55,033 nucleotides of DNA from assembly GCA_028876065.1 (NCBI GenBank), contig JAGWTI010000011.1:1-55033 (forward strand). Reading direction: 5' to 3'. Positions 1-55,033 of this stretch are shown piece after piece (position 1 is the stretch's first letter; every line of letters starts with the position of its first letter). Under the pieces are notes generated by a model. It saw only the letters and a program-made list of their open reading frames with translations. It searched no databases and was not told where the DNA came from. The stretch is from Nitrospirota bacterium (lineage in GTDB: Bacteria > Nitrospirota > Nitrospiria > Nitrospirales > Nitrospiraceae). A program made the translations under genes and the position numbers.

Positions 1-909
1 GGGGCCTTGCAGGAGGTGGTCGTCAGGCGGCTCAAGGAGGCGGGCTATCAGGTCGTGACCGACCCGGCGCTGCCGTCCGATGTGGTCTTCAAGGTGAAGT
101 GCGAGCAGCGGAAGGTTTGGGAAGGCACCACCACGATGGGCAGCGACGCCGACTTGCCCGACTCCCCGTCCCGCGTGTGGAAGGGGCCGGCCTGCCAGTT
201 GTCGTATTTGCTGGGCGGCAGGAAGATGGGGTGGCAGAAGGAAGTCCGCACGGAGTTTGCGGATGCGCTCCAGGCAGCGGCGGCGGCCAAGGCAGCGGAT
301 CCAGGCCAATACGCCCTCGCGAAACTGAAGGAGCGGTTGGAACAGTATGACTTCCCCGTCCTGGTCACGGCGGACTGGGGGCAGGACGATCGGTTGCTCA
401 AGATGCTGAACGATCCGGCGGCAACGTCGGCGCGCAAGGTGCAGGTTATCACGGCCTTGGGCGATCTGTTTTCGGCTCATGCGGTCCCGAGTTTGTTGAA
501 GGAACTGAAAGGCTCGGATCTCGAAGCGGCGAAAGCCTCGGCCGTGGCGCTGGGCAACATCGGCAATAAAGACAGCATTCCGGCTTTGGTCGAGGCCATG
601 CAATCCGGCAAGCCGGAATTGCAAGCGGCGGCAGCCAAAGGGCTGGGGGTGTTGGGTTCCCTGCACAGCGACTTCACGGTGATCACGCCGCTCCTCGACG
701 CGTTGAAGATCGACGACGTCGGCGTGAAAACCGAGGTGGTGTTGGCGCTCGGCAAGCTGCCAGACAAACGTTCCTATGAACCCATCTTCGCCCTGTATCA
801 GTCGCTCCAGCGGATGCACAGCACCGAGCCGGACCCCAAGCAGAAGAAATTGAAGGACGCGGTGAATTACACGCTGAAGCAGATCGACACGTGGGAATAC
901 ATCCAATAG
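1..909 (+). CDS. HEAT-repeat protein, 5' end outside the window
   Basis: The reading frame is already open at base 1, so the protein probably starts upstream; the first possible start in the window is a TTG at base 7, giving 300 residues. Residues 1-90 form an N-terminal region with no family I recognise. From about residue 100 the sequence becomes helical, and from about 140 it shows HEAT-type helical pairs with the pattern of alternating Ala/Leu helices (for example around AVPSLLKELKGSDLEAAKAS and the following repeat with IPALVEAM). Such solenoids serve as protein-protein scaffolds; no catalytic motif is visible. The function is unknown. Confidence 0.75.
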   Translation, partial: GALQEVVVRRLKEAGYQVVTDPALPSDVVFKVKCEQRKVWEGTTTMGSDADLPDSPSRVWKGPACQLSYLLGGRKMGWQKEVRTEFADALQAAAAAKAADPGQYALAKLKERLEQYDFPVLVTADWGQDDRLLKMLNDPAATSARKVQVITALGDLFSAHAVPSLLKELKGSDLEAAKASAVALGNIGNKDSIPALVEAMQSGKPELQAAAAKGLGVLGSLHSDFTVITPLLDALKIDDVGVKTEVVLALGKLPDKRSYEPIFALYQSLQRMHSTEPDPKQKKLKDAVNYTLKQIDTWEYIQ

Positions 910-917
910 TCGGATTC

Positions 918-934
918 CGTGAAACGTGAAGCGT
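918..934 (+). repeat. 17-bp dispersed intergenic repeat (half copy)
   Basis: CGTGAAACGTGAAGCGT is found here and, identically, at 49852-49868, where it forms one arm of a larger inverted repeat. Here only one arm is present, between two plus-strand genes. Confidence 0.6.
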
Positions 935-1555
935 GAGCGCAAGGAGCTGAGGGAGGACGCGCTGCGGCCGAACCCGTGGACGAGGCGCGTCTTGGCGCGC
1001 CTGGGGTGGGCGGGTGTGAAGTTGGCCTGTTTGAACATCCTTGTAGGCTATAGGCTGTTCTATTTTGTTGGCTTGGCCGTCACCTTGTGGGGCGCGAACC
1101 TGCCTCTGTTCGCCCAGGTTGTGGGCGAAGAAGCCGAGATGCAGCGGCTGCAGGCCCGTGCCGAGGAAGCGATCGCGAACGGCGATGCGGACGGCGCCGC
1201 GCTGCACAGCGGAAAGGCCGCGTTGATGGCGGCGCAACTGGCGGCACAGCACCATGAGCCGGCCGTGGCCGGGCTCTATCGAGGGGCGGAGGCCCTGTTC
1301 CGCGCACAGGAGCATGTCTATCGAGCCCAGGCGCTTTTTCAGCGAGCCGGCGGCCAGCTCCCCGCGTCTTCTGGGGTATGCGGCACGTTGAGGATGGCGG
1401 ACCTCAAGGTGGCGGAAGCCACCAAGAGACTCAATGAGGAACCGGTGTCCGCGATCGACGCCGGATATCGGCCGGAACGGGAGCGGCTGCGCGGGCAGAC
1501 CGCCGATTGGGCGCAGACGATCGACGGGATGGCGAAGGATTTTCAATGCCGATGA
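926..1555 (+). CDS. Exported or membrane-anchored protein of unknown function
   Basis: The longest frame starts with GTG and gives 209 residues. The predicted signal or membrane segment covers about residues 31-62 (VKLACLNILVGYRLFYFVGL and following), and the rest is alpha-helical, Ala/Glu-rich and possibly coiled coil. The GTG at 926 lies inside a dispersed repeat, so a later start is likely. The GTG at 1016 would put the signal peptide at the N-terminus. I do not recognise the family. It follows the HEAT protein by 16 bp and may be co-transcribed with it. Confidence 0.55.
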   Translation: MKRERKELREDALRPNPWTRRVLARLGWAGVKLACLNILVGYRLFYFVGLAVTLWGANLPLFAQVVGEEAEMQRLQARAEEAIANGDADGAALHSGKAALMAAQLAAQHHEPAVAGLYRGAEALFRAQEHVYRAQALFQRAGGQLPASSGVCGTLRMADLKVAEATKRLNEEPVSAIDAGYRPERERLRGQTADWAQTIDGMAKDFQCR

Positions 1556-1561
1556 AGATGG

Positions 1562-1735
1562 GAGCGTATAGCAGATGGCTTATGGCCAGAGGAAGCAAGA
1601 GCCTATGGCTGCTGGTCACAAGTAGAAACGCTTTCTCCAACTCCTCCGGCTATACGCCATCGGCCATCAGCTCTTGAAGCCTGTGTCATCAGTTCTTGGT
1701 TTTTCCCGCCATACGCCATAGGCTATCAGCTCTTC
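1562..1735. repeat. Intergenic stuttering palindromic repeat between convergent genes
   Basis: Two near-identical direct copies of a word series built from GGCTATACGCCAT and GGCCATCAGCTCTT lie at 1648-1675 and 1707-1734. Inverted relatives of the same words are found at about 1565-1612 (TATAGCAGATGGC, CCTATGGCTGCTG). The block fills the whole gap between a plus-strand gene and the minus-strand PIN gene, where a bidirectional terminator would be expected. No ORF is convincing here. Confidence 0.6.
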
Positions 1736-1738
1736 TCT

Positions 1739-2182
1739 TCAATCGTCTTCCGGATTGATCGGCGTGATGCCGAAGGGACGGCAGAGCTCCAGGACCTGCC
1801 GGTCCGAACTCACGAACGAGAGCCGTAGCGGCCGCAGTTCCTGCGCCAGCACGAGGTGCAGCGCCTGAGCGCTGCGGAGGAACGGATAATCCAGGATGAA
1901 CTGCTTGGTCGCCAGGAAGGTTCGGCTGGACGGGGTCACGAACTGATAGAGCCCGCGGTCCGCTTCCGCTTCGAACTTGAACAAGACCGAATACCAGTCG
2001 TCCCTGGTCAACTCGCCGAGCCGGGCCTTCAGCGCCAGGGCCGCATAAAATTCCGGGATGGCCACCGAACCAAGAATCGCGAGCCGGCCGCGTTTGGCCA
2101 GCAGAGCATTGACGGTTTTGGTGCCCCGTTCCCGGCTGTAGCGTTTGACGAGCGCTGAGGTGTCGAAGTAGTAGACGGGCAT
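1739..2182 (-). CDS. PIN-domain protein, VapC-like toxin with one acidic site changed
   Basis: A 147-residue PIN-fold protein. The N-terminus MPVYYFDTSALVKRY carries the first active-site Asp (residue 7), IPEFYAAL carries the Glu, and FVSSDRQVLEL carries the last Asp. In the motif usually written LRxxDALHLA, this protein reads LRSAQALHL: a CAG (Gln) codon replaces the third acidic residue. PIN ribonucleases use a cluster of acidic residues to bind Mg2+, so activity may be reduced or the site may tolerate Gln. It starts 3 bp after the upstream small gene, with its Shine-Dalgarno inside that gene's end, as in antitoxin-toxin operons. Confidence 0.75.
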   Translation of the reverse strand: MPVYYFDTSALVKRYSRERGTKTVNALLAKRGRLAILGSVAIPEFYAALALKARLGELTRDDWYSVLFKFEAEADRGLYQFVTPSSRTFLATKQFILDYPFLRSAQALHLVLAQELRPLRLSFVSSDRQVLELCRPFGITPINPEDD

Positions 2183-2185
2183 CGT

Positions 2186-2479
2186 TCATCCCCTCCTGGA
2201 CACGATGAATTCCGCGAGCGATGTGCGCAGTTTGGAGAGCCGGTCCTGGATTTCCTCCAGCGGCAACTCTTCGTAGCCCTGCTTGCGCAAGGCGATCAGG
2301 AGACTGCCGGCCTGGATCTCTCCGGTGTCCTGCTTGATCCGCTCCAGGACGCGCTTCTTGCCCTGACGGCTGGAACCTTGCCGGCTGTCCGGTTGCGTCG
2401 AACGGCGATCGGATGGTGCCGGCTGACGTTCTTGGCCGGTCGTGCGGCTGCTGGTCTTGTGCTTCACGGCTTTTGACAT
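2186..2479 (-). CDS. Small basic protein upstream of the PIN gene, putative antitoxin
   Basis: 97 residues. The first half (to about residue 45) is disordered and rich in Ser/Arg/Lys/Gln. The second half is a helical region with KRVLERIKQDTGEIQAGSLL and LRTSLAEFIVSRRG. The start is ATG with GAGGGG upstream. Its position directly before and coupled to the PIN gene suggests an antitoxin that is not of the usual VapB type; the sequence alone does not identify a known antitoxin fold. Confidence 0.5.
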   Translation of the reverse strand: MSKAVKHKTSSRTTGQERQPAPSDRRSTQPDSRQGSSRQGKKRVLERIKQDTGEIQAGSLLIALRKQGYEELPLEEIQDRLSKLRTSLAEFIVSRRG

Positions 2480-2518
2480 GCAAGTCCCCTCATATGTGAT
2501 GTGGCGTCGGACCGCTCC

Positions 2519-3652
2519 CTACCGCCCCTCATCCCGCGGACAGGCGGCCGGAGGAATGGCCGTCGGTGCGTCCACTTCGCCGTAGACGTAGCCGGCCAGG
2601 GTTTTGGCCAACTCGGATGTCAATTCCTGTTGCATGACGCGCACGGCCTTGGCCGCGGCTTCGCCTTCGGTCAGGTGGCCTTCCTTGCCGGAGCGGGAGA
2701 CGGCGCCCACCACACGTTGCGAGTCTGCCTCCACGACGACGAAGTCGCTGCACCAGCGGACGTAGCGAAATCGCGGATCGGGGACGTTGGCATTCCAGAG
2801 CCGGACGGTGCCCTTGGCCAGTAGGACCAACGGTGAGCCGCCGGCCTCCCCGCCTGTCTGCCCGTTTGTGGCGGCGTGGGCGAGCGGTGCGGCGAGCACG
2901 GGCAAGCCTTCGCGGATCAGCCCCTCCATGACCGCCCTGCGGACCGGCTCGGCTTGCGTGCCGCTCACATCCACGCTGATCGCCAGGTTCGTCGCCATAA
3001 ACTGTTCGAGTTCCGACGTCAGTTCGGCCACCTTATAGGTGGACGCGGCCCCCTGCCCGCTTTGACGAATGATGCGGAGGTCCGCATTGTGAGCCTCCCG
3101 CAAGACCAGGCTTTTGATGGCCCGCCGGAGATGCCGCAGCTTGGCGAGCTTGTCCTGCGCCTGGCGAAACTCTTTCAACTCGGTCTCCACCGTATCGTCC
3201 AGCTCTCCGATGCGCCCCAGCATGGCCGTGCCGGCCTGCGCCCGGTTCATCACGGCCAAGGCATAGTGCTGGCCGGTCTTGTCGTCGGACCAGCCGGACA
3301 TGATCCGTACGTTCTCCAGCACTTTGTCGGTCGAGACGTTGGTGACGTGGTCCAGCGTGAGACGCCGTTCGACGGCGGTAGTGCCGCGATTTTCGAACTG
3401 GAGAAAGGATTCCCAATCCCTGGCTTGGGCGGTGACCTCGGCCTTGAAGATCTTGGCCACGGCCCCGTAGGCGCGATCGTTCGCCGCGTCCTGCGCATCG
3501 GCTTGGCCGACGCCGGTGAGATATTGGTCCGGCGGATAGTCCTTGCTCGGGCCCAGGATCCAGGCCGGGGGTTTGTTCTGGCCGACCCAGGCGCAGCCGC
3601 CCGGGGTCAGCAGCGTGAAGAATGCGCAGGCGATGACGGTGAGGCGTCTCAT
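2519..3652 (-). CDS. LPP20-family outer-membrane lipoprotein (large)
   Basis: I chose the ATG at 3652 because GGAG lies 8 bp upstream and the signal peptide then begins at once (MRRLTVIACAFFTLLTPGGC, lipobox PGGC with the acylated Cys at residue 20). A GTG 39 bp further upstream overlaps the preceding gene by 4 bp and is the alternative. The mature N-terminus PPAWILGPSKDYPPDQYLTG resembles the LPP20 motif (P-x-W-x-N-P then YLxGVG). The protein is about 377 aa, longer than a simple LPP20 protein, with a second domain in the C-terminal half. It is last in an operon of four lipoproteins. A role at the outer membrane is inferred; no enzyme motif is seen. Confidence 0.75.
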   Translation of the reverse strand: MRRLTVIACAFFTLLTPGGCAWVGQNKPPAWILGPSKDYPPDQYLTGVGQADAQDAANDRAYGAVAKIFKAEVTAQARDWESFLQFENRGTTAVERRLTLDHVTNVSTDKVLENVRIMSGWSDDKTGQHYALAVMNRAQAGTAMLGRIGELDDTVETELKEFRQAQDKLAKLRHLRRAIKSLVLREAHNADLRIIRQSGQGAASTYKVAELTSELEQFMATNLAISVDVSGTQAEPVRRAVMEGLIREGLPVLAAPLAHAATNGQTGGEAGGSPLVLLAKGTVRLWNANVPDPRFRYVRWCSDFVVVEADSQRVVGAVSRSGKEGHLTEGEAAAKAVRVMQQELTSELAKTLAGYVYGEVDAPTAIPPAACPRDEGR

Positions 3653-3687
3653 TCGACGGTCTCCGGTGGCTCTCGTACGTTCGGCCG

Positions 3688-5190
3688 TCACGGCACGGCC
3701 AGTTCGGTGAACAGCCTGGTTTCCCCTGCCTGCAGGGTTACGGATCGCACCATCTCGCGCCCGGTTAAGCCGCCACGGTGGACCGGGCGGACTCTCAGTT
3801 CGTAGGTGCCGGGCGGTACCCAGAGCCTGGCGACCTGAATTTCGTCCGGCAGCGTGCGCCAGCTCCGTTTATCCGACTCTTCCGTGCCGATGGCCAAGGC
3901 ATGGGCTAATCCCCCGACCAGGAGCCCGATCAAGGGGCCGAAGTTTTGATTGCCTTGGCCGGAGGCCGCCATCCGTGCTCCCCGTCCTACTCCTTCGGCC
4001 AGGGCATACTTGACCGCCCCGCGGGCGACGGCCTTGCGGACGATCTGTCCATACTCGTCGTTCAACGTTTTGGCGGCCAGAGCGCTGAAGTCCTGCATTA
4101 ATTCGGTTTTGGCGGAATAGGCCTTGGCGCCGGACACCGTGACCTCTTCATAGGCGACCGCGGTCTTGTGCGGCACCAGTTTGGGCAATGCCACGCGCAC
4201 GACACGACCGCTCAGTCCGTAGAGCACCGTTTCCGCCCCCCGCGTATCCTGATTGCTCCGTCCCAACGCGCCCTTGGTGAGCAACACGAGGCGCAGGGCG
4301 TCCAGGCTGATCGGGAGGTCGATGAACTGGTCCTCTTTGTGCGGCGCCCGGCCATTATAGCTGATCACCACGATCTGGGCGAACCGGCTTAATTTTTCGG
4401 CCGACTCCCAGGTCACGCCCGAGAAGGTCTGTTTATACTCGTCATGCTCCTGGGCGAGGTGCAGCGCCTCGCTCGTGCGGAGCAAGTCCGCGCGCAGCAT
4501 GGGGGGCGGCTGAACGCGAGCCCAGGGCAAGGCCGCCTGATATCGGTCGTAGGCTTTCCGATAGGCGATGAAGGCGTTATTGAGATCTCCGGTGGATTCG
4601 TAGAGGATCCCGGTCAGGTAGCGGGCAAAGGCGTCGTCGCGATAGGTATCCTTGTCGCCGGCCTGATCGGCCAGCAGATTGAGCCGTTGATCGATCCGTC
4701 GTGCCTCGACCAAGGCGTCCTCCCATTGTCCGGTCATGGCATAGTTCAGGGCCTTGAGGACGTTGAGCATGACTTGTTCGTACGGCTCGCCTTCATAGGG
4801 CAGCAACGTGTCGTTGACGAGAAAGGCCTTGGCTTCCGTGCGCACCCGCCTGGTGTAGAGTTCCTCGACTTCGTCTTCCGCTTGCTCCAGCAAGGCCGTG
4901 CTGTCCTGATACCGGCCGGTTAAGTGCAGGGTCATGCCCCGATCCATTTGATACAGCACCCGACCGGTGGCGCCGTACTCGCTTTCGGCCTGTTCGATGA
5001 TCTGATCGGCTTGCTTGGGGTTGCCGGCCATCAGGGAGCGGTCAACTTGCTGGTAGCGGCTACTGAGGGAGCTGCAGCCGCTCAAGAGCAGAAGCCCGAG
5101 GAGGCAATGGATGGTGGAGAGCCGAAACCGTGAGGCCGGCCCGGACACTGTCCAAGCCGGAGAGGCCGAGGATGGCATGGCCGGGCTCAC
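3688..5190 (-). CDS. TPR-type lipoprotein (COG3014-like)
   Basis: About 500 residues with a lipoprotein signal (CLLGLLLLSGCSS, lipobox LSGC) and then helical repeats of TPR character: LMAGNPKQADQIIEQAESEY, GMTLHLTGRYQDSTALLEQA and FARYLTGILYESTGDLNNAF. The C-terminal third contains a Gly-rich hydrophobic stretch (GPLIGLLVGGLAHALAIG) and a beta-rich end (PPGTYELRVRPVHRGG). The overall plan matches the COG3014 group, found beside LpoB and LPP20 lipoproteins in other genomes. Start uncertain: GTG at 5190 has no clear Shine-Dalgarno; ATG at 5178 is possible. It lies 12 bp after the LpoB-like gene. Confidence 0.7.
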   Translation of the reverse strand: MSPAMPSSASPAWTVSGPASRFRLSTIHCLLGLLLLSGCSSLSSRYQQVDRSLMAGNPKQADQIIEQAESEYGATGRVLYQMDRGMTLHLTGRYQDSTALLEQAEDEVEELYTRRVRTEAKAFLVNDTLLPYEGEPYEQVMLNVLKALNYAMTGQWEDALVEARRIDQRLNLLADQAGDKDTYRDDAFARYLTGILYESTGDLNNAFIAYRKAYDRYQAALPWARVQPPPMLRADLLRTSEALHLAQEHDEYKQTFSGVTWESAEKLSRFAQIVVISYNGRAPHKEDQFIDLPISLDALRLVLLTKGALGRSNQDTRGAETVLYGLSGRVVRVALPKLVPHKTAVAYEEVTVSGAKAYSAKTELMQDFSALAAKTLNDEYGQIVRKAVARGAVKYALAEGVGRGARMAASGQGNQNFGPLIGLLVGGLAHALAIGTEESDKRSWRTLPDEIQVARLWVPPGTYELRVRPVHRGGLTGREMVRSVTLQAGETRLFTELAVP

Positions 5191-5202
5191 GAACGGGCGG
5201 GC

Positions 5203-5844
5203 CTAAAAAACCGTGCGTTTCCGTTCGACGACTTTCTTGATCTTCTTCTGCCCGAACCAGGACTTCACGTTGTTCTCCAGGTCGATCATCTCCAAATCAA
5301 CCTGGTAGAACATGGCGCGGACGCCCTCGGACTCATCCACGAGCGTGGAAATGCTGCCCTTTAACATGAAGTCGGCGCCGAGTTCTTTGCCCGGCGCCTT
5401 TTGGGTGTCTTCGCGGGCCTGTTCGGCTTGGGCGCGCCGCTCATCGCGGAGCTCCTCCCGCTCGGTCCGGTTGGCGACGAAGGTGACCTTCTGCGAATTG
5501 GTCAGTTCGCGTTCCAGGTCGGCGATGAAGGTCTGGACGTTGATATGGTCGTTGCTCCGGTTGAGAATGGTGCCGACCACGACGACCGGCGGCCGACCCT
5601 TCGCTGCCCTGTACTTGGGAAGCCAGGGATTGTCCAAGGCTTCTCTGACCATGGCTTCGGCCACGAGGCGCGAGTCGGTGTCGTTCCAGCGCCCGCTGAA
5701 ATCGGTGACGACGCCCGTGTCCACGCGGGTCACCCGCGTGGCTTCCCCGCAGCCGGTCATGGCTGCAAGCATGGCAAGGGCAAGCAGGCACGACCCTGCA
5801 TGAGCGCGGCATGTCGAACGCTGAACCGGGACGTCAGTCATCAT
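5203..5844 (-). CDS. LpoB-like lipoprotein (penicillin-binding protein activator family)
   Basis: Two adjacent ATG codons (5844 and 5841) begin a lipoprotein signal whose lipobox is AAMTGC. The mature part matches the LpoB/COG3417 plan: a conserved opening (VDTGVVTDFSGRWNDTDSRL), then MVREALDNPWL, RPPVVVVGTILNRSNDHINV and ELGADFMLKGSISTLVDE, and near the end FYQVDLEMIDLENNVKSWFG. In Escherichia coli, LpoB reaches from the outer membrane to activate PBP1b; in other phyla the family often sits with LPP20 and TPR lipoproteins, as here. Whether it activates a PBP in this organism is inference. Confidence 0.82.
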   Translation of the reverse strand: MMTDVPVQRSTCRAHAGSCLLALAMLAAMTGCGEATRVTRVDTGVVTDFSGRWNDTDSRLVAEAMVREALDNPWLPKYRAAKGRPPVVVVGTILNRSNDHINVQTFIADLERELTNSQKVTFVANRTEREELRDERRAQAEQAREDTQKAPGKELGADFMLKGSISTLVDESEGVRAMFYQVDLEMIDLENNVKSWFGQKKIKKVVERKRTVF

Positions 5845-5890
5845 GATCGGCGTCTTCGTACATCGTTCAGCATTCCTCATGCCGCATCGG

Positions 5891-6457
5891 CTACTTGCCG
5901 TCCCGCTTGGCTTCTTCCTTTTCCAGCTTTTCGAAGAGCTTTTCCCCATTCTGGCGGACGAAGTCTCGTACCTGGGGAGAGAGCTCTTTACTCTGCGCCA
6001 GCGCCTCCTGCATGGACTTGAGGTCCAGCTTGACGAGCACATAGTAGGTCAGGCTGTCCTCGTCCTTGTACCGATCCACCGGCATGACGCCCGACAGCGT
6101 GCCGGAGGCGAAGGTCTTGACCGCCCGCTCGACGTTCTGCTCTTCCGTGGATTTGCTGAAATCCGCCGCGGTGGTGGACGCCGCGTAGTTCCGCATCAGA
6201 TAAGCCGTGTAAGTCTGGAACCGCTTGGTGATCTCCGCGCGGGCCATGTTTTCAGCCGCATCCCAGGCCAGCGGTTCGTTGCGGATGCCTACGACCGACC
6301 CGACTCCATAGATGTTCTTGGCGTCTTTTTCATTGTACGCGGCGGAGCCCTTCTTGACCCAGGCCGGCGGACCTCCGCAAGCCGCGAGACTGACCAGCAG
6401 GGCCACTATCAGGCCACTGCGGAGGAACCGAGCGATCGCATCGTTGTTCGGGATCAT
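5891..6457 (-). CDS. LPP20-family lipoprotein (small)
   Basis: 188 residues from the ATG at 6457, which has a strong AAGGAGG 7 bp upstream; longer starts lack this. Signal peptide ends in the lipobox SLAAC (GLIVALLVSLAAC). The mature protein starts GGPPAWVKKGSAAYNEKDAKNIY, with PPAW and YGVGSV typical of LPP20, then AENMARAEITKRFQTY (the conserved A-R-A-E helix), and ends in a charged helix (KLFEKLEKEEAKRDGK). It is first in the envelope operon; the promoter region carries a 12-bp palindrome. Confidence 0.8.
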   Translation of the reverse strand: MIPNNDAIARFLRSGLIVALLVSLAACGGPPAWVKKGSAAYNEKDAKNIYGVGSVVGIRNEPLAWDAAENMARAEITKRFQTYTAYLMRNYAASTTAADFSKSTEEQNVERAVKTFASGTLSGVMPVDRYKDEDSLTYYVLVKLDLKSMQEALAQSKELSPQVRDFVRQNGEKLFEKLEKEEAKRDGK

Positions 6458-6481
6458 GGAAGGCCTCCTTCCTGGCGGTTG

Positions 6482-6493
6482 CATACTAGTATG
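6482..6493 (-). promoter_or_regulatory. Perfect 12-bp palindrome in the leader of the lipoprotein operon
   Basis: CATACTAGTATG is a perfect palindrome 25 bp upstream of the start codon of the first lipoprotein gene and just before its Shine-Dalgarno. It could be an operator. No good sigma-70 pair is obvious around it. Confidence 0.35.
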
Positions 6494-6728
6494 TGGTGTA
6501 GGAAAAAATGACGGACAGGTTACACTCGGCATGACGTGATCGATCAACTCTTCTCGCTCGACGATGATTCGATGCTAACACGCGACCCCTACCCTGTCAA
6601 CGAAAGGGCGGGTGTTCGGTATCACAGGATGGTGTCCCCGGTCGGACGGTCGCGCCTTGTCTTTGGGGGGCGAGGCGATTACACTCGATCGGGGACGGCT
6701 GAACTTCACACTCTGCGGAGGATGTTTT

Positions 6729-6899
6729 GTGGCTGACGTGAAAATCGAAGACGGGATCATCAAGGTCAGGGACCTGGATATCATGGACCCCAAAGCGGCG
6801 GCGGTGCTGGCCGAATATCCGGAGGTGCGGTGGGCGGAGGTGACGCGGCGGGCGCTCAAAATCGGGCTGGGGTATCTCAAAGGCGGGGCGCAGGACTGA
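6729..6899 (+). CDS. Small conserved-looking hypothetical protein, 56 aa
   Basis: GTG start with GAGGATGTTTT upstream. The sequence runs ADVKIEDGIIKVRDLDIMD, then KAAAVLAEYPEVRWAEVTRR and ends KIGLGYLKGGAQD, a balanced soluble composition with a beta hairpin followed by helices. An in-frame upstream ATG (6612) would add a poorly coding, Cys/Gly-rich stretch. It stands alone between the lipoprotein operon and the caspase-fold gene and has no recognised function. Confidence 0.55.
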   Translation: MADVKIEDGIIKVRDLDIMDPKAAAVLAEYPEVRWAEVTRRALKIGLGYLKGGAQD

Positions 6900-6907
6900 C
6901 ACGAGTT

Positions 6908-6974
6908 ATGAATTGAGAATGATGAGTTGAGAGTGTTCGGATCACTCTCAATTCTCCACGCTCCACTCATCATT
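6908..6974. repeat. Nested inverted repeat between convergent genes, likely bidirectional terminator
   Basis: Inner arms TTGAGAGTG (6927-6935) and CACTCTCAA (6943-6951) form a perfect 9-bp stem with a 7-nt loop. Outer arms AATGATGAG (6918-6926) and CTCATCATT (6966-6974) extend it. It fills the gap between the 56-aa gene (plus) and the caspase-fold gene (minus), and belongs structurally to the stuttering repeats found in other gaps. Confidence 0.6.
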
Positions 6975-6976
6975 GT

Positions 6977-8362
6977 TCACTGTTTTGTGGGCGCTTCGGC
7001 TGCGCCGGCTTGGCCGAGATAGTCCCGCACGCGGTTTTCGTTCCCTCCGGTTTCCAGATACCGCTGGTAGGACTCCACGGCTTTCGCTCGGTCCTTCAGG
7101 TCTTCGGCATAGAGATCGCCGAGCGAGAGATGGACGTCCGAGTAGCCCGGGTTGACGACGAGGGCTTGGAGAAACGCTTTTTCCGCGTCCTTGTACCGGC
7201 CTTTTTTCTGCAGGACGAGCCCGAGCGTGTAGTGGGAGTCCGGGTTGGTCGGCGCATACTTGACGGCAAGCTCTCCTGCGGCCAAGGCCTCGTCCACCTT
7301 GTTCAAACGATCGAGATACAGGTAACTCTTCAGGATGTAGGCATCCCCGAAGGTGGGGCTGAACTGGATGGCTTTCTCCAATCGCTCAAGCGCTTCTTCC
7401 AGCGACCTGTCCTTCTGGAGCTGCAAGAGGGTGAAGGCCTTTTCATACTCTTCCTTGGCGGCAGCGGTCCGTTCCGCCTCCGTCGTGGGTTCGGGCCCGG
7501 CCCGGTAAGCGCTCATTTTTCCTTCGAGCAGCACCGTGTCCCCGTCCCCGTCCAGACGGGCGAATTGGGGATGCTGGGCGCCGCCGTCGAGCGCGCTCAC
7601 CTGCTTGGCCACGTAAGCTCCGATCTCGCTGGCCATGATCCAGCCGTTCTTGTTGGCGTCCGCGGCGCCCTGCAGTCCGGCCAGGAGCGTCGTGACGAAC
7701 ACGCTCCGTCCGTCTTTCCGAGCCAAGGTTTCTCCTTGGGCGGCGGCGCTCAAGACCTGCACCGCCCGTTTGTCCGTCTCTTCCTCCGGAGAGAGGCGGC
7801 CTTCCAGGGACAGTTGCTGGGGCGGTGTGATGTCCCAGCCGGATACGGCCGTATCCAGCACGAACAAGACATGCTTGGCCATGACGCGGCGGGAAAATTC
7901 TTTCAAGTGGTCGAGGGTCACGGCCTTGGAGACGTTGGAGACCTGGGCGTCCCAGGGAACGAGATAGCCGATCTCCTTGTTGTGCATGTCCTGGCTGGCG
8001 CCGGCGTGGCCGGCAAAGAAGATCACGACTCGATCCTGCCGCCCGACCTTGCGCGGCAGATAGTCGTTCAGAATGAAGTGCATGCGCTTCGAACTGGCGT
8101 CTTTGTTGTAGACTTCGAGGACTTCTTGAAATCCCAGCGTACGGAACGCGTTGGCAACCGCCTTCCCGTCCCCCACGGCTCCGTCCAGCTTGGGGGCCAC
8201 CAGATAATCGTTGATGCCGATTACGACGGCCCAGGATTTGTAATAGAGCCCTTCGGGGCGGCCGAGTTGGGCGTCCGCGGTCGGGACGAGAAACAAGAAG
8301 CAAGCCAGGGTCAGAAGGCCGGCGCGGCAAAGGGAGAGGCTGTGCTGAAGGGATCGGGCCAT
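6977..8362 (-). CDS. Secreted caspase-fold (peptidase C14-like) protein with TPRs, catalytic Cys missing
   Basis: 461 residues. A signal peptide (residues 1-31, ending PTADA) precedes a caspase p20-like domain: YKSWAVVIGINDYLVAPKLD, VVIFFAGHAG with the catalytic His at 119, and the strand that normally reads DACYSG. Here this strand is FVLDTAVSGW, with GCC (Ala172) where the nucleophilic Cys belongs. The domain is therefore predicted to be proteolytically dead. A charged linker leads to TPR repeats at about 335-450 (PTNPDSHYTLGLVLQKKGRY and following). It is probably a periplasmic scaffold. The promoter predicts an almost leaderless mRNA. Confidence 0.85.
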   Translation of the reverse strand: MARSLQHSLSLCRAGLLTLACFLFLVPTADAQLGRPEGLYYKSWAVVIGINDYLVAPKLDGAVGDGKAVANAFRTLGFQEVLEVYNKDASSKRMHFILNDYLPRKVGRQDRVVIFFAGHAGASQDMHNKEIGYLVPWDAQVSNVSKAVTLDHLKEFSRRVMAKHVLFVLDTAVSGWDITPPQQLSLEGRLSPEEETDKRAVQVLSAAAQGETLARKDGRSVFVTTLLAGLQGAADANKNGWIMASEIGAYVAKQVSALDGGAQHPQFARLDGDGDTVLLEGKMSAYRAGPEPTTEAERTAAAKEEYEKAFTLLQLQKDRSLEEALERLEKAIQFSPTFGDAYILKSYLYLDRLNKVDEALAAGELAVKYAPTNPDSHYTLGLVLQKKGRYKDAEKAFLQALVVNPGYSDVHLSLGDLYAEDLKDRAKAVESYQRYLETGGNENRVRDYLGQAGAAEAPTKQ

Positions 8363-8372
8363 GGTCAGGCCG

Positions 8373-8402
8373 ATGCTACTCTGCGGCTCTTTTGACTGTC
8401 AA
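8373..8402 (-). promoter_or_regulatory. Predicted sigma-70 promoter of the caspase-fold gene
   Basis: On the minus strand TTGACA (8402-8397), an 18-bp spacer and TAGCAT (8378-8373). Transcription would begin near 8366, only about 5 nt before the ATG at 8362, and no Shine-Dalgarno is present. Confidence 0.5.
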
Positions 8403-8414
8403 GGCGGGACGGAC

Positions 8415-8443
8415 TTGCGCCCTGTCCGCCGCTTGCTCATAAT
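8415..8443 (+). promoter_or_regulatory. Possible promoter of the acetyl-CoA synthetase gene
   Basis: TTGCGC, 17-bp spacer, CATAAT (five of six consensus bases). It lies 75 bp upstream of the start codon and is divergent from the caspase-fold gene promoter. Confidence 0.35.
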
Positions 8444-8517
8444 GCAGTGCCGGTTCCGGTTCGACGGTCATCGTGAGCAGGCTGCGGTCGGTCGGTGGTC
8501 TGAGAGGGAGCGTTGAC

Positions 8518-10416
8518 ATGGGACATGACGAGAAGGCCCTGGAAAGCCTGATGCGGGGGGACCGAGTGGTTTCCCCCACCGCGGCCACCACGGCCGCGGC
8601 CTACATTCAGGACTACGATGCCGAATATCGCCGCTCCATCGCCGATCCGGAAGCGTTTTGGGATCGGATTGCCAAGGAGTTGGAATGGTTCACTCCCTGG
8701 CGGAAGGTGTTGGACTGGAACTATCCCTGGGCCAAGTGGTTCGTGGGCGCCACCTGCAATATTTCCTACAACTGCCTGGATCGGCACCTCAACGGCTGGC
8801 GTAAGAACAAGGTGGCGGTCATCTGGGTCGGCGAGCAAGGGGAAGAGCGGATCTTCACTTATGGAGAACTGGCTCGCCAGGTCAACCGATGCGCCAACGC
8901 GCTGAAGGCCCTGGGCTTGAAGCAGGGCGACCGGGTCACCATCTACCTGCCCAAGATTCCCGAGCAGATCGTCGCCATGCTGGCCTGCGCCAGGATCGGC
9001 GTGATCCACAGCGTGGTCTACTCCGGCTTCAGCGCGCCGGCGCTGGAGAGCCGGATCAAGGATGCCGAGTCGCGCCTGGTGATCACCGCCGATGTCGGCT
9101 ATGACCGGAGCAAAGTGATCAAGCTCAAGCCGGTCGTGGATCAAGCCGTCGCCAATTGCGGGTCGGTGGAGACGGTGGTGGTGGTGCGGAGAGAGAAACC
9201 GGGCATCGCCTTGGCCGCGCCCAAGGAAGTGGATTGGGACGACTGGCTGGCCGGCGAGAAGCCGGTCTGCGAGGCGGTCCCCCTGGACGCCGAAACGCCG
9301 TTGTATATTCTCTACACCTCCGGAACGACCGGGAAGCCCAAGGGCGTGGTGCACGTGCACGGCGGGTACATGGTGGGGACCTACCTGACCACCAAGTATG
9401 TGTTCGATCTGAAGGACAACGACGTCTATTTCTGCGTGGCCGATCCCGGCTGGGTCACGGGACACAGCTACATCGTCTACGGTCCCCTGCTGAACGGCGC
9501 GACGATCCTGACGGCGGAAGGCAAACCGGACTATCCGAACCCCGGCCGTTGGTGGAACTTGATCGAGCGGTACGGGGTCTCGATCTTCTATACGACGCCG
9601 ACCGCGGTCCGTTTGTTGATGAAGTATGGCGAAGAATGGCCCCGCAAGTACGACCTGTCCTCCTTGCGGATTCTCGGGAGCGTCGGGGAACCGATCAACC
9701 CCGAAGCCTGGGAGTGGTACCACCGGGTCACCGGCGGGACGAAGCCGATTATGGACACCTGGTGGCAGACCGAGACGGGGATGATCCTCATCACGCCGCT
9801 CCCGTCGGTGCCGTTGAAGCCCGGGTCCGCCACGAGGCCGTTCCTGGGCGTGGAGGCCGACGTGGTGGATCGCACGGGCAAACCCCTGCCGGCCAACGAG
9901 GGCGGCTTCGCGGTGATCACGAAGCCCTGGCCGGCCATGATGCGGACCATCTATAAGGATCCGGATCGGTACCTGACCTACTGGCATACGATTCCCAACT
10001 GCTATACCGCGGGCGATGTGTGCCGCAAGGATGACGACGGGTATTTCTGGTTCATGGGCCGGGCCGATGACGTCATCAAAGTGGCGGGCAACCGTATCGG
10101 GACGGCCGAGGTGGAGAGCGCCCTGGTCAGCCACCCTGCGGTTGCGGAAGCCGCGGTCATCGGGAAGCCGCACAAGACCGCGGGCGAGGCGATCAAGGCG
10201 TTCGTCATTCTCAAGCAGGGCGAGCACGAGAGTCCGGAACTGATCCAGGGGTTGAAAGATCACGTCTTGCAGGAGCTGGGCAAGATCGCCGTGCCGCAGG
10301 AAATCGACATCGTCCCCTCGTTGCCCAAAACCAGGTCGGGGAAAATCATGCGCCGGGTGCTCAAGGCCAAGGAGCTGGGGCAGGATCCGGGCGACATCTC
10401 GACGATCGAAGAGTAG
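8518..10416 (+). CDS. acs: Acetyl-CoA synthetase (AMP-forming)
   Basis: 632 residues from the ATG at 8518, which has GAGAGGGAG upstream; Acs proteins are usually about 650. It activates acetate with ATP and CoA to acetyl-CoA in the cytoplasm. The adenylate-forming signature YTSGTTGKPKGVVH starts near residue 266. DTWWQTETG near 414 holds the Trp that restricts the pocket to acetate. YFWFMGRADDVIKVAGNRIG is the hinge/A8 region, and PKTRSGKIMRR near 603 holds the Lys that is acetylated in regulation. It probably links acetate salvage to central carbon. The gene stands alone. Confidence 0.95.
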   Translation: MGHDEKALESLMRGDRVVSPTAATTAAAYIQDYDAEYRRSIADPEAFWDRIAKELEWFTPWRKVLDWNYPWAKWFVGATCNISYNCLDRHLNGWRKNKVAVIWVGEQGEERIFTYGELARQVNRCANALKALGLKQGDRVTIYLPKIPEQIVAMLACARIGVIHSVVYSGFSAPALESRIKDAESRLVITADVGYDRSKVIKLKPVVDQAVANCGSVETVVVVRREKPGIALAAPKEVDWDDWLAGEKPVCEAVPLDAETPLYILYTSGTTGKPKGVVHVHGGYMVGTYLTTKYVFDLKDNDVYFCVADPGWVTGHSYIVYGPLLNGATILTAEGKPDYPNPGRWWNLIERYGVSIFYTTPTAVRLLMKYGEEWPRKYDLSSLRILGSVGEPINPEAWEWYHRVTGGTKPIMDTWWQTETGMILITPLPSVPLKPGSATRPFLGVEADVVDRTGKPLPANEGGFAVITKPWPAMMRTIYKDPDRYLTYWHTIPNCYTAGDVCRKDDDGYFWFMGRADDVIKVAGNRIGTAEVESALVSHPAVAEAAVIGKPHKTAGEAIKAFVILKQGEHESPELIQGLKDHVLQELGKIAVPQEIDIVPSLPKTRSGKIMRRVLKAKELGQDPGDISTIEE

Positions 10417-10477
10417 TCGGAGAGGACTCAATCGAGTCGGTGCTCAAACCGTGCGGATCAATACAAGGAGGCCGGAT

Positions 10478-10975
10478 ATGCCAGCCCATGTGAGACGTTT
10501 GTACAGGGCGGTCGCCGCGGCCGGGATCGTGACGTTGCTCTTGACCGGTGCCATGTCCTTCGATGCCTATGGGGCGGAGGGGAAGAAGGACGAGAAGAAA
10601 AAAGAAACCGTTGCCAAAAAATCCGTCGCGGCGAAAGCCGACCGGAGCGGCACCGCGCATGTCTCCAGCACCAAGGCGTCCGGGGCCGGGATCGTCGCCA
10701 AGGAGAAAGCCTGCTTCGGCAATACGCCCAAGATCGAGAAGGTCAAGCCGGACGAGGGCAAGGCCGGCGACACCGTCACCATCACGGGCGAGAGCTTCGG
10801 GGCTGCCGGCTGCCTGACGGCCGTGTCGTTTGGACCGGGCAACGAGGCGAAGTTTTCCCACAAGAGCGACACCACGGTGACGGCCACGGTGCCCGAAAGA
10901 GGCAAGAAGGGCATTCGGCTGCTGACGGTGACGACGGCCTCCGGCGAGGATACCAAGCCGTTCTTGGTGAAGTAG
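10478..10975 (+). CDS. Exported IPT/TIG-domain protein
   Basis: 165 residues from the ATG at 10478, which follows a strong AAGGAGG. A signal peptide (AAAGIVTLLLTGAMSFDAYGA) leads into a Lys-rich linker (KKDEKKKETVAKK) and one immunoglobulin-like IPT/TIG domain: PKIEKVKPDEGKAGDTVTITG, FGPGNEAKFSHKSDTTVTAT and VPERGKKGIRLLTVTTASGE. Such domains are binding or structural modules in exported proteins. Two Cys (ACFGN and GCLTA) could form a disulfide. It starts 61 bp after acs and may be read from the same transcript. Confidence 0.75.
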   Translation: MPAHVRRLYRAVAAAGIVTLLLTGAMSFDAYGAEGKKDEKKKETVAKKSVAAKADRSGTAHVSSTKASGAGIVAKEKACFGNTPKIEKVKPDEGKAGDTVTITGESFGAAGCLTAVSFGPGNEAKFSHKSDTTVTATVPERGKKGIRLLTVTTASGEDTKPFLVK

Positions 10976-11045
10976 CTCTCAGCTTTCAGCGCTCAGCTAT
11001 CAGCTTCGTTCCGAAAAGAACTGAACGCCGATGGCTGAGTGCCGG
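10976..11045. repeat. Stuttering CAGC/GCTGA palindromic repeat between convergent genes
   Basis: The left arm repeats the word (C/T)TCAGC several times (CTCAGCTTTCAGCGCTCAGC, TATCAGCTT). The right arm has degenerate complements (AACTGAACGCC, GATGGCTGAGTGC). It fills the gap between the IPT gene and ribE and could act as a terminator in both directions. Confidence 0.55.
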
Positions 11046-11051
11046 CAGCGC

Positions 11052-11708
11052 TTAAATCAAGCCGCGTTTCTGGAGATAGTCCCGGTCGATGACCGGGGCC
11101 GGTTTCTGGGGCGCGAGTCCCCGCTCTTGCAGCAGCCGCTCGACGTACTTGCCGATCAGGTCGGACTCCAGGTTGACCGGATCCCCGACCTTCTTGAGGC
11201 CCAGCGTGGTGACCTTGGCCGTGTGCGGGATGACGGCGATGCTGAAGGTGTGGGCGGCCACGGCATTGAGCGTCATGCTGATGCCATCGATGGTGATCGA
11301 GCCCTTCGGGACGCAGTACCGCAGGATGTCCGGCGGAGCCTCGATCGTTATGACGAGGGCATTGCCGTCCTGACGTTTCTCCCTGATCCAGCCGACCCCG
11401 TCCACATGGCCCGCCACCAGATGGCCGCCGATCCGTTCGTTCAGCTTCATCGCCCGTTCGAGATTTACCGGGACCCCGACTGCCAGTTTGCCCAGGGAGG
11501 TGACCGCGAGCGTCTCGGGCGAGATGTCCACCGTGAAGTCGCGCGCTCCTTTCGTGACCACGGTCAGGCAGGCGCCGTTCACGCTCACGCTCGCCCCTAT
11601 CGGCAAGTCGTCCATGATGGTTTCAGCGAGGATGCTCAGTCTGGTTCCGGTCAGGGTCGGCTCGAACATCTTCACGACCCCCATTTCCTCGACGATGCCG
11701 GTAAACAT
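11052..11708 (-). CDS. ribE: Riboflavin synthase alpha subunit
   Basis: 218 residues. It dismutates two 6,7-dimethyl-8-ribityllumazine molecules to riboflavin plus a pyrimidine. Visible: the diagnostic N-terminus MFTGIVEEMG, two internally repeated beta barrels (ASVSVNGACLTVV in the first, GSITIDGISMTLNAV in the second), and ERAMKLNERIGGHLVAGHVD. It is the second gene after the 40-aa membrane protein, sharing an extended -10 promoter. ribD lies about 4.4 kb away on the same strand but in a different transcription unit. No FMN riboswitch fits upstream. Confidence 0.95.
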   Translation of the reverse strand: MFTGIVEEMGVVKMFEPTLTGTRLSILAETIMDDLPIGASVSVNGACLTVVTKGARDFTVDISPETLAVTSLGKLAVGVPVNLERAMKLNERIGGHLVAGHVDGVGWIREKRQDGNALVITIEAPPDILRYCVPKGSITIDGISMTLNAVAAHTFSIAVIPHTAKVTTLGLKKVGDPVNLESDLIGKYVERLLQERGLAPQKPAPVIDRDYLQKRGLI

Positions 11709-11724
11709 GTTGGCGTGTGGGCTC

Positions 11725-11847
11725 CTATTCTTCTTTCTTCAGCAAGACGGTTTTGACCACGTAGACGAAGACGACGAGCAACACCAGGACGCCAAGGGTG
11801 GCTAATACCCCGACGACAATGTCCGCAGTTCCCATCTCCGCTTGCAT
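11725..11847 (-). CDS. 40-aa single-pass membrane microprotein upstream of ribE
   Basis: The sequence MQAEMGTADIVVGVLATLGV continues as LVLLVVFVYVVKTVLLKKEE. That is one hydrophobic helix of about 22 residues followed by a basic/acidic tail. The ATG at 11847 has AAAGGG 9 nt upstream; a second in-frame ATG at 11835 has no proper spacing. It ends 16 bp before ribE and shares its promoter. It is too short for standard gene finders. Function unknown; a small anchor or stress-type peptide is possible. Confidence 0.5.
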   Translation of the reverse strand: MQAEMGTADIVVGVLATLGVLVLLVVFVYVVKTVLLKKEE

Positions 11848-11900
11848 CCCAACGGCCCTTTCGATCTCTTGCACGGCGACCGGCGCCGCGTCCGAGGGGC

Positions 11901-11909
11901 ATTATAGCA
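11901..11909 (-). promoter_or_regulatory. Extended -10 promoter for the microprotein-ribE unit
   Basis: On the minus strand the sequence reads TGCTATAAT: a perfect TATAAT with a TGn extension. No good -35 is present, as expected for this promoter class. Start of transcription would be near 11894. Confidence 0.55.
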
Positions 11910-11931
11910 TCGGTGCCGGTGCCTGTGTCCC

Positions 11932-13113
11932 CTACCCGCTCGCGTTCGACTGTTTGACGACCACCCAGAATAAGCCGGCGGCGGCGAGCTGCAGGCCGGC
12001 GATCACGGCAAAGGCTGATGGGTAGCCGAAGCCGGCGATCAGGATGCCGGCCAATAATGGGCCTGCCGCGTGGCCGATATCGTTGATCGTGCCCTGCATG
12101 CCGATCCCGGCGCCCATCGTTTTGAGGTGGGAAAGGTCGGCCACCAAGGCGGTGGTCGAGGAGGAGACGACCGCCTCCCCGAAGCCGAAGCCGGCGGCGA
12201 GGACCAGGAGGATCGGCAGAGAGGCGCTGTGCGGAATCAAGATGAAGGTGCCGGCGCAGATGAACAGGCCGATAAGAATGAGCGGCCGGCGACCGACGCT
12301 GTCGGACGTCCGGCCCATCACCGGTTTGGACAGGAAGGACGTGACTCCCTGGACGCCGAAGAGCAGGCCGACTTCTCCGGGATTCAGCCCGACCGCCACG
12401 CCGTATATCGGCAGGAAGGCCATGAGGGCGCCGTTCGCGATCATCTTCGCGCCGTCGGTCACGCTGGTGATCAACACCGGTTTGTTGGACCAGACGGTTT
12501 GGAATCCTTTCCACATCTCGGCCAGCACCGGGGCCATGCCCTGCGCTCCCTGGCGAGGCGCCGGCGGGGCCAACTGTACGCCGTAGAAGATCAGGAACCC
12601 GAGGCAACCGAACACCCCGGCGGTCACGAAGGTCGTCGAGAACCCGGCGGCATAGACCAACCATCCGCCCAGCACGGGGCCGAAGAGGGCGCCGGCTTGC
12701 GTGGACGCCGTATACCAGCCCAGAGCCGCGCCGCGTTGTGCGCGATAGAGGTCGGCTACGGTGGCGAGCGCGGCGGGCGCGAAGATGGCGGTGGCCAGGC
12801 CGTGCGCAAAGCGCAACCCGGTGAGCATGTCCAAGTCGTGGATGAAGGGGTAGGCAAACGGCGGAAGCCCGAAGGCCAGCACGCCGACGCGCATCAAGAT
12901 CCGTCGTCCGTAAATGTCGGACAGGGCGCCGGCCGGCAGTTTGAGCAGGACGCCGGTCAGCGTGGAGACCGCCACCACGAGGCCGATACGTTCCGGGCCG
13001 GCCCCCAGCGATTGGGCGAAGAGGGCCAGGACCGGCATGCGGACAAGGTTATAGCTGAGAAAGCAGCAGGTTCCGACCCAGCACAGCAGCAGGAATGGAC
13101 GTTCCGGCGTCAT
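11932..13113 (-). CDS. MFS transporter (multidrug-efflux-like)
   Basis: 393 residues, about 12 hydrophobic segments, typical length for the major facilitator superfamily. The loop 2-3 motif is visible as LPAGALSDIYGRRILMRVG, and its second-half relative as LSKPVMGRTSDSVGRRPLIL. The start ATG at 13113 overlaps the stop of the previous gene (ATGA), so translation is coupled. The substrate cannot be read from the sequence; the pattern fits drug/metabolite efflux carriers. It is the last gene of the minus-strand run. Confidence 0.85.
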   Translation of the reverse strand: MTPERPFLLLCWVGTCCFLSYNLVRMPVLALFAQSLGAGPERIGLVVAVSTLTGVLLKLPAGALSDIYGRRILMRVGVLAFGLPPFAYPFIHDLDMLTGLRFAHGLATAIFAPAALATVADLYRAQRGAALGWYTASTQAGALFGPVLGGWLVYAAGFSTTFVTAGVFGCLGFLIFYGVQLAPPAPRQGAQGMAPVLAEMWKGFQTVWSNKPVLITSVTDGAKMIANGALMAFLPIYGVAVGLNPGEVGLLFGVQGVTSFLSKPVMGRTSDSVGRRPLILIGLFICAGTFILIPHSASLPILLVLAAGFGFGEAVVSSSTTALVADLSHLKTMGAGIGMQGTINDIGHAAGPLLAGILIAGFGYPSAFAVIAGLQLAAAGLFWVVVKQSNASG

Positions 13114-13925
13114 GGGCCTGAGCGGATTGGAGGGTGGTTGGGCGACGGCAGACTCTGCAGCAAGGCGGTGAAGGCCCGCTGCTCCTGCGGATCGATGGTC
13201 TGGAGCGCCGGCAGCTCCTGGATAATGCGGTCCGGGTTCTGGGCGATGGCGGTTCCCAACTGGTTGGTGACGTCGAAGCCGCGCGCCAGCTTGCGCGTGA
13301 CCGCCTCTCCGACCAAGGGACGCAGCATCCACACGAGGCCGGAGAGCATCGGGTCGTTGAGCTTGGTATAGGCGACCAGCGAGGTGTCCACGGCGGGGTG
13401 TCCGTTGGACGATGCCGTCGGGGCAATCTTCAGAAAGACCACCGCCTTGGCCCGCACCATCGGAAACACCTGCCCTTCGTGGTATCCATCGATATGGTAA
13501 ATGCGGGTCGTTCCCTCTCGTTGGAGGAGCGAGAGCAGCCCCTGCGTGCCGTCTCCGTCGTTGGCCCAGAATTGATTCAGCCCCTTGCTCGTGAATTGAT
13601 AATTGCCCAGGCCCAGCTTGTGGGTCAGGGCCGCCATCAACGGGGGATGGTCCAGGAGGTATTCGTAGAGGGTTTGCGGAACCGGCGTTCGGATCGGGCC
13701 GATCAGGCCGGACGTGGTTGGGCTGCCGGCGACGAACGACACCAGGCAACGAGCGGCTGGGTCCAGACGTTCGACGGGAAACGTGATGCTCCCCTGTTCT
13801 GCGGCGACGACGCAGTTGTCCGCCGAGGCTGTCCCGTCGGAGAGGGGCAGCCCCATGATCAGTATGGCCAGAATCGCCTGGGCCGACCAGACATGCGGGG
13901 TCCGTCGCGTCCGCCGCACGGTCAT
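13110..13925 (-). CDS. Exported protein of unknown function
   Basis: 271 residues with a signal peptide (AILAILIMGLPLSDGTASA, cleaved near residue 35). Two Cys in the mature part (NCVVAAEQ, RCLVSFV) may form a disulfide. The middle has LGNYQFTSKGLNQFWANDGD and GTTRIYHIDGYHEGQVFPMV, suggesting a beta-rich fold. No family recognised. It overlaps both neighbours by 4 bp (ATGA), between an exported esterase and an MFS carrier, so the three are probably translated together and may share a process. Confidence 0.65.
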   Translation of the reverse strand: MTVRRTRRTPHVWSAQAILAILIMGLPLSDGTASADNCVVAAEQGSITFPVERLDPAARCLVSFVAGSPTTSGLIGPIRTPVPQTLYEYLLDHPPLMAALTHKLGLGNYQFTSKGLNQFWANDGDGTQGLLSLLQREGTTRIYHIDGYHEGQVFPMVRAKAVVFLKIAPTASSNGHPAVDTSLVAYTKLNDPMLSGLVWMLRPLVGEAVTRKLARGFDVTNQLGTAIAQNPDRIIQELPALQTIDPQEQRAFTALLQSLPSPNHPPIRSGP

Positions 13926-15247
13926 GGCGCTTCCCCGGCGGATACGTGGAGCACAACCGGGAACAGCCTATGCCGGTCTTGGCGTTGCCGCGCGTCTTTC
14001 AGCAGCGTGTCCAGGCTGGGCACGACCTTCTCGTGGAGGCTGATGTGCCCGTTGGTCATGATGGTGAGCGGCTGGGAGAAATCCACCAACTGGTCGTTCA
14101 GGTACAAGCTGTACCGTTGCACCCGCTCGGTTCGCACGTCGATGCGATTGGGGCCGGTGAGGGTCGCCTCCAATCGCGCGTAGCGGCGGTTCACGATAGC
14201 GTCGTCGCGGCTGTCGGTCAAGAGGTCCGTGAAGGCCGCGATCCGGTCCGTGGCGTCGATGCGCGCCCATCCGAAGGGCAGCAAATGGGTGGCGTCGCGG
14301 ACCATGACGAGGTGTGTGGGCAAGGCGACGCGGTGTTGACCGTCGAACCAGCGGACCAGGGCCGGCAGTTCGTCGCGCGGAAAAAAGTGTCCGCCGGCCA
14401 TGGGATGCACGCGGTCATGTTCCTGATAGTGGAATGTGTAACCGAGACGGGTCAACTCCTGCGCGATCGTTCGGCTGAGCTCGACCGGCATGACTTGGTC
14501 CTGGCGGCCATGGATGATATAGACCGGTGTATTCTTCAAGTTCTCCAGAAACGGCAGGAGCACGGTGTCCAGCCCGCTGGCCATGGGAGCCAGCCCGGCG
14601 AACAGGGACGCATGATGGGTCCCGACGAGGTAGGTCCCGATACCGCCGTTCGACATGCCGGTGAGAAAGATCCGGTCCGGGTCGATGCGGTAGCGTGCCT
14701 GCACGGCGCGAAGAGTGGCCAAGACGAGTTCTTCCCCCTGCCTGGTCCACCAGGTGCCCTGCATATAGGTGGGACAAGCCAGGATATAGTTCTCCCCGAG
14801 GCGGGTCTGCCACCGCTCCAAATAGGCGTCACCGGTGAAGCCGGCCCCGTGAAGGCACAGGACCAGCGCATAGTCTTTCGCAGGACTGTAGGTGGGCGGC
14901 ACGTAGAGCCCGTACCGGAAGGTGCGCTCTCGGACCATGACCGGCACGCTAGGCTGAAGCCCGACCGGGGCGGCTCCATAGCTCCTCCCTTGCTTCAGCA
15001 GCTCGGTCACCACGGGGACGGTGGCCTGGGGGTCCTTCAGGATATCGGCCAGCAGGACGGTTGCCTTGTCCGGGTCGTCGGTGTCCAGATAAGCCTGGAC
15101 CACGTCCGGCAAGGATGGGCCGGTCGCGCGCGCGACGGTGGAGAGGTGGTCAGAAGCAGAGGTGAGCAGCAGAGCAAGGCATGTGATGCAGGCCAGGGTC
15201 GGAGCAGTGAGGCGGATGCGCACCGGCAGACCGTACCACCTTTGCAT
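13922..15247 (-). CDS. Exported alpha/beta-hydrolase esterase (PHB-depolymerase-like)
   Basis: 441 residues from the ATG at 15247. A GTG at 15223 (AAAGGTGG upstream) is an alternative that gives a better-placed signal peptide (ACITCLALLLTSASDHL). The hydrolase core shows the oxyanion strand LVLCLHGAGFTGDAYLE, the nucleophile elbow GMSNGG (Ser199), Asp in HGRQDQVMP (250) and His in AGGHFFPRDE (287). This is the plan of secreted PHB-depolymerase/feruloyl-esterase-like enzymes. Helical repeats at about 45-90 precede the core. Substrate unknown. Its 5' end overlaps the tail of the HD-GYP gene by about 100 bp in another frame. Confidence 0.75.
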   Translation of the reverse strand: MQRWYGLPVRIRLTAPTLACITCLALLLTSASDHLSTVARATGPSLPDVVQAYLDTDDPDKATVLLADILKDPQATVPVVTELLKQGRSYGAAPVGLQPSVPVMVRERTFRYGLYVPPTYSPAKDYALVLCLHGAGFTGDAYLERWQTRLGENYILACPTYMQGTWWTRQGEELVLATLRAVQARYRIDPDRIFLTGMSNGGIGTYLVGTHHASLFAGLAPMASGLDTVLLPFLENLKNTPVYIIHGRQDQVMPVELSRTIAQELTRLGYTFHYQEHDRVHPMAGGHFFPRDELPALVRWFDGQHRVALPTHLVMVRDATHLLPFGWARIDATDRIAAFTDLLTDSRDDAIVNRRYARLEATLTGPNRIDVRTERVQRYSLYLNDQLVDFSQPLTIMTNGHISLHEKVVPSLDTLLKDARQRQDRHRLFPVVLHVSAGEAP

Positions 15248-16070
15248 TCGGCTTGTCAAAACGGTCGAATGGCTTGTCCCCCGCCGCCGGTGAAGCCGAG
15301 ACAGCGGCGTGGCGCAGCCCGGCCCAGACGTCGACCGGCACCGTCAGAAAGGCGTCCACGACCAGCGGGTCGAAGTGCGTTCCGCGCTCGGCCTGTATGG
15401 CGGATGCGGCCTCGGCGAAGCTGATCGGCCGTCGGTAGGGGCGGATTGACGTGAGGGCGTCCAGCACATCCACGAGCGCACAGATTCTGGCCTCGAGCGA
15501 AATCCTCCGTCCTTTCAGCCCCAGCGGATATCCGGACCCATCGTACCACTCATGGTGAGTCAGGATGATGCCGGTGACGGACTCCGGAACAGACCAGGCA
15601 GTCGCGATCCGGTGGCCGGAGGCCGGGTGCTGTCGCATCACCGACCATTCGGAGTCGGATAGAAAGCCCGGTTTCGTGAGAATCTGTTCATGCACCAGAA
15701 GCTTCCCGATGTCGTGCAGAAAGGCGCCTTGTCGCAAGATGCGGAGTCGGTCCGGAGGGAGGCCGAGGATGGTCCCGATCTTGTGCGCATAGGGAACGAG
15801 GCGGGCGGAATGGGCATAGGTGCCGCGGTCTCGTGCGCAAAGCGTCGTGCCGAGTGAGTGCAGCGCCGCCGCGAGAGGGGTATCGTCGGAGAGCGGGTGG
15901 CGTAGCGGGAAGAATTGATGCGGTTCCATGGCCGGCGAACAAAGCAAGGCCAATGCCAGCGAGAATGATTGCGAGGCTGTTGAAATTCCAACTTGTTCGG
16001 AGCCGGTGCCGAGGGATGAGTCTGTATGAATTCGTGCGGCGAGGAATCCAAACGAGTACGCGAAGAGCAA
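15150..16070 (-). CDS. HD-GYP domain cyclic-di-GMP phosphodiesterase
   Basis: 306 residues from a TTG; ATG at 15929 (residue 48) is an alternative but neither has a strong Shine-Dalgarno. The HD-GYP core is complete: GAFLHDIGKL (His119-Asp120), HHEWYDGSGYP (His172, His173, Glu174, and the GYP signature) and RICALVDVLDALTS. The family hydrolyses c-di-GMP using a two- or three-metal centre. No receiver or PAS domain is attached, and the N-terminus is hydrophobic. The last about 35 residues overlap the start of the esterase gene and may not be conserved. Confidence 0.85.
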   Translation of the reverse strand: MLFAYSFGFLAARIHTDSSLGTGSEQVGISTASQSFSLALALLCSPAMEPHQFFPLRHPLSDDTPLAAALHSLGTTLCARDRGTYAHSARLVPYAHKIGTILGLPPDRLRILRQGAFLHDIGKLLVHEQILTKPGFLSDSEWSVMRQHPASGHRIATAWSVPESVTGIILTHHEWYDGSGYPLGLKGRRISLEARICALVDVLDALTSIRPYRRPISFAEAASAIQAERGTHFDPLVVDAFLTVPVDVWAGLRHAAVSASPAAGDKPFDRFDKPNAKVVRSAGAHPPHCSDPGLHHMPCSAAHLCF

Positions 16071-16079
16071 TGCGTCTTG

Positions 16080-17198
16080 TTACTTCGGTGAAAGGGTCCC
16101 CTCTACCACAAGATCCTTGCCGATGGTCTGGACCTGGACGTCGGTGAGGGCCAGGGCTTGCGCCAGCCGTTTGGGCGATCGCCCGCCGATCACGCCCTTG
16201 GCATCCTGGCCGCCCAACAATTTTGGAGCCATCAGGAAGACCAGGCGGTTGACCAGCCCGGTCCGAATGGCGGAGGCGTTGACTTCGCTCCCCCCTTCGA
16301 TCAGCAGGGAGGTGATGCCCATCTTCCCCAGCTCGGCCAAACAGGCGCGCAGGGAGACAGAGCCATGCTGTGTCGGCAGGACCCAGACCTGGGCGCCTTT
16401 GGCCTGCACCTGTCGTATCTTCCCGGCCGGGGCTTGGGCCGTGGTGGCGATGGCCGTTCCTGGGCCGAGGACTTTGGATTGGAGGGGAATGTGTAGCCGA
16501 CTGTCCAGGATCACGCGCAGAGGTTGGCGAGCCGATTCGGCCGAAGCCGCTCCCCGGCCCAGCCGTACGGTCAATCGAGGGTCATCGCGCTGGATCGTCC
16601 CCGCCCCGACCAGGATCGCATCCATCCGGCTCCGCAGCCGGTGAACGTAGCGTCTCGCCGACGTTCCGGTGATCCATTGGGACTCTCCGCCGGCCGTGGC
16701 GATCTTGCCGTCCAGCGTCATCGCGGCTTTGAGCGTGACGAAAGGCAAGCCGGTCCTGATCCAATGGCGGTAGGCTTCGTTCAGCCGTTCGGCTTCGTCG
16801 CGCCGGCACCCGACGGCGACGTCGAGGCCGGCCTTGCGCAGGGCCCGGATGCCTCGTCCGCCGACATGAGGATTGGGGTCCGGCATGGCGACGACGACGC
16901 GCTTCAGTCCGGCGGCGACCAGGGCCGGCACACAGGGAGGGGTGCGTTTGTTGGTATGACAGCAGGGTTCGAGGGTAACGTAGAGGGTAGCCTGTTTGGC
17001 GCGGGAGCCTGCCGCCTGCAGCGCGAGCACTTCGGCATGGGGACCGCCGGCCCGGCGATGGCACCCCTGCCCGACGATCCGGTTCCCCGCCACGACCACC
17101 GCCCCGACCATCGGATTGGGGCTGGTGCGTCCTTGCCCCTTGGCGGCCAACCGGAGGGCCAGCGCCATGTACCGACGGTCGCGGTCCTGGTCCTTCAC
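16080..17198 (-). CDS. ribD: Bifunctional riboflavin deaminase/reductase
   Basis: 372 residues; the GTG start at 17198 overlaps the stop of ppdK (GTGA) and gives the normal RibD N-terminus (RRYMALALRLAAKGQGRTSP). The deaminase half has the zinc site PHAEVLAL and LEPCCHTNKRTPPC. The reductase half starts at about 145 with TLKAAMTLDGKIATAGGESQ, then ILVGAGTIQRDDPRLTVR and LLIEGGSEVNAS. It carries out steps 2 and 3 of riboflavin synthesis, feeding into the lumazine that RibE uses. Confidence 0.93.
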   Translation of the reverse strand: MKDQDRDRRYMALALRLAAKGQGRTSPNPMVGAVVVAGNRIVGQGCHRRAGGPHAEVLALQAAGSRAKQATLYVTLEPCCHTNKRTPPCVPALVAAGLKRVVVAMPDPNPHVGGRGIRALRKAGLDVAVGCRRDEAERLNEAYRHWIRTGLPFVTLKAAMTLDGKIATAGGESQWITGTSARRYVHRLRSRMDAILVGAGTIQRDDPRLTVRLGRGAASAESARQPLRVILDSRLHIPLQSKVLGPGTAIATTAQAPAGKIRQVQAKGAQVWVLPTQHGSVSLRACLAELGKMGITSLLIEGGSEVNASAIRTGLVNRLVFLMAPKLLGGQDAKGVIGGRSPKRLAQALALTDVQVQTIGKDLVVEGTLSPK

Positions 17199-20098
17199 CG
17201 TTTTCTGGACGACCTCGCCGCCGCACCGGTGCGGCGTGCGGATCGGCGGGCCTGGCCGGTCTTGGCCGTTCTTTTCGAGGGGCGAGGCGCCGACTGTTGC
17301 TTCGCCTCTTCCGTCAAGGCCGCCTGGGCCGCCGCCAGCCTCGCGATGGCCACGCGATAGGGCGAACAGCTGACATAATCCAACCCCAACTGATGGCAGA
17401 ATTCCACGGAACTGGGGTCGCCTCCGTGCTCGCCGCAGATGCCGAGCTTGATGTCGGGTCTGGTGGCGCGGCCCTCGGTGATGGCCATCTTCATCATGGC
17501 GCCGACCCCCTCCCGGTCCAGGACGGCAAAGGGATCCGCCTCCAGGATGTTGTCGGCCTTCTTGGCGATGGCGGCGCCGCAGGTCCGGCAGCGCATCTCC
17601 CGCCAGTCCACGTCGGTGCTCAGACAATGGGGGCAACTGTCCTGCCGGCGCATGTAAAAGGCGATGAACTTGGCCGCGTCGTCCCGCGAGAAGCCGAACG
17701 TGGTCTGGGTCAGGTCGTTGGTGCCGAACGAGAAGAATTCGGCCTCCTCCGCGATGCGGCGCGCCGTGACGGCGGCCCGCGGCAATTCGATCATCGTGCC
17801 GATCAGGTAGGAGAGCTTGACGCCGCGCTGCTTGAGCGTCTCCTCCGCCACCTCCCGGATCAGATCCTTTTGCGCTTTCATCTCCGAGACCATGCCGACC
17901 AGGGGGATCATGATCTCCGGCACGATCTTCTTGCCTTCGCGCGCCAGCTCGCAGGCGGCTTCGATGATGGCCCGGGTTTGCATGCGGGTGATTTCCGGCA
18001 TGGTGATGCCGAGCCGGCAGCCGCGGAGGCCCAGCATGGGGTTGAACTCGTGGAGTTCCTCGACCCGCGCCAGCAGCTTGCGTTTTTCCTCCACCAGGGC
18101 CGGATCGGCGCCGGTCAATTCCAGACGCGCGATCTCGACCATCAAATCCTCCCGCTTGGGCAGGAACTCGTGCAGCGGCGGGTCCAGCAGGCGGATGGTC
18201 ACCGGGAACCCCTTCATCTCCCGGTACAAGCCGATGAAGTCTTTTTTCTGGAGCGGCAGCAGTTGCGCCAGGTACTGTTCGCGTTCCTTGCTGGTCCGGG
18301 CCAGGATCATTTTCTGCATGATGGGGATGCGGTCTTCGGCGAAGAACATGTGTTCGGTGCGGCAGAGCCCGATGCCCTCGGCGCCGAATCCCCGCGCGAT
18401 CATCGCCTGGTCTGGCACGTCCGCGTTGGCCCGCACCTTGAGCCGTCGGACCTGATCGGCCCAGCCCAGGAGCGTGGCGAAGCACCGGTACTTCTCCGAT
18501 TGGCGGGCGTCGAGCTTCCCCTGGATCACCTGAATGACTTCCGAAGCCACCACGGGGATGTCGTCCCCGTAGACGTGGCCCGTAAACCCGTTGATCGAAA
18601 GAAAGTCTCCTTCCTTAAAGGCCGTGCCCCCGATTTTGACCGTCGTGCTGCCGGTGACTTCCACGGACTCGCACCCGGCGACGCAGACCTTGCCCATCTG
18701 CCGGGCGACGACGGCCGCGTGGGAGGTCATGCCGCCGCGGGCGGTCAGGAAGCCCAGCGCCGCATTCATGCCGTGGATGTCGTCCGGACTGGTCTCCTGA
18801 CGGACCAGGATGACCCGTTCGCCGCGCGCTTGCATCTCCACGGCGCGGTCGGGGGTCAGGGCGATCTTGCCGGCCGCCGCGCCGGGACCGGCCGGCAGGC
18901 CCTTCCCCAGCGACGGATGCTTGCCTTCCGCCTCGGCGTCGAACACCGGATAGAGGTATTGGGAGAGTTGTTCGGGGCCGACGCGGAGCACCGCCTCGTT
19001 CTTGCTGATCAACCCTTCCTTGACCATGTCCACGGCGATCCGGACGGCGGCGATCCCGGTGCGTTTGCCCACCCGGGTCTGCAGCATGTAGAGCTTGCCT
19101 TCCTGGATCGTGAATTCCAGGTCCAGCATGTCCCGGTAATGCTTTTCGAGCGTCCGGTAGGTCTTCACCAGGTCCTTGTAGGCTCCGGGAAGGGTCTTGG
19201 CCAGGGCCGTGACCGGCAACGGCGTGCGGATGCCGGCGACCACGTCCTCTCCCTGGGCATTCAACAAACATTCGCCGAAGAAGGCCCGCTCGCCGGTGGC
19301 CGGGTTTCTGGTGAAGGACACGCCGGTGCCGCTCGTATCCCCCATGTTGCCGAACACCATGGCGACGACGTTGACGGCGGTGCCCCAGTTGTCGGGAATG
19401 TTGTAGAGCCGCCGGTAGGTCACGGCGCGCGCGCCGTACCAGGAGGAGAAGACGGCGTTGATCGCCATGCGGAGCTGGTCGAGCGGGTCTTCCGGGAAGT
19501 CCCGGCCGGTCTCCCGTTTGACCAGGGCTTTGAACCGGACCACGAGGTCGGTCAGGGCTTTGGCGTCCAAGTCGGTATCGTGCACGAGCCCGCGCTCGGC
19601 TTTTTTCTCTTTCAGGATATGTTCGAAGTGTTCCCGCTCCACACCCATCACGATTGCGCCGTACATGGCGATAAAGCGACGGTAGCTGTCCTGGGCGAAT
19701 CGTTCGTTCTTCGTCTTTGCGGTGAGCCCCTCGACGGTCCGTTGGTTGAGGCCGACGTTCAACACCGTATCCATCATCCCCGGCATGGAGGCTCTGGCGC
19801 CCGAGCGCACCGACACGAGCAGCGGACTGGCCGGATCGCCGAACTGCGCCCCCATGGACCGTTCGACCCGCTTCAGACTCTGGAGGGCCTGCTCCCACAT
19901 GCCCGGCGGGAAGGTTTTCTTGTGGCGGTAGTATTCGATGCAAGCGTCGGTGGAGATGGTGAATCCGGGAGGCACGGAGATGCCCAGGTTCGTCATCTCG
20001 GCCAGGCCGGCGCCTTTGCCGCCCAGGAGATTTTTGTTGTTCCCGTCGCCCTCGGCCTTGCCGTCACCGAAGTAATAGACGAATTTCTTCGTGCTCAC
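17195..20098 (-). CDS. ppdK: Pyruvate, phosphate dikinase with a basic C-terminal tail
   Basis: 967 residues from a GTG with AGGAG upstream. It interconverts pyruvate + ATP + Pi and PEP + AMP + PPi, and in reverse-TCA autotrophs makes PEP for gluconeogenesis. Visible: KNLLGGKGAGLAEMTNLG, SVRSGARASMPGMMDTVLN (ATP-grasp), GGMTSHAAVVARQMGK (phosphorylated His), the TIM-barrel end KLGICGEHGGDPSSVEFC and CSPYRVAIARLAAAQAAL. The usual protein ends soon after this point at about 880-910 aa. Here about 45 extra residues follow, rich in Arg/Lys (RPSKRTAKTGQARRSARRTG). The tail's stop overlaps the ribD start. Confidence 0.95.
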   Translation of the reverse strand: MSTKKFVYYFGDGKAEGDGNNKNLLGGKGAGLAEMTNLGISVPPGFTISTDACIEYYRHKKTFPPGMWEQALQSLKRVERSMGAQFGDPASPLLVSVRSGARASMPGMMDTVLNVGLNQRTVEGLTAKTKNERFAQDSYRRFIAMYGAIVMGVEREHFEHILKEKKAERGLVHDTDLDAKALTDLVVRFKALVKRETGRDFPEDPLDQLRMAINAVFSSWYGARAVTYRRLYNIPDNWGTAVNVVAMVFGNMGDTSGTGVSFTRNPATGERAFFGECLLNAQGEDVVAGIRTPLPVTALAKTLPGAYKDLVKTYRTLEKHYRDMLDLEFTIQEGKLYMLQTRVGKRTGIAAVRIAVDMVKEGLISKNEAVLRVGPEQLSQYLYPVFDAEAEGKHPSLGKGLPAGPGAAAGKIALTPDRAVEMQARGERVILVRQETSPDDIHGMNAALGFLTARGGMTSHAAVVARQMGKVCVAGCESVEVTGSTTVKIGGTAFKEGDFLSINGFTGHVYGDDIPVVASEVIQVIQGKLDARQSEKYRCFATLLGWADQVRRLKVRANADVPDQAMIARGFGAEGIGLCRTEHMFFAEDRIPIMQKMILARTSKEREQYLAQLLPLQKKDFIGLYREMKGFPVTIRLLDPPLHEFLPKREDLMVEIARLELTGADPALVEEKRKLLARVEELHEFNPMLGLRGCRLGITMPEITRMQTRAIIEAACELAREGKKIVPEIMIPLVGMVSEMKAQKDLIREVAEETLKQRGVKLSYLIGTMIELPRAAVTARRIAEEAEFFSFGTNDLTQTTFGFSRDDAAKFIAFYMRRQDSCPHCLSTDVDWREMRCRTCGAAIAKKADNILEADPFAVLDREGVGAMMKMAITEGRATRPDIKLGICGEHGGDPSSVEFCHQLGLDYVSCSPYRVAIARLAAAQAALTEEAKQQSAPRPSKRTAKTGQARRSARRTGAAARSSRKR

Positions 20099-20141
20099 GC
20101 CTGCCTTCTCCTCTTAATGACGATGTCCGTCCGCGGTGCCA

Positions 20142-20645
20142 TCATGACGGAGTCTCTCCCTGCGTGTCCAGCCTCATGCGATAGCGGGCGATCAGATACC
20201 GTTTGGTGGCGACTCCCAACCCGATCACCAAGGCCACAAACGCCGCCAACAGGAACAACCGGTAGTCGACTTGCGCTCCATGATCGAAATAGAGTTTGCC
20301 ATCTCCGCCCCGCACGACCTTGGTGTCTTTCTGAAACGTGTGGGTCTCTCCCGAGGGGTCCGACAGGTTGATCCACTCGTTGCAGAGCTGCACCGGCTCG
20401 TCGGCGCCGATCACGCGATGCCAGGTGAAGCGCAGGCACACGTCCTTGGTGGTATCGAACACGTCGGGGGTGCGGATCAGTGCATCCAGATTGATGCCGC
20501 TTCCCCACAATCCGGCCAGGAAGACCGCGTTGCAGACGACGATCAGGACGGCCGAGACGCCATAGGAGTACCGCCGCAACTTTCTGGCTGTGTCGTCGTC
20601 GACGGCCGGTTCCGACGGATTCGGCTGCGCTGGCTGCGACTGCAT
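20142..20645 (-). CDS. Membrane protein of unknown function, two TM helices
   Basis: 167 residues with a short cytoplasmic N-terminus, TM at about 29-49 (GVSAVLIVVCNAVFLAGLWG), an exported domain of about 75 residues and a second TM near 130-150 (LFLLAAFVALVIGLGVATKR). The exported part contains two Cys (KDVCLRFTWHRV and VQLCNEWINL), likely a disulfide. Good Shine-Dalgarno GAGG. It starts 15 bp after glyS in the run toward ppdK. No family recognised. Confidence 0.7.
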   Translation of the reverse strand: MQSQPAQPNPSEPAVDDDTARKLRRYSYGVSAVLIVVCNAVFLAGLWGSGINLDALIRTPDVFDTTKDVCLRFTWHRVIGADEPVQLCNEWINLSDPSGETHTFQKDTKVVRGGDGKLYFDHGAQVDYRLFLLAAFVALVIGLGVATKRYLIARYRMRLDTQGETPS

Positions 20646-20660
20646 CGCGCCTCACCATGG

Positions 20661-22832
20661 TTACGCGCCCGGCACCAGAATCTCGGACAAGTCGGCAAAC
20701 GAGAGAAACAGGCGATCGGTCAGGCACAGGAGTGAAAGCCGGTTGGCTCGAATCCTCTGGTCGTCGGCGTTCACCATGACGCCGGCAAAAAATGCGTCGA
20801 TGGGCGGTTTCAACCGAACCAATCCCTCCAAGGCGGCTTCAAAGTTTCCCTGCTCAATGGCAAAGGGCACCTGGAGCCGAGCCTCCTCGAGGGCTTTGTG
20901 CAATTCCACCTCCGAGGGATGTTGGAACAATGCGGGATTCACCTCGTCCAGCTGCCAGTTTTCTTTCTCTACGATGCGGTGCGCCCGCTTGAAGCCGACG
21001 ATCAAGGGTGCGAACTCCGGCCTGGCGGTGATGGCCTGCAGGGCTTTCATCTTGTCGTAGAGGGTCAAGAGGTTCAGCTGGGGGCGTGGAGTTGGTTTCA
21101 GGACGGCGAGCATCACGTCGTCGCGCAGCCCATCCACCGTGCGGCCATAGTAGCGAAGGCGCTCGAGAATGAAATCGACGGGGTCGCCGGAGGCCCCTGT
21201 CGGCTTATAGCCTTCTTCATCCAGCAGGTTCGAGAGACGGAGGGCCAGCTCTCCCAGGTTCAAGGGAAGCCGTCCTTCAAGCGCAATGCGCACAATTGCC
21301 AGGGCGTTCCTGCGAAGCGCGAAGGGATCTTCGGAGCCGGATGGGACCAGCCCCACGCGGAAAAAGGCAAAGATCGTGTCCAGGCGATCAGCCAGGGACA
21401 GGACTTTGCCGGCGATTGATTCGGGAATGTTCCCTTCCATCGAGGGGGGGAGATACTGTTCGGCAACGGCCCGACTCACCGCGTCCGCCTCTCCGTCATG
21501 TGTGGCATACTCCCCGCCCATGATGCCTTGCAGTGTCGGGAACTCGCCGACGATGCCCGTCGTCAGGTCGGCCTTGCAGAGTTCGGCGGCCCTGGCACAG
21601 GCCCGGCTCGTGTCGCGGTCGAGCGCGAACATGAGGGCCAGGCGATCGGCTATGTGCCTCACCCGCCGTTGCTTTTGGAAGACGGTGCCCAGTTTTTTGT
21701 GGAACGTGATGCCCTTGAGTTTCTCGGCCCGGTCGGCCAGGCGGACCTTGCGGTCCTCGTCGAAGAAGAACTTGGCGTCCGCCAGGCGCGCGGCCAGCAC
21801 CCGCTCGTTCCCGGCTTGAATCAAGCGCATGTTCGCCAGCTTCATGTTCGTCACGGACACGAAGGCCGGCAGCAAGGTGCCGTCTTTGCGCAAGACGGAG
21901 AAAAATCCCTGGTGCTCCTTCATGGAGGTCATCAGGATCTCTTTGGGAAGCGACAGATACTGGGGGTTGAACCCGCCCAGCAGCGCATGCGGGAACTCCG
22001 TGGCGAACACCGCCTGATCCAGCAGGTCTTCATCGCGGTGCAATCGTCCGCCGGCCGCTTTGGTGAGGCTGTCAATTTGCTTGGAGATGAGCTCGCGCCG
22101 GCGCGCCTGGTCCGGGATGACACCGTGACGTTCCAGCACCTGCAGGTAGGACTTGAGGTCGCGTACCTGAAGGGCTTGGGCGGTGCGGCCTGCAGGCCCG
22201 AGAAACCGGTGCCCCCAGGTGCGGGTGCCCGAACGGACGCCGGCGAAGTGGAATGTCACCGGCTTCCCTCCGTAGAGCGCCAGGACCCAGCGGATGGGAC
22301 GTCCAAACCTGGCCCCCGTGTCGTTCCATTTCATGGATTTGGGAAACGACAGCTTGCCGATGAGCGCCGGAAGCAGCCCGGTCAAGACCGAGGCGGTCGG
22401 CTGGCCTGCCTCACGCTTGACGGCGAACACATAGTCGCCTTTGGGTGTCGGTCGGACTTCGAGCGTTTCCACCGGCACGCCCTGCCCTCCGGCGAACCCG
22501 ATGGCGGCCTTAGTCGGCTGGCCGGCTGAATCGAAGGCCACCGCTTTCGACGGCCCCATCGTTTCCTTGGTGATGGCGGCTTGCCGGTCGCCCAAGGCGG
22601 TTACCGCCAGGACGAGGCGTCTGGGTGTGCCGAAGGTGCGTATCGGTCCATGGGTCAGGCGCTGCTCTTTCAACAATTGTTCGGTGAAACTGTGCAGGGA
22701 GTGGAGCGCCGGCGCGATGAATTGGTACGGCAGTTCCTCGACCCCGATCTCGAGCAGGAGCTCTGCCGTCGAGGGCTTGGCCGGTTTGCTCTTGGCCCGC
22801 GGCCTGGCTGGTTGTTTCTGTGCGCGTGCCAT
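20661..22832 (-). CDS. glyS: Glycyl-tRNA synthetase beta subunit
   Basis: 723 residues, usual length about 690. After a basic, Ala/Pro/Lys-rich N-terminal extension of about 22 residues, the family start ELLLEIGVEELPYQFIAPAL appears. Then come GPIRTFGTPRRLVLAVTAL, FPKSMKWNDTGARFGRPIRW, VFATEFPHALLGGFNPQYL and GEYATHDGEADAVSRAVAEQ, all typical. The C-terminal region (DALxxLKPPIDxFF) ends with the usual VNADDQRIRANRLSLL anticodon-binding piece. It partners GlyQ, 12 bp upstream, in charging tRNA-Gly. Confidence 0.96.
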   Translation of the reverse strand: MARAQKQPARPRAKSKPAKPSTAELLLEIGVEELPYQFIAPALHSLHSFTEQLLKEQRLTHGPIRTFGTPRRLVLAVTALGDRQAAITKETMGPSKAVAFDSAGQPTKAAIGFAGGQGVPVETLEVRPTPKGDYVFAVKREAGQPTASVLTGLLPALIGKLSFPKSMKWNDTGARFGRPIRWVLALYGGKPVTFHFAGVRSGTRTWGHRFLGPAGRTAQALQVRDLKSYLQVLERHGVIPDQARRRELISKQIDSLTKAAGGRLHRDEDLLDQAVFATEFPHALLGGFNPQYLSLPKEILMTSMKEHQGFFSVLRKDGTLLPAFVSVTNMKLANMRLIQAGNERVLAARLADAKFFFDEDRKVRLADRAEKLKGITFHKKLGTVFQKQRRVRHIADRLALMFALDRDTSRACARAAELCKADLTTGIVGEFPTLQGIMGGEYATHDGEADAVSRAVAEQYLPPSMEGNIPESIAGKVLSLADRLDTIFAFFRVGLVPSGSEDPFALRRNALAIVRIALEGRLPLNLGELALRLSNLLDEEGYKPTGASGDPVDFILERLRYYGRTVDGLRDDVMLAVLKPTPRPQLNLLTLYDKMKALQAITARPEFAPLIVGFKRAHRIVEKENWQLDEVNPALFQHPSEVELHKALEEARLQVPFAIEQGNFEAALEGLVRLKPPIDAFFAGVMVNADDQRIRANRLSLLCLTDRLFLSFADLSEILVPGA

Positions 22833-22844
22833 GTCCGGATGCCG

Positions 22845-23744
22845 TTACTGAGCGACTGCCTTGCCCGCTGTTTTCTTCTTATTGAGCAGCGGATAGCCCA
22901 ATTGTTCGCGGTGCGACTTGTACCCTTCGGCACAGGCATAGGCCAAGGCTCGAACGCGGGCGATATAGCCGGTGCGTTCGGCCACGCTGATGGCCCCGCG
23001 TGCGTCGAGGAGATTGAAGACGTGCGATGATTTAATGCAGTAATCGTAGGCCGGCAGCACCAAGCCCCGGTCGATGAGCTGCCGACATTCCGCTTCGAAA
23101 TCTTCGAAGAGCTTCATGAGCCTGCCGACCTCCGCCGCTTCGAAGTTGTAGGTCGAAAATTGGACCTCGGTCTGGTGATGGATGTCTCCGTAGCTGACCT
23201 GGTCGTTCCATCGAAGGTCATAGACGTTGTCGACTTGCTGCAGATACATGGCGATACGTTCGGTGCCGTAGGTGATCTCGACGGTAATGGGGTTGAGTTC
23301 GATCCCGCCCACCTCCTGAAAATAGGTGAACTGGGTGATCTCCATGCCGTCGAGCCGCACTTCCCAGCCCAGCCCCCAGGCTCCGAGCGTGGGCGACTCC
23401 CAATCGTCCTGGATGAAACGGATGTCATGGTGTTTGGGGTTGATGCCGAGGCGGGTCAGGCTTTCCAAATACAGGTCTTGGATGTTGTCCGGCGAAGGCT
23501 TCAGCACCACTTGGTACTGGTAATAATGCTGCATCCGGTTCGGGTTTTCGCCGTAGCGGCCATCCGTGGGGCGTCGGCAAGGCTGCGGATAGGCCGCTCG
23601 CCAGGGCTCCGGCCCGATCGCGCGGAGAAAGGTAGCCGGGTGAAACGTGCCGGCTCCCATCTCAAGGTCATACGGTTGATGGATGAGGCAGCCTTGATCG
23701 GCCCAGTAGCGGTGGAGGGAAAGAATGAGCTCCTGGAGGGTCAC
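22845..23744 (-). CDS. glyQ: Glycyl-tRNA synthetase alpha subunit
   Basis: 299 residues from a GTG at 23744 with AAGGG 6 nt upstream, giving the normal start [20 protein letters not shown]. Longer starts add a non-conserved leader. Class II motifs: [40 protein letters not shown] and [18 protein letters not shown]. It forms the alpha2beta2 catalytic part with GlyS. The C-terminus ends in a short Lys-rich tail ([12 protein letters not shown]). It is the first gene of the minus-strand run ending at 11932. No T-box leader is visible. Confidence 0.96.
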
Positions 23745-23835
23745 AACAAGCCCTTGCTGCTCTTGCCCGGTCGGTAACGGGATGGGTGTATGCCCATGAA
23801 AAAGCTCCGAGGCGGTTCCCCTCAGAAGCGGCGCC

Positions 23836-23865
23836 AAACTAACAAGAAACTCCTTTCTCTGTCAA
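23836..23865 (-). promoter_or_regulatory. Weak candidate promoter for the glyQS run
   Basis: Minus-strand TTGACA (23865-23860), an 18-bp spacer and TAGTTT (23841-23836). The -35 is perfect and the -10 poor (three of six). Confidence 0.25.
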
Positions 23866-23964
23866 GGTAACGCCATGAGGGATAAAGGCTTTGCTTGCGC
23901 TCCATGGGCACGCGAAGGTGAGGACGCTGCCCGGTATGAGACTCTTGATAGCGCAGGCTCGGTC

Positions 23965-24014
23965 TTGACTCGGCTCAGGGACTCGTCTATTGTCCAAGAT
24001 AATTGAGTAACTCA
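23965..24014 (+). promoter_or_regulatory. Promoter and candidate autoregulatory operator of the Rrf2 gene
   Basis: TTGACT (23965-23970), a 17-bp spacer and TATTGT (23988-23993). Just after it lies the palindrome TGAGTAACTCA (24004-24014), with 5-bp arms around one central base, close to the expected transcription start. A repressor bound here would block transcription, as is common for Rrf2 regulators that control their own gene. Confidence 0.5.
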
Positions 24015-24033
24015 CTTTAGTTTTGGCGTTGCG

Positions 24034-24477
24034 ATGAAGTTTTCCAAAAAAGGCGAGTATGCCCTGAGGGCTTTGTTGGAGCTGACGGCTCACCAGCCCC
24101 CTGCCCTCATGCAGCGCCATGAGATTGCCGAACGCCAGAATATCCCCATTGAATTTTTGGAACAAATTCTTTTGACCCTCAAGAATGCCGGCCTCTTGAC
24201 CAGTAAACGAGGCATCAACGGCGGGTACAGTCTGTTGAAATCTCCCGAGGAGATTACACTGGGGCAGGTCATCAGACTGTTGGACGGCCCTCTGGCTCCG
24301 ATTGCCTGTGTCAGCAAGACCGCCTACCAAAAGTGTCGGGACTGTCCTTATGCGGAGACGGACAGTTGCCCGATTCAGCAGGTCATGTTGGATGTCCGCA
24401 ACGCGATTGCGGAAATTCTCGATAACTATACGTTGCGCGACTTTGCATCGGGGCGCCGCAAGGCCGTGCAACCCTGA
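24034..24477 (+). CDS. Rrf2-family transcriptional regulator
   Basis: 147 residues. The N-terminal winged helix starts MKFSKKGEYALRALLELTAH, has the recognition-helix region IPIEFLEQILLTLKNAGLL, and the wing SKRGINGGYSLLK. Residues 92, 101, 104 and 112 are Cys (spacing C-x8-C-x2-C-x7-C). This supports an iron-sulfur cluster or another Cys-based sensor, but the spacing is not that of IscR (C-x5-C-x5-C) or NsrR. It is 50 bp upstream of a TauE/SafE carrier on the same strand, which it may control. Confidence 0.85.
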   Translation: MKFSKKGEYALRALLELTAHQPPALMQRHEIAERQNIPIEFLEQILLTLKNAGLLTSKRGINGGYSLLKSPEEITLGQVIRLLDGPLAPIACVSKTAYQKCRDCPYAETDSCPIQQVMLDVRNAIAEILDNYTLRDFASGRRKAVQP

Positions 24478-24527
24478 TCATCGCCGGTTCCGGCGAAATG
24501 TCATCATAAAGATAGTAAAGGGCAGAC

Positions 24528-25361
24528 ATGGATCACATCGTCCTCATTTCGATTACGTTCCTGGCGGCGATCGTCAACGGGGGGCTCGGGTACGGCTTCT
24601 CGTCCATCACCGTCCCCGTGGCCCTGCTCTTTTATGTGAACCGAATTCTGAACCCGGCGTTGGTTCTGGTGGAGCTGGTCATCAACGGCTATGTCCTCCT
24701 GATCAACCGGCACAGCGTGCCGCACATTTGGAAGCGCGTGATGCCCATGCTCCTCGGCTTGCTTATCGGCGTCGGCGTCGGCGCCTACGTGCTGTCGCTG
24801 GTCCAGCCGAGCTGGGTTAAGTTCATCACCTATTTCATGCTCCTGCCCCTGATCCTTCTTCAGGCCGCCGGCATCCGGAGGCCCATCCAGGCCGAGAATG
24901 CCATTGCCGTGCCGTTTGGAACGGGGATCGGGTTGCTTTATTCCGTGACCACCATTTCCGGTCCGCCGCTGGCGTTGCTCTTCAACAACCAGGGATACGC
25001 GAAGCAGGATTTCCGCGCGGCGCTCGCCGTCATCCGCACGGCGGAGTCCAGCATGACGGCCGTCGCCTATTACTTCATCGGGCTGTATAGCATGGGCAGC
25101 CTGGAGATCATTCCGTACATTGTGCCGAGCGTGCTGATCGGGATTCCCATCGGGACCTATCTCATTCGCTGGATGGATCCCGAAACCTTCCGGCGCCTGT
25201 GCATGAGTTTCGACGCGGTCGTGGTCGGGTTCGGATTGTCTCGGGTGCTGGTGGAGCTGAAGCTCACGATTCCCGCGGTCGCCCATGGTCTCCTGGCCGC
25301 CGTGGTGGCGATCAATGCGTATTTGCTGCTCCGGTTCTTCCGGCAGAGGGCTCCGCAGTAA
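24528..25361 (+). CDS. TauE/SafE (TSUP) family membrane transporter
   Basis: 277 residues with about eight hydrophobic helices. The family start is visible: HIVLISITFLAAIVNGGLGY GF then SSITVPVALLF. In the second half the repeat is FGTGIGLLYSVTTISGPPLA, and NNQGYAKQDFRAALAVIRTA is typical for the family. TSUP proteins move sulfite, sulfonates, thiosulfate or related anions; the substrate cannot be read here. AAAGGG precedes the ATG. It is probably co-transcribed with the Rrf2 gene. Confidence 0.85.
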   Translation: MDHIVLISITFLAAIVNGGLGYGFSSITVPVALLFYVNRILNPALVLVELVINGYVLLINRHSVPHIWKRVMPMLLGLLIGVGVGAYVLSLVQPSWVKFITYFMLLPLILLQAAGIRRPIQAENAIAVPFGTGIGLLYSVTTISGPPLALLFNNQGYAKQDFRAALAVIRTAESSMTAVAYYFIGLYSMGSLEIIPYIVPSVLIGIPIGTYLIRWMDPETFRRLCMSFDAVVVGFGLSRVLVELKLTIPAVAHGLLAAVVAINAYLLLRFFRQRAPQ

Positions 25362-25498
25362 GGCCCTCCACCACGAACGGTTCTGCCCCCGGTTTCGAAA
25401 AATTCCCTTAAGCCGGTGCTCCCGGGTGCCGATGCGGTATGATAGGGCTCGTGTGCCGTATGAGGCCCTGCCGATGTCGCTCACGGGAACGCGTATGA

Positions 25499-25532
25499 TT
25501 GACGGGGGGAGCGGCACTTTGTTACAAGTGCC
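25499..25532 (+). promoter_or_regulatory. Candidate promoter of transketolase with an overlapping palindrome
   Basis: TTGACG (25499-25504), 18-bp spacer, TACAAG (25523-25528). Overlapping the -10 is an inverted repeat GGCACTT (25513-25519) and AAGTGCC (25526-25532) with a 6-bp centre. This is a possible operator. Confidence 0.35.
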
Positions 25533-25565
25533 TGTGACTGATCTCTAGGGAAGGAGCGTCTACAC

Positions 25566-27425
25566 ATGGCTACCACGATGCCGGAAACTCTGATCGCCGC
25601 GCTCTCGAATAAAGCGGCCCAGTTGCGAATCGAAAGCGTCCAGGCGACGTCCGAAGCAGGGAGCGGGCACCCGTCCAGTTGCTGCTCCGCCGCCGACATC
25701 GTCGCCACCCTGTTCTTCTCCGTGATGCGCTATGACCCGAAGCAGCCGCGGCAGTTGAGCAACGATCGTTTCGTGCTCTCCAAGGGACATGCGGCCCCCC
25801 TCCTCTACGCCGCCTGGGCCGAAGCCGGCCTTGTGAACAAGCAGGATCTGTTGAAGCTTCGCACGTTGACCAGTGACCTGGAGGGGCACCCGACCCCGCG
25901 CCTCTCCTTTGTGGACGTGGCGACCGGCTCGCTCGGGCAGGGACTGTCCGCCGGGATCGGCATGGCCTTGAACGCCAAACGGCTGGATCATTCCGGCGCG
26001 CGTATCTATGTGCTCATGGGCGACGGCGAATCGGTCGAGGGATCGGTCTGGGAATCGGTCGAACTGGGCCGGCAGTTTGCCTTGGACAATCTCTGCGCGA
26101 TCGTGGATGTCAATCGACTGGGACAGAGCGATCCCACCATGCTGCAGCACGACATGGAGGCCTATCGGGCTCGTTGGGCCGGATTCGGTTGGCATGCCAT
26201 GGTGGTGGACGGCCATGATATTCCCGCCCTGTTGGCCGCCTTCGACGAAGCAGCCCGGACGACGGGCAAGCCTACGGTGCTGCTGGCCAAGACGTTCAAA
26301 GGCAAGGGCATCTCCTTCGTCGAAGACAAGATGGACTGGCACGGCAAGGCGTTGAAGAAGGGCGAGGAAAGCCAAAAGGCCATCGACGAACTGACGAAAC
26401 AGCTCAAGCCCGGAGTCCCGGAACCGACCATCAAGAAGCCTGCGGCCTCCGTGAACGGGAGCAAGCCGGCCAAAGCCATGGCGCCGCCCAGCTACAAGCC
26501 GACCGACTCCGTCGCCACCCGTGAGGCTTTCGGGGCGGCCCTGGCGGCGCTCGGCGAAGCCAATCCGTTGGTGGTCGGCTTGGACGCGGATGTGAAGAAC
26601 TCCACCTACACGGACAAGTTCGGCAAGCAGTTCCCCGACCGGTTTTTTGAGAATTTCATCGCGGAGCAGAACATGGTGGGGGCCTCGATGGGCCTGGCCG
26701 CTTGCGGCAAGATTCCTTTTTCGGCCACCTTCGCCTGTTTTCTCACCAGGGCCTATGACTTCATCCGTGTGGCCGCCATCAGCCATTCCAACATTAAACT
26801 GGTTGGGACCCATGCGGGGGTGAGCATCGGCGAGGACGGTCCCTCGCAGATGGGCCTCGAGGACATCGCGATGATGGCGGCGCAGCCGGGTGTCGTCGTG
26901 CTCTACCCGTCCGACGCCGTCTGTACCTACCGGATGATCGAGGCTGCCGCCGCCCACCGGGGTCCGGTCTATATCCGGACCGGTCGGCCCAAAGCGCCGA
27001 TCCTTTACGGCAACGACGAGGTCTTTGCAATCGGGGGCTCCAAGGTCTTGCGGCAGAGCCAGGCCGACAAGCTCACGGTCGTGGCGGCCGGCGTCACGCT
27101 CTTTGAAGCCCTGAAGGCTCACGATCAACTCAAGGCCGCCGGCATCGCGGTGCGGGTGGTGGACCTCTACAGCATCGCCCCGATCGACCGGACAACCCTG
27201 CTCAACTGCGCGAAGGCGACGCAGCACCGCATCCTCACGGTGGAGGACCATTACCTGCACGGCGGCTTGGGCGATGCGGTGCTCGGCGCCGTCGGGTCGG
27301 AAGGCGTCCGTGTGACGAAGCTGGCGGTTGCGGAAATCCCCCACAGCGGTAAGCCCGACGAGCTGATCGATCGCTTCGGTATCGGGGCTCGCTCGATTGT
27401 CGAGGCGGCCAAGCGGCTGGTCTGA
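25566..27425 (+). CDS. tkt: Transketolase (short, single-chain type)
   Basis: 619 residues, the length of the short animal-type or fused archaeal-type enzymes rather than the about 660-residue bacterial form. It moves two-carbon ketol units between sugar phosphates using thiamine diphosphate. Motifs: EAGSGHPSSCCSAADIVATL, SKGHAAPLLYAAWAEAGL, the ThDP signature GDGESVEGSVWESVELGR ending near NRLGQSD, and in the second half FIAEQNMVGASMGLAACGK with the catalytic Glu. A Pro/Ala/Lys linker (about residues 278-310) joins the N- and C-terminal halves. GGAAGGAG precedes the ATG. Confidence 0.93.
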   Translation: MATTMPETLIAALSNKAAQLRIESVQATSEAGSGHPSSCCSAADIVATLFFSVMRYDPKQPRQLSNDRFVLSKGHAAPLLYAAWAEAGLVNKQDLLKLRTLTSDLEGHPTPRLSFVDVATGSLGQGLSAGIGMALNAKRLDHSGARIYVLMGDGESVEGSVWESVELGRQFALDNLCAIVDVNRLGQSDPTMLQHDMEAYRARWAGFGWHAMVVDGHDIPALLAAFDEAARTTGKPTVLLAKTFKGKGISFVEDKMDWHGKALKKGEESQKAIDELTKQLKPGVPEPTIKKPAASVNGSKPAKAMAPPSYKPTDSVATREAFGAALAALGEANPLVVGLDADVKNSTYTDKFGKQFPDRFFENFIAEQNMVGASMGLAACGKIPFSATFACFLTRAYDFIRVAAISHSNIKLVGTHAGVSIGEDGPSQMGLEDIAMMAAQPGVVVLYPSDAVCTYRMIEAAAAHRGPVYIRTGRPKAPILYGNDEVFAIGGSKVLRQSQADKLTVVAAGVTLFEALKAHDQLKAAGIAVRVVDLYSIAPIDRTTLLNCAKATQHRILTVEDHYLHGGLGDAVLGAVGSEGVRVTKLAVAEIPHSGKPDELIDRFGIGARSIVEAAKRLV

Positions 27426-27450
27426 CCGTTAGAGTATACCGTTAGATTAT
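27425..27450 (+). repeat. Two tandem 13-bp units directly before a regulator gene
   Basis: ACCGTTAGAGTAT (27425-27437) and ACCGTTAGATTAT (27438-27450) differ at one base and abut the ATG at 27451. They fill the whole gap after tkt, and no Shine-Dalgarno is present. Confidence 0.6.
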
Positions 27451-28149
27451 ATGGGCAAGCCGGACAGTCTCAGGACGATCCCCCTCTTCAACATCCTCAC
27501 GGAGCGGGAGCGGAAAAAGATTGCCGACGAGGTCGTCGAGTCGCGGTATAAGAAGGGCCAGTACATCTTCCGCCAGGGCGATCCCGCCAAATATTTCCAT
27601 GTTCTTCAGGAAGGGTCCGTCAAGTGCGTCAAGTCGTCCCCGGACGGCAAGGACGTCACGCTCAAAGTCCTGATGCCCGGCGACCTCTTCTGCTGCGAGG
27701 CGGCCGTCTTCGACGGCACTCCTCATCCGGGGTGCGCGATGCCCATGGGCGATGTCAGCGTGCTCCGGCTCAATAAAAAAACCTATTTCGACGTGCTCCG
27801 TCGAAATCCCGATGCGGCGATCGAGGTGATCAAGTATCTGGGCCAGCGACTCAATGAAGCGCAGGAAAAGACCAAAACGCTCGCGCTGGACCGGGCCGAA
27901 AGCCGCATTGCCTCCCTCTTGGCCAATCTCGCCGTGCGCTCATCCGTCAAGGACGCCCAGGGCCTGCGGCTCACCATCCGTCTGACCAGGCAGGACTTGG
28001 CCGACATGGCCGGCATCACCGTCGAGACGGCGATCCGGATCATGGGGAAATTGAAGAAAGACCGATTGGTGTCCGGCACGGCCAAGCAGCTGGTCATCCA
28101 CGATCTGACCGCCTTAAAGCATCTTGCGACTGAATCCGACCATCCGTAG
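27451..28149 (+). CDS. Crp/Fnr-family transcriptional regulator next to nirK
   Basis: 232 residues. A cyclic-nucleotide-binding-type beta roll (about 10-125: RYKKGQYIFRQGDPAKYFHV, VLMPGDLFCCEAAVFDGTP) and a dimer helix lead to a winged helix with LTRQDLADMAGITVETAIRI. Glu192 and Arg196 match the pair that reads the GA steps of the TGA half site in FNR and CRP. The N-terminal CxxC cluster ligands of FNR are absent; Cys59, 81, 82 and 95 are present. An NO, redox or ligand sensor of the NnrR/DNR/CRP type is possible. It lies upstream of nirK with a matching palindrome between. Confidence 0.88.
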   Translation: MGKPDSLRTIPLFNILTERERKKIADEVVESRYKKGQYIFRQGDPAKYFHVLQEGSVKCVKSSPDGKDVTLKVLMPGDLFCCEAAVFDGTPHPGCAMPMGDVSVLRLNKKTYFDVLRRNPDAAIEVIKYLGQRLNEAQEKTKTLALDRAESRIASLLANLAVRSSVKDAQGLRLTIRLTRQDLADMAGITVETAIRIMGKLKKDRLVSGTAKQLVIHDLTALKHLATESDHP

Positions 28150-28169
28150 CCTCCTCGCTCATTTCTAAA

Positions 28170-28214
28170 ACATGATCTTTGTCATATCTTTGGTCTCGCG
28201 GACTGGAGTATCGT
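28170..28214 (+). promoter_or_regulatory. Crp/Fnr-type operator and promoter of nirK
   Basis: ACATGATCTTTGTCATAT (28170-28187) holds TGA-N6-TCA, the exact core spacing of CRP/FNR sites. A -10-like TATCGT lies at 28209-28214, so the site is centred near -42, the class II activator position. No -35 is needed in that case, and none is seen. Confidence 0.55.
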
Positions 28215-28223
28215 GTGCGTGCT

Positions 28224-28248
28224 GGGTCCTCAAGAGAGGCAAGGACCC
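28224..28248 (+). other. Hairpin in the nirK leader
   Basis: GGGTCCT (28224-28230) and AGGACCC (28242-28248) form a perfect 7-bp stem with an 11-nt loop at the predicted 5' end of the mRNA. It might stabilise the transcript. Confidence 0.35.
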
Positions 28249-28290
28249 GCTGCGACCGATCATCCGGAATAATGAAGAGGAGGCAAGGAC

Positions 28291-29289
28291 ATGAAGGGGG
28301 CGATGTTACATAGCGAGACAGGGGCCGGATGGCGAAGGTGGGGCATAGCCGGCCTCGCTGGAGGGCTGCTCTTGGCGCTCGGCCAGGCAGCCATGGCCAA
28401 GACCCACGAAGTCAAAATGACCGCCGTCGAAACGGATGTGGTGATCGAAGGAAGCGGCGCGACATACAAGGCGTGGACGTTCAACGGCCAGGTGCCCGGT
28501 CCGGTGGTCCGGGTGACCGAAGGCGATACCATCCAGTTTACGCTCGACAACCCCAAGGCGAACGTCTATCCGCATGCGATGGACTTCCATGCGGCGGAAA
28601 TCGATTTCTTGAAGAACTACCGGGCCATCAATCCCGGTGAGACCATCAGCTACACCTTCGTGGCTAAAAAGCCGGGCATCTTCTTCTATCACTGCGGGGC
28701 TCCGCCGATGATCCAGCATGTGGCCCGGGGCATGTATGGGGCGGTCATTGTCGATCCCAAGGATAAAAAGGCTTGGCCCAAAGCCGACCGAGAGTATGTG
28801 CTGGTGCAATCCGAGTTGTTCAAGAATCCCGACGACGTGCCGGCGATGTTCGAACGGAAATTCGACCACATCATTTTTAATGGCGGCGTGTTCAAATATC
28901 ATCCCTTTGTCACCGGCGGGAAGCCGTTGGAGGCCAAACCGGGCGAACGGGTTCGGGTCCATTTCGTGAACGCGGGACCGAACGAGTTCTCGGCGTTCCA
29001 CCCGATCGGAGAAATCTGGGATGCGGTCTACGAGAGCGGCAACCCGGCCAACAAACTGGCCGGCGTCCAGACCTACGTGGTGGGACCGGGCAGCGCGGCC
29101 ACATTCGATGTGGTGGCGGAATCGGCCGGCGCCTACCCGCTGGTGACGCACAGCCTGACCGGCGCACTCCGCGGGGCGATTGCGGTGTTGCTCGTGGGGC
29201 CGGATGCCAAGCCGGCGCCGCTCATGCCCATGACGCCTTGGAAGCCTGAGGTGCCACAGACGGAAATCACGCCTCCGGCCAGCAACTAA
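28291..29289 (+). CDS. nirK: Copper-containing nitrite reductase, NO-forming
   Basis: 332 residues with a signal peptide (GIAGLAGGLLLALGQAAMA), so periplasmic. It reduces nitrite to NO. All copper ligands are visible. Type 1: His95, Cys135, His143 and Met148 (in HAMDFH and FFYHCG...IQHVARGM). Type 2: His100, His134 and His287 (VTHSLTG). The proton-relay residues are Asp98 and probably His237 (FSAFHPIGE). Two cupredoxin domains, no fused cytochrome. The C-terminus is Pro-rich. Strong GAGGAGG before the ATG. In nitrite oxidisers its physiological role is debated. Confidence 0.93.
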   Translation: MKGAMLHSETGAGWRRWGIAGLAGGLLLALGQAAMAKTHEVKMTAVETDVVIEGSGATYKAWTFNGQVPGPVVRVTEGDTIQFTLDNPKANVYPHAMDFHAAEIDFLKNYRAINPGETISYTFVAKKPGIFFYHCGAPPMIQHVARGMYGAVIVDPKDKKAWPKADREYVLVQSELFKNPDDVPAMFERKFDHIIFNGGVFKYHPFVTGGKPLEAKPGERVRVHFVNAGPNEFSAFHPIGEIWDAVYESGNPANKLAGVQTYVVGPGSAATFDVVAESAGAYPLVTHSLTGALRGAIAVLLVGPDAKPAPLMPMTPWKPEVPQTEITPPASN

Positions 29290-29309
29290 GCAAGGGGCTG
29301 CTGATACCA

Positions 29310-29352
29310 ACCGGCGGGGCCATCTATCTGATGGCCCCGCCGGTCGTCTTTT
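29310..29352 (+). terminator. Intrinsic terminator after nirK
   Basis: A perfect 15-bp stem (ACCGGCGGGGCCATC, 29310-29324, and its complement at 29330-29344) with a 5-nt loop is followed by CGTCTTTT. It lies between the convergent nirK and cupin genes. Confidence 0.85.
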
Positions 29353-29371
29353 GACGGGAGAAGGCGGAGGG

Positions 29372-29692
29372 TTATGAAGGGTTCGGCGCCACAAACACCA
29401 GAACCTTCAAGCGCCCAGGAGAATGGTTCAAGACGCCGTGGGGCTCCCCGGCCGGCGCCATGGTGCCCTGTCCCGGTCCGAGTACCTGCGATGAGCCGCC
29501 GACCGTAAAGGTGCCCTGCCCTTCCAGCACCAGATAGACCTTGTCCTGTTCGCCATGGACGTGGCCTTTCTGTTCCTGCCCCGGCTCGAAACAATAGACA
29601 TCACAGAAAAATCTGGGAGTTTGGAAGATATTGTTCTTCTTCATCTTTTCGTCGCTAAACTGCTGATAATCCGAAAGATTAATGGCTTTCAT
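29372..29692 (-). CDS. Small cupin-domain protein
   Basis: 106 residues, a single cupin barrel: FFCDVYCFEPGQEQKGHVHG (metal-binding HxH region), EQDKVYLVLEGQGTFTVGG and PAGEPHGVLNHSPGRLKVLV with the second-motif His. Such minimal cupins bind a metal ion and may be dioxygenases, isomerases or sensors; the substrate is unknown. Its start lies inside the 3' end of the CCG-domain gene (14-bp overlap), so the two are probably translated together. Confidence 0.8.
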   Translation of the reverse strand: MKAINLSDYQQFSDEKMKKNNIFQTPRFFCDVYCFEPGQEQKGHVHGEQDKVYLVLEGQGTFTVGGSSQVLGPGQGTMAPAGEPHGVLNHSPGRLKVLVFVAPNPS

Positions 29693-30611
29693 GCGTGGCT
29701 GCTCCTTGGCTCGTTTGTCGGTGAAGCCTCAGCGGTTCCGTCACGCGGGTGATGGCGTCGAGCGGAACCAGATGGCGTGAGACGCCCAAGTCTTTGGCCG
29801 GAATCCCCATGGCCAGCCCCAACAACTGGGGCAAGTGCAAGATGGGAAGATTCAACTGGGTGTTGACGGCCTGCCCCGCCCGATCCTGGTAGATGTCCAA
29901 GCTCATGTGGCAGAGGGGGCAGGGCGTGACCATACAATCGGCTCCCCGGTCCTTGGCATCTTGCATATTGTTTCCGGCCATGGCTACCGCCATGGCTTCC
30001 TGCTCCAGGATGATCGGGAATCCGCAGCATTTCGTGCGGCCGGCGTAGGCAACCGGTTCGCCCTTGACCGCCCGGATGACTTTCTCCAACGACGTCGGAT
30101 TCTCCGGATCGTCGAACCCAAGGTCCCAGGATGGCCGGAGGATGTAGCATCCGTAGAAGGGGGCGATCCGAAGATCGTTCAGGGGCACACGGACTTCTTG
30201 CCCGAGTCGGTGCAACCCGACTTCGCGTACCACGATCCACAAGAGATGTTTCACCTGGATCGTGCCGCGATAGACGGGGCCGTCTCGCTCGAGCAGACGA
30301 TTGATCCGCTCCAGGAGACCCCGGTCCGCCTTGAGGCGTTTGTTGGCGGCGCCCATGACGCCTTGGCAGGTTCCGCAGATGGTCATGACGTCCAACCCAA
30401 GCTGCTCCGCTTGGGCGAACGTTCTCGCGTTCAGGGCCAGCGCGACGTCCGGTTCCGCCTCCCCCACGACCCCGGCGCCGCAACAGGAGGACGCGGTCAG
30501 TTCCCGGACCGTGATGCCCAGCCGGCCGATGATGGCCATGGTGGACTGGTACAGTTCCGGTGTGGCGCCCTTGGCCGCACAACCGGGATAGAGGGCATAT
30601 GTCAGCGGCAT
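29679..30611 (-). CDS. CCG-domain protein (HdrB/SdhE-like), possible succinate dehydrogenase/fumarate reductase subunit
   Basis: 310 residues with two complete cysteine-rich CCG domains: Cys11, Cys43-Cys44, Cys79, Cys82; and Cys155, Cys195-Cys196, Cys231, Cys234. In HdrB such domains bind non-cubane 4Fe-4S clusters; in SdhE of archaeal and some bacterial succinate dehydrogenases they replace the classical haem anchor. The start reads MPLTYALYPGCAAKGATPEL. No membrane helix is seen, so attachment would be peripheral. The sdhB-like gene 3.6 kb upstream has the extra Cys seen with SdhE-type enzymes. Confidence 0.82.
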   Translation of the reverse strand: MPLTYALYPGCAAKGATPELYQSTMAIIGRLGITVRELTASSCCGAGVVGEAEPDVALALNARTFAQAEQLGLDVMTICGTCQGVMGAANKRLKADRGLLERINRLLERDGPVYRGTIQVKHLLWIVVREVGLHRLGQEVRVPLNDLRIAPFYGCYILRPSWDLGFDDPENPTSLEKVIRAVKGEPVAYAGRTKCCGFPIILEQEAMAVAMAGNNMQDAKDRGADCMVTPCPLCHMSLDIYQDRAGQAVNTQLNLPILHLPQLLGLAMGIPAKDLGVSRHLVPLDAITRVTEPLRLHRQTSQGAATHESH

Positions 30612-30750
30612 GCCGACCTCATGGGAGGAACCTCGCCAAATCTAGCACAGCGATGCGCGGCTTGGCGAGAGCATGGGGAGCGGCTAGGTGTGCGCATAAG
30701 CGCGCGGCTTCTCCCAAGGGCCAGGAAAAGCCTGGCTGTCGCCGATCGAC

Positions 30751-30987
30751 TTACTTGATCCGTCGTCTTCCCTTTTCGAGCACCCAGGGCCCTTCGAAGA
30801 GGGAATCCACGAAATCTCTGGCGCCGTTGACGGCCCGGTCCAGATTTTGGTGCCCTCTTTTGTAGAGGCCGCGATCGGTCAGTGCCTGGCGAAAATCCTG
30901 CAAGGCTTGGTCGAGCAACGTTCGAAAAGGTAGGTCGCCGGCTGAGGCCAGCCGGAATGGGACTTTGCGTGGGTCTCTGATCGCCAT
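30751..30987 (-). CDS. Small hypothetical protein, 78 aa
   Basis: ATG at 30987 followed by MAIRDPRKVPFRLASAGDLP and a helical, basic remainder (GLYKRGHQNLDRAVNGARDF, ending KGRRRIK). GGGAGGGATC precedes the start. No family recognised. The gap downstream (30612-30750) holds only short inverted repeats (for example TCGCCAA with TTGGCGA) and no ORF. Confidence 0.5.
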   Translation of the reverse strand: MAIRDPRKVPFRLASAGDLPFRTLLDQALQDFRQALTDRGLYKRGHQNLDRAVNGARDFVDSLFEGPWVLEKGRRRIK

Positions 30988-31066
30988 GATCCCTCCCCCG
31001 CTTGTGTCGTGATGGCCTGCGTGACGGCCTGATGGGGTCGTGCCAGCGCCGTTCGGCGCTCCTGCG

Positions 31067-31723
31067 TTAGGGTTGTCGGGTGAAGATGTGCCTGAGCCGC
31101 TTGACGAGATGGGCCAGGGAGGCCCGGCGTGCCCACTGTTCCATGGCCGGCGAACGTTCGAAATGTTCGGCGAGGATCTGCCAGGCCACAATGCGATTCC
31201 GCGGCAACGTGTCGCGTTTGCGTTTGAAACAGAACCAGACATGCAGATGGCCCCACGCCGTGGCGCTGTAGATTTCCACTTTATCCTCGACTTGCTGCTG
31301 GCCTTCATTCAGATATTTGACCCACACGCGCCGCTGTTCGTCGGCCAATTGCCTGGCGATCCGGGAGGGTAACGGCCCGGACCTGGGGGCTGCCATCGTG
31401 GTCAATGTTGCCGGCAAGGGAACAGGTTTCCGAATCGTGGGTTTCGGAGCAGGCTTCTTGGCGTGAGCGACGGGGGCCGAAGGTTTGGGTTGGTCTGGAT
31501 CCTTGGGGACCGGCAGGTCTTTGGGATAGAGGCTCCGTTGGTACTCCTCGGTGTTGCGGCGCGGGATGTACAGGGTCAGTCGGCTGCGGATTCGCGGGCC
31601 AAGGTAGGACAGCCAAATTCGGAAGGGCGAGCCTTGCTGAACGATGCTGGCCAGGTAAAAGAACAAGGCGTAGAGAAGAATTAATCCGGCGAGGGCGGCG
31701 AGGATAAGCACCCAAGGATTCAT
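31067..31723 (-). CDS. Single-pass membrane protein with a soluble domain, unknown function
   Basis: 218 residues: an N-terminal TM helix (PWVLILAALAGLILLYALFF), a membrane-proximal region (RLTLYIPRRNTEEYQRSLYP), a Pro/Lys linker at about 75-105 and a C-terminal helical domain (WVKYLNEGQQQVEDKVEIYS, HLHVWFCFKRKRDTLPRNR). It follows rtcB by 9 bp and is probably co-transcribed, but nothing in it suggests an RNA-repair role. Confidence 0.6.
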   Translation of the reverse strand: MNPWVLILAALAGLILLYALFFYLASIVQQGSPFRIWLSYLGPRIRSRLTLYIPRRNTEEYQRSLYPKDLPVPKDPDQPKPSAPVAHAKKPAPKPTIRKPVPLPATLTTMAAPRSGPLPSRIARQLADEQRRVWVKYLNEGQQQVEDKVEIYSATAWGHLHVWFCFKRKRDTLPRNRIVAWQILAEHFERSPAMEQWARRASLAHLVKRLRHIFTRQP

Positions 31724-31732
31724 GGCTCGTGA

Positions 31733-33184
31733 TCAGCCTTTAATGTTGCCGATGGGGCGAAGCTCGGCCACTTTTTTGGTGATCCCGGCCCGGTCCACGG
31801 CTTCCACGACCTCGGAGATGTTTTTGTAGGCGAAGCCCGCCTCCTCGGCCAGGCCGGACATGGAGACGGCCTTGACGATGATGCCGTGTTGTTTCATGTC
31901 CCGCTGGAGCTGCTCGCCTCGGACGGAGCGCTTCGCCTGGGCGCGCGACATGGTGCGTCCCGAGCCGTGCATCGTGGAGCCGAACGTGTCCCGCATGGCA
32001 TCGGCGGTGCCGACCAGCAGATAGGACCCGGTTTCCATGGAGCCCCCGCAGATCACCGGCTGTCCGATGTGCCGGTAGATCTCCGGCACTTCCGGCCTGC
32101 CCGGGCCGAAGGCGCGCGTCGCCCCCTTGCGGTGGACGACGAGGTCGCCTTCCGCGTAGCGCTCGACCTTGGCGATGTTGTGGGCGACGTCGTAGACGAC
32201 GTGCATGCCGAGCGCTTCGGCCGATTGGTTGAACACCGATTGGAAGGCCTCGCGAATCTGATGGGTGATCACCTGCCGGTTGGCGAAGGCGGTGTTGGCC
32301 GCGGCGTTCATCGCGGCGAAGTATTGCCGGCCCTCGGGTGAGCGGAACGGAGCGCAGGCCAATTGCTGGTCCTTCACCGAGATGTTGTAGCGTCGCATGG
32401 CTTTCTCGAACACGGCCAGGAAATCGCTGGCCACCTGGTGGCCGAACCCGCGCGACCCGCAGTGCACCATCACGGCGATCTGGTCGTGGCCGGTGATGCC
32501 GAGCACTGCGGCCGTCTCCGGATCGAAGATCCGATCGGTCGAGACCACTTGGACTTCCAGGTAATGGTTCCCGGAACCCAGGGTGCCCAGTTGGCTGATC
32601 CCCCGCTGAACGGCATGATCGCTCACGGTCTGGGGATCGGCGCCGGGAATGCAGCCGTGTTCTTCGATGCGCTCCAAATCCTCCTGCCACCCATAGCCCC
32701 GTTCCACGCACCAGCGGGCGCCTTTGCGCATGACCTCGTCGAATTCCTGCCGGTTGAGCCGAACGAACCCGCGTGAGCCGACTCCGGCGGGGACGTTTCG
32801 AAACAACTCGGTCATCAGCTGCTCCAGGCGCGGTCGCACCTCGGCCAGGGTCAGGTCTGTCCGGATCAAGCGCATGCCACAGTTGATGTCGTAGCCGACC
32901 CCGCCGGGTGAAATGACGCCGTCTTGAGGATCGAAGGCGGCGACCCCGCCGATGGGAAACCCATAGCCCCAATGGCCGTCGGGCATGCAGAGGGCATAGC
33001 GCCGGATGCCGGGCAGGCAGGCCACGTTGGTGACTTGCTCGAAGACCCCGCTGTCCATGTTCGTGAGGAGCGCCTCCGTGGCATAGATCCTGGCGGGCAC
33101 CAGCATGCCGGGCTTCTCGGTCGCAGGGATTTCCCAGACCTCGTCCGACACGCGCTTGACGGTGAAAGCCGTGTGGAGCTTCAT
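31733..33184 (-). CDS. rtcB: RNA-splicing ligase RtcB
   Basis: 483 residues. It joins 2',3'-cyclic phosphate (or 3'-phosphate) and 5'-OH RNA ends using GTP and Mn2+. All key residues are present: Asp99 and Cys102 (GYDINCGMR), Asn206 and His207 (GSGNHYLEV), His241 (VHCGSRGFGH), His335 (YDVAHNIAKVE) and the guanylylated His406 (STMHGSGRTMSR). The gene for archease, the protein that lets RtcB turn over, is 0.5 kb upstream in the same direction. Confidence 0.96.
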   Translation of the reverse strand: MKLHTAFTVKRVSDEVWEIPATEKPGMLVPARIYATEALLTNMDSGVFEQVTNVACLPGIRRYALCMPDGHWGYGFPIGGVAAFDPQDGVISPGGVGYDINCGMRLIRTDLTLAEVRPRLEQLMTELFRNVPAGVGSRGFVRLNRQEFDEVMRKGARWCVERGYGWQEDLERIEEHGCIPGADPQTVSDHAVQRGISQLGTLGSGNHYLEVQVVSTDRIFDPETAAVLGITGHDQIAVMVHCGSRGFGHQVASDFLAVFEKAMRRYNISVKDQQLACAPFRSPEGRQYFAAMNAAANTAFANRQVITHQIREAFQSVFNQSAEALGMHVVYDVAHNIAKVERYAEGDLVVHRKGATRAFGPGRPEVPEIYRHIGQPVICGGSMETGSYLLVGTADAMRDTFGSTMHGSGRTMSRAQAKRSVRGEQLQRDMKQHGIIVKAVSMSGLAEEAGFAYKNISEVVEAVDRAGITKKVAELRPIGNIKG

Positions 33185-33236
33185 CGGACTCCGGGGGCAA
33201 CGGTCCGTGTGCCGCCGAGGGAGCGGTGCCGCATCG

Positions 33237-33677
33237 TCATTGACATGGGGAATATTCCTTGCCGTCCGCGGTGATGATAGGAGGCCCGTTGGAGTTGTGT
33301 GTGATCGTCAGGCCGACCGGAGCCAGGTCCGGCGTGTCCGGCGGGTTGGACATGAACAGTTGGCCTTGCCGCACGATCCACCGGCCCCCTGTGCCGTCAT
33401 CGTGCTGGCCCGCCACCGAGCCGTTGGGTCCGCTGGAATAGGTTTCGCCGCGGCTGCCGGCCCGCCAGTTGCCGTTCGGCGAGAACTGCACCCGCGTCGA
33501 ATGGGACGCCCCGCTGTTCTTGTTGTAGGAGAAGGAACACCAGGCCGACGAGAGCAGGAGTTGCGGCAACTGCGCGGAGCGGGCATCGGCTGGAGCTTGC
33601 GGCGCAGCCAGGACCGTGGAGACCGTTGCGGCCGCCAGGCCCAGGATCAAGGCCGTGAGTCCGAAGGATGTCAGCAT
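33237..33677 (-). CDS. Small exported protein between archease and rtcB
   Basis: 146 residues from the ATG at 33677, chosen for GGGAGG upstream and an immediate signal peptide (LTALILGLAAATVSTVLAA). The mature part is beta-rich: SAWCSFSYNKNSGASHSTRV, QFSPNGNWRAGSRGETYSSG and GGRWIVRQGQLFMSNPPD, with a Cys near each end that could pair. No known family. Its presence between two cytoplasmic RNA-repair genes is unexplained. Confidence 0.7.
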   Translation of the reverse strand: MLTSFGLTALILGLAAATVSTVLAAPQAPADARSAQLPQLLLSSAWCSFSYNKNSGASHSTRVQFSPNGNWRAGSRGETYSSGPNGSVAGQHDDGTGGRWIVRQGQLFMSNPPDTPDLAPVGLTITHNSNGPPIITADGKEYSPCQ

Positions 33678-33726
33678 AGGTGCCTCCCGATCGAGCCCGA
33701 TCCTCAACCAGCGTCCTGCGGGCTCA

Positions 33727-34161
33727 TTATACGTCCAACACCACCCGCGCAATCCAGCCGCCCGCCTCCTGTCTCACGTCGTACAGATGTTTGGTGACGG
33801 CTTTGATGTCGGCCCTCAAGTCGTGGCGGGCCGGATCGATGGGCTCCCCGGACAAGGTACCCTGTACGAGCCAGCCGTCTCGTTCCTTGGACACCACGGC
33901 GATGATATCGTGAAAGACGAGTCCTTCGGCATCTTTCAGGTACACGATGTCGGACAGCCAGGCGAAGAGCAAGGCGCTCAGATCCTGATCTCGGCGCGTG
34001 ACGGACCGGGTTTCGACGGGCTGGACGCGCTGCGGGTCGGCCAGGGTCTCGATGACGGCCTGTCCCGCCGCGAGAAACAACTCGGACGGCGAATCGCCCG
34101 TGGCTTCGAACGCCGTGTCGGCGAGCGCGACATCGTCCAGGACTCGATAGGCATGGGCCAT
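33727..34161 (-). CDS. Archease, RtcB cofactor
   Basis: 144 residues, normal length. Archease speeds GTP-dependent guanylylation of RtcB. The C-terminus is typical (HDLRADIKAVTKHLYDVRQE, ending ARVVLDV with the conserved metal-binding Asp). The N-terminal motif usually written LDHTADxGIxAxG appears as LDDVALADTAFEATG, keeping an Asp but losing the His. It starts 11 bp after the sdhB-like gene ends, with GGAG upstream. Confidence 0.82.
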   Translation of the reverse strand: MAHAYRVLDDVALADTAFEATGDSPSELFLAAGQAVIETLADPQRVQPVETRSVTRRDQDLSALLFAWLSDIVYLKDAEGLVFHDIIAVVSKERDGWLVQGTLSGEPIDPARHDLRADIKAVTKHLYDVRQEAGGWIARVVLDV

Positions 34162-34172
34162 CCGGGCTCCGC

Positions 34173-35144
34173 TCAGCCGATCCGTGTGAGGCGGCCCAGG
34201 GCGCTGAAGATCGCGCGGACTTGCGCGATGCCGGGAATCGGCGGCGCCCACGGGCTGGGCACCTTCCCGTGCAGCAGCATGCGCATCCCGAGCGGGGCAA
34301 TGTGGAGCAACCGGCGGAGATGAAGCCCGACCACGAGCAGCGGCATCAGGGCTTCGTTCAGGCGTCCTTCCCGCCGGATCAGCGCCAGGAAGCCGGTGAG
34401 ATGGCGCGCCCCTCCGGATTGGGTCAGCCCCGCCTCGATCGCGGCGCGGCGCAGACGGATGATGGCCTCCATGGGCTGCACGTCTTTCGGGCACACCTCG
34501 ACGCACAAATTGCACCGGGTGCAGTCCCAGATGCCATGGGGCTGTTCCAGGAAGCGGAGGCGCGTTCGTTTCGCGTCGGCCGGTTCCCGCGGATCGGCGA
34601 GAAACCGCTCGGCCTTGGCCAAGGCGGCCGGGCCCAGAAACTGGCGGGAGACCTCGTGCGAGGTGCAAGCGCCGACGCAGGCCCCGCACATGATGCAGGC
34701 GTCCACGTTGTGGAACTGGTAGCGGTCTCGCGGGAGCGTCAGGGGACGGATCTCCTGGCCCGGTGTGGCCCGGACCGATACGGCGAGCCAGGGCGTCACA
34801 GCCCGGACCTTGTCCCAGAATGCCGCCATGTCGACGACGAGGTCTTTGATGACGGGGAAATTTGGCAAGGGGGCCACGGCGATGTGCCCGTGACGTTCGA
34901 GCTCTTTGCGAACGGACGTGCGGCAGGCCAACTTCTCGGCCCCGTTGATCTGCATCGCGCAGGACCCGCAGATGGCCGATCGGCAGGAGTAGCGCAGGGC
35001 CAGCGTCCCGTCCTGCTCCTGTTTGATCCGGAGCAGCGCGTCCAGGACCGTCAGCCCGCGGCCGATGTCCAAGCGGTAGGGTTCGACGTGGGGATGCGCA
35101 TCGGTTTCGGGATTGAAGCGTTGCAGGAGGAAGGTCAGGCGCAT
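34173..35144 (-). CDS. sdhB: Succinate dehydrogenase/fumarate reductase iron-sulfur subunit with an extra cluster Cys
   Basis: 323 residues. The plant-type 2Fe-2S domain has Cys54, 59, 62 and 74 (CRSAICGSC...C). The first cluster motif is Cys150, 153, 156, 160 (CIMCGACVGAC). The last is Cys208, 211, 214, 218 (CTRCNLCVEVCP). In standard SdhB/FrdB the position of Cys211 is not Cys and the site holds 3Fe-4S; the extra Cys predicts a second 4Fe-4S cluster, as in SdhE-type enzymes. A C-terminal extension of about 80 residues follows. No flavoprotein subunit gene is in the window. Confidence 0.85.
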   Translation of the reverse strand: MRLTFLLQRFNPETDAHPHVEPYRLDIGRGLTVLDALLRIKQEQDGTLALRYSCRSAICGSCAMQINGAEKLACRTSVRKELERHGHIAVAPLPNFPVIKDLVVDMAAFWDKVRAVTPWLAVSVRATPGQEIRPLTLPRDRYQFHNVDACIMCGACVGACTSHEVSRQFLGPAALAKAERFLADPREPADAKRTRLRFLEQPHGIWDCTRCNLCVEVCPKDVQPMEAIIRLRRAAIEAGLTQSGGARHLTGFLALIRREGRLNEALMPLLVVGLHLRRLLHIAPLGMRMLLHGKVPSPWAPPIPGIAQVRAIFSALGRLTRIG

Positions 35145-35150
35145 ATTCAG

Positions 35151-35226
35151 AAGTTGTCAGCGCTCAGCATTCAGCCCTCAGTTTCCGGATTGACGCTGAC
35201 GGCTGAAAGCGGATGGCTGTCGCGCT
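35151..35226. repeat. Stuttering CAGC/GCTGA inverted repeat
   Basis: Left arm GTCAGCGCTCAGCATTCAGC then CCTCAG; right arm CGCTGACGGCTGAAAGC then GGATGGCTG. It shares words with the blocks at 10976 and 45990 and sits between two minus-strand genes (M24 peptidase and sdhB-like). Confidence 0.55.
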
Positions 35227-36356
35227 CATTGCAATTCGAACGTTTTCGGGAAGTTCGTCAGGTTGCGGCATCCGTCGCGGGTGACCAGCACCATGTCCTC
35301 GATCCGGACGGCGCCCAATCCTGGATAGTACAGTCCCGGCTCGACGGTGACGACGTGGCCTTCCTGCAAGGGCGAGCCGGTTTTGCTGATTCGGGGCGGC
35401 TCGTGGATATCCAATCCCACCCCATGGCCGGTGCCGTGAAAGTAGCCTTGCATGCGGCCGTTCACGAGGCCGGTTTTGTAGCCGGCGGCTTCGAACCGTT
35501 CGCAGATGCCCTGGTGGATCTTCATCCCGTCGGCTCCGTCTCGGACCTTGCCGATCGCTTCTTCCTGCGCGTCTTTGACGGTTTGGTACAGGCGCTTCAA
35601 CTCCGGCGAGGCCTTGCCGCGGATCACCGTGCGCGACATGTCGGCAAAGTAGCGGGAACCGGCGGAACGGGGGAAGACGTCGAAGATGATGCTGCGGTCG
35701 GCCGGCAAGGGGCCGAAGCCTTCATTATGGGGATCGCAAGCCTGCTCGCCCCCGGCCACGATCGTGTGCTGGGCCACACAGTCCCGCTCCATCAATTTCA
35801 CGTTGATCAGCTGCTTGACCCGCTCGGATGTCAGCGGTTCCCCGTCCAGCCAGAGCAGGCCCTTCTTGACGGAGGCGCGCCGAAGCTGGTCGTGGGCGGC
35901 GGCCACCGCCTCTTCCGTGGCGCGCTGGGCGGCCTCGATATGGCGGACTTCTTCGCCGGTCTTGACGGCCCGCCGCTCGAAAAACGGCTCTTTCTTCGTG
36001 TCGAGGCGGTAGCCCAGTTCGAGCAATCGGGCCGCATGGGCGTAGGGAAAGTTGCCGGGAACCAGGAGTCTGGTGATGCCTTCCGGTCCCAGCACGGCAT
36101 GGACGATATCGGATGAGCCGGGATGGGTCACCCCTTGTCCCCGAACGTGGCGTTCCAATTCAGAATAGGAGAGGACCCGATCCGCCGTCGCCTGGCTGCG
36201 GGCCCGATCCATTTCCAGATCGCTCATGATCAGGATTCGCTCCCCTTTCATCTCCAGGAAGATGAAGGGGTCCGGCGCCATGAACCGGGTGGCGTAATAG
36301 AGGTTGGAATCGGATTCGCTGGCCGCGATCATGAGGGTGGCGTGCTCGACCGACAT
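35226..36356 (-). CDS. M24-family metallopeptidase (Xaa-Pro aminopeptidase-like)
   Basis: 376 residues from the ATG at 36356 with GGGAG upstream. The N-terminal creatinase-like domain (1-150) precedes a pita-bread catalytic domain. Metal ligands: Asp in IIFDVFPRS and Asp in YFADMSRTV, His in GTGHGVGLDIHE, Glu in VTVEPGLYY and Glu in VRIEDMVLV. All five are kept. Such enzymes remove an N-terminal residue before Pro and use Mn2+ or Co2+. No signal peptide is present, so it is cytoplasmic. Its downstream end meets the repeat at 35151. Confidence 0.87.
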   Translation of the reverse strand: MSVEHATLMIAASESDSNLYYATRFMAPDPFIFLEMKGERILIMSDLEMDRARSQATADRVLSYSELERHVRGQGVTHPGSSDIVHAVLGPEGITRLLVPGNFPYAHAARLLELGYRLDTKKEPFFERRAVKTGEEVRHIEAAQRATEEAVAAAHDQLRRASVKKGLLWLDGEPLTSERVKQLINVKLMERDCVAQHTIVAGGEQACDPHNEGFGPLPADRSIIFDVFPRSAGSRYFADMSRTVIRGKASPELKRLYQTVKDAQEEAIGKVRDGADGMKIHQGICERFEAAGYKTGLVNGRMQGYFHGTGHGVGLDIHEPPRISKTGSPLQEGHVVTVEPGLYYPGLGAVRIEDMVLVTRDGCRNLTNFPKTFELQ

Positions 36357-36426
36357 GCAAGGACTCCCGTTCGGACCCGTTCGAGATGGACGACTCGGAG
36401 CTGCAGAGAAACCCGTAGACACGCCG

Positions 36427-36455
36427 ATGCTATCACGGGGGCCAGGGGTGGTCAA
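36427..36455 (-). promoter_or_regulatory. Predicted sigma-70 promoter of the M24 peptidase gene
   Basis: Minus-strand TTGACC (36455-36450), 17-bp spacer, TAGCAT (36432-36427). The same TAGCAT -10 appears in the caspase-fold promoter. Confidence 0.5.
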
Positions 36456-36471
36456 TATCGTGCGGGAGCGG

Positions 36472-39400
36472 CTAGGGTGCGGCCGGTTCCGGCGCGGGGG
36501 CGGCTTGGTCGGGAGCCTGATCCTTCGCCGGCGTCTCGCCCTGGGCCTCGTCGGATGGCGCGATCAGGTTTTTCGGAAGGAGGATGGTGTTCTTCAGAAG
36601 ATCGAACGCGAGGTGGGCCATCCCGGCGACGCCGGTGGCCAAGGACTGCAACGGCATATAGCTCACCTTCGGGTCCTGCATCGTTCCCTTGACTTCGAAG
36701 AGCGCCGTGGTGAAGCCCTCGCGCTCGCCGGCGAAGAGTTTGCCGAAGAGCGGGATGCTTTGCAGCAGCTTGGTGTAGGAGCCGAGAGGGCTGGCGGCCA
36801 CGACGGCGTCGAACCGGTCTTCCGTCAGATCATAGCTGCCGGCGCCGGTGATCTTGAGGACCGGGCTGTCCAGAACCAGGTTTTCGGAGCTCACGACTCC
36901 GTCCTTGACCACGAAGGCGGCGCTCACCTTGTCGAACGGGAGGCCGTCATTGGTCAAATCCACCTTGCCTTGCAGGAGGGCCGGCAGGTTGAGAATTTTG
37001 AGGACCTGCGGCACGATCCGGCCCCGCTGGATTTTGCCTTGCGTCACGACGATGTCCGCCGACCCGTTCAAGCTGTGCAGGTCTCCCTTGGGGTCCCGGC
37101 CATGTCCCTTGAGGTTGAGCCTGCTGGAGAAGGTTCCCGCGACCTGGAGCTTCTTGTCTCCGAAGGCTTGCAAGAGTTTGTCATAGGGGACGTTGGTGAT
37201 GTGGAGGGCGATGTCCAAGGCTGCCGGCTTGTTTTCGGGCAATTGAATGGCGACACGTCCGGCGACGTGCCCCCCATAGGTCTCCCCGGCCAATTTGTCG
37301 ACGAGCACCGTTCCGTTGCCGATACTGACCTGAGTGGACAGGTCGGAAAAGGCCAGGCCTTTGTACAGTCCATGCCCCACATTGGCCGTCAGCACGACGT
37401 GGCTGGAGGCGGCCAATTGTTCGAGCAGTGTCCGCACCGGCGAGCGCGCGCCTTCCGGGATCAGAAGCGCCAAATCGAGTTGGGCCGATTCGCCCTTGGC
37501 TTGGACGGTGGGAGCCGCCCAGTTTTGCAGGGTGCCGGACAGCCGGAAATCGCTGTCTTTGATTTTGAACGACAAGCGTTTGACGTCGGCCCCATTCCGC
37601 AGCAGTTGAAGCCGCAGGTAGACGTTGCTGAGCGGGGCCTCCAGACCCTTGGGACTGATCAGCCCGTTCGTGAGGGCGACCCAGCCGGTATAGTGCCAGG
37701 TTTTCCAATTGGTGCTCTTGCCCTTGACATCGAGGGTCACCTCCAGCGTGCCTGCGTCCAATCCGCCCATCTCCAGCCCTTTGGGGAGCGCCGCCAGCGA
37801 AATCGGCTCCGCCACCAGGGCCAGGTCCAGGGAAAATTTCTTCCCCAGGCGCAGCCGGCCTTTGCCTCCCAGATGGACCGGCGGGAGGTTCAGATCCACA
37901 CGGGAGATGGTCCACCGCTGGTCGCGGCCCAGACTGGTATCCAGCGCCGCCGTCGCAGGCGTCCCCGTCGTCTTGGCGATGAGCCCCGGCACGTGGATGG
38001 TCGTGTCCCGTAGGTCCAGACGGGCCTTGATGGCCGGCGTGTCCGTCGGGCCGGACAGGGTGACGGTTCCTTCGACCGTGCCCTTGACGGCGCTGGTCAC
38101 GAATTTGATGTCCGGCAGAAGCCGTTCCATGTGGGCCGTATCCGCCGCTACATTCACGACGAAGTCGCGATAGGCCACCGTCCCTTCCGTGTCGATGGTG
38201 CCGTCCACCGAGACATAGCTGGGACCGATACGTCCGGCCACGCGGGTGAACACCGTGCTGGCCGGGGTGAACTGGAGGAGGCCGGTCACGTCTTCCACGC
38301 GATCCGGCAGGTGGGGACTGAGGAAGTTCAGGTGGCGCCCTTCCAACTCCCCGCCGACGAACCGGAGACCCTCCTGACTGTTCAGCAGCCCGGCCAGCCG
38401 CAGGGTCAGGTTGGCCTCCCCTTGTACCTCGCGCAGTTCGGCCAGCCGGCGCACCCAGGCCTGCGATCCCAACGTCCGATTCAAAAAGGCCACCAGGTCC
38501 GCAGCCTGAATCTCCCCCGGCACGTCCAACTCCAGCCAGGGGCCCGCCTCCTGGAGAACCAGGGTGGCTTTACCCGCGGTGACCTTCAAGGGGCCGTAGC
38601 GGCCGATGAGGCCTGTGGCTTTGATGCGTCCCGGCTCCACCAGGACGGTGACCGCCAGGTCTTCAATCGGCGTGCGATCGGTGCCGATCAGGGCATGGCC
38701 GTCGCGAATATGCAGCTCTCCGGTCAGAGAGGGGGGCACTTCGGCGCCCACAGTGCCGGTTACGGTGGCCGAGGCGACTTCCACCGTGCCCCTGATCTCG
38801 TGGTCGTCGATGGCCGATTGGAGCCGCGTATCGATCCATTCGAGGGGGATACGTTTCAACAATTCGTCAAGCCCGATCGGCGAGGAGGCAAACGTCAGGG
38901 AAAACGTCGGCTGGCCTGTGATGAGCCCGGAGACCCCCGCTTGCCCCTTGAGCATGAGGTGCCCCACGTCGGCTTGCATGTTGTTCAGCAGGATGTCGTA
39001 GCCCTTCACCCCGGGCTTCACGGAGAGGCTGCCGCGCAGGTTGGCGGCTCCGTGCATTCGTGAGGGGATCGGTCTCGGGCCGAAGAAATCGGCAAGCCGG
39101 CGCAAGTCCAGATTCAGGAATGCCGCGTCGCCTTGGAAGTGGAGGCGTTGCGAGGTCGGAATGTCGTCGGCCAGTTGGGTCGGCGCGACCGCCTCTTGCC
39201 CCAATTGTCCCGTCAAACTGAGCGACGAGACGCCCTGTTCGCCGGGCAACGTGGCCGAGATCGTCACGCTGGTCTGTCCCTCCAGGGGGTCTTTGAACAG
39301 ATGGGCGTCCGTCACGTGCAGACGGAGAGCCCGTTCCCCCCCCGGCCGAAACTCATCCCGGACCGTCACGTCGCCTTCCAGGACCTGGGCTTCCTGGATC

Positions 39401-39837
39401 AAGAGGAGCAAGGCCAGCGGGTGACGGTCGCCGTGGTCGCCCACGGCGGCGCTGGCGGCGCCGGATTGAAAGTTCCAGCGGCCCGCTTGGTCCCGACGGA
39501 GCGTCACTTCCGGCTGCTCGACGTGCACCCGCTTGATGACGACGCGGAGTTGCAGCAGCGGCGTCGAGCGCAAAACCAGGTCGAATTTCTTGGCCTTGAA
39601 AAAGACGCGGGTGGGGTCGAGATCCCGGATCACCACGTCGGAAAGCTCAAGCCGGATGCGGGGGAAAACCGAGAACCGTGCCTGGCTGACTTCTATATTC
39701 CGGCCGAGCTGTTCCTCGACCTGTTGGATCAGGAGCGCTTTGAACTGTTCCGGGTCGAAGAAAAACTGGAAGGCCAGGACAACGAGAAGAACGAGGGCCA
39801 GCAGGCCGAGCAGTAGTGGACGAGCCCGAACCGTCAC
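36472..39837 (-). CDS. Large AsmA-like envelope protein
   Basis: 1121 residues. The GTG at 39837 is preferred because GGAGGGGAA lies just upstream; a TTG 15 bp earlier is the alternative. One N-terminal TM helix (LLLGLLALVLLVVLAFQFFF) anchors it. The AsmA start follows (DPEQFKALLIQQVEEQLGRN, then the beta-rich IEVSQARFSVFPRIRLELSD). Long repetitive beta structure (DUF3971/AsmA_2 type) runs to about residue 1080, ending in a Pro/Ala-rich acidic tail. AsmA/TamB-like proteins bridge the inner and outer membranes and are thought to carry phospholipids. The exact cargo here is unknown. Confidence 0.85.
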   Translation of the reverse strand: MTVRARPLLLGLLALVLLVVLAFQFFFDPEQFKALLIQQVEEQLGRNIEVSQARFSVFPRIRLELSDVVIRDLDPTRVFFKAKKFDLVLRSTPLLQLRVVIKRVHVEQPEVTLRRDQAGRWNFQSGAASAAVGDHGDRHPLALLLLIQEAQVLEGDVTVRDEFRPGGERALRLHVTDAHLFKDPLEGQTSVTISATLPGEQGVSSLSLTGQLGQEAVAPTQLADDIPTSQRLHFQGDAAFLNLDLRRLADFFGPRPIPSRMHGAANLRGSLSVKPGVKGYDILLNNMQADVGHLMLKGQAGVSGLITGQPTFSLTFASSPIGLDELLKRIPLEWIDTRLQSAIDDHEIRGTVEVASATVTGTVGAEVPPSLTGELHIRDGHALIGTDRTPIEDLAVTVLVEPGRIKATGLIGRYGPLKVTAGKATLVLQEAGPWLELDVPGEIQAADLVAFLNRTLGSQAWVRRLAELREVQGEANLTLRLAGLLNSQEGLRFVGGELEGRHLNFLSPHLPDRVEDVTGLLQFTPASTVFTRVAGRIGPSYVSVDGTIDTEGTVAYRDFVVNVAADTAHMERLLPDIKFVTSAVKGTVEGTVTLSGPTDTPAIKARLDLRDTTIHVPGLIAKTTGTPATAALDTSLGRDQRWTISRVDLNLPPVHLGGKGRLRLGKKFSLDLALVAEPISLAALPKGLEMGGLDAGTLEVTLDVKGKSTNWKTWHYTGWVALTNGLISPKGLEAPLSNVYLRLQLLRNGADVKRLSFKIKDSDFRLSGTLQNWAAPTVQAKGESAQLDLALLIPEGARSPVRTLLEQLAASSHVVLTANVGHGLYKGLAFSDLSTQVSIGNGTVLVDKLAGETYGGHVAGRVAIQLPENKPAALDIALHITNVPYDKLLQAFGDKKLQVAGTFSSRLNLKGHGRDPKGDLHSLNGSADIVVTQGKIQRGRIVPQVLKILNLPALLQGKVDLTNDGLPFDKVSAAFVVKDGVVSSENLVLDSPVLKITGAGSYDLTEDRFDAVVAASPLGSYTKLLQSIPLFGKLFAGEREGFTTALFEVKGTMQDPKVSYMPLQSLATGVAGMAHLAFDLLKNTILLPKNLIAPSDEAQGETPAKDQAPDQAAPAPEPAAP

Positions 39838-39853
39838 TTCCCCTCCGAACAAG

Positions 39854-39869
39854 GATCACGGCGGTGATC
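39854..39869. other. Small palindrome in the AsmA/MFS divergent region
   Basis: GATCAC (39854-39859), 4-nt centre, GTGATC (39864-39869), about 17 bp upstream of the AsmA start codon. It could be an operator; no partner is evident. Confidence 0.25.
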
Positions 39870-39939
39870 GTACGCGAATTGCAACGTTAACGCCGCATCT
39901 TACCGAATCATCGGGAGGAAATCCAAGCGTAGGTTCTCC

Positions 39940-39968
39940 TTGACAGGAACACCGGAGGGGCCTACAAG
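39940..39968 (+). promoter_or_regulatory. Predicted promoter of the MFS carrier gene
   Basis: TTGACA (39940-39945), 17-bp spacer, TACAAG (39963-39968, four of six). It lies 26 bp before the ATG. Confidence 0.5.
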
Positions 39969-39994
39969 CGACCGAGCCATGCCGGGACCAGACG

Positions 39995-41287
39995 ATGACA
40001 TCTCCTGACGAAGCCCCATCCAAAACCCGCTGGGTCATTCTGGGGCTGTTGCTGGCGATCAGCGTCATCACCTACATCGACCGGGTCAACATTTCCGTCA
40101 CCGCCCGCCAGATGATGCCGGCCCTCGGGCTCACCGAGGTCCAGATGGGCGAGGTGTTTTCCGCCTTCGTACTGGGCTACGCGCTCGGCCAGGTGCCGGG
40201 GGGCTGGCTCGGCGACCGCTGGGGGCCTCGGGTGGTGCTGGCGATTGCGCTGGTCTGGTGGTCGATCTTCACCGCCCTCACGGCGGTGGCGGCGACGTTG
40301 CCGATCGCCTCGCTGCTGGGCATCCTGGGCTCCCTGGTCCTGGTCCGCTTCCTGATGGGGGCCGGCGAAGCGGCGGCCTTGCCCAATTTCAACCGGACAG
40401 TCGCCAACTGGTTCCCCTCATCCGAGCGGGGGCTGGGGATGGGAATTGCCATCGGCGGGCTGGGGGTCGGGTCCGCGCTGACCCCTCCCCTCACCGCCTG
40501 GATCATGGTGAACTTCGGGTGGCAGACGGCGTTTTATATCGCCGGCGCGGTCGGCCTGCTGGTGGCCGGCTGCTGGTATGCCTATGCGACAGACCGGCCT
40601 TCCGACCATCCCCACGTCAATCGAGCCGAGCTCGACCTGATCGCCGGTCCCGGTGCCGCGCCGACGCCGGCGGTCGTTCCTGTCCCATGGCGCGCCTTCG
40701 TGCGGACGCCGACGGTCTGGTGGCTGGTCTTGAGTTATACCTGCCTGGGCTATGTGGCCTATGTCTACCTTTCCTGGTTTTACCTCTACCTGGTGAACGT
40801 CCGCGGGTTCGGCTTGCTGCGAGGCGCCGTCTATGCCGCCGCGCCCTTCGTGGCGATCGCGGCCCTGTGTCCGCTCGGCGGGTGGGTGACCGACCGGATG
40901 GTCGGCAAGCTGGGGATCAATCGAGGGCGAGCCTGGGTGGGCGGTCTGGGCATGTTGCTGGCATCCGCCTCCATCCTGTTGGGGGCCTATACCGAGGCGC
41001 CCTTCGTCGCGCTGGGCTTGTTGTCGCTCGGGGCCGGTTGGCTCTATTTTTCCGTGGGCGCCTACTGGGCCTCGACCGTGGACCTGTCCAAGCCCCATGC
41101 CGGTACGCTGTCCGGGATCATGAACACGGGCGCCAACATCGGCGGCACCCTCTCCCCGACCTTGACCCCCTGGCTGGCGGAGCAAGTCGGGTGGGATGCG
41201 GCCCTGGGGGCGGCGGCGGCAGTTGCCCTCCTGGGCTGCGTCCTTTGGCTTGGCGTCAAGCCAGGCGATGGGTTGCGGGAACCCTGA
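39995..41287 (+). CDS. MFS transporter, anion:cation symporter type
   Basis: 430 residues, about 12 TM helices. The N-terminus (SVITYIDRVNISVTARQMMP) with the R-x-N-x-S pattern, the loop GYALGQVPGGWLGDRWGPR and RFLMGAGEAAALPNFNRTVA with NWFPSSERG are typical of the ACS subfamily (hexuronate, galactonate, phthalate or phosphate-type organic anions). The substrate is not determined. A hairpin and the cyclophilin gene follow within 56 bp. Confidence 0.87.
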   Translation: MTSPDEAPSKTRWVILGLLLAISVITYIDRVNISVTARQMMPALGLTEVQMGEVFSAFVLGYALGQVPGGWLGDRWGPRVVLAIALVWWSIFTALTAVAATLPIASLLGILGSLVLVRFLMGAGEAAALPNFNRTVANWFPSSERGLGMGIAIGGLGVGSALTPPLTAWIMVNFGWQTAFYIAGAVGLLVAGCWYAYATDRPSDHPHVNRAELDLIAGPGAAPTPAVVPVPWRAFVRTPTVWWLVLSYTCLGYVAYVYLSWFYLYLVNVRGFGLLRGAVYAAAPFVAIAALCPLGGWVTDRMVGKLGINRGRAWVGGLGMLLASASILLGAYTEAPFVALGLLSLGAGWLYFSVGAYWASTVDLSKPHAGTLSGIMNTGANIGGTLSPTLTPWLAEQVGWDAALGAAAAVALLGCVLWLGVKPGDGLREP

Positions 41288-41300
41288 AAACAGGCCTGTC

Positions 41301-41325
41301 CGGCCCTTGCGTCATGCAAGGGCCG
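41301..41325 (+). terminator. Hairpin after the MFS gene, possible weak terminator
   Basis: CGGCCCTTGC (41301-41310), loop GTCAT, GCAAGGGCCG (41316-41325): a perfect 10-bp stem. The following bases (CCTGATAGATTCCT) form no proper U-tract, so partial read-through into the next gene is likely. Confidence 0.45.
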
Positions 41326-41343
41326 CCTGATAGATTCCTCCCC

Positions 41344-41871
41344 ATGACCGACACAATGAAATTCCAGAAGAAAGATCCGCGAGCGGTGATCTCGACCAAG
41401 TTCGGCGAGATGCTGATCCGGTTCTATCCCGATGCGGCGCCCCGACACGTGGAGAATTTCATCTCCCTGGCCAAAATGGGATTTTACAACGGCCTCACTT
41501 TCCACCGGGTCGTGCCCGGCTTCATCATCCAGGGTGGCGATCCCCTGAGCCGCAAGCCGGATCGGATGCTGCACGGCACGGGCGGTCCCGGCTACTGGCT
41601 GAACCCGGAGCCCAACGATCACCCCCATAAGCGCGGCGCGCTCTCCATGGCCAAGATGCCGCGCGAGACCAACAGCACCAGGGACCCCAACGACAACGGG
41701 TCGCAATTTTTCATCTGTGCCGCGGAGGCCGGCGGGCTGGACCGGGTCTATTCGGTCTTCGGCGAGGTCTATCGGGGGCTGGACGTCATCGACAAGATCG
41801 TCGCCCTCCCGCGCGACGAGTACGATAATCCGCTCGATCCGGTGACGATGACGGTGACGATCAAAGAATGA
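41344..41871 (+). CDS. Cyclophilin-type peptidyl-prolyl isomerase
   Basis: 175 residues without a signal peptide, so cytoplasmic. Cyclophilin motifs are clear: MLIRFYPDAAPRHVENFISL, FYNGLTFHRVVPGFIIQGGD (catalytic Arg in FHRV), HKRGALSMAKMPRETNSTRD, NDNGSQFFICAAEAGGLD and YSVFGEVYRGLDVIDKI. It accelerates cis/trans isomerisation at Pro bonds. Weak upstream Shine-Dalgarno; the gene may be read partly from the MFS promoter. Confidence 0.92.
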   Translation: MTDTMKFQKKDPRAVISTKFGEMLIRFYPDAAPRHVENFISLAKMGFYNGLTFHRVVPGFIIQGGDPLSRKPDRMLHGTGGPGYWLNPEPNDHPHKRGALSMAKMPRETNSTRDPNDNGSQFFICAAEAGGLDRVYSVFGEVYRGLDVIDKIVALPRDEYDNPLDPVTMTVTIKE

Positions 41872-41938
41872 CGACCGACGCAGGCGCCCCCTCCGATTGT
41901 GGCCCGTCGCTCCACCCGATACCGCTTCCTTCCGCCCG

Positions 41939-41996
41939 TTGACAAACTTCGAACTTGGTCCGTACAGTGCCTCCAGACTATCTTGTGCACACAAGA
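41939..41996 (+). promoter_or_regulatory. Promoter and 16-bp palindrome before the beta-propeller gene
   Basis: TTGACA (41939-41944), 18-bp spacer, TACAGT (41963-41968). Then TCTTGTGCACACAAGA (41981-41996), a palindrome with 7-bp arms around CA, begins near +6 to +7. This is a likely operator for a repressor. Confidence 0.5.
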
Positions 41997-42066
41997 GTTC
42001 TGTTGGTCGCATCTCAATATCCCGGTAGAACACCGCCAGGCGGACGTTCTGACAAGGAGGTGGCCC

Positions 42067-43356
42067 ATGCCATACCGCTCGACCATAGTCCGGTCGGCCT
42101 CGAGAGATATCCGGTCCGTCTTGCTGCTGGCCCTGCTCACGGTCTTCGGCGTGACCGGCCCATTCGCTTCTCCCGCCACGGCCTATGAAGTCTGGCTTAC
42201 GGATCAGAGCGATACGGCCAAGGAGAGCGGCGGGTTCCTGTACATCTATGACGGGGCGAGCCTGGCCGCCAATCCATCGGGAGCCAAACCCACCGTCACG
42301 CTGGACCTCGGCGGCGAGATCAACACCTTCTGCATGGAGGCCACCAAGAAAGCCGTGCGCCGGCCGCACATGCTCTTCTTCACCAAAGACCAGTCCCACG
42401 CGATCCTGTCGTTCCTGAGCGGGCAGGTCCTGTTCATGGACGCCGCCACCAAGAAGCCAGAAGCCTGTTTGTCCATGGGCAAGAACGTCCACGCGGCCTG
42501 GCCCACGCCGGACCAAACGATGGCCCTGGCCGCCAACATGGCCGACAAGACCATGATTCGCATCCGGACCGACTATGCGGCGCACAAGTTCAGCTTCGAT
42601 CCGGAGAAGGACGTGCTGAAGCTGGGTCCTCTGGAAGGCGGTGAACGGCCGGACAACGCGCCGGTCTGCCCGATCACCGACGGGTCGAGCAAGTACGCCT
42701 TCATCACCCTGCGGGGCGGGGGACTGCTCGTCGCGGACGTGACGGAAACCCCGATGAAGGTCGTGGCGAGCCTGGACAATCGTCAGGTCCATCCGGGCGG
42801 CTGCGGCGGCATCCAGGTGGGCGACACCCTGTACATCAATTCCGGCGGCGGCTGGCCGGCCGACAAGTTCCCCAACTCGGCCTCGCTGGCCTATGACGTC
42901 TACGCGCTGGACCTGTCCGGCCTTCCCAAGTCCCTCTCGGCCAAGCTGCTCAGCACGAGAGACGACACCTTCGCGGATTCGCACGGGATGGCTGCGGTGG
43001 GTCGCTATCTGTGGAGCGCGGATCGGGCGGGCAACAATATCGAGATCATCGACACGGTCGCCAACCTGAGCGTGGGTGCGGTGAACCTGGCCGGTTCGAT
43101 CAGTGACGACCCGGCGCCGGACTTGCTCGACGTCTCGCCGGACGGCCAGTACGTCTTCGCCGGCACCCGCGGTCCCGCCCCTCTCACGGGGAACGACAAG
43201 GCCGTCAACAATGCCAAGGGCTCGACGCCCGGCGTCGGGGTGATCAAGGTCATGGCCGGGGGCAAGGGCGGAGAGTTCGTGGGCGTGGCGCGGATTTCCA
43301 ATATGAAGGACGGAAAAGAAACGGCCGATACCCACGGGATCGCAGTCAGAAAGTAG
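42067..43356 (+). CDS. Secreted beta-propeller protein
   Basis: 429 residues from the ATG at 42067, preceded by a strong AAGGAGG. Signal peptide (VLLLALLTVFGVTGPFASPATA) and then strand-rich repeats: YEVWLTDQSDTAKESGGFLY, MGKNVHAAWPTPDQTMALAA, ADSHGMAAVGRYLWSADRAG and LDVSPDGQYVFAGTRGP resemble the blades of YVTN/WD40-like propellers. Conserved His (VHAAW, VHPGG, SHGMA, THGIA) could bind a metal, as in nitrous-oxide-reductase-like or selenium-binding propellers, but this is not established. Periplasmic; role unknown. Confidence 0.75.
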   Translation: MPYRSTIVRSASRDIRSVLLLALLTVFGVTGPFASPATAYEVWLTDQSDTAKESGGFLYIYDGASLAANPSGAKPTVTLDLGGEINTFCMEATKKAVRRPHMLFFTKDQSHAILSFLSGQVLFMDAATKKPEACLSMGKNVHAAWPTPDQTMALAANMADKTMIRIRTDYAAHKFSFDPEKDVLKLGPLEGGERPDNAPVCPITDGSSKYAFITLRGGGLLVADVTETPMKVVASLDNRQVHPGGCGGIQVGDTLYINSGGGWPADKFPNSASLAYDVYALDLSGLPKSLSAKLLSTRDDTFADSHGMAAVGRYLWSADRAGNNIEIIDTVANLSVGAVNLAGSISDDPAPDLLDVSPDGQYVFAGTRGPAPLTGNDKAVNNAKGSTPGVGVIKVMAGGKGGEFVGVARISNMKDGKETADTHGIAVRK

Positions 43357-43377
43357 CCGGAGAAGACGCAGTACGGA

Positions 43378-43409
43378 ACAAGGGGCCGGTCCCATGACCG
43401 GCCCCTTGT
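43378..43409. terminator. Bidirectional intrinsic terminator
   Basis: A perfect 14-bp stem (ACAAGGGGCCGGTC, 43378-43391, complement 43396-43409) with loop CCAT sits exactly between the stop codons of convergent genes. The U-tract is short (CTATT on the plus strand). Confidence 0.75.
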
Positions 43410-43721
43410 CTATTCAGGCAGCGGATTCGCCGCGTCCTTCCCCACCACCGTGTCCCATTTACGTACCCACCATTTGTTGACGATCCCCTGGGTGACATAG
43501 GGGTCCTCTTTCGCGAAGGCCTCGGCGACGGCCGGACTGTCGGCCTTGAAGAGGAGCACTGCTGCCCCGTCGTTCGGATCGAGCAATGAGCCGGCCAGGA
43601 CTAGTTCGCCTCGGCGGACCGCCGCCTGCACATAGGCCAGATGGGGGGCTTGCAATGGCCCCTGGCGGGTTTGATAACCGGGCGCCTTCTCGTAGAACAG
43701 CAAGTAATGCATGGGTCCCAT
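43410..43721 (-). CDS. YCII-domain protein
   Basis: 103 residues (or 100 from the second ATG). The YCII fold is visible: MHYLLFYEKAPGYQTRQGPL, HLAYVQAAVRRGELVLAGSL, AVLLFKADSPAVAEAFAKED and PYVTQGIVNKWWVRKWDTVV. The conserved His and Asp of the family lie in HLAYV and EDPYV. Related to muconolactone isomerase; usually of unknown substrate. It lies 8 bp after the PPOX-type gene. Confidence 0.82.
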   Translation of the reverse strand: MGPMHYLLFYEKAPGYQTRQGPLQAPHLAYVQAAVRRGELVLAGSLLDPNDGAAVLLFKADSPAVAEAFAKEDPYVTQGIVNKWWVRKWDTVVGKDAANPLPE

Positions 43722-43729
43722 CTCGTGGC

Positions 43730-44284
43730 CTACTGTTGTGGCGGCTCTTCCATGTAGGTCGGCAGCCCGTCGATGCTCTTGAGGTTCCGCTCATGCCGGT
43801 ACTCGTTGAGCCGCTCCTCCCCCATCTTGCAGGACCAGTCCGGCAACAGAGTCCGCTGCCCCTTGAATTCGAAGAGCGGCACGGCGAACCCGCAAGTCGT
43901 CATGATGGATTCGATGTCCAGCAGCACGATCTGCCGCTCGCCGGGGATCGTCGGAAACTGAAGATGCAGATCCTGCCACTCAGGGTCGCGGGGAAGCACC
44001 ACCCGCCCCTTCCCATAGAGGCGCAGAATCGAGGGCTTGTCCTCGAAGCTGCAGAACATGAGCGTCAGCCTCCCGTTCTCCGCGACGTGGGCGGCCGTTT
44101 CATTCTCGCTGCCGGTCAGGTCCAGGTAGGCCACCTGTTTGTCGCTCAGGATGCGGAAGGTATCGAGGCCCTTAGGTGAGACGTTGATGCGGCCCTCGTT
44201 CGGCGCCGAGGCGTTGAAAAACACATGCTGCGCGGCGATGAACTGCTTCAGCCCGTCATTTAATTCTGTGTAGAACTTGGCCAT
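43730..44284 (-). CDS. Pyridoxamine 5'-phosphate oxidase-like flavoprotein
   Basis: 184 residues with GGAGG before the ATG. It has the split-barrel FMN-binding plan: FYTELNDGLKQFIAAQHVFF, GRINVSPKGLDTFRILSDKQ, VAYLDLTGSENETAAHVAEN and GRLTLMFCSFEDKPSILRLY, typical of PPOX-family proteins with an unassigned reaction. A C-terminal region (TTCGFAVPLFEFKGQRTLLP) contains two Cys but no known motif. Probably one operon with the YCII gene. Confidence 0.83.
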   Translation of the reverse strand: MAKFYTELNDGLKQFIAAQHVFFNASAPNEGRINVSPKGLDTFRILSDKQVAYLDLTGSENETAAHVAENGRLTLMFCSFEDKPSILRLYGKGRVVLPRDPEWQDLHLQFPTIPGERQIVLLDIESIMTTCGFAVPLFEFKGQRTLLPDWSCKMGEERLNEYRHERNLKSIDGLPTYMEEPPQQ

Positions 44285-44326
44285 ACGGAAGACCTCCGGG
44301 AAACAGCGAGGAAATAATGTGGCGGG

Positions 44327-44662
44327 TCAACCGGCGCGGAGGAGGTTCACTACGGCATCGACAACTTGCTTCAACGATGATGCCTTCAATGTGGCAACCT
44401 CCGAGACAATGAGGTCCTGATTGGCCGTAAAGAGTTTTCCGGGACGGGCATAGCTCGGGACTCGTAGCGACCCGGTGGCAAAGCCGGAGTCTTCCAGTTT
44501 GATAGCTCTCCCATCGCCGTAAGGCTTGCTTGTCACCTGGCAGAGAATCCAGTCGCCCCGGCCTGCGTCGGCAAGCACCACAGCCGGACGCAGTTTTGTT
44601 TGTGACAAGTCAGAAAAGGGAAAGCGGACGAGGGCTATTGCACCTGCTGCAGGTGCGACCAT
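44327..44662 (-). CDS. MazF/PemK-type toxin
   Basis: 111 residues. The family pattern is clear: GAIALVRFPFSDLSQTKLRP, AVVLADAGRGDWILCQVTSK and LRVPSYARPGKLFTANQDLI. MazF-like enzymes are ribosome-independent mRNA interferases. The start overlaps the end of the antitoxin gene by 28 bp, so the toxin is translated only with its antitoxin. Confidence 0.85.
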   Translation of the reverse strand: MVAPAAGAIALVRFPFSDLSQTKLRPAVVLADAGRGDWILCQVTSKPYGDGRAIKLEDSGFATGSLRVPSYARPGKLFTANQDLIVSEVATLKASSLKQVVDAVVNLLRAG

Positions 44663-44856
44663 GCTTCGTCCTCCTCCGGTCTGTTCCAGTCTTCGGCAAG
44701 CGCCGCCTCACTGAGCAACGCACTTTCCGGTGCGCCAGCCACCGGACGGTCTTCCAAGATCATGACCAGTGCTCGCCGGGCCGCAGGAAGATGGACAGGC
44801 TCCAGCAGTCGTACATTGCCCTGCTCATCAATTACAGCTTCGACCGTTTTGATCAT
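44635..44856 (-). CDS. Antitoxin of the MazF pair (DUF104/AF2212-like)
   Basis: 73 residues from the ATG at 44856, chosen for GGGAGGGG upstream. The N-terminus MIKTVEAVIDEQGNVRLLEP is the short beta DUF104/AF2212-like domain. The C-terminal acidic helix (ALAEDWNRPEEDEAWSHLQQ) probably wraps the toxin. It is not a MazE-type domain, so the pair is a hybrid of families, a known occurrence in toxin-antitoxin loci. Confidence 0.7.
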   Translation of the reverse strand: MIKTVEAVIDEQGNVRLLEPVHLPAARRALVMILEDRPVAGAPESALLSEAALAEDWNRPEEDEAWSHLQQVQ

Positions 44857-44976
44857 CGCTTGCCCCTCCCCGTCGAGAGTATACATAAAAACGGTCCTAC
44901 CTGCGGGACTCGTGTGTGCATCTCGTCGAATGTTCTTATAGTAGCTGCACTAGATGTGTGTTAGCGTGCATTGACA

Positions 44977-45906
44977 TTAGGAGTCCACGATATCTTCATC
45001 AAAGAAATCGGAATCGATCTTTTTGATATCGTAGGTAGACATGATGGATACCCCAACATCATAATCAATCATATAGCCGGCAAGCTGCATGCCGTCAATG
45101 AGGACAACTCGTGATGCATAGTCTCTCACCGATGCAAGAGCGTCTTTGGTAAAGGTCGAGGTTGTTATAAAAATGCCCTTGATTGCCTTTTTCTTTGAAA
45201 GCGCGCCTGCAAACTGGTCGATATCAGGACTGCCAACCGGTTTGTCGTTCCATCGTTTGGCCTGGACATAGATACTGGCTAGGCCGAGTTTGTCTTCTCG
45301 AATTACCCCATCGATTCCACCGTCTTTAGTTTTCCCCACAGCCTGCCCTGCGTCCTTGAGCGAACCGCCATAGCCCATTCGCACTAACAGCAGGATGACG
45401 AGTCGCTCAAAGAACTGAGGGCTGCACTTTTTTACTCTTTCGAGAGTCTCTGACGCTAGTGCTTCGCGCAATTGTTCGTACTGAGTCGCTATTGACTCGA
45501 TGGGCGTTTCCGCTGAAATAGCCAGCCCTGGTGCCTTTTCAGTTCGTCGCTCCTTCTTGCGTCCTTGGAACTCGCGGAACTCTTCAAACTGCGAGAGAAG
45601 GCTCCCATCGATATGGTTCGGCTTCGATTTCAGAATGGAACGGCCTCGTTCTGTAATTCGAAAGTGGCCTCGCCTAGCTGCTTCAAGGAGACCAGCTTTT
45701 TGCAGGTATGTACGAGCCCATGATACTCGTGATGAAAACTTGAAGGTGCCACCACTTGGGAGAAGTTCTTGTCGTTCATCATCCGTAAGGTTGAATTGAT
45801 CAGCAAGTTTCCCGACGGCGGAAGGAAGGGGCACCTCCTGCCCATTCGCTTCAGCAGCGAGCTTTAGCAGAGGAAGCATCAAGGTTTCGTAGTCAGGAAT
45901 TGACAT
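44977..45906 (-). CDS. mrr: Mrr-family restriction endonuclease
   Basis: 309 residues. N-terminal winged helix Mrr_N (1-95: MSIPDYETLMLPLLKLAAEA, RVSWARTYLQKAGLLEAARR). A C-terminal PD-(D/E)xK domain (about 160-305) with KDGGIDGVI (Asp199) and YVQAKRW (Gln215, Lys217) forms the active site. Mrr cuts methylated DNA and can restrict modified foreign DNA. AT-rich, less biased codon use than its neighbours suggests transfer. No Shine-Dalgarno is visible; a promoter lies upstream. Confidence 0.88.
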   Translation of the reverse strand: MSIPDYETLMLPLLKLAAEANGQEVPLPSAVGKLADQFNLTDDERQELLPSGGTFKFSSRVSWARTYLQKAGLLEAARRGHFRITERGRSILKSKPNHIDGSLLSQFEEFREFQGRKKERRTEKAPGLAISAETPIESIATQYEQLREALASETLERVKKCSPQFFERLVILLLVRMGYGGSLKDAGQAVGKTKDGGIDGVIREDKLGLASIYVQAKRWNDKPVGSPDIDQFAGALSKKKAIKGIFITTSTFTKDALASVRDYASRVVLIDGMQLAGYMIDYDVGVSIMSTYDIKKIDSDFFDEDIVDS

Positions 45907-45940
45907 GGCGCCAATTGATTAAGTTTGAACAAGTTTTCTG

Positions 45941-45969
45941 ATTTTCTGCGGTTTTCGAGGACTTGTCAA
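45941..45969 (-). promoter_or_regulatory. Predicted promoter of mrr
   Basis: Minus-strand TTGACA (45969-45964), 17-bp spacer, GAAAAT (45946-45941). The predicted leader is about 28 nt. Confidence 0.45.
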
Positions 45970-45989
45970 TGTTCTTGGGGAAGGGGGGA

Positions 45990-46085
45990 GCTATCAGCAG
46001 TTAGCTCTCAGCTTTTCAGCAAGAGAATGAGCGCTGGGATAGTTTTTGGGTCTGTGGCTGATTGCTGAGGGCTGAAAGTTGACGG
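45990..46085. repeat. Stuttering CAGC/GCTGA repeat
   Basis: Words TATCAGCAGTTAGCTCTCAG and CTTTTCAGC on one side, and GGCTGATTGCTGAGGGCTGA then AAGTTGACG on the other, form an imperfect inverted repeat. It separates mrr from the HigBA locus and shares words with the blocks at 10976 and 35151. Confidence 0.55.
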
Positions 46086-46102
46086 CAGCCTGCGAGTGCT
46101 CT

Positions 46103-46387
46103 TCACCCCGCAAGCTTGGCGACGCGAAGCTGTTTGCGGCGCTGCTCGGCGTGCCACAGGTCGTACTGGGTCTGCTGATTGAGCCAGCTTTCCGCCGACG
46201 TATCGAATGCAATGGACAGGCGAACGGCCATCTCCGGGCTGATGCCAGCACGGCCGTTCAGAATAGCAGACAGAGTTTTGCGGCTGACGCCCAACGCCTG
46301 GGCTGCTTGCGTGACACCCACGCCGAGCGGTTCCAGGCAAAGAGTTTTGATGATGGCCCCAGGGTGAGGCGGGTTATGCATGCGCAT
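46103..46387 (-). CDS. higA: HigA-type antitoxin and repressor
   Basis: 94 residues from the ATG at 46387, which has AAAGGT 7 nt upstream and gives the usual HigA start ([20 protein letters not shown]). The helix-turn-helix is [20 protein letters not shown] and the dimer end [20 protein letters not shown]. An in-frame ATG at 46417 would overlap the toxin. It binds the HigB toxin and normally represses its own promoter. Confidence 0.9.
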
Positions 46388-46400
46388 CGTGGTGACCTTT

Positions 46401-46679
46401 CTAGTGGTAGTCTTCATAATCAACGGCCTCCGCGTCTTTTTCAATAAACCGAAACGTGATCCGCCAGTTCCCGCTGACTGAAACCGCCCAGGTGCCTTTT
46501 CGGTCGCCTTTGAGTGGGTGAAGGTCCAGGCCCGGAAGCGCCATATCACGTGGAGCGGTGGCCGCGCTCAGGAGGCCTAAGATCAAACGAAGCCGTTCGG
46601 CATGGTGGGCTTGGATGCCAGACTTGTTCCCCGTCTCGAAGAATCTACCCAAGCCCTTATGCTTGAAGCTCCGGATCAC
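46401..46679 (-). CDS. higB: HigB-type toxin (RelE superfamily)
   Basis: 92 residues from GTG. Motifs: [40 protein letters not shown] and [20 protein letters not shown], ending [11 protein letters not shown]. It is placed before the antitoxin gene, the order diagnostic of HigBA. HigB cleaves mRNA on the ribosome. Confidence 0.9.
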
Positions 46680-46689
46680 CCTTTCAAGC

Positions 46690-46706
46690 GTAACCTATAA
46701 GGTTAC
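46690..46706 (-). promoter_or_regulatory. Likely HigA operator
   Basis: GTAACCTATAAGGTTAC: perfect 7-bp arms around ATA, 11 bp upstream of the higB start codon and overlapping a -10-like element (TTATAG on the minus strand). Confidence 0.55.
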
Positions 46707-46763
46707 AGATTGCAAGTTGGCTGTTGGTGGTTGGGTAGGGTAGGTGCGTGTGCTAACACAACG

Positions 46764-46885
46764 GGCTGCTCAAACAGGTCAGCCAACGAGGCCGCAGCCG
46801 ATGGAAGCACCGGAGGCGTAGCCTCTGGGCTACGTTGAGGATGGTTTCGAGGCGAGAACGAAGTTGGGGGCCTGTTTCAGCAGCC
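46764..46885. repeat. 122-bp element with 15-bp terminal inverted repeats (MITE/BIME-like)
   Basis: Ends GGCTGCTCAAACAGG (46764-46778) and CCTGTTTCAGCAGCC (46871-46885) are inverted repeats with one mismatch. The interior is GC-rich with smaller hairpins such as CGTAGCCTCTGGGCTACG. It encodes nothing and begins 3 bp past the stop of the MEMO-like gene. From memory, similar elements recur in Nitrospira genomes; this was not checked. Confidence 0.6.
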
Positions 46886-46887
46886 TG

Positions 46888-48150
46888 CTAGAAGAACGCC
46901 ATGCTGGCGTACGTCACCGTCGAATTGTACTGGTCCGTGATGCCCCGGTCGTAGCGCAGCACTGTTCCCTTTTCCGCCTGGATCAGCCGCAGGAGCGTGT
47001 AGATCGTCGCGAATCCGGAGATGCGGCGCTGGTCCCCTTCCTTCTGGATGAACGAGGCGAAGGATGCAGGGTTCAACTCCTCCACCGGCTTGAGCATCTC
47101 CAAGTCCGTCTGCATGCAGCGGTGGAAGGAGAAGTCCGTCGGCGGCGACGGGTCGCCGTACCTCATGCCGAGGTGGGCCAGTTCCGCGCTGCCGATCAGA
47201 CAGTAGTCCCGTCCCGTCTCGGCCAGGGCCTGCTTGAGGGTGCCGATGAAGGTCTCGACCTGTCCGGCCAAGTCCTTCATCTCCGGGTCTACCATGCAGG
47301 TGGGGGGGAAGGAACAGAGCACCGGCAGGATCGTAAACGCGGCTTTGCCGGCCATGGCATGTTGGAGGAACGGGAGCTGGAATTCGATCGTATGTTCGTT
47401 CCTGTGGCTGAGGTCTTCCTCGAAGAAGGGCTCCCCTCCCAGCTTCCTGAATCGTGCGACCAAGTCCCGATCCACCGGCACCCGGCCAAGGGGAGTCTCG
47501 AAGTCCTTGTCGGTGACGGCGAAGGGGCGGTGCAGGCCGGCGGTGCTGGTGCCCAGGATGACGAAGAGGCTGGGCGCCTCCGCCTCCTGCAGCTCCTTGT
47601 AGGCCCAGGCATAGATCGGCCCAGCCTGTTTGATTTCATAGTGGGGGGCCACGAGGCCCTTGATCTTCTTGCCCTTGTTCTCGGACGGCTTGAAGTCCGG
47701 TCCTTCCTTGGACGTATAAAATCCTTCAACTTGGGCTTTGAGTTTCGCTCCATCTGCTTCATAACTCTTGCCGGAAAACTTGGCCTGCCTGACCGGGGCC
47801 TTGCGATAGTCAGCCTGGGCGGCACGCTTGGCCGCCTCGACTTTCTCCCCTTCCAGAAAGAGCTTGTCGTCCAGGTCGGCCACGAGCCGTTGCAGCCGGT
47901 CCGGCATGAAGAATTCGCCGAAACGCTTGAGGTAGGCGGCGCCGATCTGTTCGAGGGAATGTTCGCCATCGAGGTGCTGGATAATGAAAAAATAATGGAC
48001 CGGCAGGACGAGCTTTTCCTGGCTGAGCCCGGTCGGGTCCCAGAGGACCACATACTGCTCTTCCTTCTCCTTGATCGGGGAATACTGGAGGTTCCGCAGG
48101 AGCGGGAACTGCTTGGGGTCTTTGGGAGAGTCTTGTATGGCCTGAGTCAT
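46888..48150 (-). CDS. AmmeMemoRadiSam system protein B (MEMO1-like) with PqqD/RRE-like N-terminal domain
   Basis: 420 residues from the ATG at 48150. The C-terminal part (about 160-420) is MEMO-like: KGLVAPHYEIKQAGPIYAWA (His170), LFVILGTSTAGLHRPFAVT, RNEHTIEFQLPFLQHAM and CLIGSAELAHLGMRYGD. The first about 105 residues look like a small winged helix of the PqqD/RiPP-recognition type: VHYFFIIQHLDGEHSLEQIG, AAYLKRFGEFFMPDRLQRLV, ending ADLDDKLFLEGE. AMMECR1 and radical-SAM partners are not in the window. It is last in the GlmL-DUF6754 module, with a gap of 88 bp before it. Confidence 0.8.
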   Translation of the reverse strand: MTQAIQDSPKDPKQFPLLRNLQYSPIKEKEEQYVVLWDPTGLSQEKLVLPVHYFFIIQHLDGEHSLEQIGAAYLKRFGEFFMPDRLQRLVADLDDKLFLEGEKVEAAKRAAQADYRKAPVRQAKFSGKSYEADGAKLKAQVEGFYTSKEGPDFKPSENKGKKIKGLVAPHYEIKQAGPIYAWAYKELQEAEAPSLFVILGTSTAGLHRPFAVTDKDFETPLGRVPVDRDLVARFRKLGGEPFFEEDLSHRNEHTIEFQLPFLQHAMAGKAAFTILPVLCSFPPTCMVDPEMKDLAGQVETFIGTLKQALAETGRDYCLIGSAELAHLGMRYGDPSPPTDFSFHRCMQTDLEMLKPVEELNPASFASFIQKEGDQRRISGFATIYTLLRLIQAEKGTVLRYDRGITDQYNSTVTYASMAFF

Positions 48151-48238
48151 GCTGCCGTTGCCTTCTTTCGTGGGTGACGTGATACCGGGGTGATGGTACC
48201 TGAGGCGCGCCGCTCTCTGCAACCTGTTAGGAACGGTC

Positions 48239-48991
48239 CTACTCCTCCGACGGCTCTGTCTGCGGCCTACGCTTCATGCTCCACAGGACCAAGCCGATGA
48301 CCGTGACGCCGGTCAGCCAGAGGGAGGCCCGGTCGTACTCGGGACCGGCATATTCGATCAGGTCCGTGAGCCGGCCGATCAACAACGACATACGGGCCAT
48401 GACCGTATAGCCGAAGGCCGCGCCGAAGGCAATCATCAAGAAGAGGATGCCGGTTCTGGCCGCGACTTCCACCGGCCCTTTATGCTCGATCGAGAAGAAG
48501 AAGTAGAAGAGCACGGAGACGACGCCGACCAGCAGGATGATGGCATTCAGGTTGCTGGCCGGATTGGCCAGGCTGAGGGTGAACGTCACGCCGCCTTGTG
48601 CCAAGGACGCCAGCGGGCGCACCGTATCCTCGATTTGCTTGAGGATGAAGGAAGAGACGATCCGGGGAATGGCCAGACCGGACCCGACCCCGACGATGAA
48701 GGCAAAGGCGATGCGCGACATCCAGGTGGCCTTGGGGACGTACCGAGCCAGCATGAGCATGCCGATAGCCAGGGGAACCAGCAGCGACCAGTCTCCCTGC
48801 TTGACCATCGGTTCGTAGATCAGGCGGATGACCACCGTGTCGTAGGTCTTGACGATGGCGTAGCCGACGGAGATACCCACGTAGAGGTGCTCCGCCAGCT
48901 TGAAGAGCGGGTTGTCCTCATAGAGGAAGGTGAAGATGAAGAGGGTCAGTCCCGTTGCGACCCAGGCGCCCAATAACAATTCAAACGACAT
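48239..48991 (-). CDS. Polytopic membrane protein of the GlmL-DUF6754 module
   Basis: 250 residues with about seven TM helices: LLLGAWVATGLTLFIFTFLY, HLYVGISVGYAIVKTYDTVV, LLVPLAIGMLMLARYVP, IAFAFIVGVGSGLAIPRIVS, AIILLVGVVSVLFYFFFSI, TGILFLMIAFGAAFGYTVMA and a last one near 225. It starts directly after the previous gene's stop (no gap). No transport or catalytic motif recognised. Confidence 0.75.
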   Translation of the reverse strand: MSFELLLGAWVATGLTLFIFTFLYEDNPLFKLAEHLYVGISVGYAIVKTYDTVVIRLIYEPMVKQGDWSLLVPLAIGMLMLARYVPKATWMSRIAFAFIVGVGSGLAIPRIVSSFILKQIEDTVRPLASLAQGGVTFTLSLANPASNLNAIILLVGVVSVLFYFFFSIEHKGPVEVAARTGILFLMIAFGAAFGYTVMARMSLLIGRLTDLIEYAGPEYDRASLWLTGVTVIGLVLWSMKRRPQTEPSEE

Positions 48992-49840
48992 TTAGGAGTG
49001 ACTCCCCTGTCCCTGGGCCTGCTTGGCCCTCCGGATGGACAGATAGAAGACGTTGCAGAGGATCACCAGAATGATGATCGCAAAGTGCGTGACGGACTGG
49101 GCATCCATGCCGGCGACGGCCCGGCCTTTTTGGCCGATCAGGACTTCGTATTCGGCTGCGCCGCGCAGGCCGCCGATCAGACCGTTGATCTGGCCGCTGC
49201 GCAGGAGCGGATAGAGCCCCGGCGCAATCACGCCGGTGCACCCGCCGCCGAGCTCGAACTTGTACTTGTCCTTGCCGAAGACGTACCAGGTCTCGATCCC
49301 CGTCGTTCCCGCCGCCAGGCTCACCACATAGCTCACGTCGCGGAGGTTCTGGATACCGTTCAGGACCGCCAGCCCTTTGGTCGGCTGGTTACCGTAATCG
49401 GTCGGGAATGCCTTGTAGAGGTCCTGCCCCATGTTGATGATGACCGAGCTGCCGCCGGGGCTCCAGCCCAGGAACACATAGTCCTTGCCGTTGACCTTGC
49501 CCTGCTCCTCCGCAATCCTCGTGATGACCTCGTTGGCCATGCCCGTGCCGGGAAGCCAGAGGGTCATGCCGATTACGCGCAGGTTGTGCTTGAACGCGTG
49601 GCGCAGCAGGGCCACGGCCTGCGGGTAGAGCTCCGGCTTGGAGGCCGGATCGAAGTCCAGCGAGAGGAGGAAGACCGAGCCTTCCGGCAGGGATTCGATG
49701 TAATCGTGCACGGCCTTCACTTCCGGAGACACCCGGATGGCCAGCCCGACCGGGTACAAGAGCGGCAAGAGCGTGCAGAGCCCGATCACGAGAAAGATGA
49801 TCCGGCGGTCGATTTTCAACATGCGTTCGGCGAACGTCAT
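48992..49840 (-). CDS. Bitopic membrane protein with large exported or cytosolic domain, module member
   Basis: 282 residues. TM near 14-36 (IIFLVIGLCTLLPLLYPVGL), a domain of about 210 residues (EGSVFLLSLDFDPASKPELY, MTLWLPGTGMANEVITRIAE, KDYVFLGWSPGGSSVIINMG, LGGGCTGVIAPGLYPLLRSG) and a C-terminal TM (THFAIIILVILCNVFYLSIR). The alternating strand/helix pattern suggests a Rossmann-like fold, but no nucleotide motif is evident. Family not recognised. Confidence 0.75.
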   Translation of the reverse strand: MTFAERMLKIDRRIIFLVIGLCTLLPLLYPVGLAIRVSPEVKAVHDYIESLPEGSVFLLSLDFDPASKPELYPQAVALLRHAFKHNLRVIGMTLWLPGTGMANEVITRIAEEQGKVNGKDYVFLGWSPGGSSVIINMGQDLYKAFPTDYGNQPTKGLAVLNGIQNLRDVSYVVSLAAGTTGIETWYVFGKDKYKFELGGGCTGVIAPGLYPLLRSGQINGLIGGLRGAAEYEVLIGQKGRAVAGMDAQSVTHFAIIILVILCNVFYLSIRRAKQAQGQGSHS

Positions 49841-49851
49841 GAGCCGCTCCT

Positions 49852-49920
49852 CGTGAAACGTGAAGCGTATCTCGTTCGGAAAATATTGCGCTTCACGCGA
49901 TACGTGCGACGCTTCACGCT
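49852..49920. repeat. Stuttering GTGAAGCG/CGCTTCAC inverted repeat
   Basis: CGTGAAGCGT (49859-49868) pairs with ACGCTTCACG (49909-49918), and a second GCGCTTCACG lies at 49888-49897. The 17-mer CGTGAAACGTGAAGCGT is identical to that at 918-934. It lies inside the membrane-protein operon. Confidence 0.6.
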
Positions 49921-50569
49921 ATTCCTTCCCGCCGCCCAGATAGGCGCGCTCGACTCCGAAGATGATCTTGAGCGACAAGGCGACGGCGCCCAGGCTGACG
50001 CCGATGAGGATCGCGCGCCGCACCGAGGCGTTGAGCACGTTCAAAATCCACTGCGTGATGTCCCCGCTGATCGGCACCAGATACTCTCCCAGCGGCACCC
50101 GGCCCATCATGACGATGATCGCGGCGATCAGGAGCACCGCCGCTTCGCGGCTCCTGGCCCGGAACGAGCGGTAGGCGGCCGAGGCGATGAAAAAGGCCAG
50201 GATGGCGAACATGGTGCCCTGGAGCGGGACCATCATGAAGTTGTAGATCCAGCCGAAGGCGGTCATGCCGCCGTTGACCGTTTCCTTCCCTTCCAGCCAG
50301 AGCCCGATGGCGATGGTGCCCAGCATGCCCGCATAGAGGATGAAGCTGTAGCCCCAGCCCGGCTCCCGGCGGCGGATCTTGACCGCATGGATGTGGAAGA
50401 GGCTGGTGACGCCCAGCACGAGCGCGAACCCGCCGATGATCTGGAGCCACTTGGTGACGGTGGTCAGCATTTCCTCGGACGCGGGATGCGGCACGTAGTA
50501 TTGGGCCGCGAAGACGATACCGGTCACGAGCGTGATGAGCAGCGGCAGTTGGCGACGGAAGAAGATCAT
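49919..50569 (-). CDS. Polytopic membrane protein, module member
   Basis: 216 residues with about five or six TM helices (PLLITLVTGIVFAAQYYVPH, IIGGFALVLGVTSLFHIHAV, FILYAGMLGTIAIGLWLEG, GTMFAILAFFIASAAYRSF, EAAVLLIAAIIVMMGRVPLG). A short loop holds FHIHAVKIRRREPGWGYSF, with two His next to basic residues. Its start overlaps the stop of the DUF6754 gene by 4 bp (ATGA). Family not recognised. Confidence 0.75.
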   Translation of the reverse strand: MIFFRRQLPLLITLVTGIVFAAQYYVPHPASEEMLTTVTKWLQIIGGFALVLGVTSLFHIHAVKIRRREPGWGYSFILYAGMLGTIAIGLWLEGKETVNGGMTAFGWIYNFMMVPLQGTMFAILAFFIASAAYRSFRARSREAAVLLIAAIIVMMGRVPLGEYLVPISGDITQWILNVLNASVRRAILIGVSLGAVALSLKIIFGVERAYLGGGKE

Positions 50570-51828
50570 TTCAAATCCTTGAAGAGGTCCAGCACGATCG
50601 TTTGAAAGTCGGTTCCGAACACAATGCCGACGGTCGCGAGGGCGGTGCCCAGCCCCAGCACGCAGAGGATGATGCCCTTGCCGATGTCCTGCCCGCGCAA
50701 CGTGCCCACCTGCACCGGCTCACGGGACAAATAGGCGCTGGCCGCGTAGAGTTCCTCCCCGATCAGCGTGTAGTCGCAAGTCGTCACGAAGAACGGGAGC
50801 TGATGGTCGGAGTCGGTACCGGCGATCTGGATGGCGCCGGTGCTGGCGCCGGTCTCGGTCAGCAGGAGCGACTCGGCGAAGTAGGAGCCCATGAAGAAGT
50901 TGGCGGCCGGCTTGCGGCGCAGCATGATGCCGTCCACCGCCGCCGTGTAGCTGAACTGGTCGGTCGTGATGAAGAAGTTGGCGTCTTCCTTGAAGGCATC
51001 CGGCTTGCCCGCTTCCAGGTACGACTGTTTGGTGATCTCCTGGCAGACGGCCATGACGATCGGGTCCCGATGCGGCACCAGCAGCTCGGTCTCATACATG
51101 GCGACGCGTTTGCCCACGCGCCCCAGGATGACGGCGGCGGCGATCGTGGAAGGTTCGCTCATGTCGCCGGCGCCGGTGAGGTAAAGGATCGGCTTGCCCA
51201 GCTCCGTGGCCCGCCCGATGGCCTCGTCCACCGCGTCCAGTCCGGCGATGCGCCGCAGGAAGATCTCCCGTTTCTTGGCTGCCTGGATGGATGCGAAGAG
51301 GATGCCTCCGAAGATCAGGACCAGGAGGAAGTTGTTCGCCTGGTTCCAATTGATCCAATTGGGCTGGGGGATCGCCGGCGCGGCTCTCGTCTCGCCCCGC
51401 TCGGAGTCGTTGCTCATGATGACGGTCACCACATAGGCGGTCCCGTCCTTGAGTTCGACGCCTTTGCCGGTCCTGATGTCGTACTGGTGGTAGTCTTTGG
51501 GCACGGAGCGGGCCCACCAGGGAGTTTTGACCTCCCGTGCATAGTGGCTGTTGGCGGGAAAGTCCGCCAGTTGCTTGGCGGCCGCTCCGTTTGCAGGGTC
51601 CGAAAGCAGGATCCGGTAGTGGGCGGAGGCGTCTTCTCCCGGCTCCGGCGCCCAAGTGACCGTGAGCCCTCCGCCTCCGTCGCTCGGCGTGTCGAAGACC
51701 TGCACGTCGTGGGGCGCCGAGACTCCCGCCGCCCAGAGGGTGGTCGGCCAGACTAGGGCAAGGGTGATCGCCAGAACCAGCAGACGCGACCGTCCCGTCA
51801 TGCCGGTCATGTCACATTTCGCGTTCAT
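50566..51828 (-). CDS. FN3-DUF6754 membrane protein
   Basis: 420 residues. Signal peptide or first TM (LLVLAITLALVWPTTLWAAG), a fibronectin type III domain at about 37-140 (VSAPHDVQVFDTPSDGGGGL, TVTWAPEPGEDASAHYRILL, GTAYVVTVIMSN), a TM at about 165-183 (NNFLLVLIFGGILFASIQA), then the DUF6754 domain (about 190-380: KPILYLTGAGDMSEPSTIAA, GKRVAMYETELLVPHRDPIV, GSYFAESLLLTETGASTGAI) and a final TM (GIILCVLGLGTALATVGIVF). DUF6754 has no assigned function. Overlaps the next gene by 4 bp. Confidence 0.82.
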   Translation of the reverse strand: MNAKCDMTGMTGRSRLLVLAITLALVWPTTLWAAGVSAPHDVQVFDTPSDGGGGLTVTWAPEPGEDASAHYRILLSDPANGAAAKQLADFPANSHYAREVKTPWWARSVPKDYHQYDIRTGKGVELKDGTAYVVTVIMSNDSERGETRAAPAIPQPNWINWNQANNFLLVLIFGGILFASIQAAKKREIFLRRIAGLDAVDEAIGRATELGKPILYLTGAGDMSEPSTIAAAVILGRVGKRVAMYETELLVPHRDPIVMAVCQEITKQSYLEAGKPDAFKEDANFFITTDQFSYTAAVDGIMLRRKPAANFFMGSYFAESLLLTETGASTGAIQIAGTDSDHQLPFFVTTCDYTLIGEELYAASAYLSREPVQVGTLRGQDIGKGIILCVLGLGTALATVGIVFGTDFQTIVLDLFKDLK

Positions 51829-51834
51829 CGCATG

Positions 51835-52050
51835 CTACGAGATGTGGACTTCTTCCTGGGCCAGCCACGCGGCATACTCGATCGCTTGCTGGATGTCCTC
51901 ACGCTGCAAGTCGGGATAACCGTCTAGTATCTCCTCAAAGGGTGCACCATGTGCAATCTGACCGACGATCACCGAGACAGGGATGCGCATCCCGCGAATG
52001 CAGGCTCTCCCCCCCATGATCTTTGGGTCAAACGTAATACGGTCAAACAT
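51835..52050 (-). CDS. DUF433 protein (VapB-like antitoxin family)
   Basis: 71 residues, a complete DUF433 domain: FDPKIMGGRACIRGMRIPVS, VIVGQIAHGAPFEEILDGYP and EDIQQAIEYAAWLAQEE. AAAGGAG precedes the ATG. DUF433 proteins are usually antitoxins with a PIN-domain partner (VapC-like or COG4634), but the gene downstream is DUF6754 and none is near. It sits inside the module and may have been inserted, or has another role. Confidence 0.85.
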   Translation of the reverse strand: MFDRITFDPKIMGGRACIRGMRIPVSVIVGQIAHGAPFEEILDGYPDLQREDIQQAIEYAAWLAQEEVHIS

Positions 52051-52068
52051 GATGGTCTCCTTTCCGGA

Positions 52069-53202
52069 CTAGCCTTCGATGAGTTCCACGTTGGCTCTGG
52101 GAATCACGGTCGAGCTTCCGTCCGCAAAGCCGACTTCGAGCACCCGGACGTGACTTTCGGTTTCGATCTGTCGCAGATCCGGCGGGAGCGATTTCACGGA
52201 TCCGATCCGGCCGAACAAGGGATCGCGGATGATCCGAACCTGATCGCCGGCCCGGATGCCGGTCCGCTCGTCCGCGCTCGCGCGTGCCGATGAAACGGCT
52301 GAGGGCTGGGCCGGTTTCGGGATGATGATCTCCGGTCGGATGACGCCGGCCCTGATTTGCGTGGCCCCGGAGATCGAGGCTTTCTGCCCCACGTGGGCGG
52401 CCAGCAGGTTGAAGGTCTTGGCCGCCATGGGGATCACGCCGAACCCTTCCGTGATGACCAGAGTGAATCCCACCCGTTCGGTTCCGGTGATCGCCACGCC
52501 CAGATCATAGCCCAGCAGCTCGCGTAAGTCCTTGTCGTGGATGCCGCCGACGACCAGGGCGGCCACGCCGATCTCCCTGGCCTTGGCCATCGTGTCGGCC
52601 CCGAGGAACGACCCGCCGACGACGATCTGGTCTTTCATGGAGGGATTCAATCGGTCCGGCGTCAGCCGGTCCTCCGGCGACTGGACCGCCATGGCCAGCT
52701 GCCCCCAGGTCTCGCCCCCGATGCCGAAGATGCCTTGGATCAGACTGCCGGTGCATTCCACCGTGACGCCTTGCCGCGGCAGATGCTCGACGATGGTCCC
52801 GTCCACGTAGGCCAGCAGCTCCAGGGCCTTCGGCGGTTCGCGCAAGAGCACCTGGCCCGTCACCAGCGAAACGGACTCCAGCTTGCCTTCGATGGGCGAC
52901 CGCACTTCGGTCCTGAACCACTTGATCAGAGGTTTGCTCTCGGCGATCACTTCATCCTTGCCGATTGCCTCCCCTTCTTTTTTGAGCACATAGTCCCGGA
53001 TCTCATCCGGAGCTGCGCCGAGCAAGTTGGCTACGTTCACCACGTGGACTTTGCCGGCCAGTTCGGTCCGCGCGACGACGGTGTCCGCCTGAACCCGGTT
53101 GCCGGTTTCAACCGTGACAGTGCCGGGAATGGGCAGCAGCCGGCGTTTTCTGAGCACCGCCGTCTCGGTGACCGTCAGACCTGGTGTGTAGGAGTGAGCC
53201 AT
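52069..53202 (-). CDS. Swivel-domain/KOW protein of the GlmL module
   Basis: 377 residues, no signal peptide. Two beta-hammerhead, biotinyl/lipoyl-like segments: PIPGTVTVETGNRVQADTVV (about 25-60) and EVRSPIEGKLESVSLVTGQV (about 97-120), without a modified Lys motif. A middle Gly-rich domain (GGSFLGADTMAKAREIGVAA, GYDLGVAITGTERVGFTLVI) and a C-terminal KOW-like unit (IRAGDQVRIIRDPLFGRIGS...VIPRANVELIEG). It follows the GlmL-type gene in a conserved-looking order. Function unknown; an adaptor or carrier is plausible. Confidence 0.7.
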   Translation of the reverse strand: MAHSYTPGLTVTETAVLRKRRLLPIPGTVTVETGNRVQADTVVARTELAGKVHVVNVANLLGAAPDEIRDYVLKKEGEAIGKDEVIAESKPLIKWFRTEVRSPIEGKLESVSLVTGQVLLREPPKALELLAYVDGTIVEHLPRQGVTVECTGSLIQGIFGIGGETWGQLAMAVQSPEDRLTPDRLNPSMKDQIVVGGSFLGADTMAKAREIGVAALVVGGIHDKDLRELLGYDLGVAITGTERVGFTLVITEGFGVIPMAAKTFNLLAAHVGQKASISGATQIRAGVIRPEIIIPKPAQPSAVSSARASADERTGIRAGDQVRIIRDPLFGRIGSVKSLPPDLRQIETESHVRVLEVGFADGSSTVIPRANVELIEG

Positions 53203-53218
53203 ATTTTAGCTACAAGGC

Positions 53219-53316
53219 AAAATGATGAACGATGAATGATGAACGGCGGACAAGAACTTCATGGTTCACTCTCCTCGTATCTTACATTCATCGTTCTGCG
53301 TTCAGCATTCATCGTT
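53219..53316. repeat. Stuttering GATGAACG/CGTTCATC inverted repeat
   Basis: AATGATGAACGATGAATGAT then GAACG at 53219-53245 is complementary in pattern to CATTCATCGTTCTGCGTTC and AGCATTCATCGTT at about 53285-53315. The right arm runs over the stop codon of the GlmL-type gene. Confidence 0.6.
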
Positions 53317-55033
53317 GCGGGTACAGGTCCACCGCCTGGTACCACTTCGTGAGCGCCTTGAGCCTGGCCTGGTTGTCGCTCGGCAACTGGAGCGGGCGGC
53401 CTCGCCCGTCGAGCAGCAACCCCACGACCCCTCCCCTGACTTCACGGGTGACCGGAGCGCCTTTGCCCGCTCCCAGGTCCACCGTCTTGACCGGGCGCAT
53501 CTCGACCGTGGCCCGCTCCTCCGTGCCGAGGGGGAACAGCTTCAGGTCGCCGAAGGCCAAGGTGCCGGTCTTGGGCTGGCGGTTCCCGCCGAACGTGATC
53601 GTATAGTCGGCGCAGCGTTCCCCGTCTTTCCCCTGTCCGATCGGCGCGACGCAGGTGCCCAGATACACCATACAGTCGCGCACGAACACGTCCGTCGCCG
53701 CCTGCTCGTTGACCGTGGAGAGGACGCCCAGGTGCGGCATCATGAAGATGCTGTCCACGGAGAGGACCGTGAAGCCGAGCGGCTCGTAGGCGTCCACCAT
53801 CATCAGCATGGATTGGATGCGACGGGGTGCGTGGGACAGGATGCCGCCGCTCCCGACGATCAGGTCCAGCTTCAGCATGTCGATCAGCGTCTTGCCCGAG
53901 GCCTGCTGCTCGAAGATGTCCGAGATCGTGCGCTCCTGCTGGACGCCTTTCAAGCCGGTGGCCAGGGACTTGTGATGCATGAGGGCCAGCCGTAAGGCTT
54001 CCCGCGAGATGGCGTGCTCGATCTGGAGTTCGTCGAGGGTCTGGGGGATGGTGGTCGGCCGGATCATCTTGTTCTTGATCCGGTTCCGCAAGGTCTGTTC
54101 CTCGATCGTAAACGGCACCCAGCGCATGATGTTGGCCAGGCCCGCCTCGGCCAGGACGTTGGAGATGCTGTAGGACATGCCCAGGTTGGCGCTCACGGTC
54201 CGATTGAAGGTGCCGCCGAAGACGGAAAACACGTCGGTGGTCGCGCCGCCGATATCCACGCCGATCAGGTTCAAGTTTTCCCGCTTGGCGATGGTCTGCA
54301 TGATCAGCCCCACCGCGGCGGGGGTCGGCATGATCGGCGCGCCGGCCCAGTCGATCAATTTCTTGTAGCCCGGCGCCTGGGCCATGACGTGCTCCAGGAA
54401 CAAGTCGTGGATTTTGTTCCTGGCCGGCGCGAGGTTTTCCCGCTCGGGCGTGGGACGGAGGTTCTCGGTCATGACCAAAGCGGCCTTCTGCTCCAGGATA
54501 TCCTTGATGCGCGGCTGCGCGTCCTTGTTGCCCGCGTAGATGAGCGGGAGCGAATAGCTCATGCCGAGCCTGGGCCGAGGCTCGGCCGCGGCGATGTACT
54601 CGGCCATCTCCACCACGTGGGTGACGGTGCCGCCGTCCGTCCCGCCGGAGAGGAGGATCATGTCCGGCCGCAGCCTCCTGATGCGTTCGATCTTCTCGTG
54701 CGGCAAGCGGCCGTCGTTGCTGGCCAGGACGTCCATGACGATCGCGCCGGCCCCCAGGGCGCAGCGTTGCGCGCTCTCCCCGCTGATGTTTTGCACCACC
54801 CCGGCCACCATCATCTGCAAGCCGCCTCCGGCGCTGCTGGTGGAGACATAAATGTCCACGCCGACTTTCTTGCCCTGCTCGTCCCGCGCCGGCGTAATGA
54901 TGCGCTCCCCGTCCAGAATCTTACGACCGGAGAGTTCTTCGACTTCGGCGAAGGCGTTCAGGACGCCGCGGGTAACATCCTCGAAGGGGGCTTCCACCGT
55001 GGTGGGCGCTTCGCCCCGGAAGGTCTGCCGGTA
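53309..55033 (-). CDS. GlmL/MutL-family ASKHA ATPase, 5' end outside the window
   Basis: At least 574 residues; the frame is open to the window end, so the true start is upstream (a GTG at 54997 is the first start inside). The MutL (PF13941-type) hallmarks are visible: DMILLSGGTDGGTVTHVVEM, ENLNLIGVDIGGATTDVFSV (phosphate-binding loop of the actin/HSP70 fold), FNRTVSANLGMSYSISNVLA and IVGSGGILSHAPRRIQSMLM. In clostridia GlmL is encoded with the B12-dependent glutamate mutase subunits GlmS and GlmE; neither is seen here. It is first of the module visible in this window. Confidence 0.88.
   Translation of the reverse strand, partial: YRQTFRGEAPTTVEAPFEDVTRGVLNAFAEVEELSGRKILDGERIITPARDEQGKKVGVDIYVSTSSAGGGLQMMVAGVVQNISGESAQRCALGAGAIVMDVLASNDGRLPHEKIERIRRLRPDMILLSGGTDGGTVTHVVEMAEYIAAAEPRPRLGMSYSLPLIYAGNKDAQPRIKDILEQKAALVMTENLRPTPERENLAPARNKIHDLFLEHVMAQAPGYKKLIDWAGAPIMPTPAAVGLIMQTIAKRENLNLIGVDIGGATTDVFSVFGGTFNRTVSANLGMSYSISNVLAEAGLANIMRWVPFTIEEQTLRNRIKNKMIRPTTIPQTLDELQIEHAISREALRLALMHHKSLATGLKGVQQERTISDIFEQQASGKTLIDMLKLDLIVGSGGILSHAPRRIQSMLMMVDAYEPLGFTVLSVDSIFMMPHLGVLSTVNEQAATDVFVRDCMVYLGTCVAPIGQGKDGERCADYTITFGGNRQPKTGTLAFGDLKLFPLGTEERATVEMRPVKTVDLGAGKGAPVTREVRGGVVGLLLDGRGRPLQLPSDNQARLKALTKWYQAVDLYPQR

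Follow-up and report, generated by a model that had tools for sequence, protein, structure and literature searches.

Concerning proteins in which a RiPP recognition element (RRE) is fused to a MEMO domain, a literature search returned one description, a single phrase in the 2025 paper 'Structure-based discovery and definition of RiPP recognition elements' (PMC12710340), where a PF01875 Memo-like protein bearing an RRE fold is mentioned and the fusion is termed unprecedented in RiPPs; no other description was found. The main text of that paper is without lineage, context or active-site analysis, and metal-site loss, distribution and neighbouring genes are worked out here. The architecture, which is the same in the protein described below, is itself not new; the metal-less Nitrospirales branch of it appears to be new.

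The N-terminal domain of the fusion compares with PqqD and with stand-alone or fused RREs (TbiB1, PbtF, ThcOx, LynD/TruD, MccB, CteB and SuiB), whose defining order is three strands followed by three helices (PMC12710340). It shares with these proteins the fold and the strand/helix order, a 'DG..S...I' segment and a terminal helix with a leucine-rich end; unlike them, it rides on a MEMO domain, occurs without a cluster of precursor and modifying enzymes, and falls under the Pfam and NCBIfam cut-offs. The C-terminal domain shares its fold with human MEMO1 (PDB 7KQ8 and 3BCZ), in which the iron ligands are H49, H81 and C244. In the human protein, the C244S or H49A variant binds no iron, H131 and H192 are not metal-coordinating, the H192A or D189N substitution leaves iron binding nearly unchanged, and no dioxygenase activity was detected with the substrates tried (PMC11081632). 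Compared to human MEMO1, every Nitrospirales member is without C244, and the protein studied here has also lost H81 and carries an extra N-terminal RRE-fold domain. The third comparator is the AmmeMemoRadiSam system protein B (TIGR04336), with which the fusion shares the sequence family of its MEMO half and from which it differs in not tracking AMMECR1.

Architecture and fold of the two domains

The window analysed in this study is a stretch of 55,033 nucleotides of Nitrospirota bacterium DNA (contig JAGWTI010000011.1). The fusion gene occupies positions 46888..48150 of its minus strand (ATG at 48150, stop codon TAG at 46890-46888) and encodes 420 aa in an architecture that is conserved end to end in relatives. 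The interval 47830-48150, in which an earlier note had recognised a PqqD-like domain joined to a MEMO-family protein, corresponds to the first 107 codons of this reading frame. The MEMO identity of residues 121-419 (46894..47790, minus strand) is beyond doubt, as this half matches PF01875 in Pfam (E 2e-38, 132.5 bits against a cut-off of 27) and TIGR04336 in NCBIfam (E 4e-33), and is aligned to human MEMO1 by Foldseek with a TM score of 0.80 on the target.

The N-terminal domain spans approximately residues 13-105 (about 93 residues; 47836..48114, minus strand). AlphaFold2 modelling of the full-length protein with 32 relatives returned a mean pLDDT of 92.3 and a pTM of 0.89, and modelling of the N-domain alone returned a mean pLDDT of 86.4 with an identical order of strands and helices: strands at residues 22-28, 31-37 and 46-50, followed by helices at approximately 51-58, 66-77 and 83-95. 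A predicted fold unrelated to PqqD would have refuted the earlier note; the PqqD/RRE strand-helix order was seen instead. When the N-domain model was aligned to known structures using VIA-align, the top rank was taken by TbiB1 bound to its leader peptide (Z 9.7), with PqqD (5sxy) at Z 8.1 and the PbtF RRE, in its peptide-bound form, at Z 7.9 among further matches, Z values of 7-8 being common by chance in this comparison; the list is rich in RREs, also including ThcOx, LynD/TruD, MccB, CteB, SuiB and TglHI, and the only named DNA-binding winged helix listed scored Z 3.6. When 56 N-domains were compared with 16 PqqD proteins at the profile-profile level by hhalign, probabilities were 92.3-94.2% and E-values 1e-7 to 5e-7 with all five PqqD masters tried, and 100 column-shuffled control versions gave at most 8.5%.

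Based on these findings, the PqqD/RRE-type fold of the N-domain is settled and its homology to PqqD is very likely, bearing out by AlphaFold2, VIA-align and hhalign the earlier note's proposal of a PqqD-like fold joined to a MEMO protein. The design of the protein is an old one with two domains, in which the PqqD/RRE fold comes first and the MEMO domain, of extradiol-dioxygenase (LigB) fold, comes second.

The PqqD relationship, which the earlier note had caught by eye, is missed by single-sequence searches alone. Residues 1-107 of the window protein matched no Pfam family, did not reach the curated cut-off of PF05402 and were without a significant match in PHROGs, and in NCBIfam they matched only ScmD, a PqqD-related model, below threshold (E 0.014; 15.6 bits where the cut-off is 100). 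Among 26 relatives, PF05402 matched two weakly (best E 0.003) and the PqqD model TIGR03859 matched five directly (best E 1e-4), some of them distant. Foldseek searching with the N-domain model returned nothing under E 0.001, the first RRE (TbiB1) standing at rank 3 with E 0.15, and a profile HMM search of PDB sequences with the N-domain found PqqD chains at a non-significant E of 0.2-0.65. Troponin C occupied the top rows of the latter search (E 0.02-0.1); since the N-domain model is no EF-hand, this match was read as a chance EF-hand-like 'DGxxS' similarity and rejected.

A peptide- or protein-binding role of the N-domain is plausible by analogy with solved RREs. RRE-like winged helices are also found in non-RiPP proteins, and it might be argued that the N-domain is a purely structural or dimerising winged helix of RRE type that binds no peptide, as in the ribosomal oxygenases NO66 and MINA53 and in rickettsial lysine methyltransferases. 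This is the more arguable because PKMT (Z 8.5-9.1), MINA53 (Z 7.1-8.3) and NO66 (Z about 5) are among the VIA-align matches, neither a precursor nor a fixed partner gene was found near the fusion, and the most conserved motif of the domain, P-x-L-R-x5-P (residues 16-25), precedes strand 1 and could form an interface with the MEMO half. We regard such a purely structural role as rather unlikely, given that the best structural match is a leader-binding RRE, that the profile match is PqqD itself, and that this role alone would leave unexplained the greater conservation of the RRE half in Nitrospirales.

Distribution, selection and the iron site

Nearly all Nitrospirales carry the fusion: it is present end to end in most of the sampled genomes of the window's family, Nitrospiraceae, and in 16/16 genomes of a sister family. 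Full-length fusions also occur in Caldithrix, Acidobacteriota (17 of the 149 genomes sampled from this phylum), Planctomycetota and one Deltaproteobacterium, and the architecture is stable across at least five phyla. Over 70 pairs, the N-domain had a median dN/dS of 0.042 and the MEMO domain one of 0.075, values which are descriptive as the pairs share ancestry; both domains are under strong purifying selection and the gene is not dying. Mean identity of the N-domain against that of the MEMO domain was 0.75 versus 0.69 in Nitrospiraceae and 0.78 versus 0.66 in the sister family, a relation that is reversed among the other phyla (0.31 versus 0.36). In Nitrospirales the RRE half has taken over from the catalytic half as the more constrained one, as expected if binding outlived chemistry.

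Judged by its ligand residues, the iron site of the MEMO domain has decayed in Nitrospirales. The window protein retains the equivalent of human H49 as H170 (47641..47643, minus strand), has lost that of H81, which is T203 (47542..47544, minus strand), and has lost that of C244, which is S378 (47017..47019, minus strand). In a set of 54 sequences from Nitrospirales, the C244 position is occupied by S in 40, by L in 10 and by A, F, T and M in one each, so that cysteine is lost from all; the H49 position is replaced in 43 (T in 28, N in 11, S in two and A in two, with H kept in 11); and the H81 position, mapped by a gap-free G-x-x-H motif as the gapped alignment sits one residue off, is replaced in 29 and H in 25. 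None of the 54 keeps H, H and C together. The three ligands are intact in 21/21 full-length relatives outside Nitrospirales, in one partial relative from the same phylum sample (L134) and in the stand-alone MEMO paralogs that were checked. The MEMO-domain tree groups the Nitrospirales into a single clade (local support 0.82), so that one early loss of the iron site, followed by differing paths of decay, is the simple reading.

The residues surrounding the lost ligands raise the question of a remodelled site. The equivalent of H192 is kept in 54/54 Nitrospirales sequences and that of H131 in 45/54, position 189 is E in 39/54, and the MEMO half is under the strong purifying selection described above; with these histidines remaining, a remodelled metal site is possible. 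The further reading that the Nitrospirales MEMO domain is still a metalloenzyme, its site shifted to the H192, H131 and E189 equivalents, is in our estimation improbable. H131 and H192 do not coordinate metal in the human protein, where H192A and D189N barely alter iron binding (PMC11081632), most sister-family sequences have N or S at position 189, and H131 is replaced by Q or P in the other nine of the 54 sequences. The preferred reading, in which the iron site was lost and the protein was retained, also bears on the earlier note's suggestion of a peptide substrate for the MEMO chemistry, which is weakened because the MEMO domain of the window protein is without two of its three iron ligands.

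Neighbouring genes and the AMMECR1 and radical SAM sets

In Nitrospiraceae the fusion gene follows a tight and conserved operon, of which all six genes lie on the minus strand of the window. In order, these encode a MutL/GlmL-like protein (53309..54997; PF13941, E 2.7e-114), a protein matching no Pfam family (52069..53202), a protein with DUF6754 (50566..51828; PF20539, E 1.6e-113), and three further proteins without a Pfam family, of which the first (49919..50569) and the last (48239..48991, next to the fusion gene) are predicted membrane proteins and the second (48992..49840) lies between them; at least two of these three look membrane-like. Four of the six genes have neither a Pfam nor an NCBIfam match, and no description of DUF6754 was found in the literature search. 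DUF6754 is present in 61/246 sampled genomes of the phylum, all belonging to Nitrospiraceae, and the six-gene operon (48239-54997) is absent from the sister family. The domain also went undetected in 20 genomes from distant carriers of the fusion, a result to which little weight attaches as the named control genomes were likewise without it.

The sister family has neighbours of a different kind. Genes of an oligopeptide importer (SBP_bac_5, two permeases and two OppD/F-type ATPases) lie upstream of the fusion in 11/12 loci (L122-L133), sometimes separated from it by other genes. This adjacency is suggestive, and such lineage-specific neighbours may reflect plain synteny. A cyclophilin gene flanks the fusion on the side opposite the importer in nine of these loci. 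Outside Nitrospirales, no conserved neighbour of the fusion was found.

Nor does the neighbour analysis reveal a radical SAM enzyme, a cyclodehydratase or another RiPP enzyme adjoining the fusion gene. The leader-like short peptide that the earlier note had proposed to look for did not emerge from the small-ORF scan, which yielded no convincing precursor beside the gene; the candidates resemble shadow frames and dispersed repeats and were rejected. The lack of conserved RiPP-type neighbours and of a convincing precursor argues against a local RiPP cluster. It could still be envisaged that the fusion serves as an enzyme in RiPP maturation and that the gene of its precursor peptide lies at another place in the genome, considering its RRE fold and the other PqqD proteins that the genome encodes. 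We consider this improbable, in view of the results of the neighbour analysis and small-ORF scan, of a near-universal presence in Nitrospirales that is more housekeeping-like than that of a natural-product cluster, and of the degenerate MEMO site in this order.

Some additional features of the genome were recorded. A dispersed repeat at 46866-46890 ends at the stop codon of the fusion gene, and its 15-base core has 10 copies in the genome at no more than one mismatch and none in a reversed control. Just downstream of the fusion, 44977-46679 holds a Mrr-type restriction endonuclease (Pfam) together with a toxin-antitoxin pair that looks HigBA-like by eye. Another part of this genome (L147:1187-1892) carries a stand-alone PqqD gene and, after it, a gene resembling, by eye, a lasso-peptide B2-type protease. 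A long protein with HlyD-like features, also by eye, lies in the stretch around a weak PqqD match (L146:1832-3748; G000:C78), and similar long frames that match PqqD are seen again in other Nitrospirota genomes.

The earlier note had placed the protein with the MEMO/AMMECR1/radical SAM sets, a connection that did not hold, since AMMECR1 tracks a second, stand-alone MEMO protein and the fusion is also present where AMMECR1 is lacking. AMMECR1 was detected in 17/60 genomes of the window's family, almost exactly those with the stand-alone MEMO, and a radical SAM protein (AmmeMemoSam) exceeded the cut-off in 21/60; across these 60 genomes the fusion occurs with or without AMMECR1 and the stand-alone MEMO, and is present in most of those lacking AMMECR1. 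The radical SAM gene that the note had proposed to look for elsewhere in the genome does exist: contigs C95, C121 and C132 of the source genome hold AMMECR1, the stand-alone MEMO and AmmeMemoSam radical SAM, the window being C125. Regarding in-frame stops in the AmmeMemoSam radical SAM paralogs, the one that was checked proved to be a normal gene end. The fusion stands outside the AMMECR1/radical SAM set.

A proposed role for the fusion protein

In the mechanism that we propose, the RRE half would bind a peptide or an extended protein segment along strand 3 and helix 3, in the manner of solved RREs, and wherever a lineage has retained the H/H/C iron site, this partner would be acted upon by the MEMO half. 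With the iron site decayed in Nitrospirales, the most likely role there is that of a non-catalytic adaptor which would hold a peptide or protein partner, and in Nitrospiraceae this partner is probably to be sought among the products of the DUF6754 membrane operon. The Nitrospirales protein is likely a pseudoenzyme, which would be kept as a peptide- or protein-binding adaptor. The explanation in its entirety, joining a peptide- or protein-binding RRE half to a non-catalytic Nitrospirales adaptor with a decayed iron site, is one to which we would assign about an even chance. A broader proposal is that the MEMO proteins of several phyla are RRE-guided, peptide- or protein-modifying iron enzymes operating outside RiPP clusters, one of which became in Nitrospirales a dedicated pseudoenzyme, serving as adaptor to a complex in the membrane or in peptide transport; this we put forward as doubtful.

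The present findings advise against labelling these Nitrospira genes as RiPP enzymes or as functional members of the AmmeMemoRadiSam system. The existence of close relatives with intact and with decayed iron sites provides a built-in pair by which binding may be separated from chemistry. MEMO proteins are found across life, and their natural, stable fusion to a fold that in other systems binds peptides points to partners that are peptides or proteins; if true, the RRE-guided reading would give a lead to the substrate class of MEMO.
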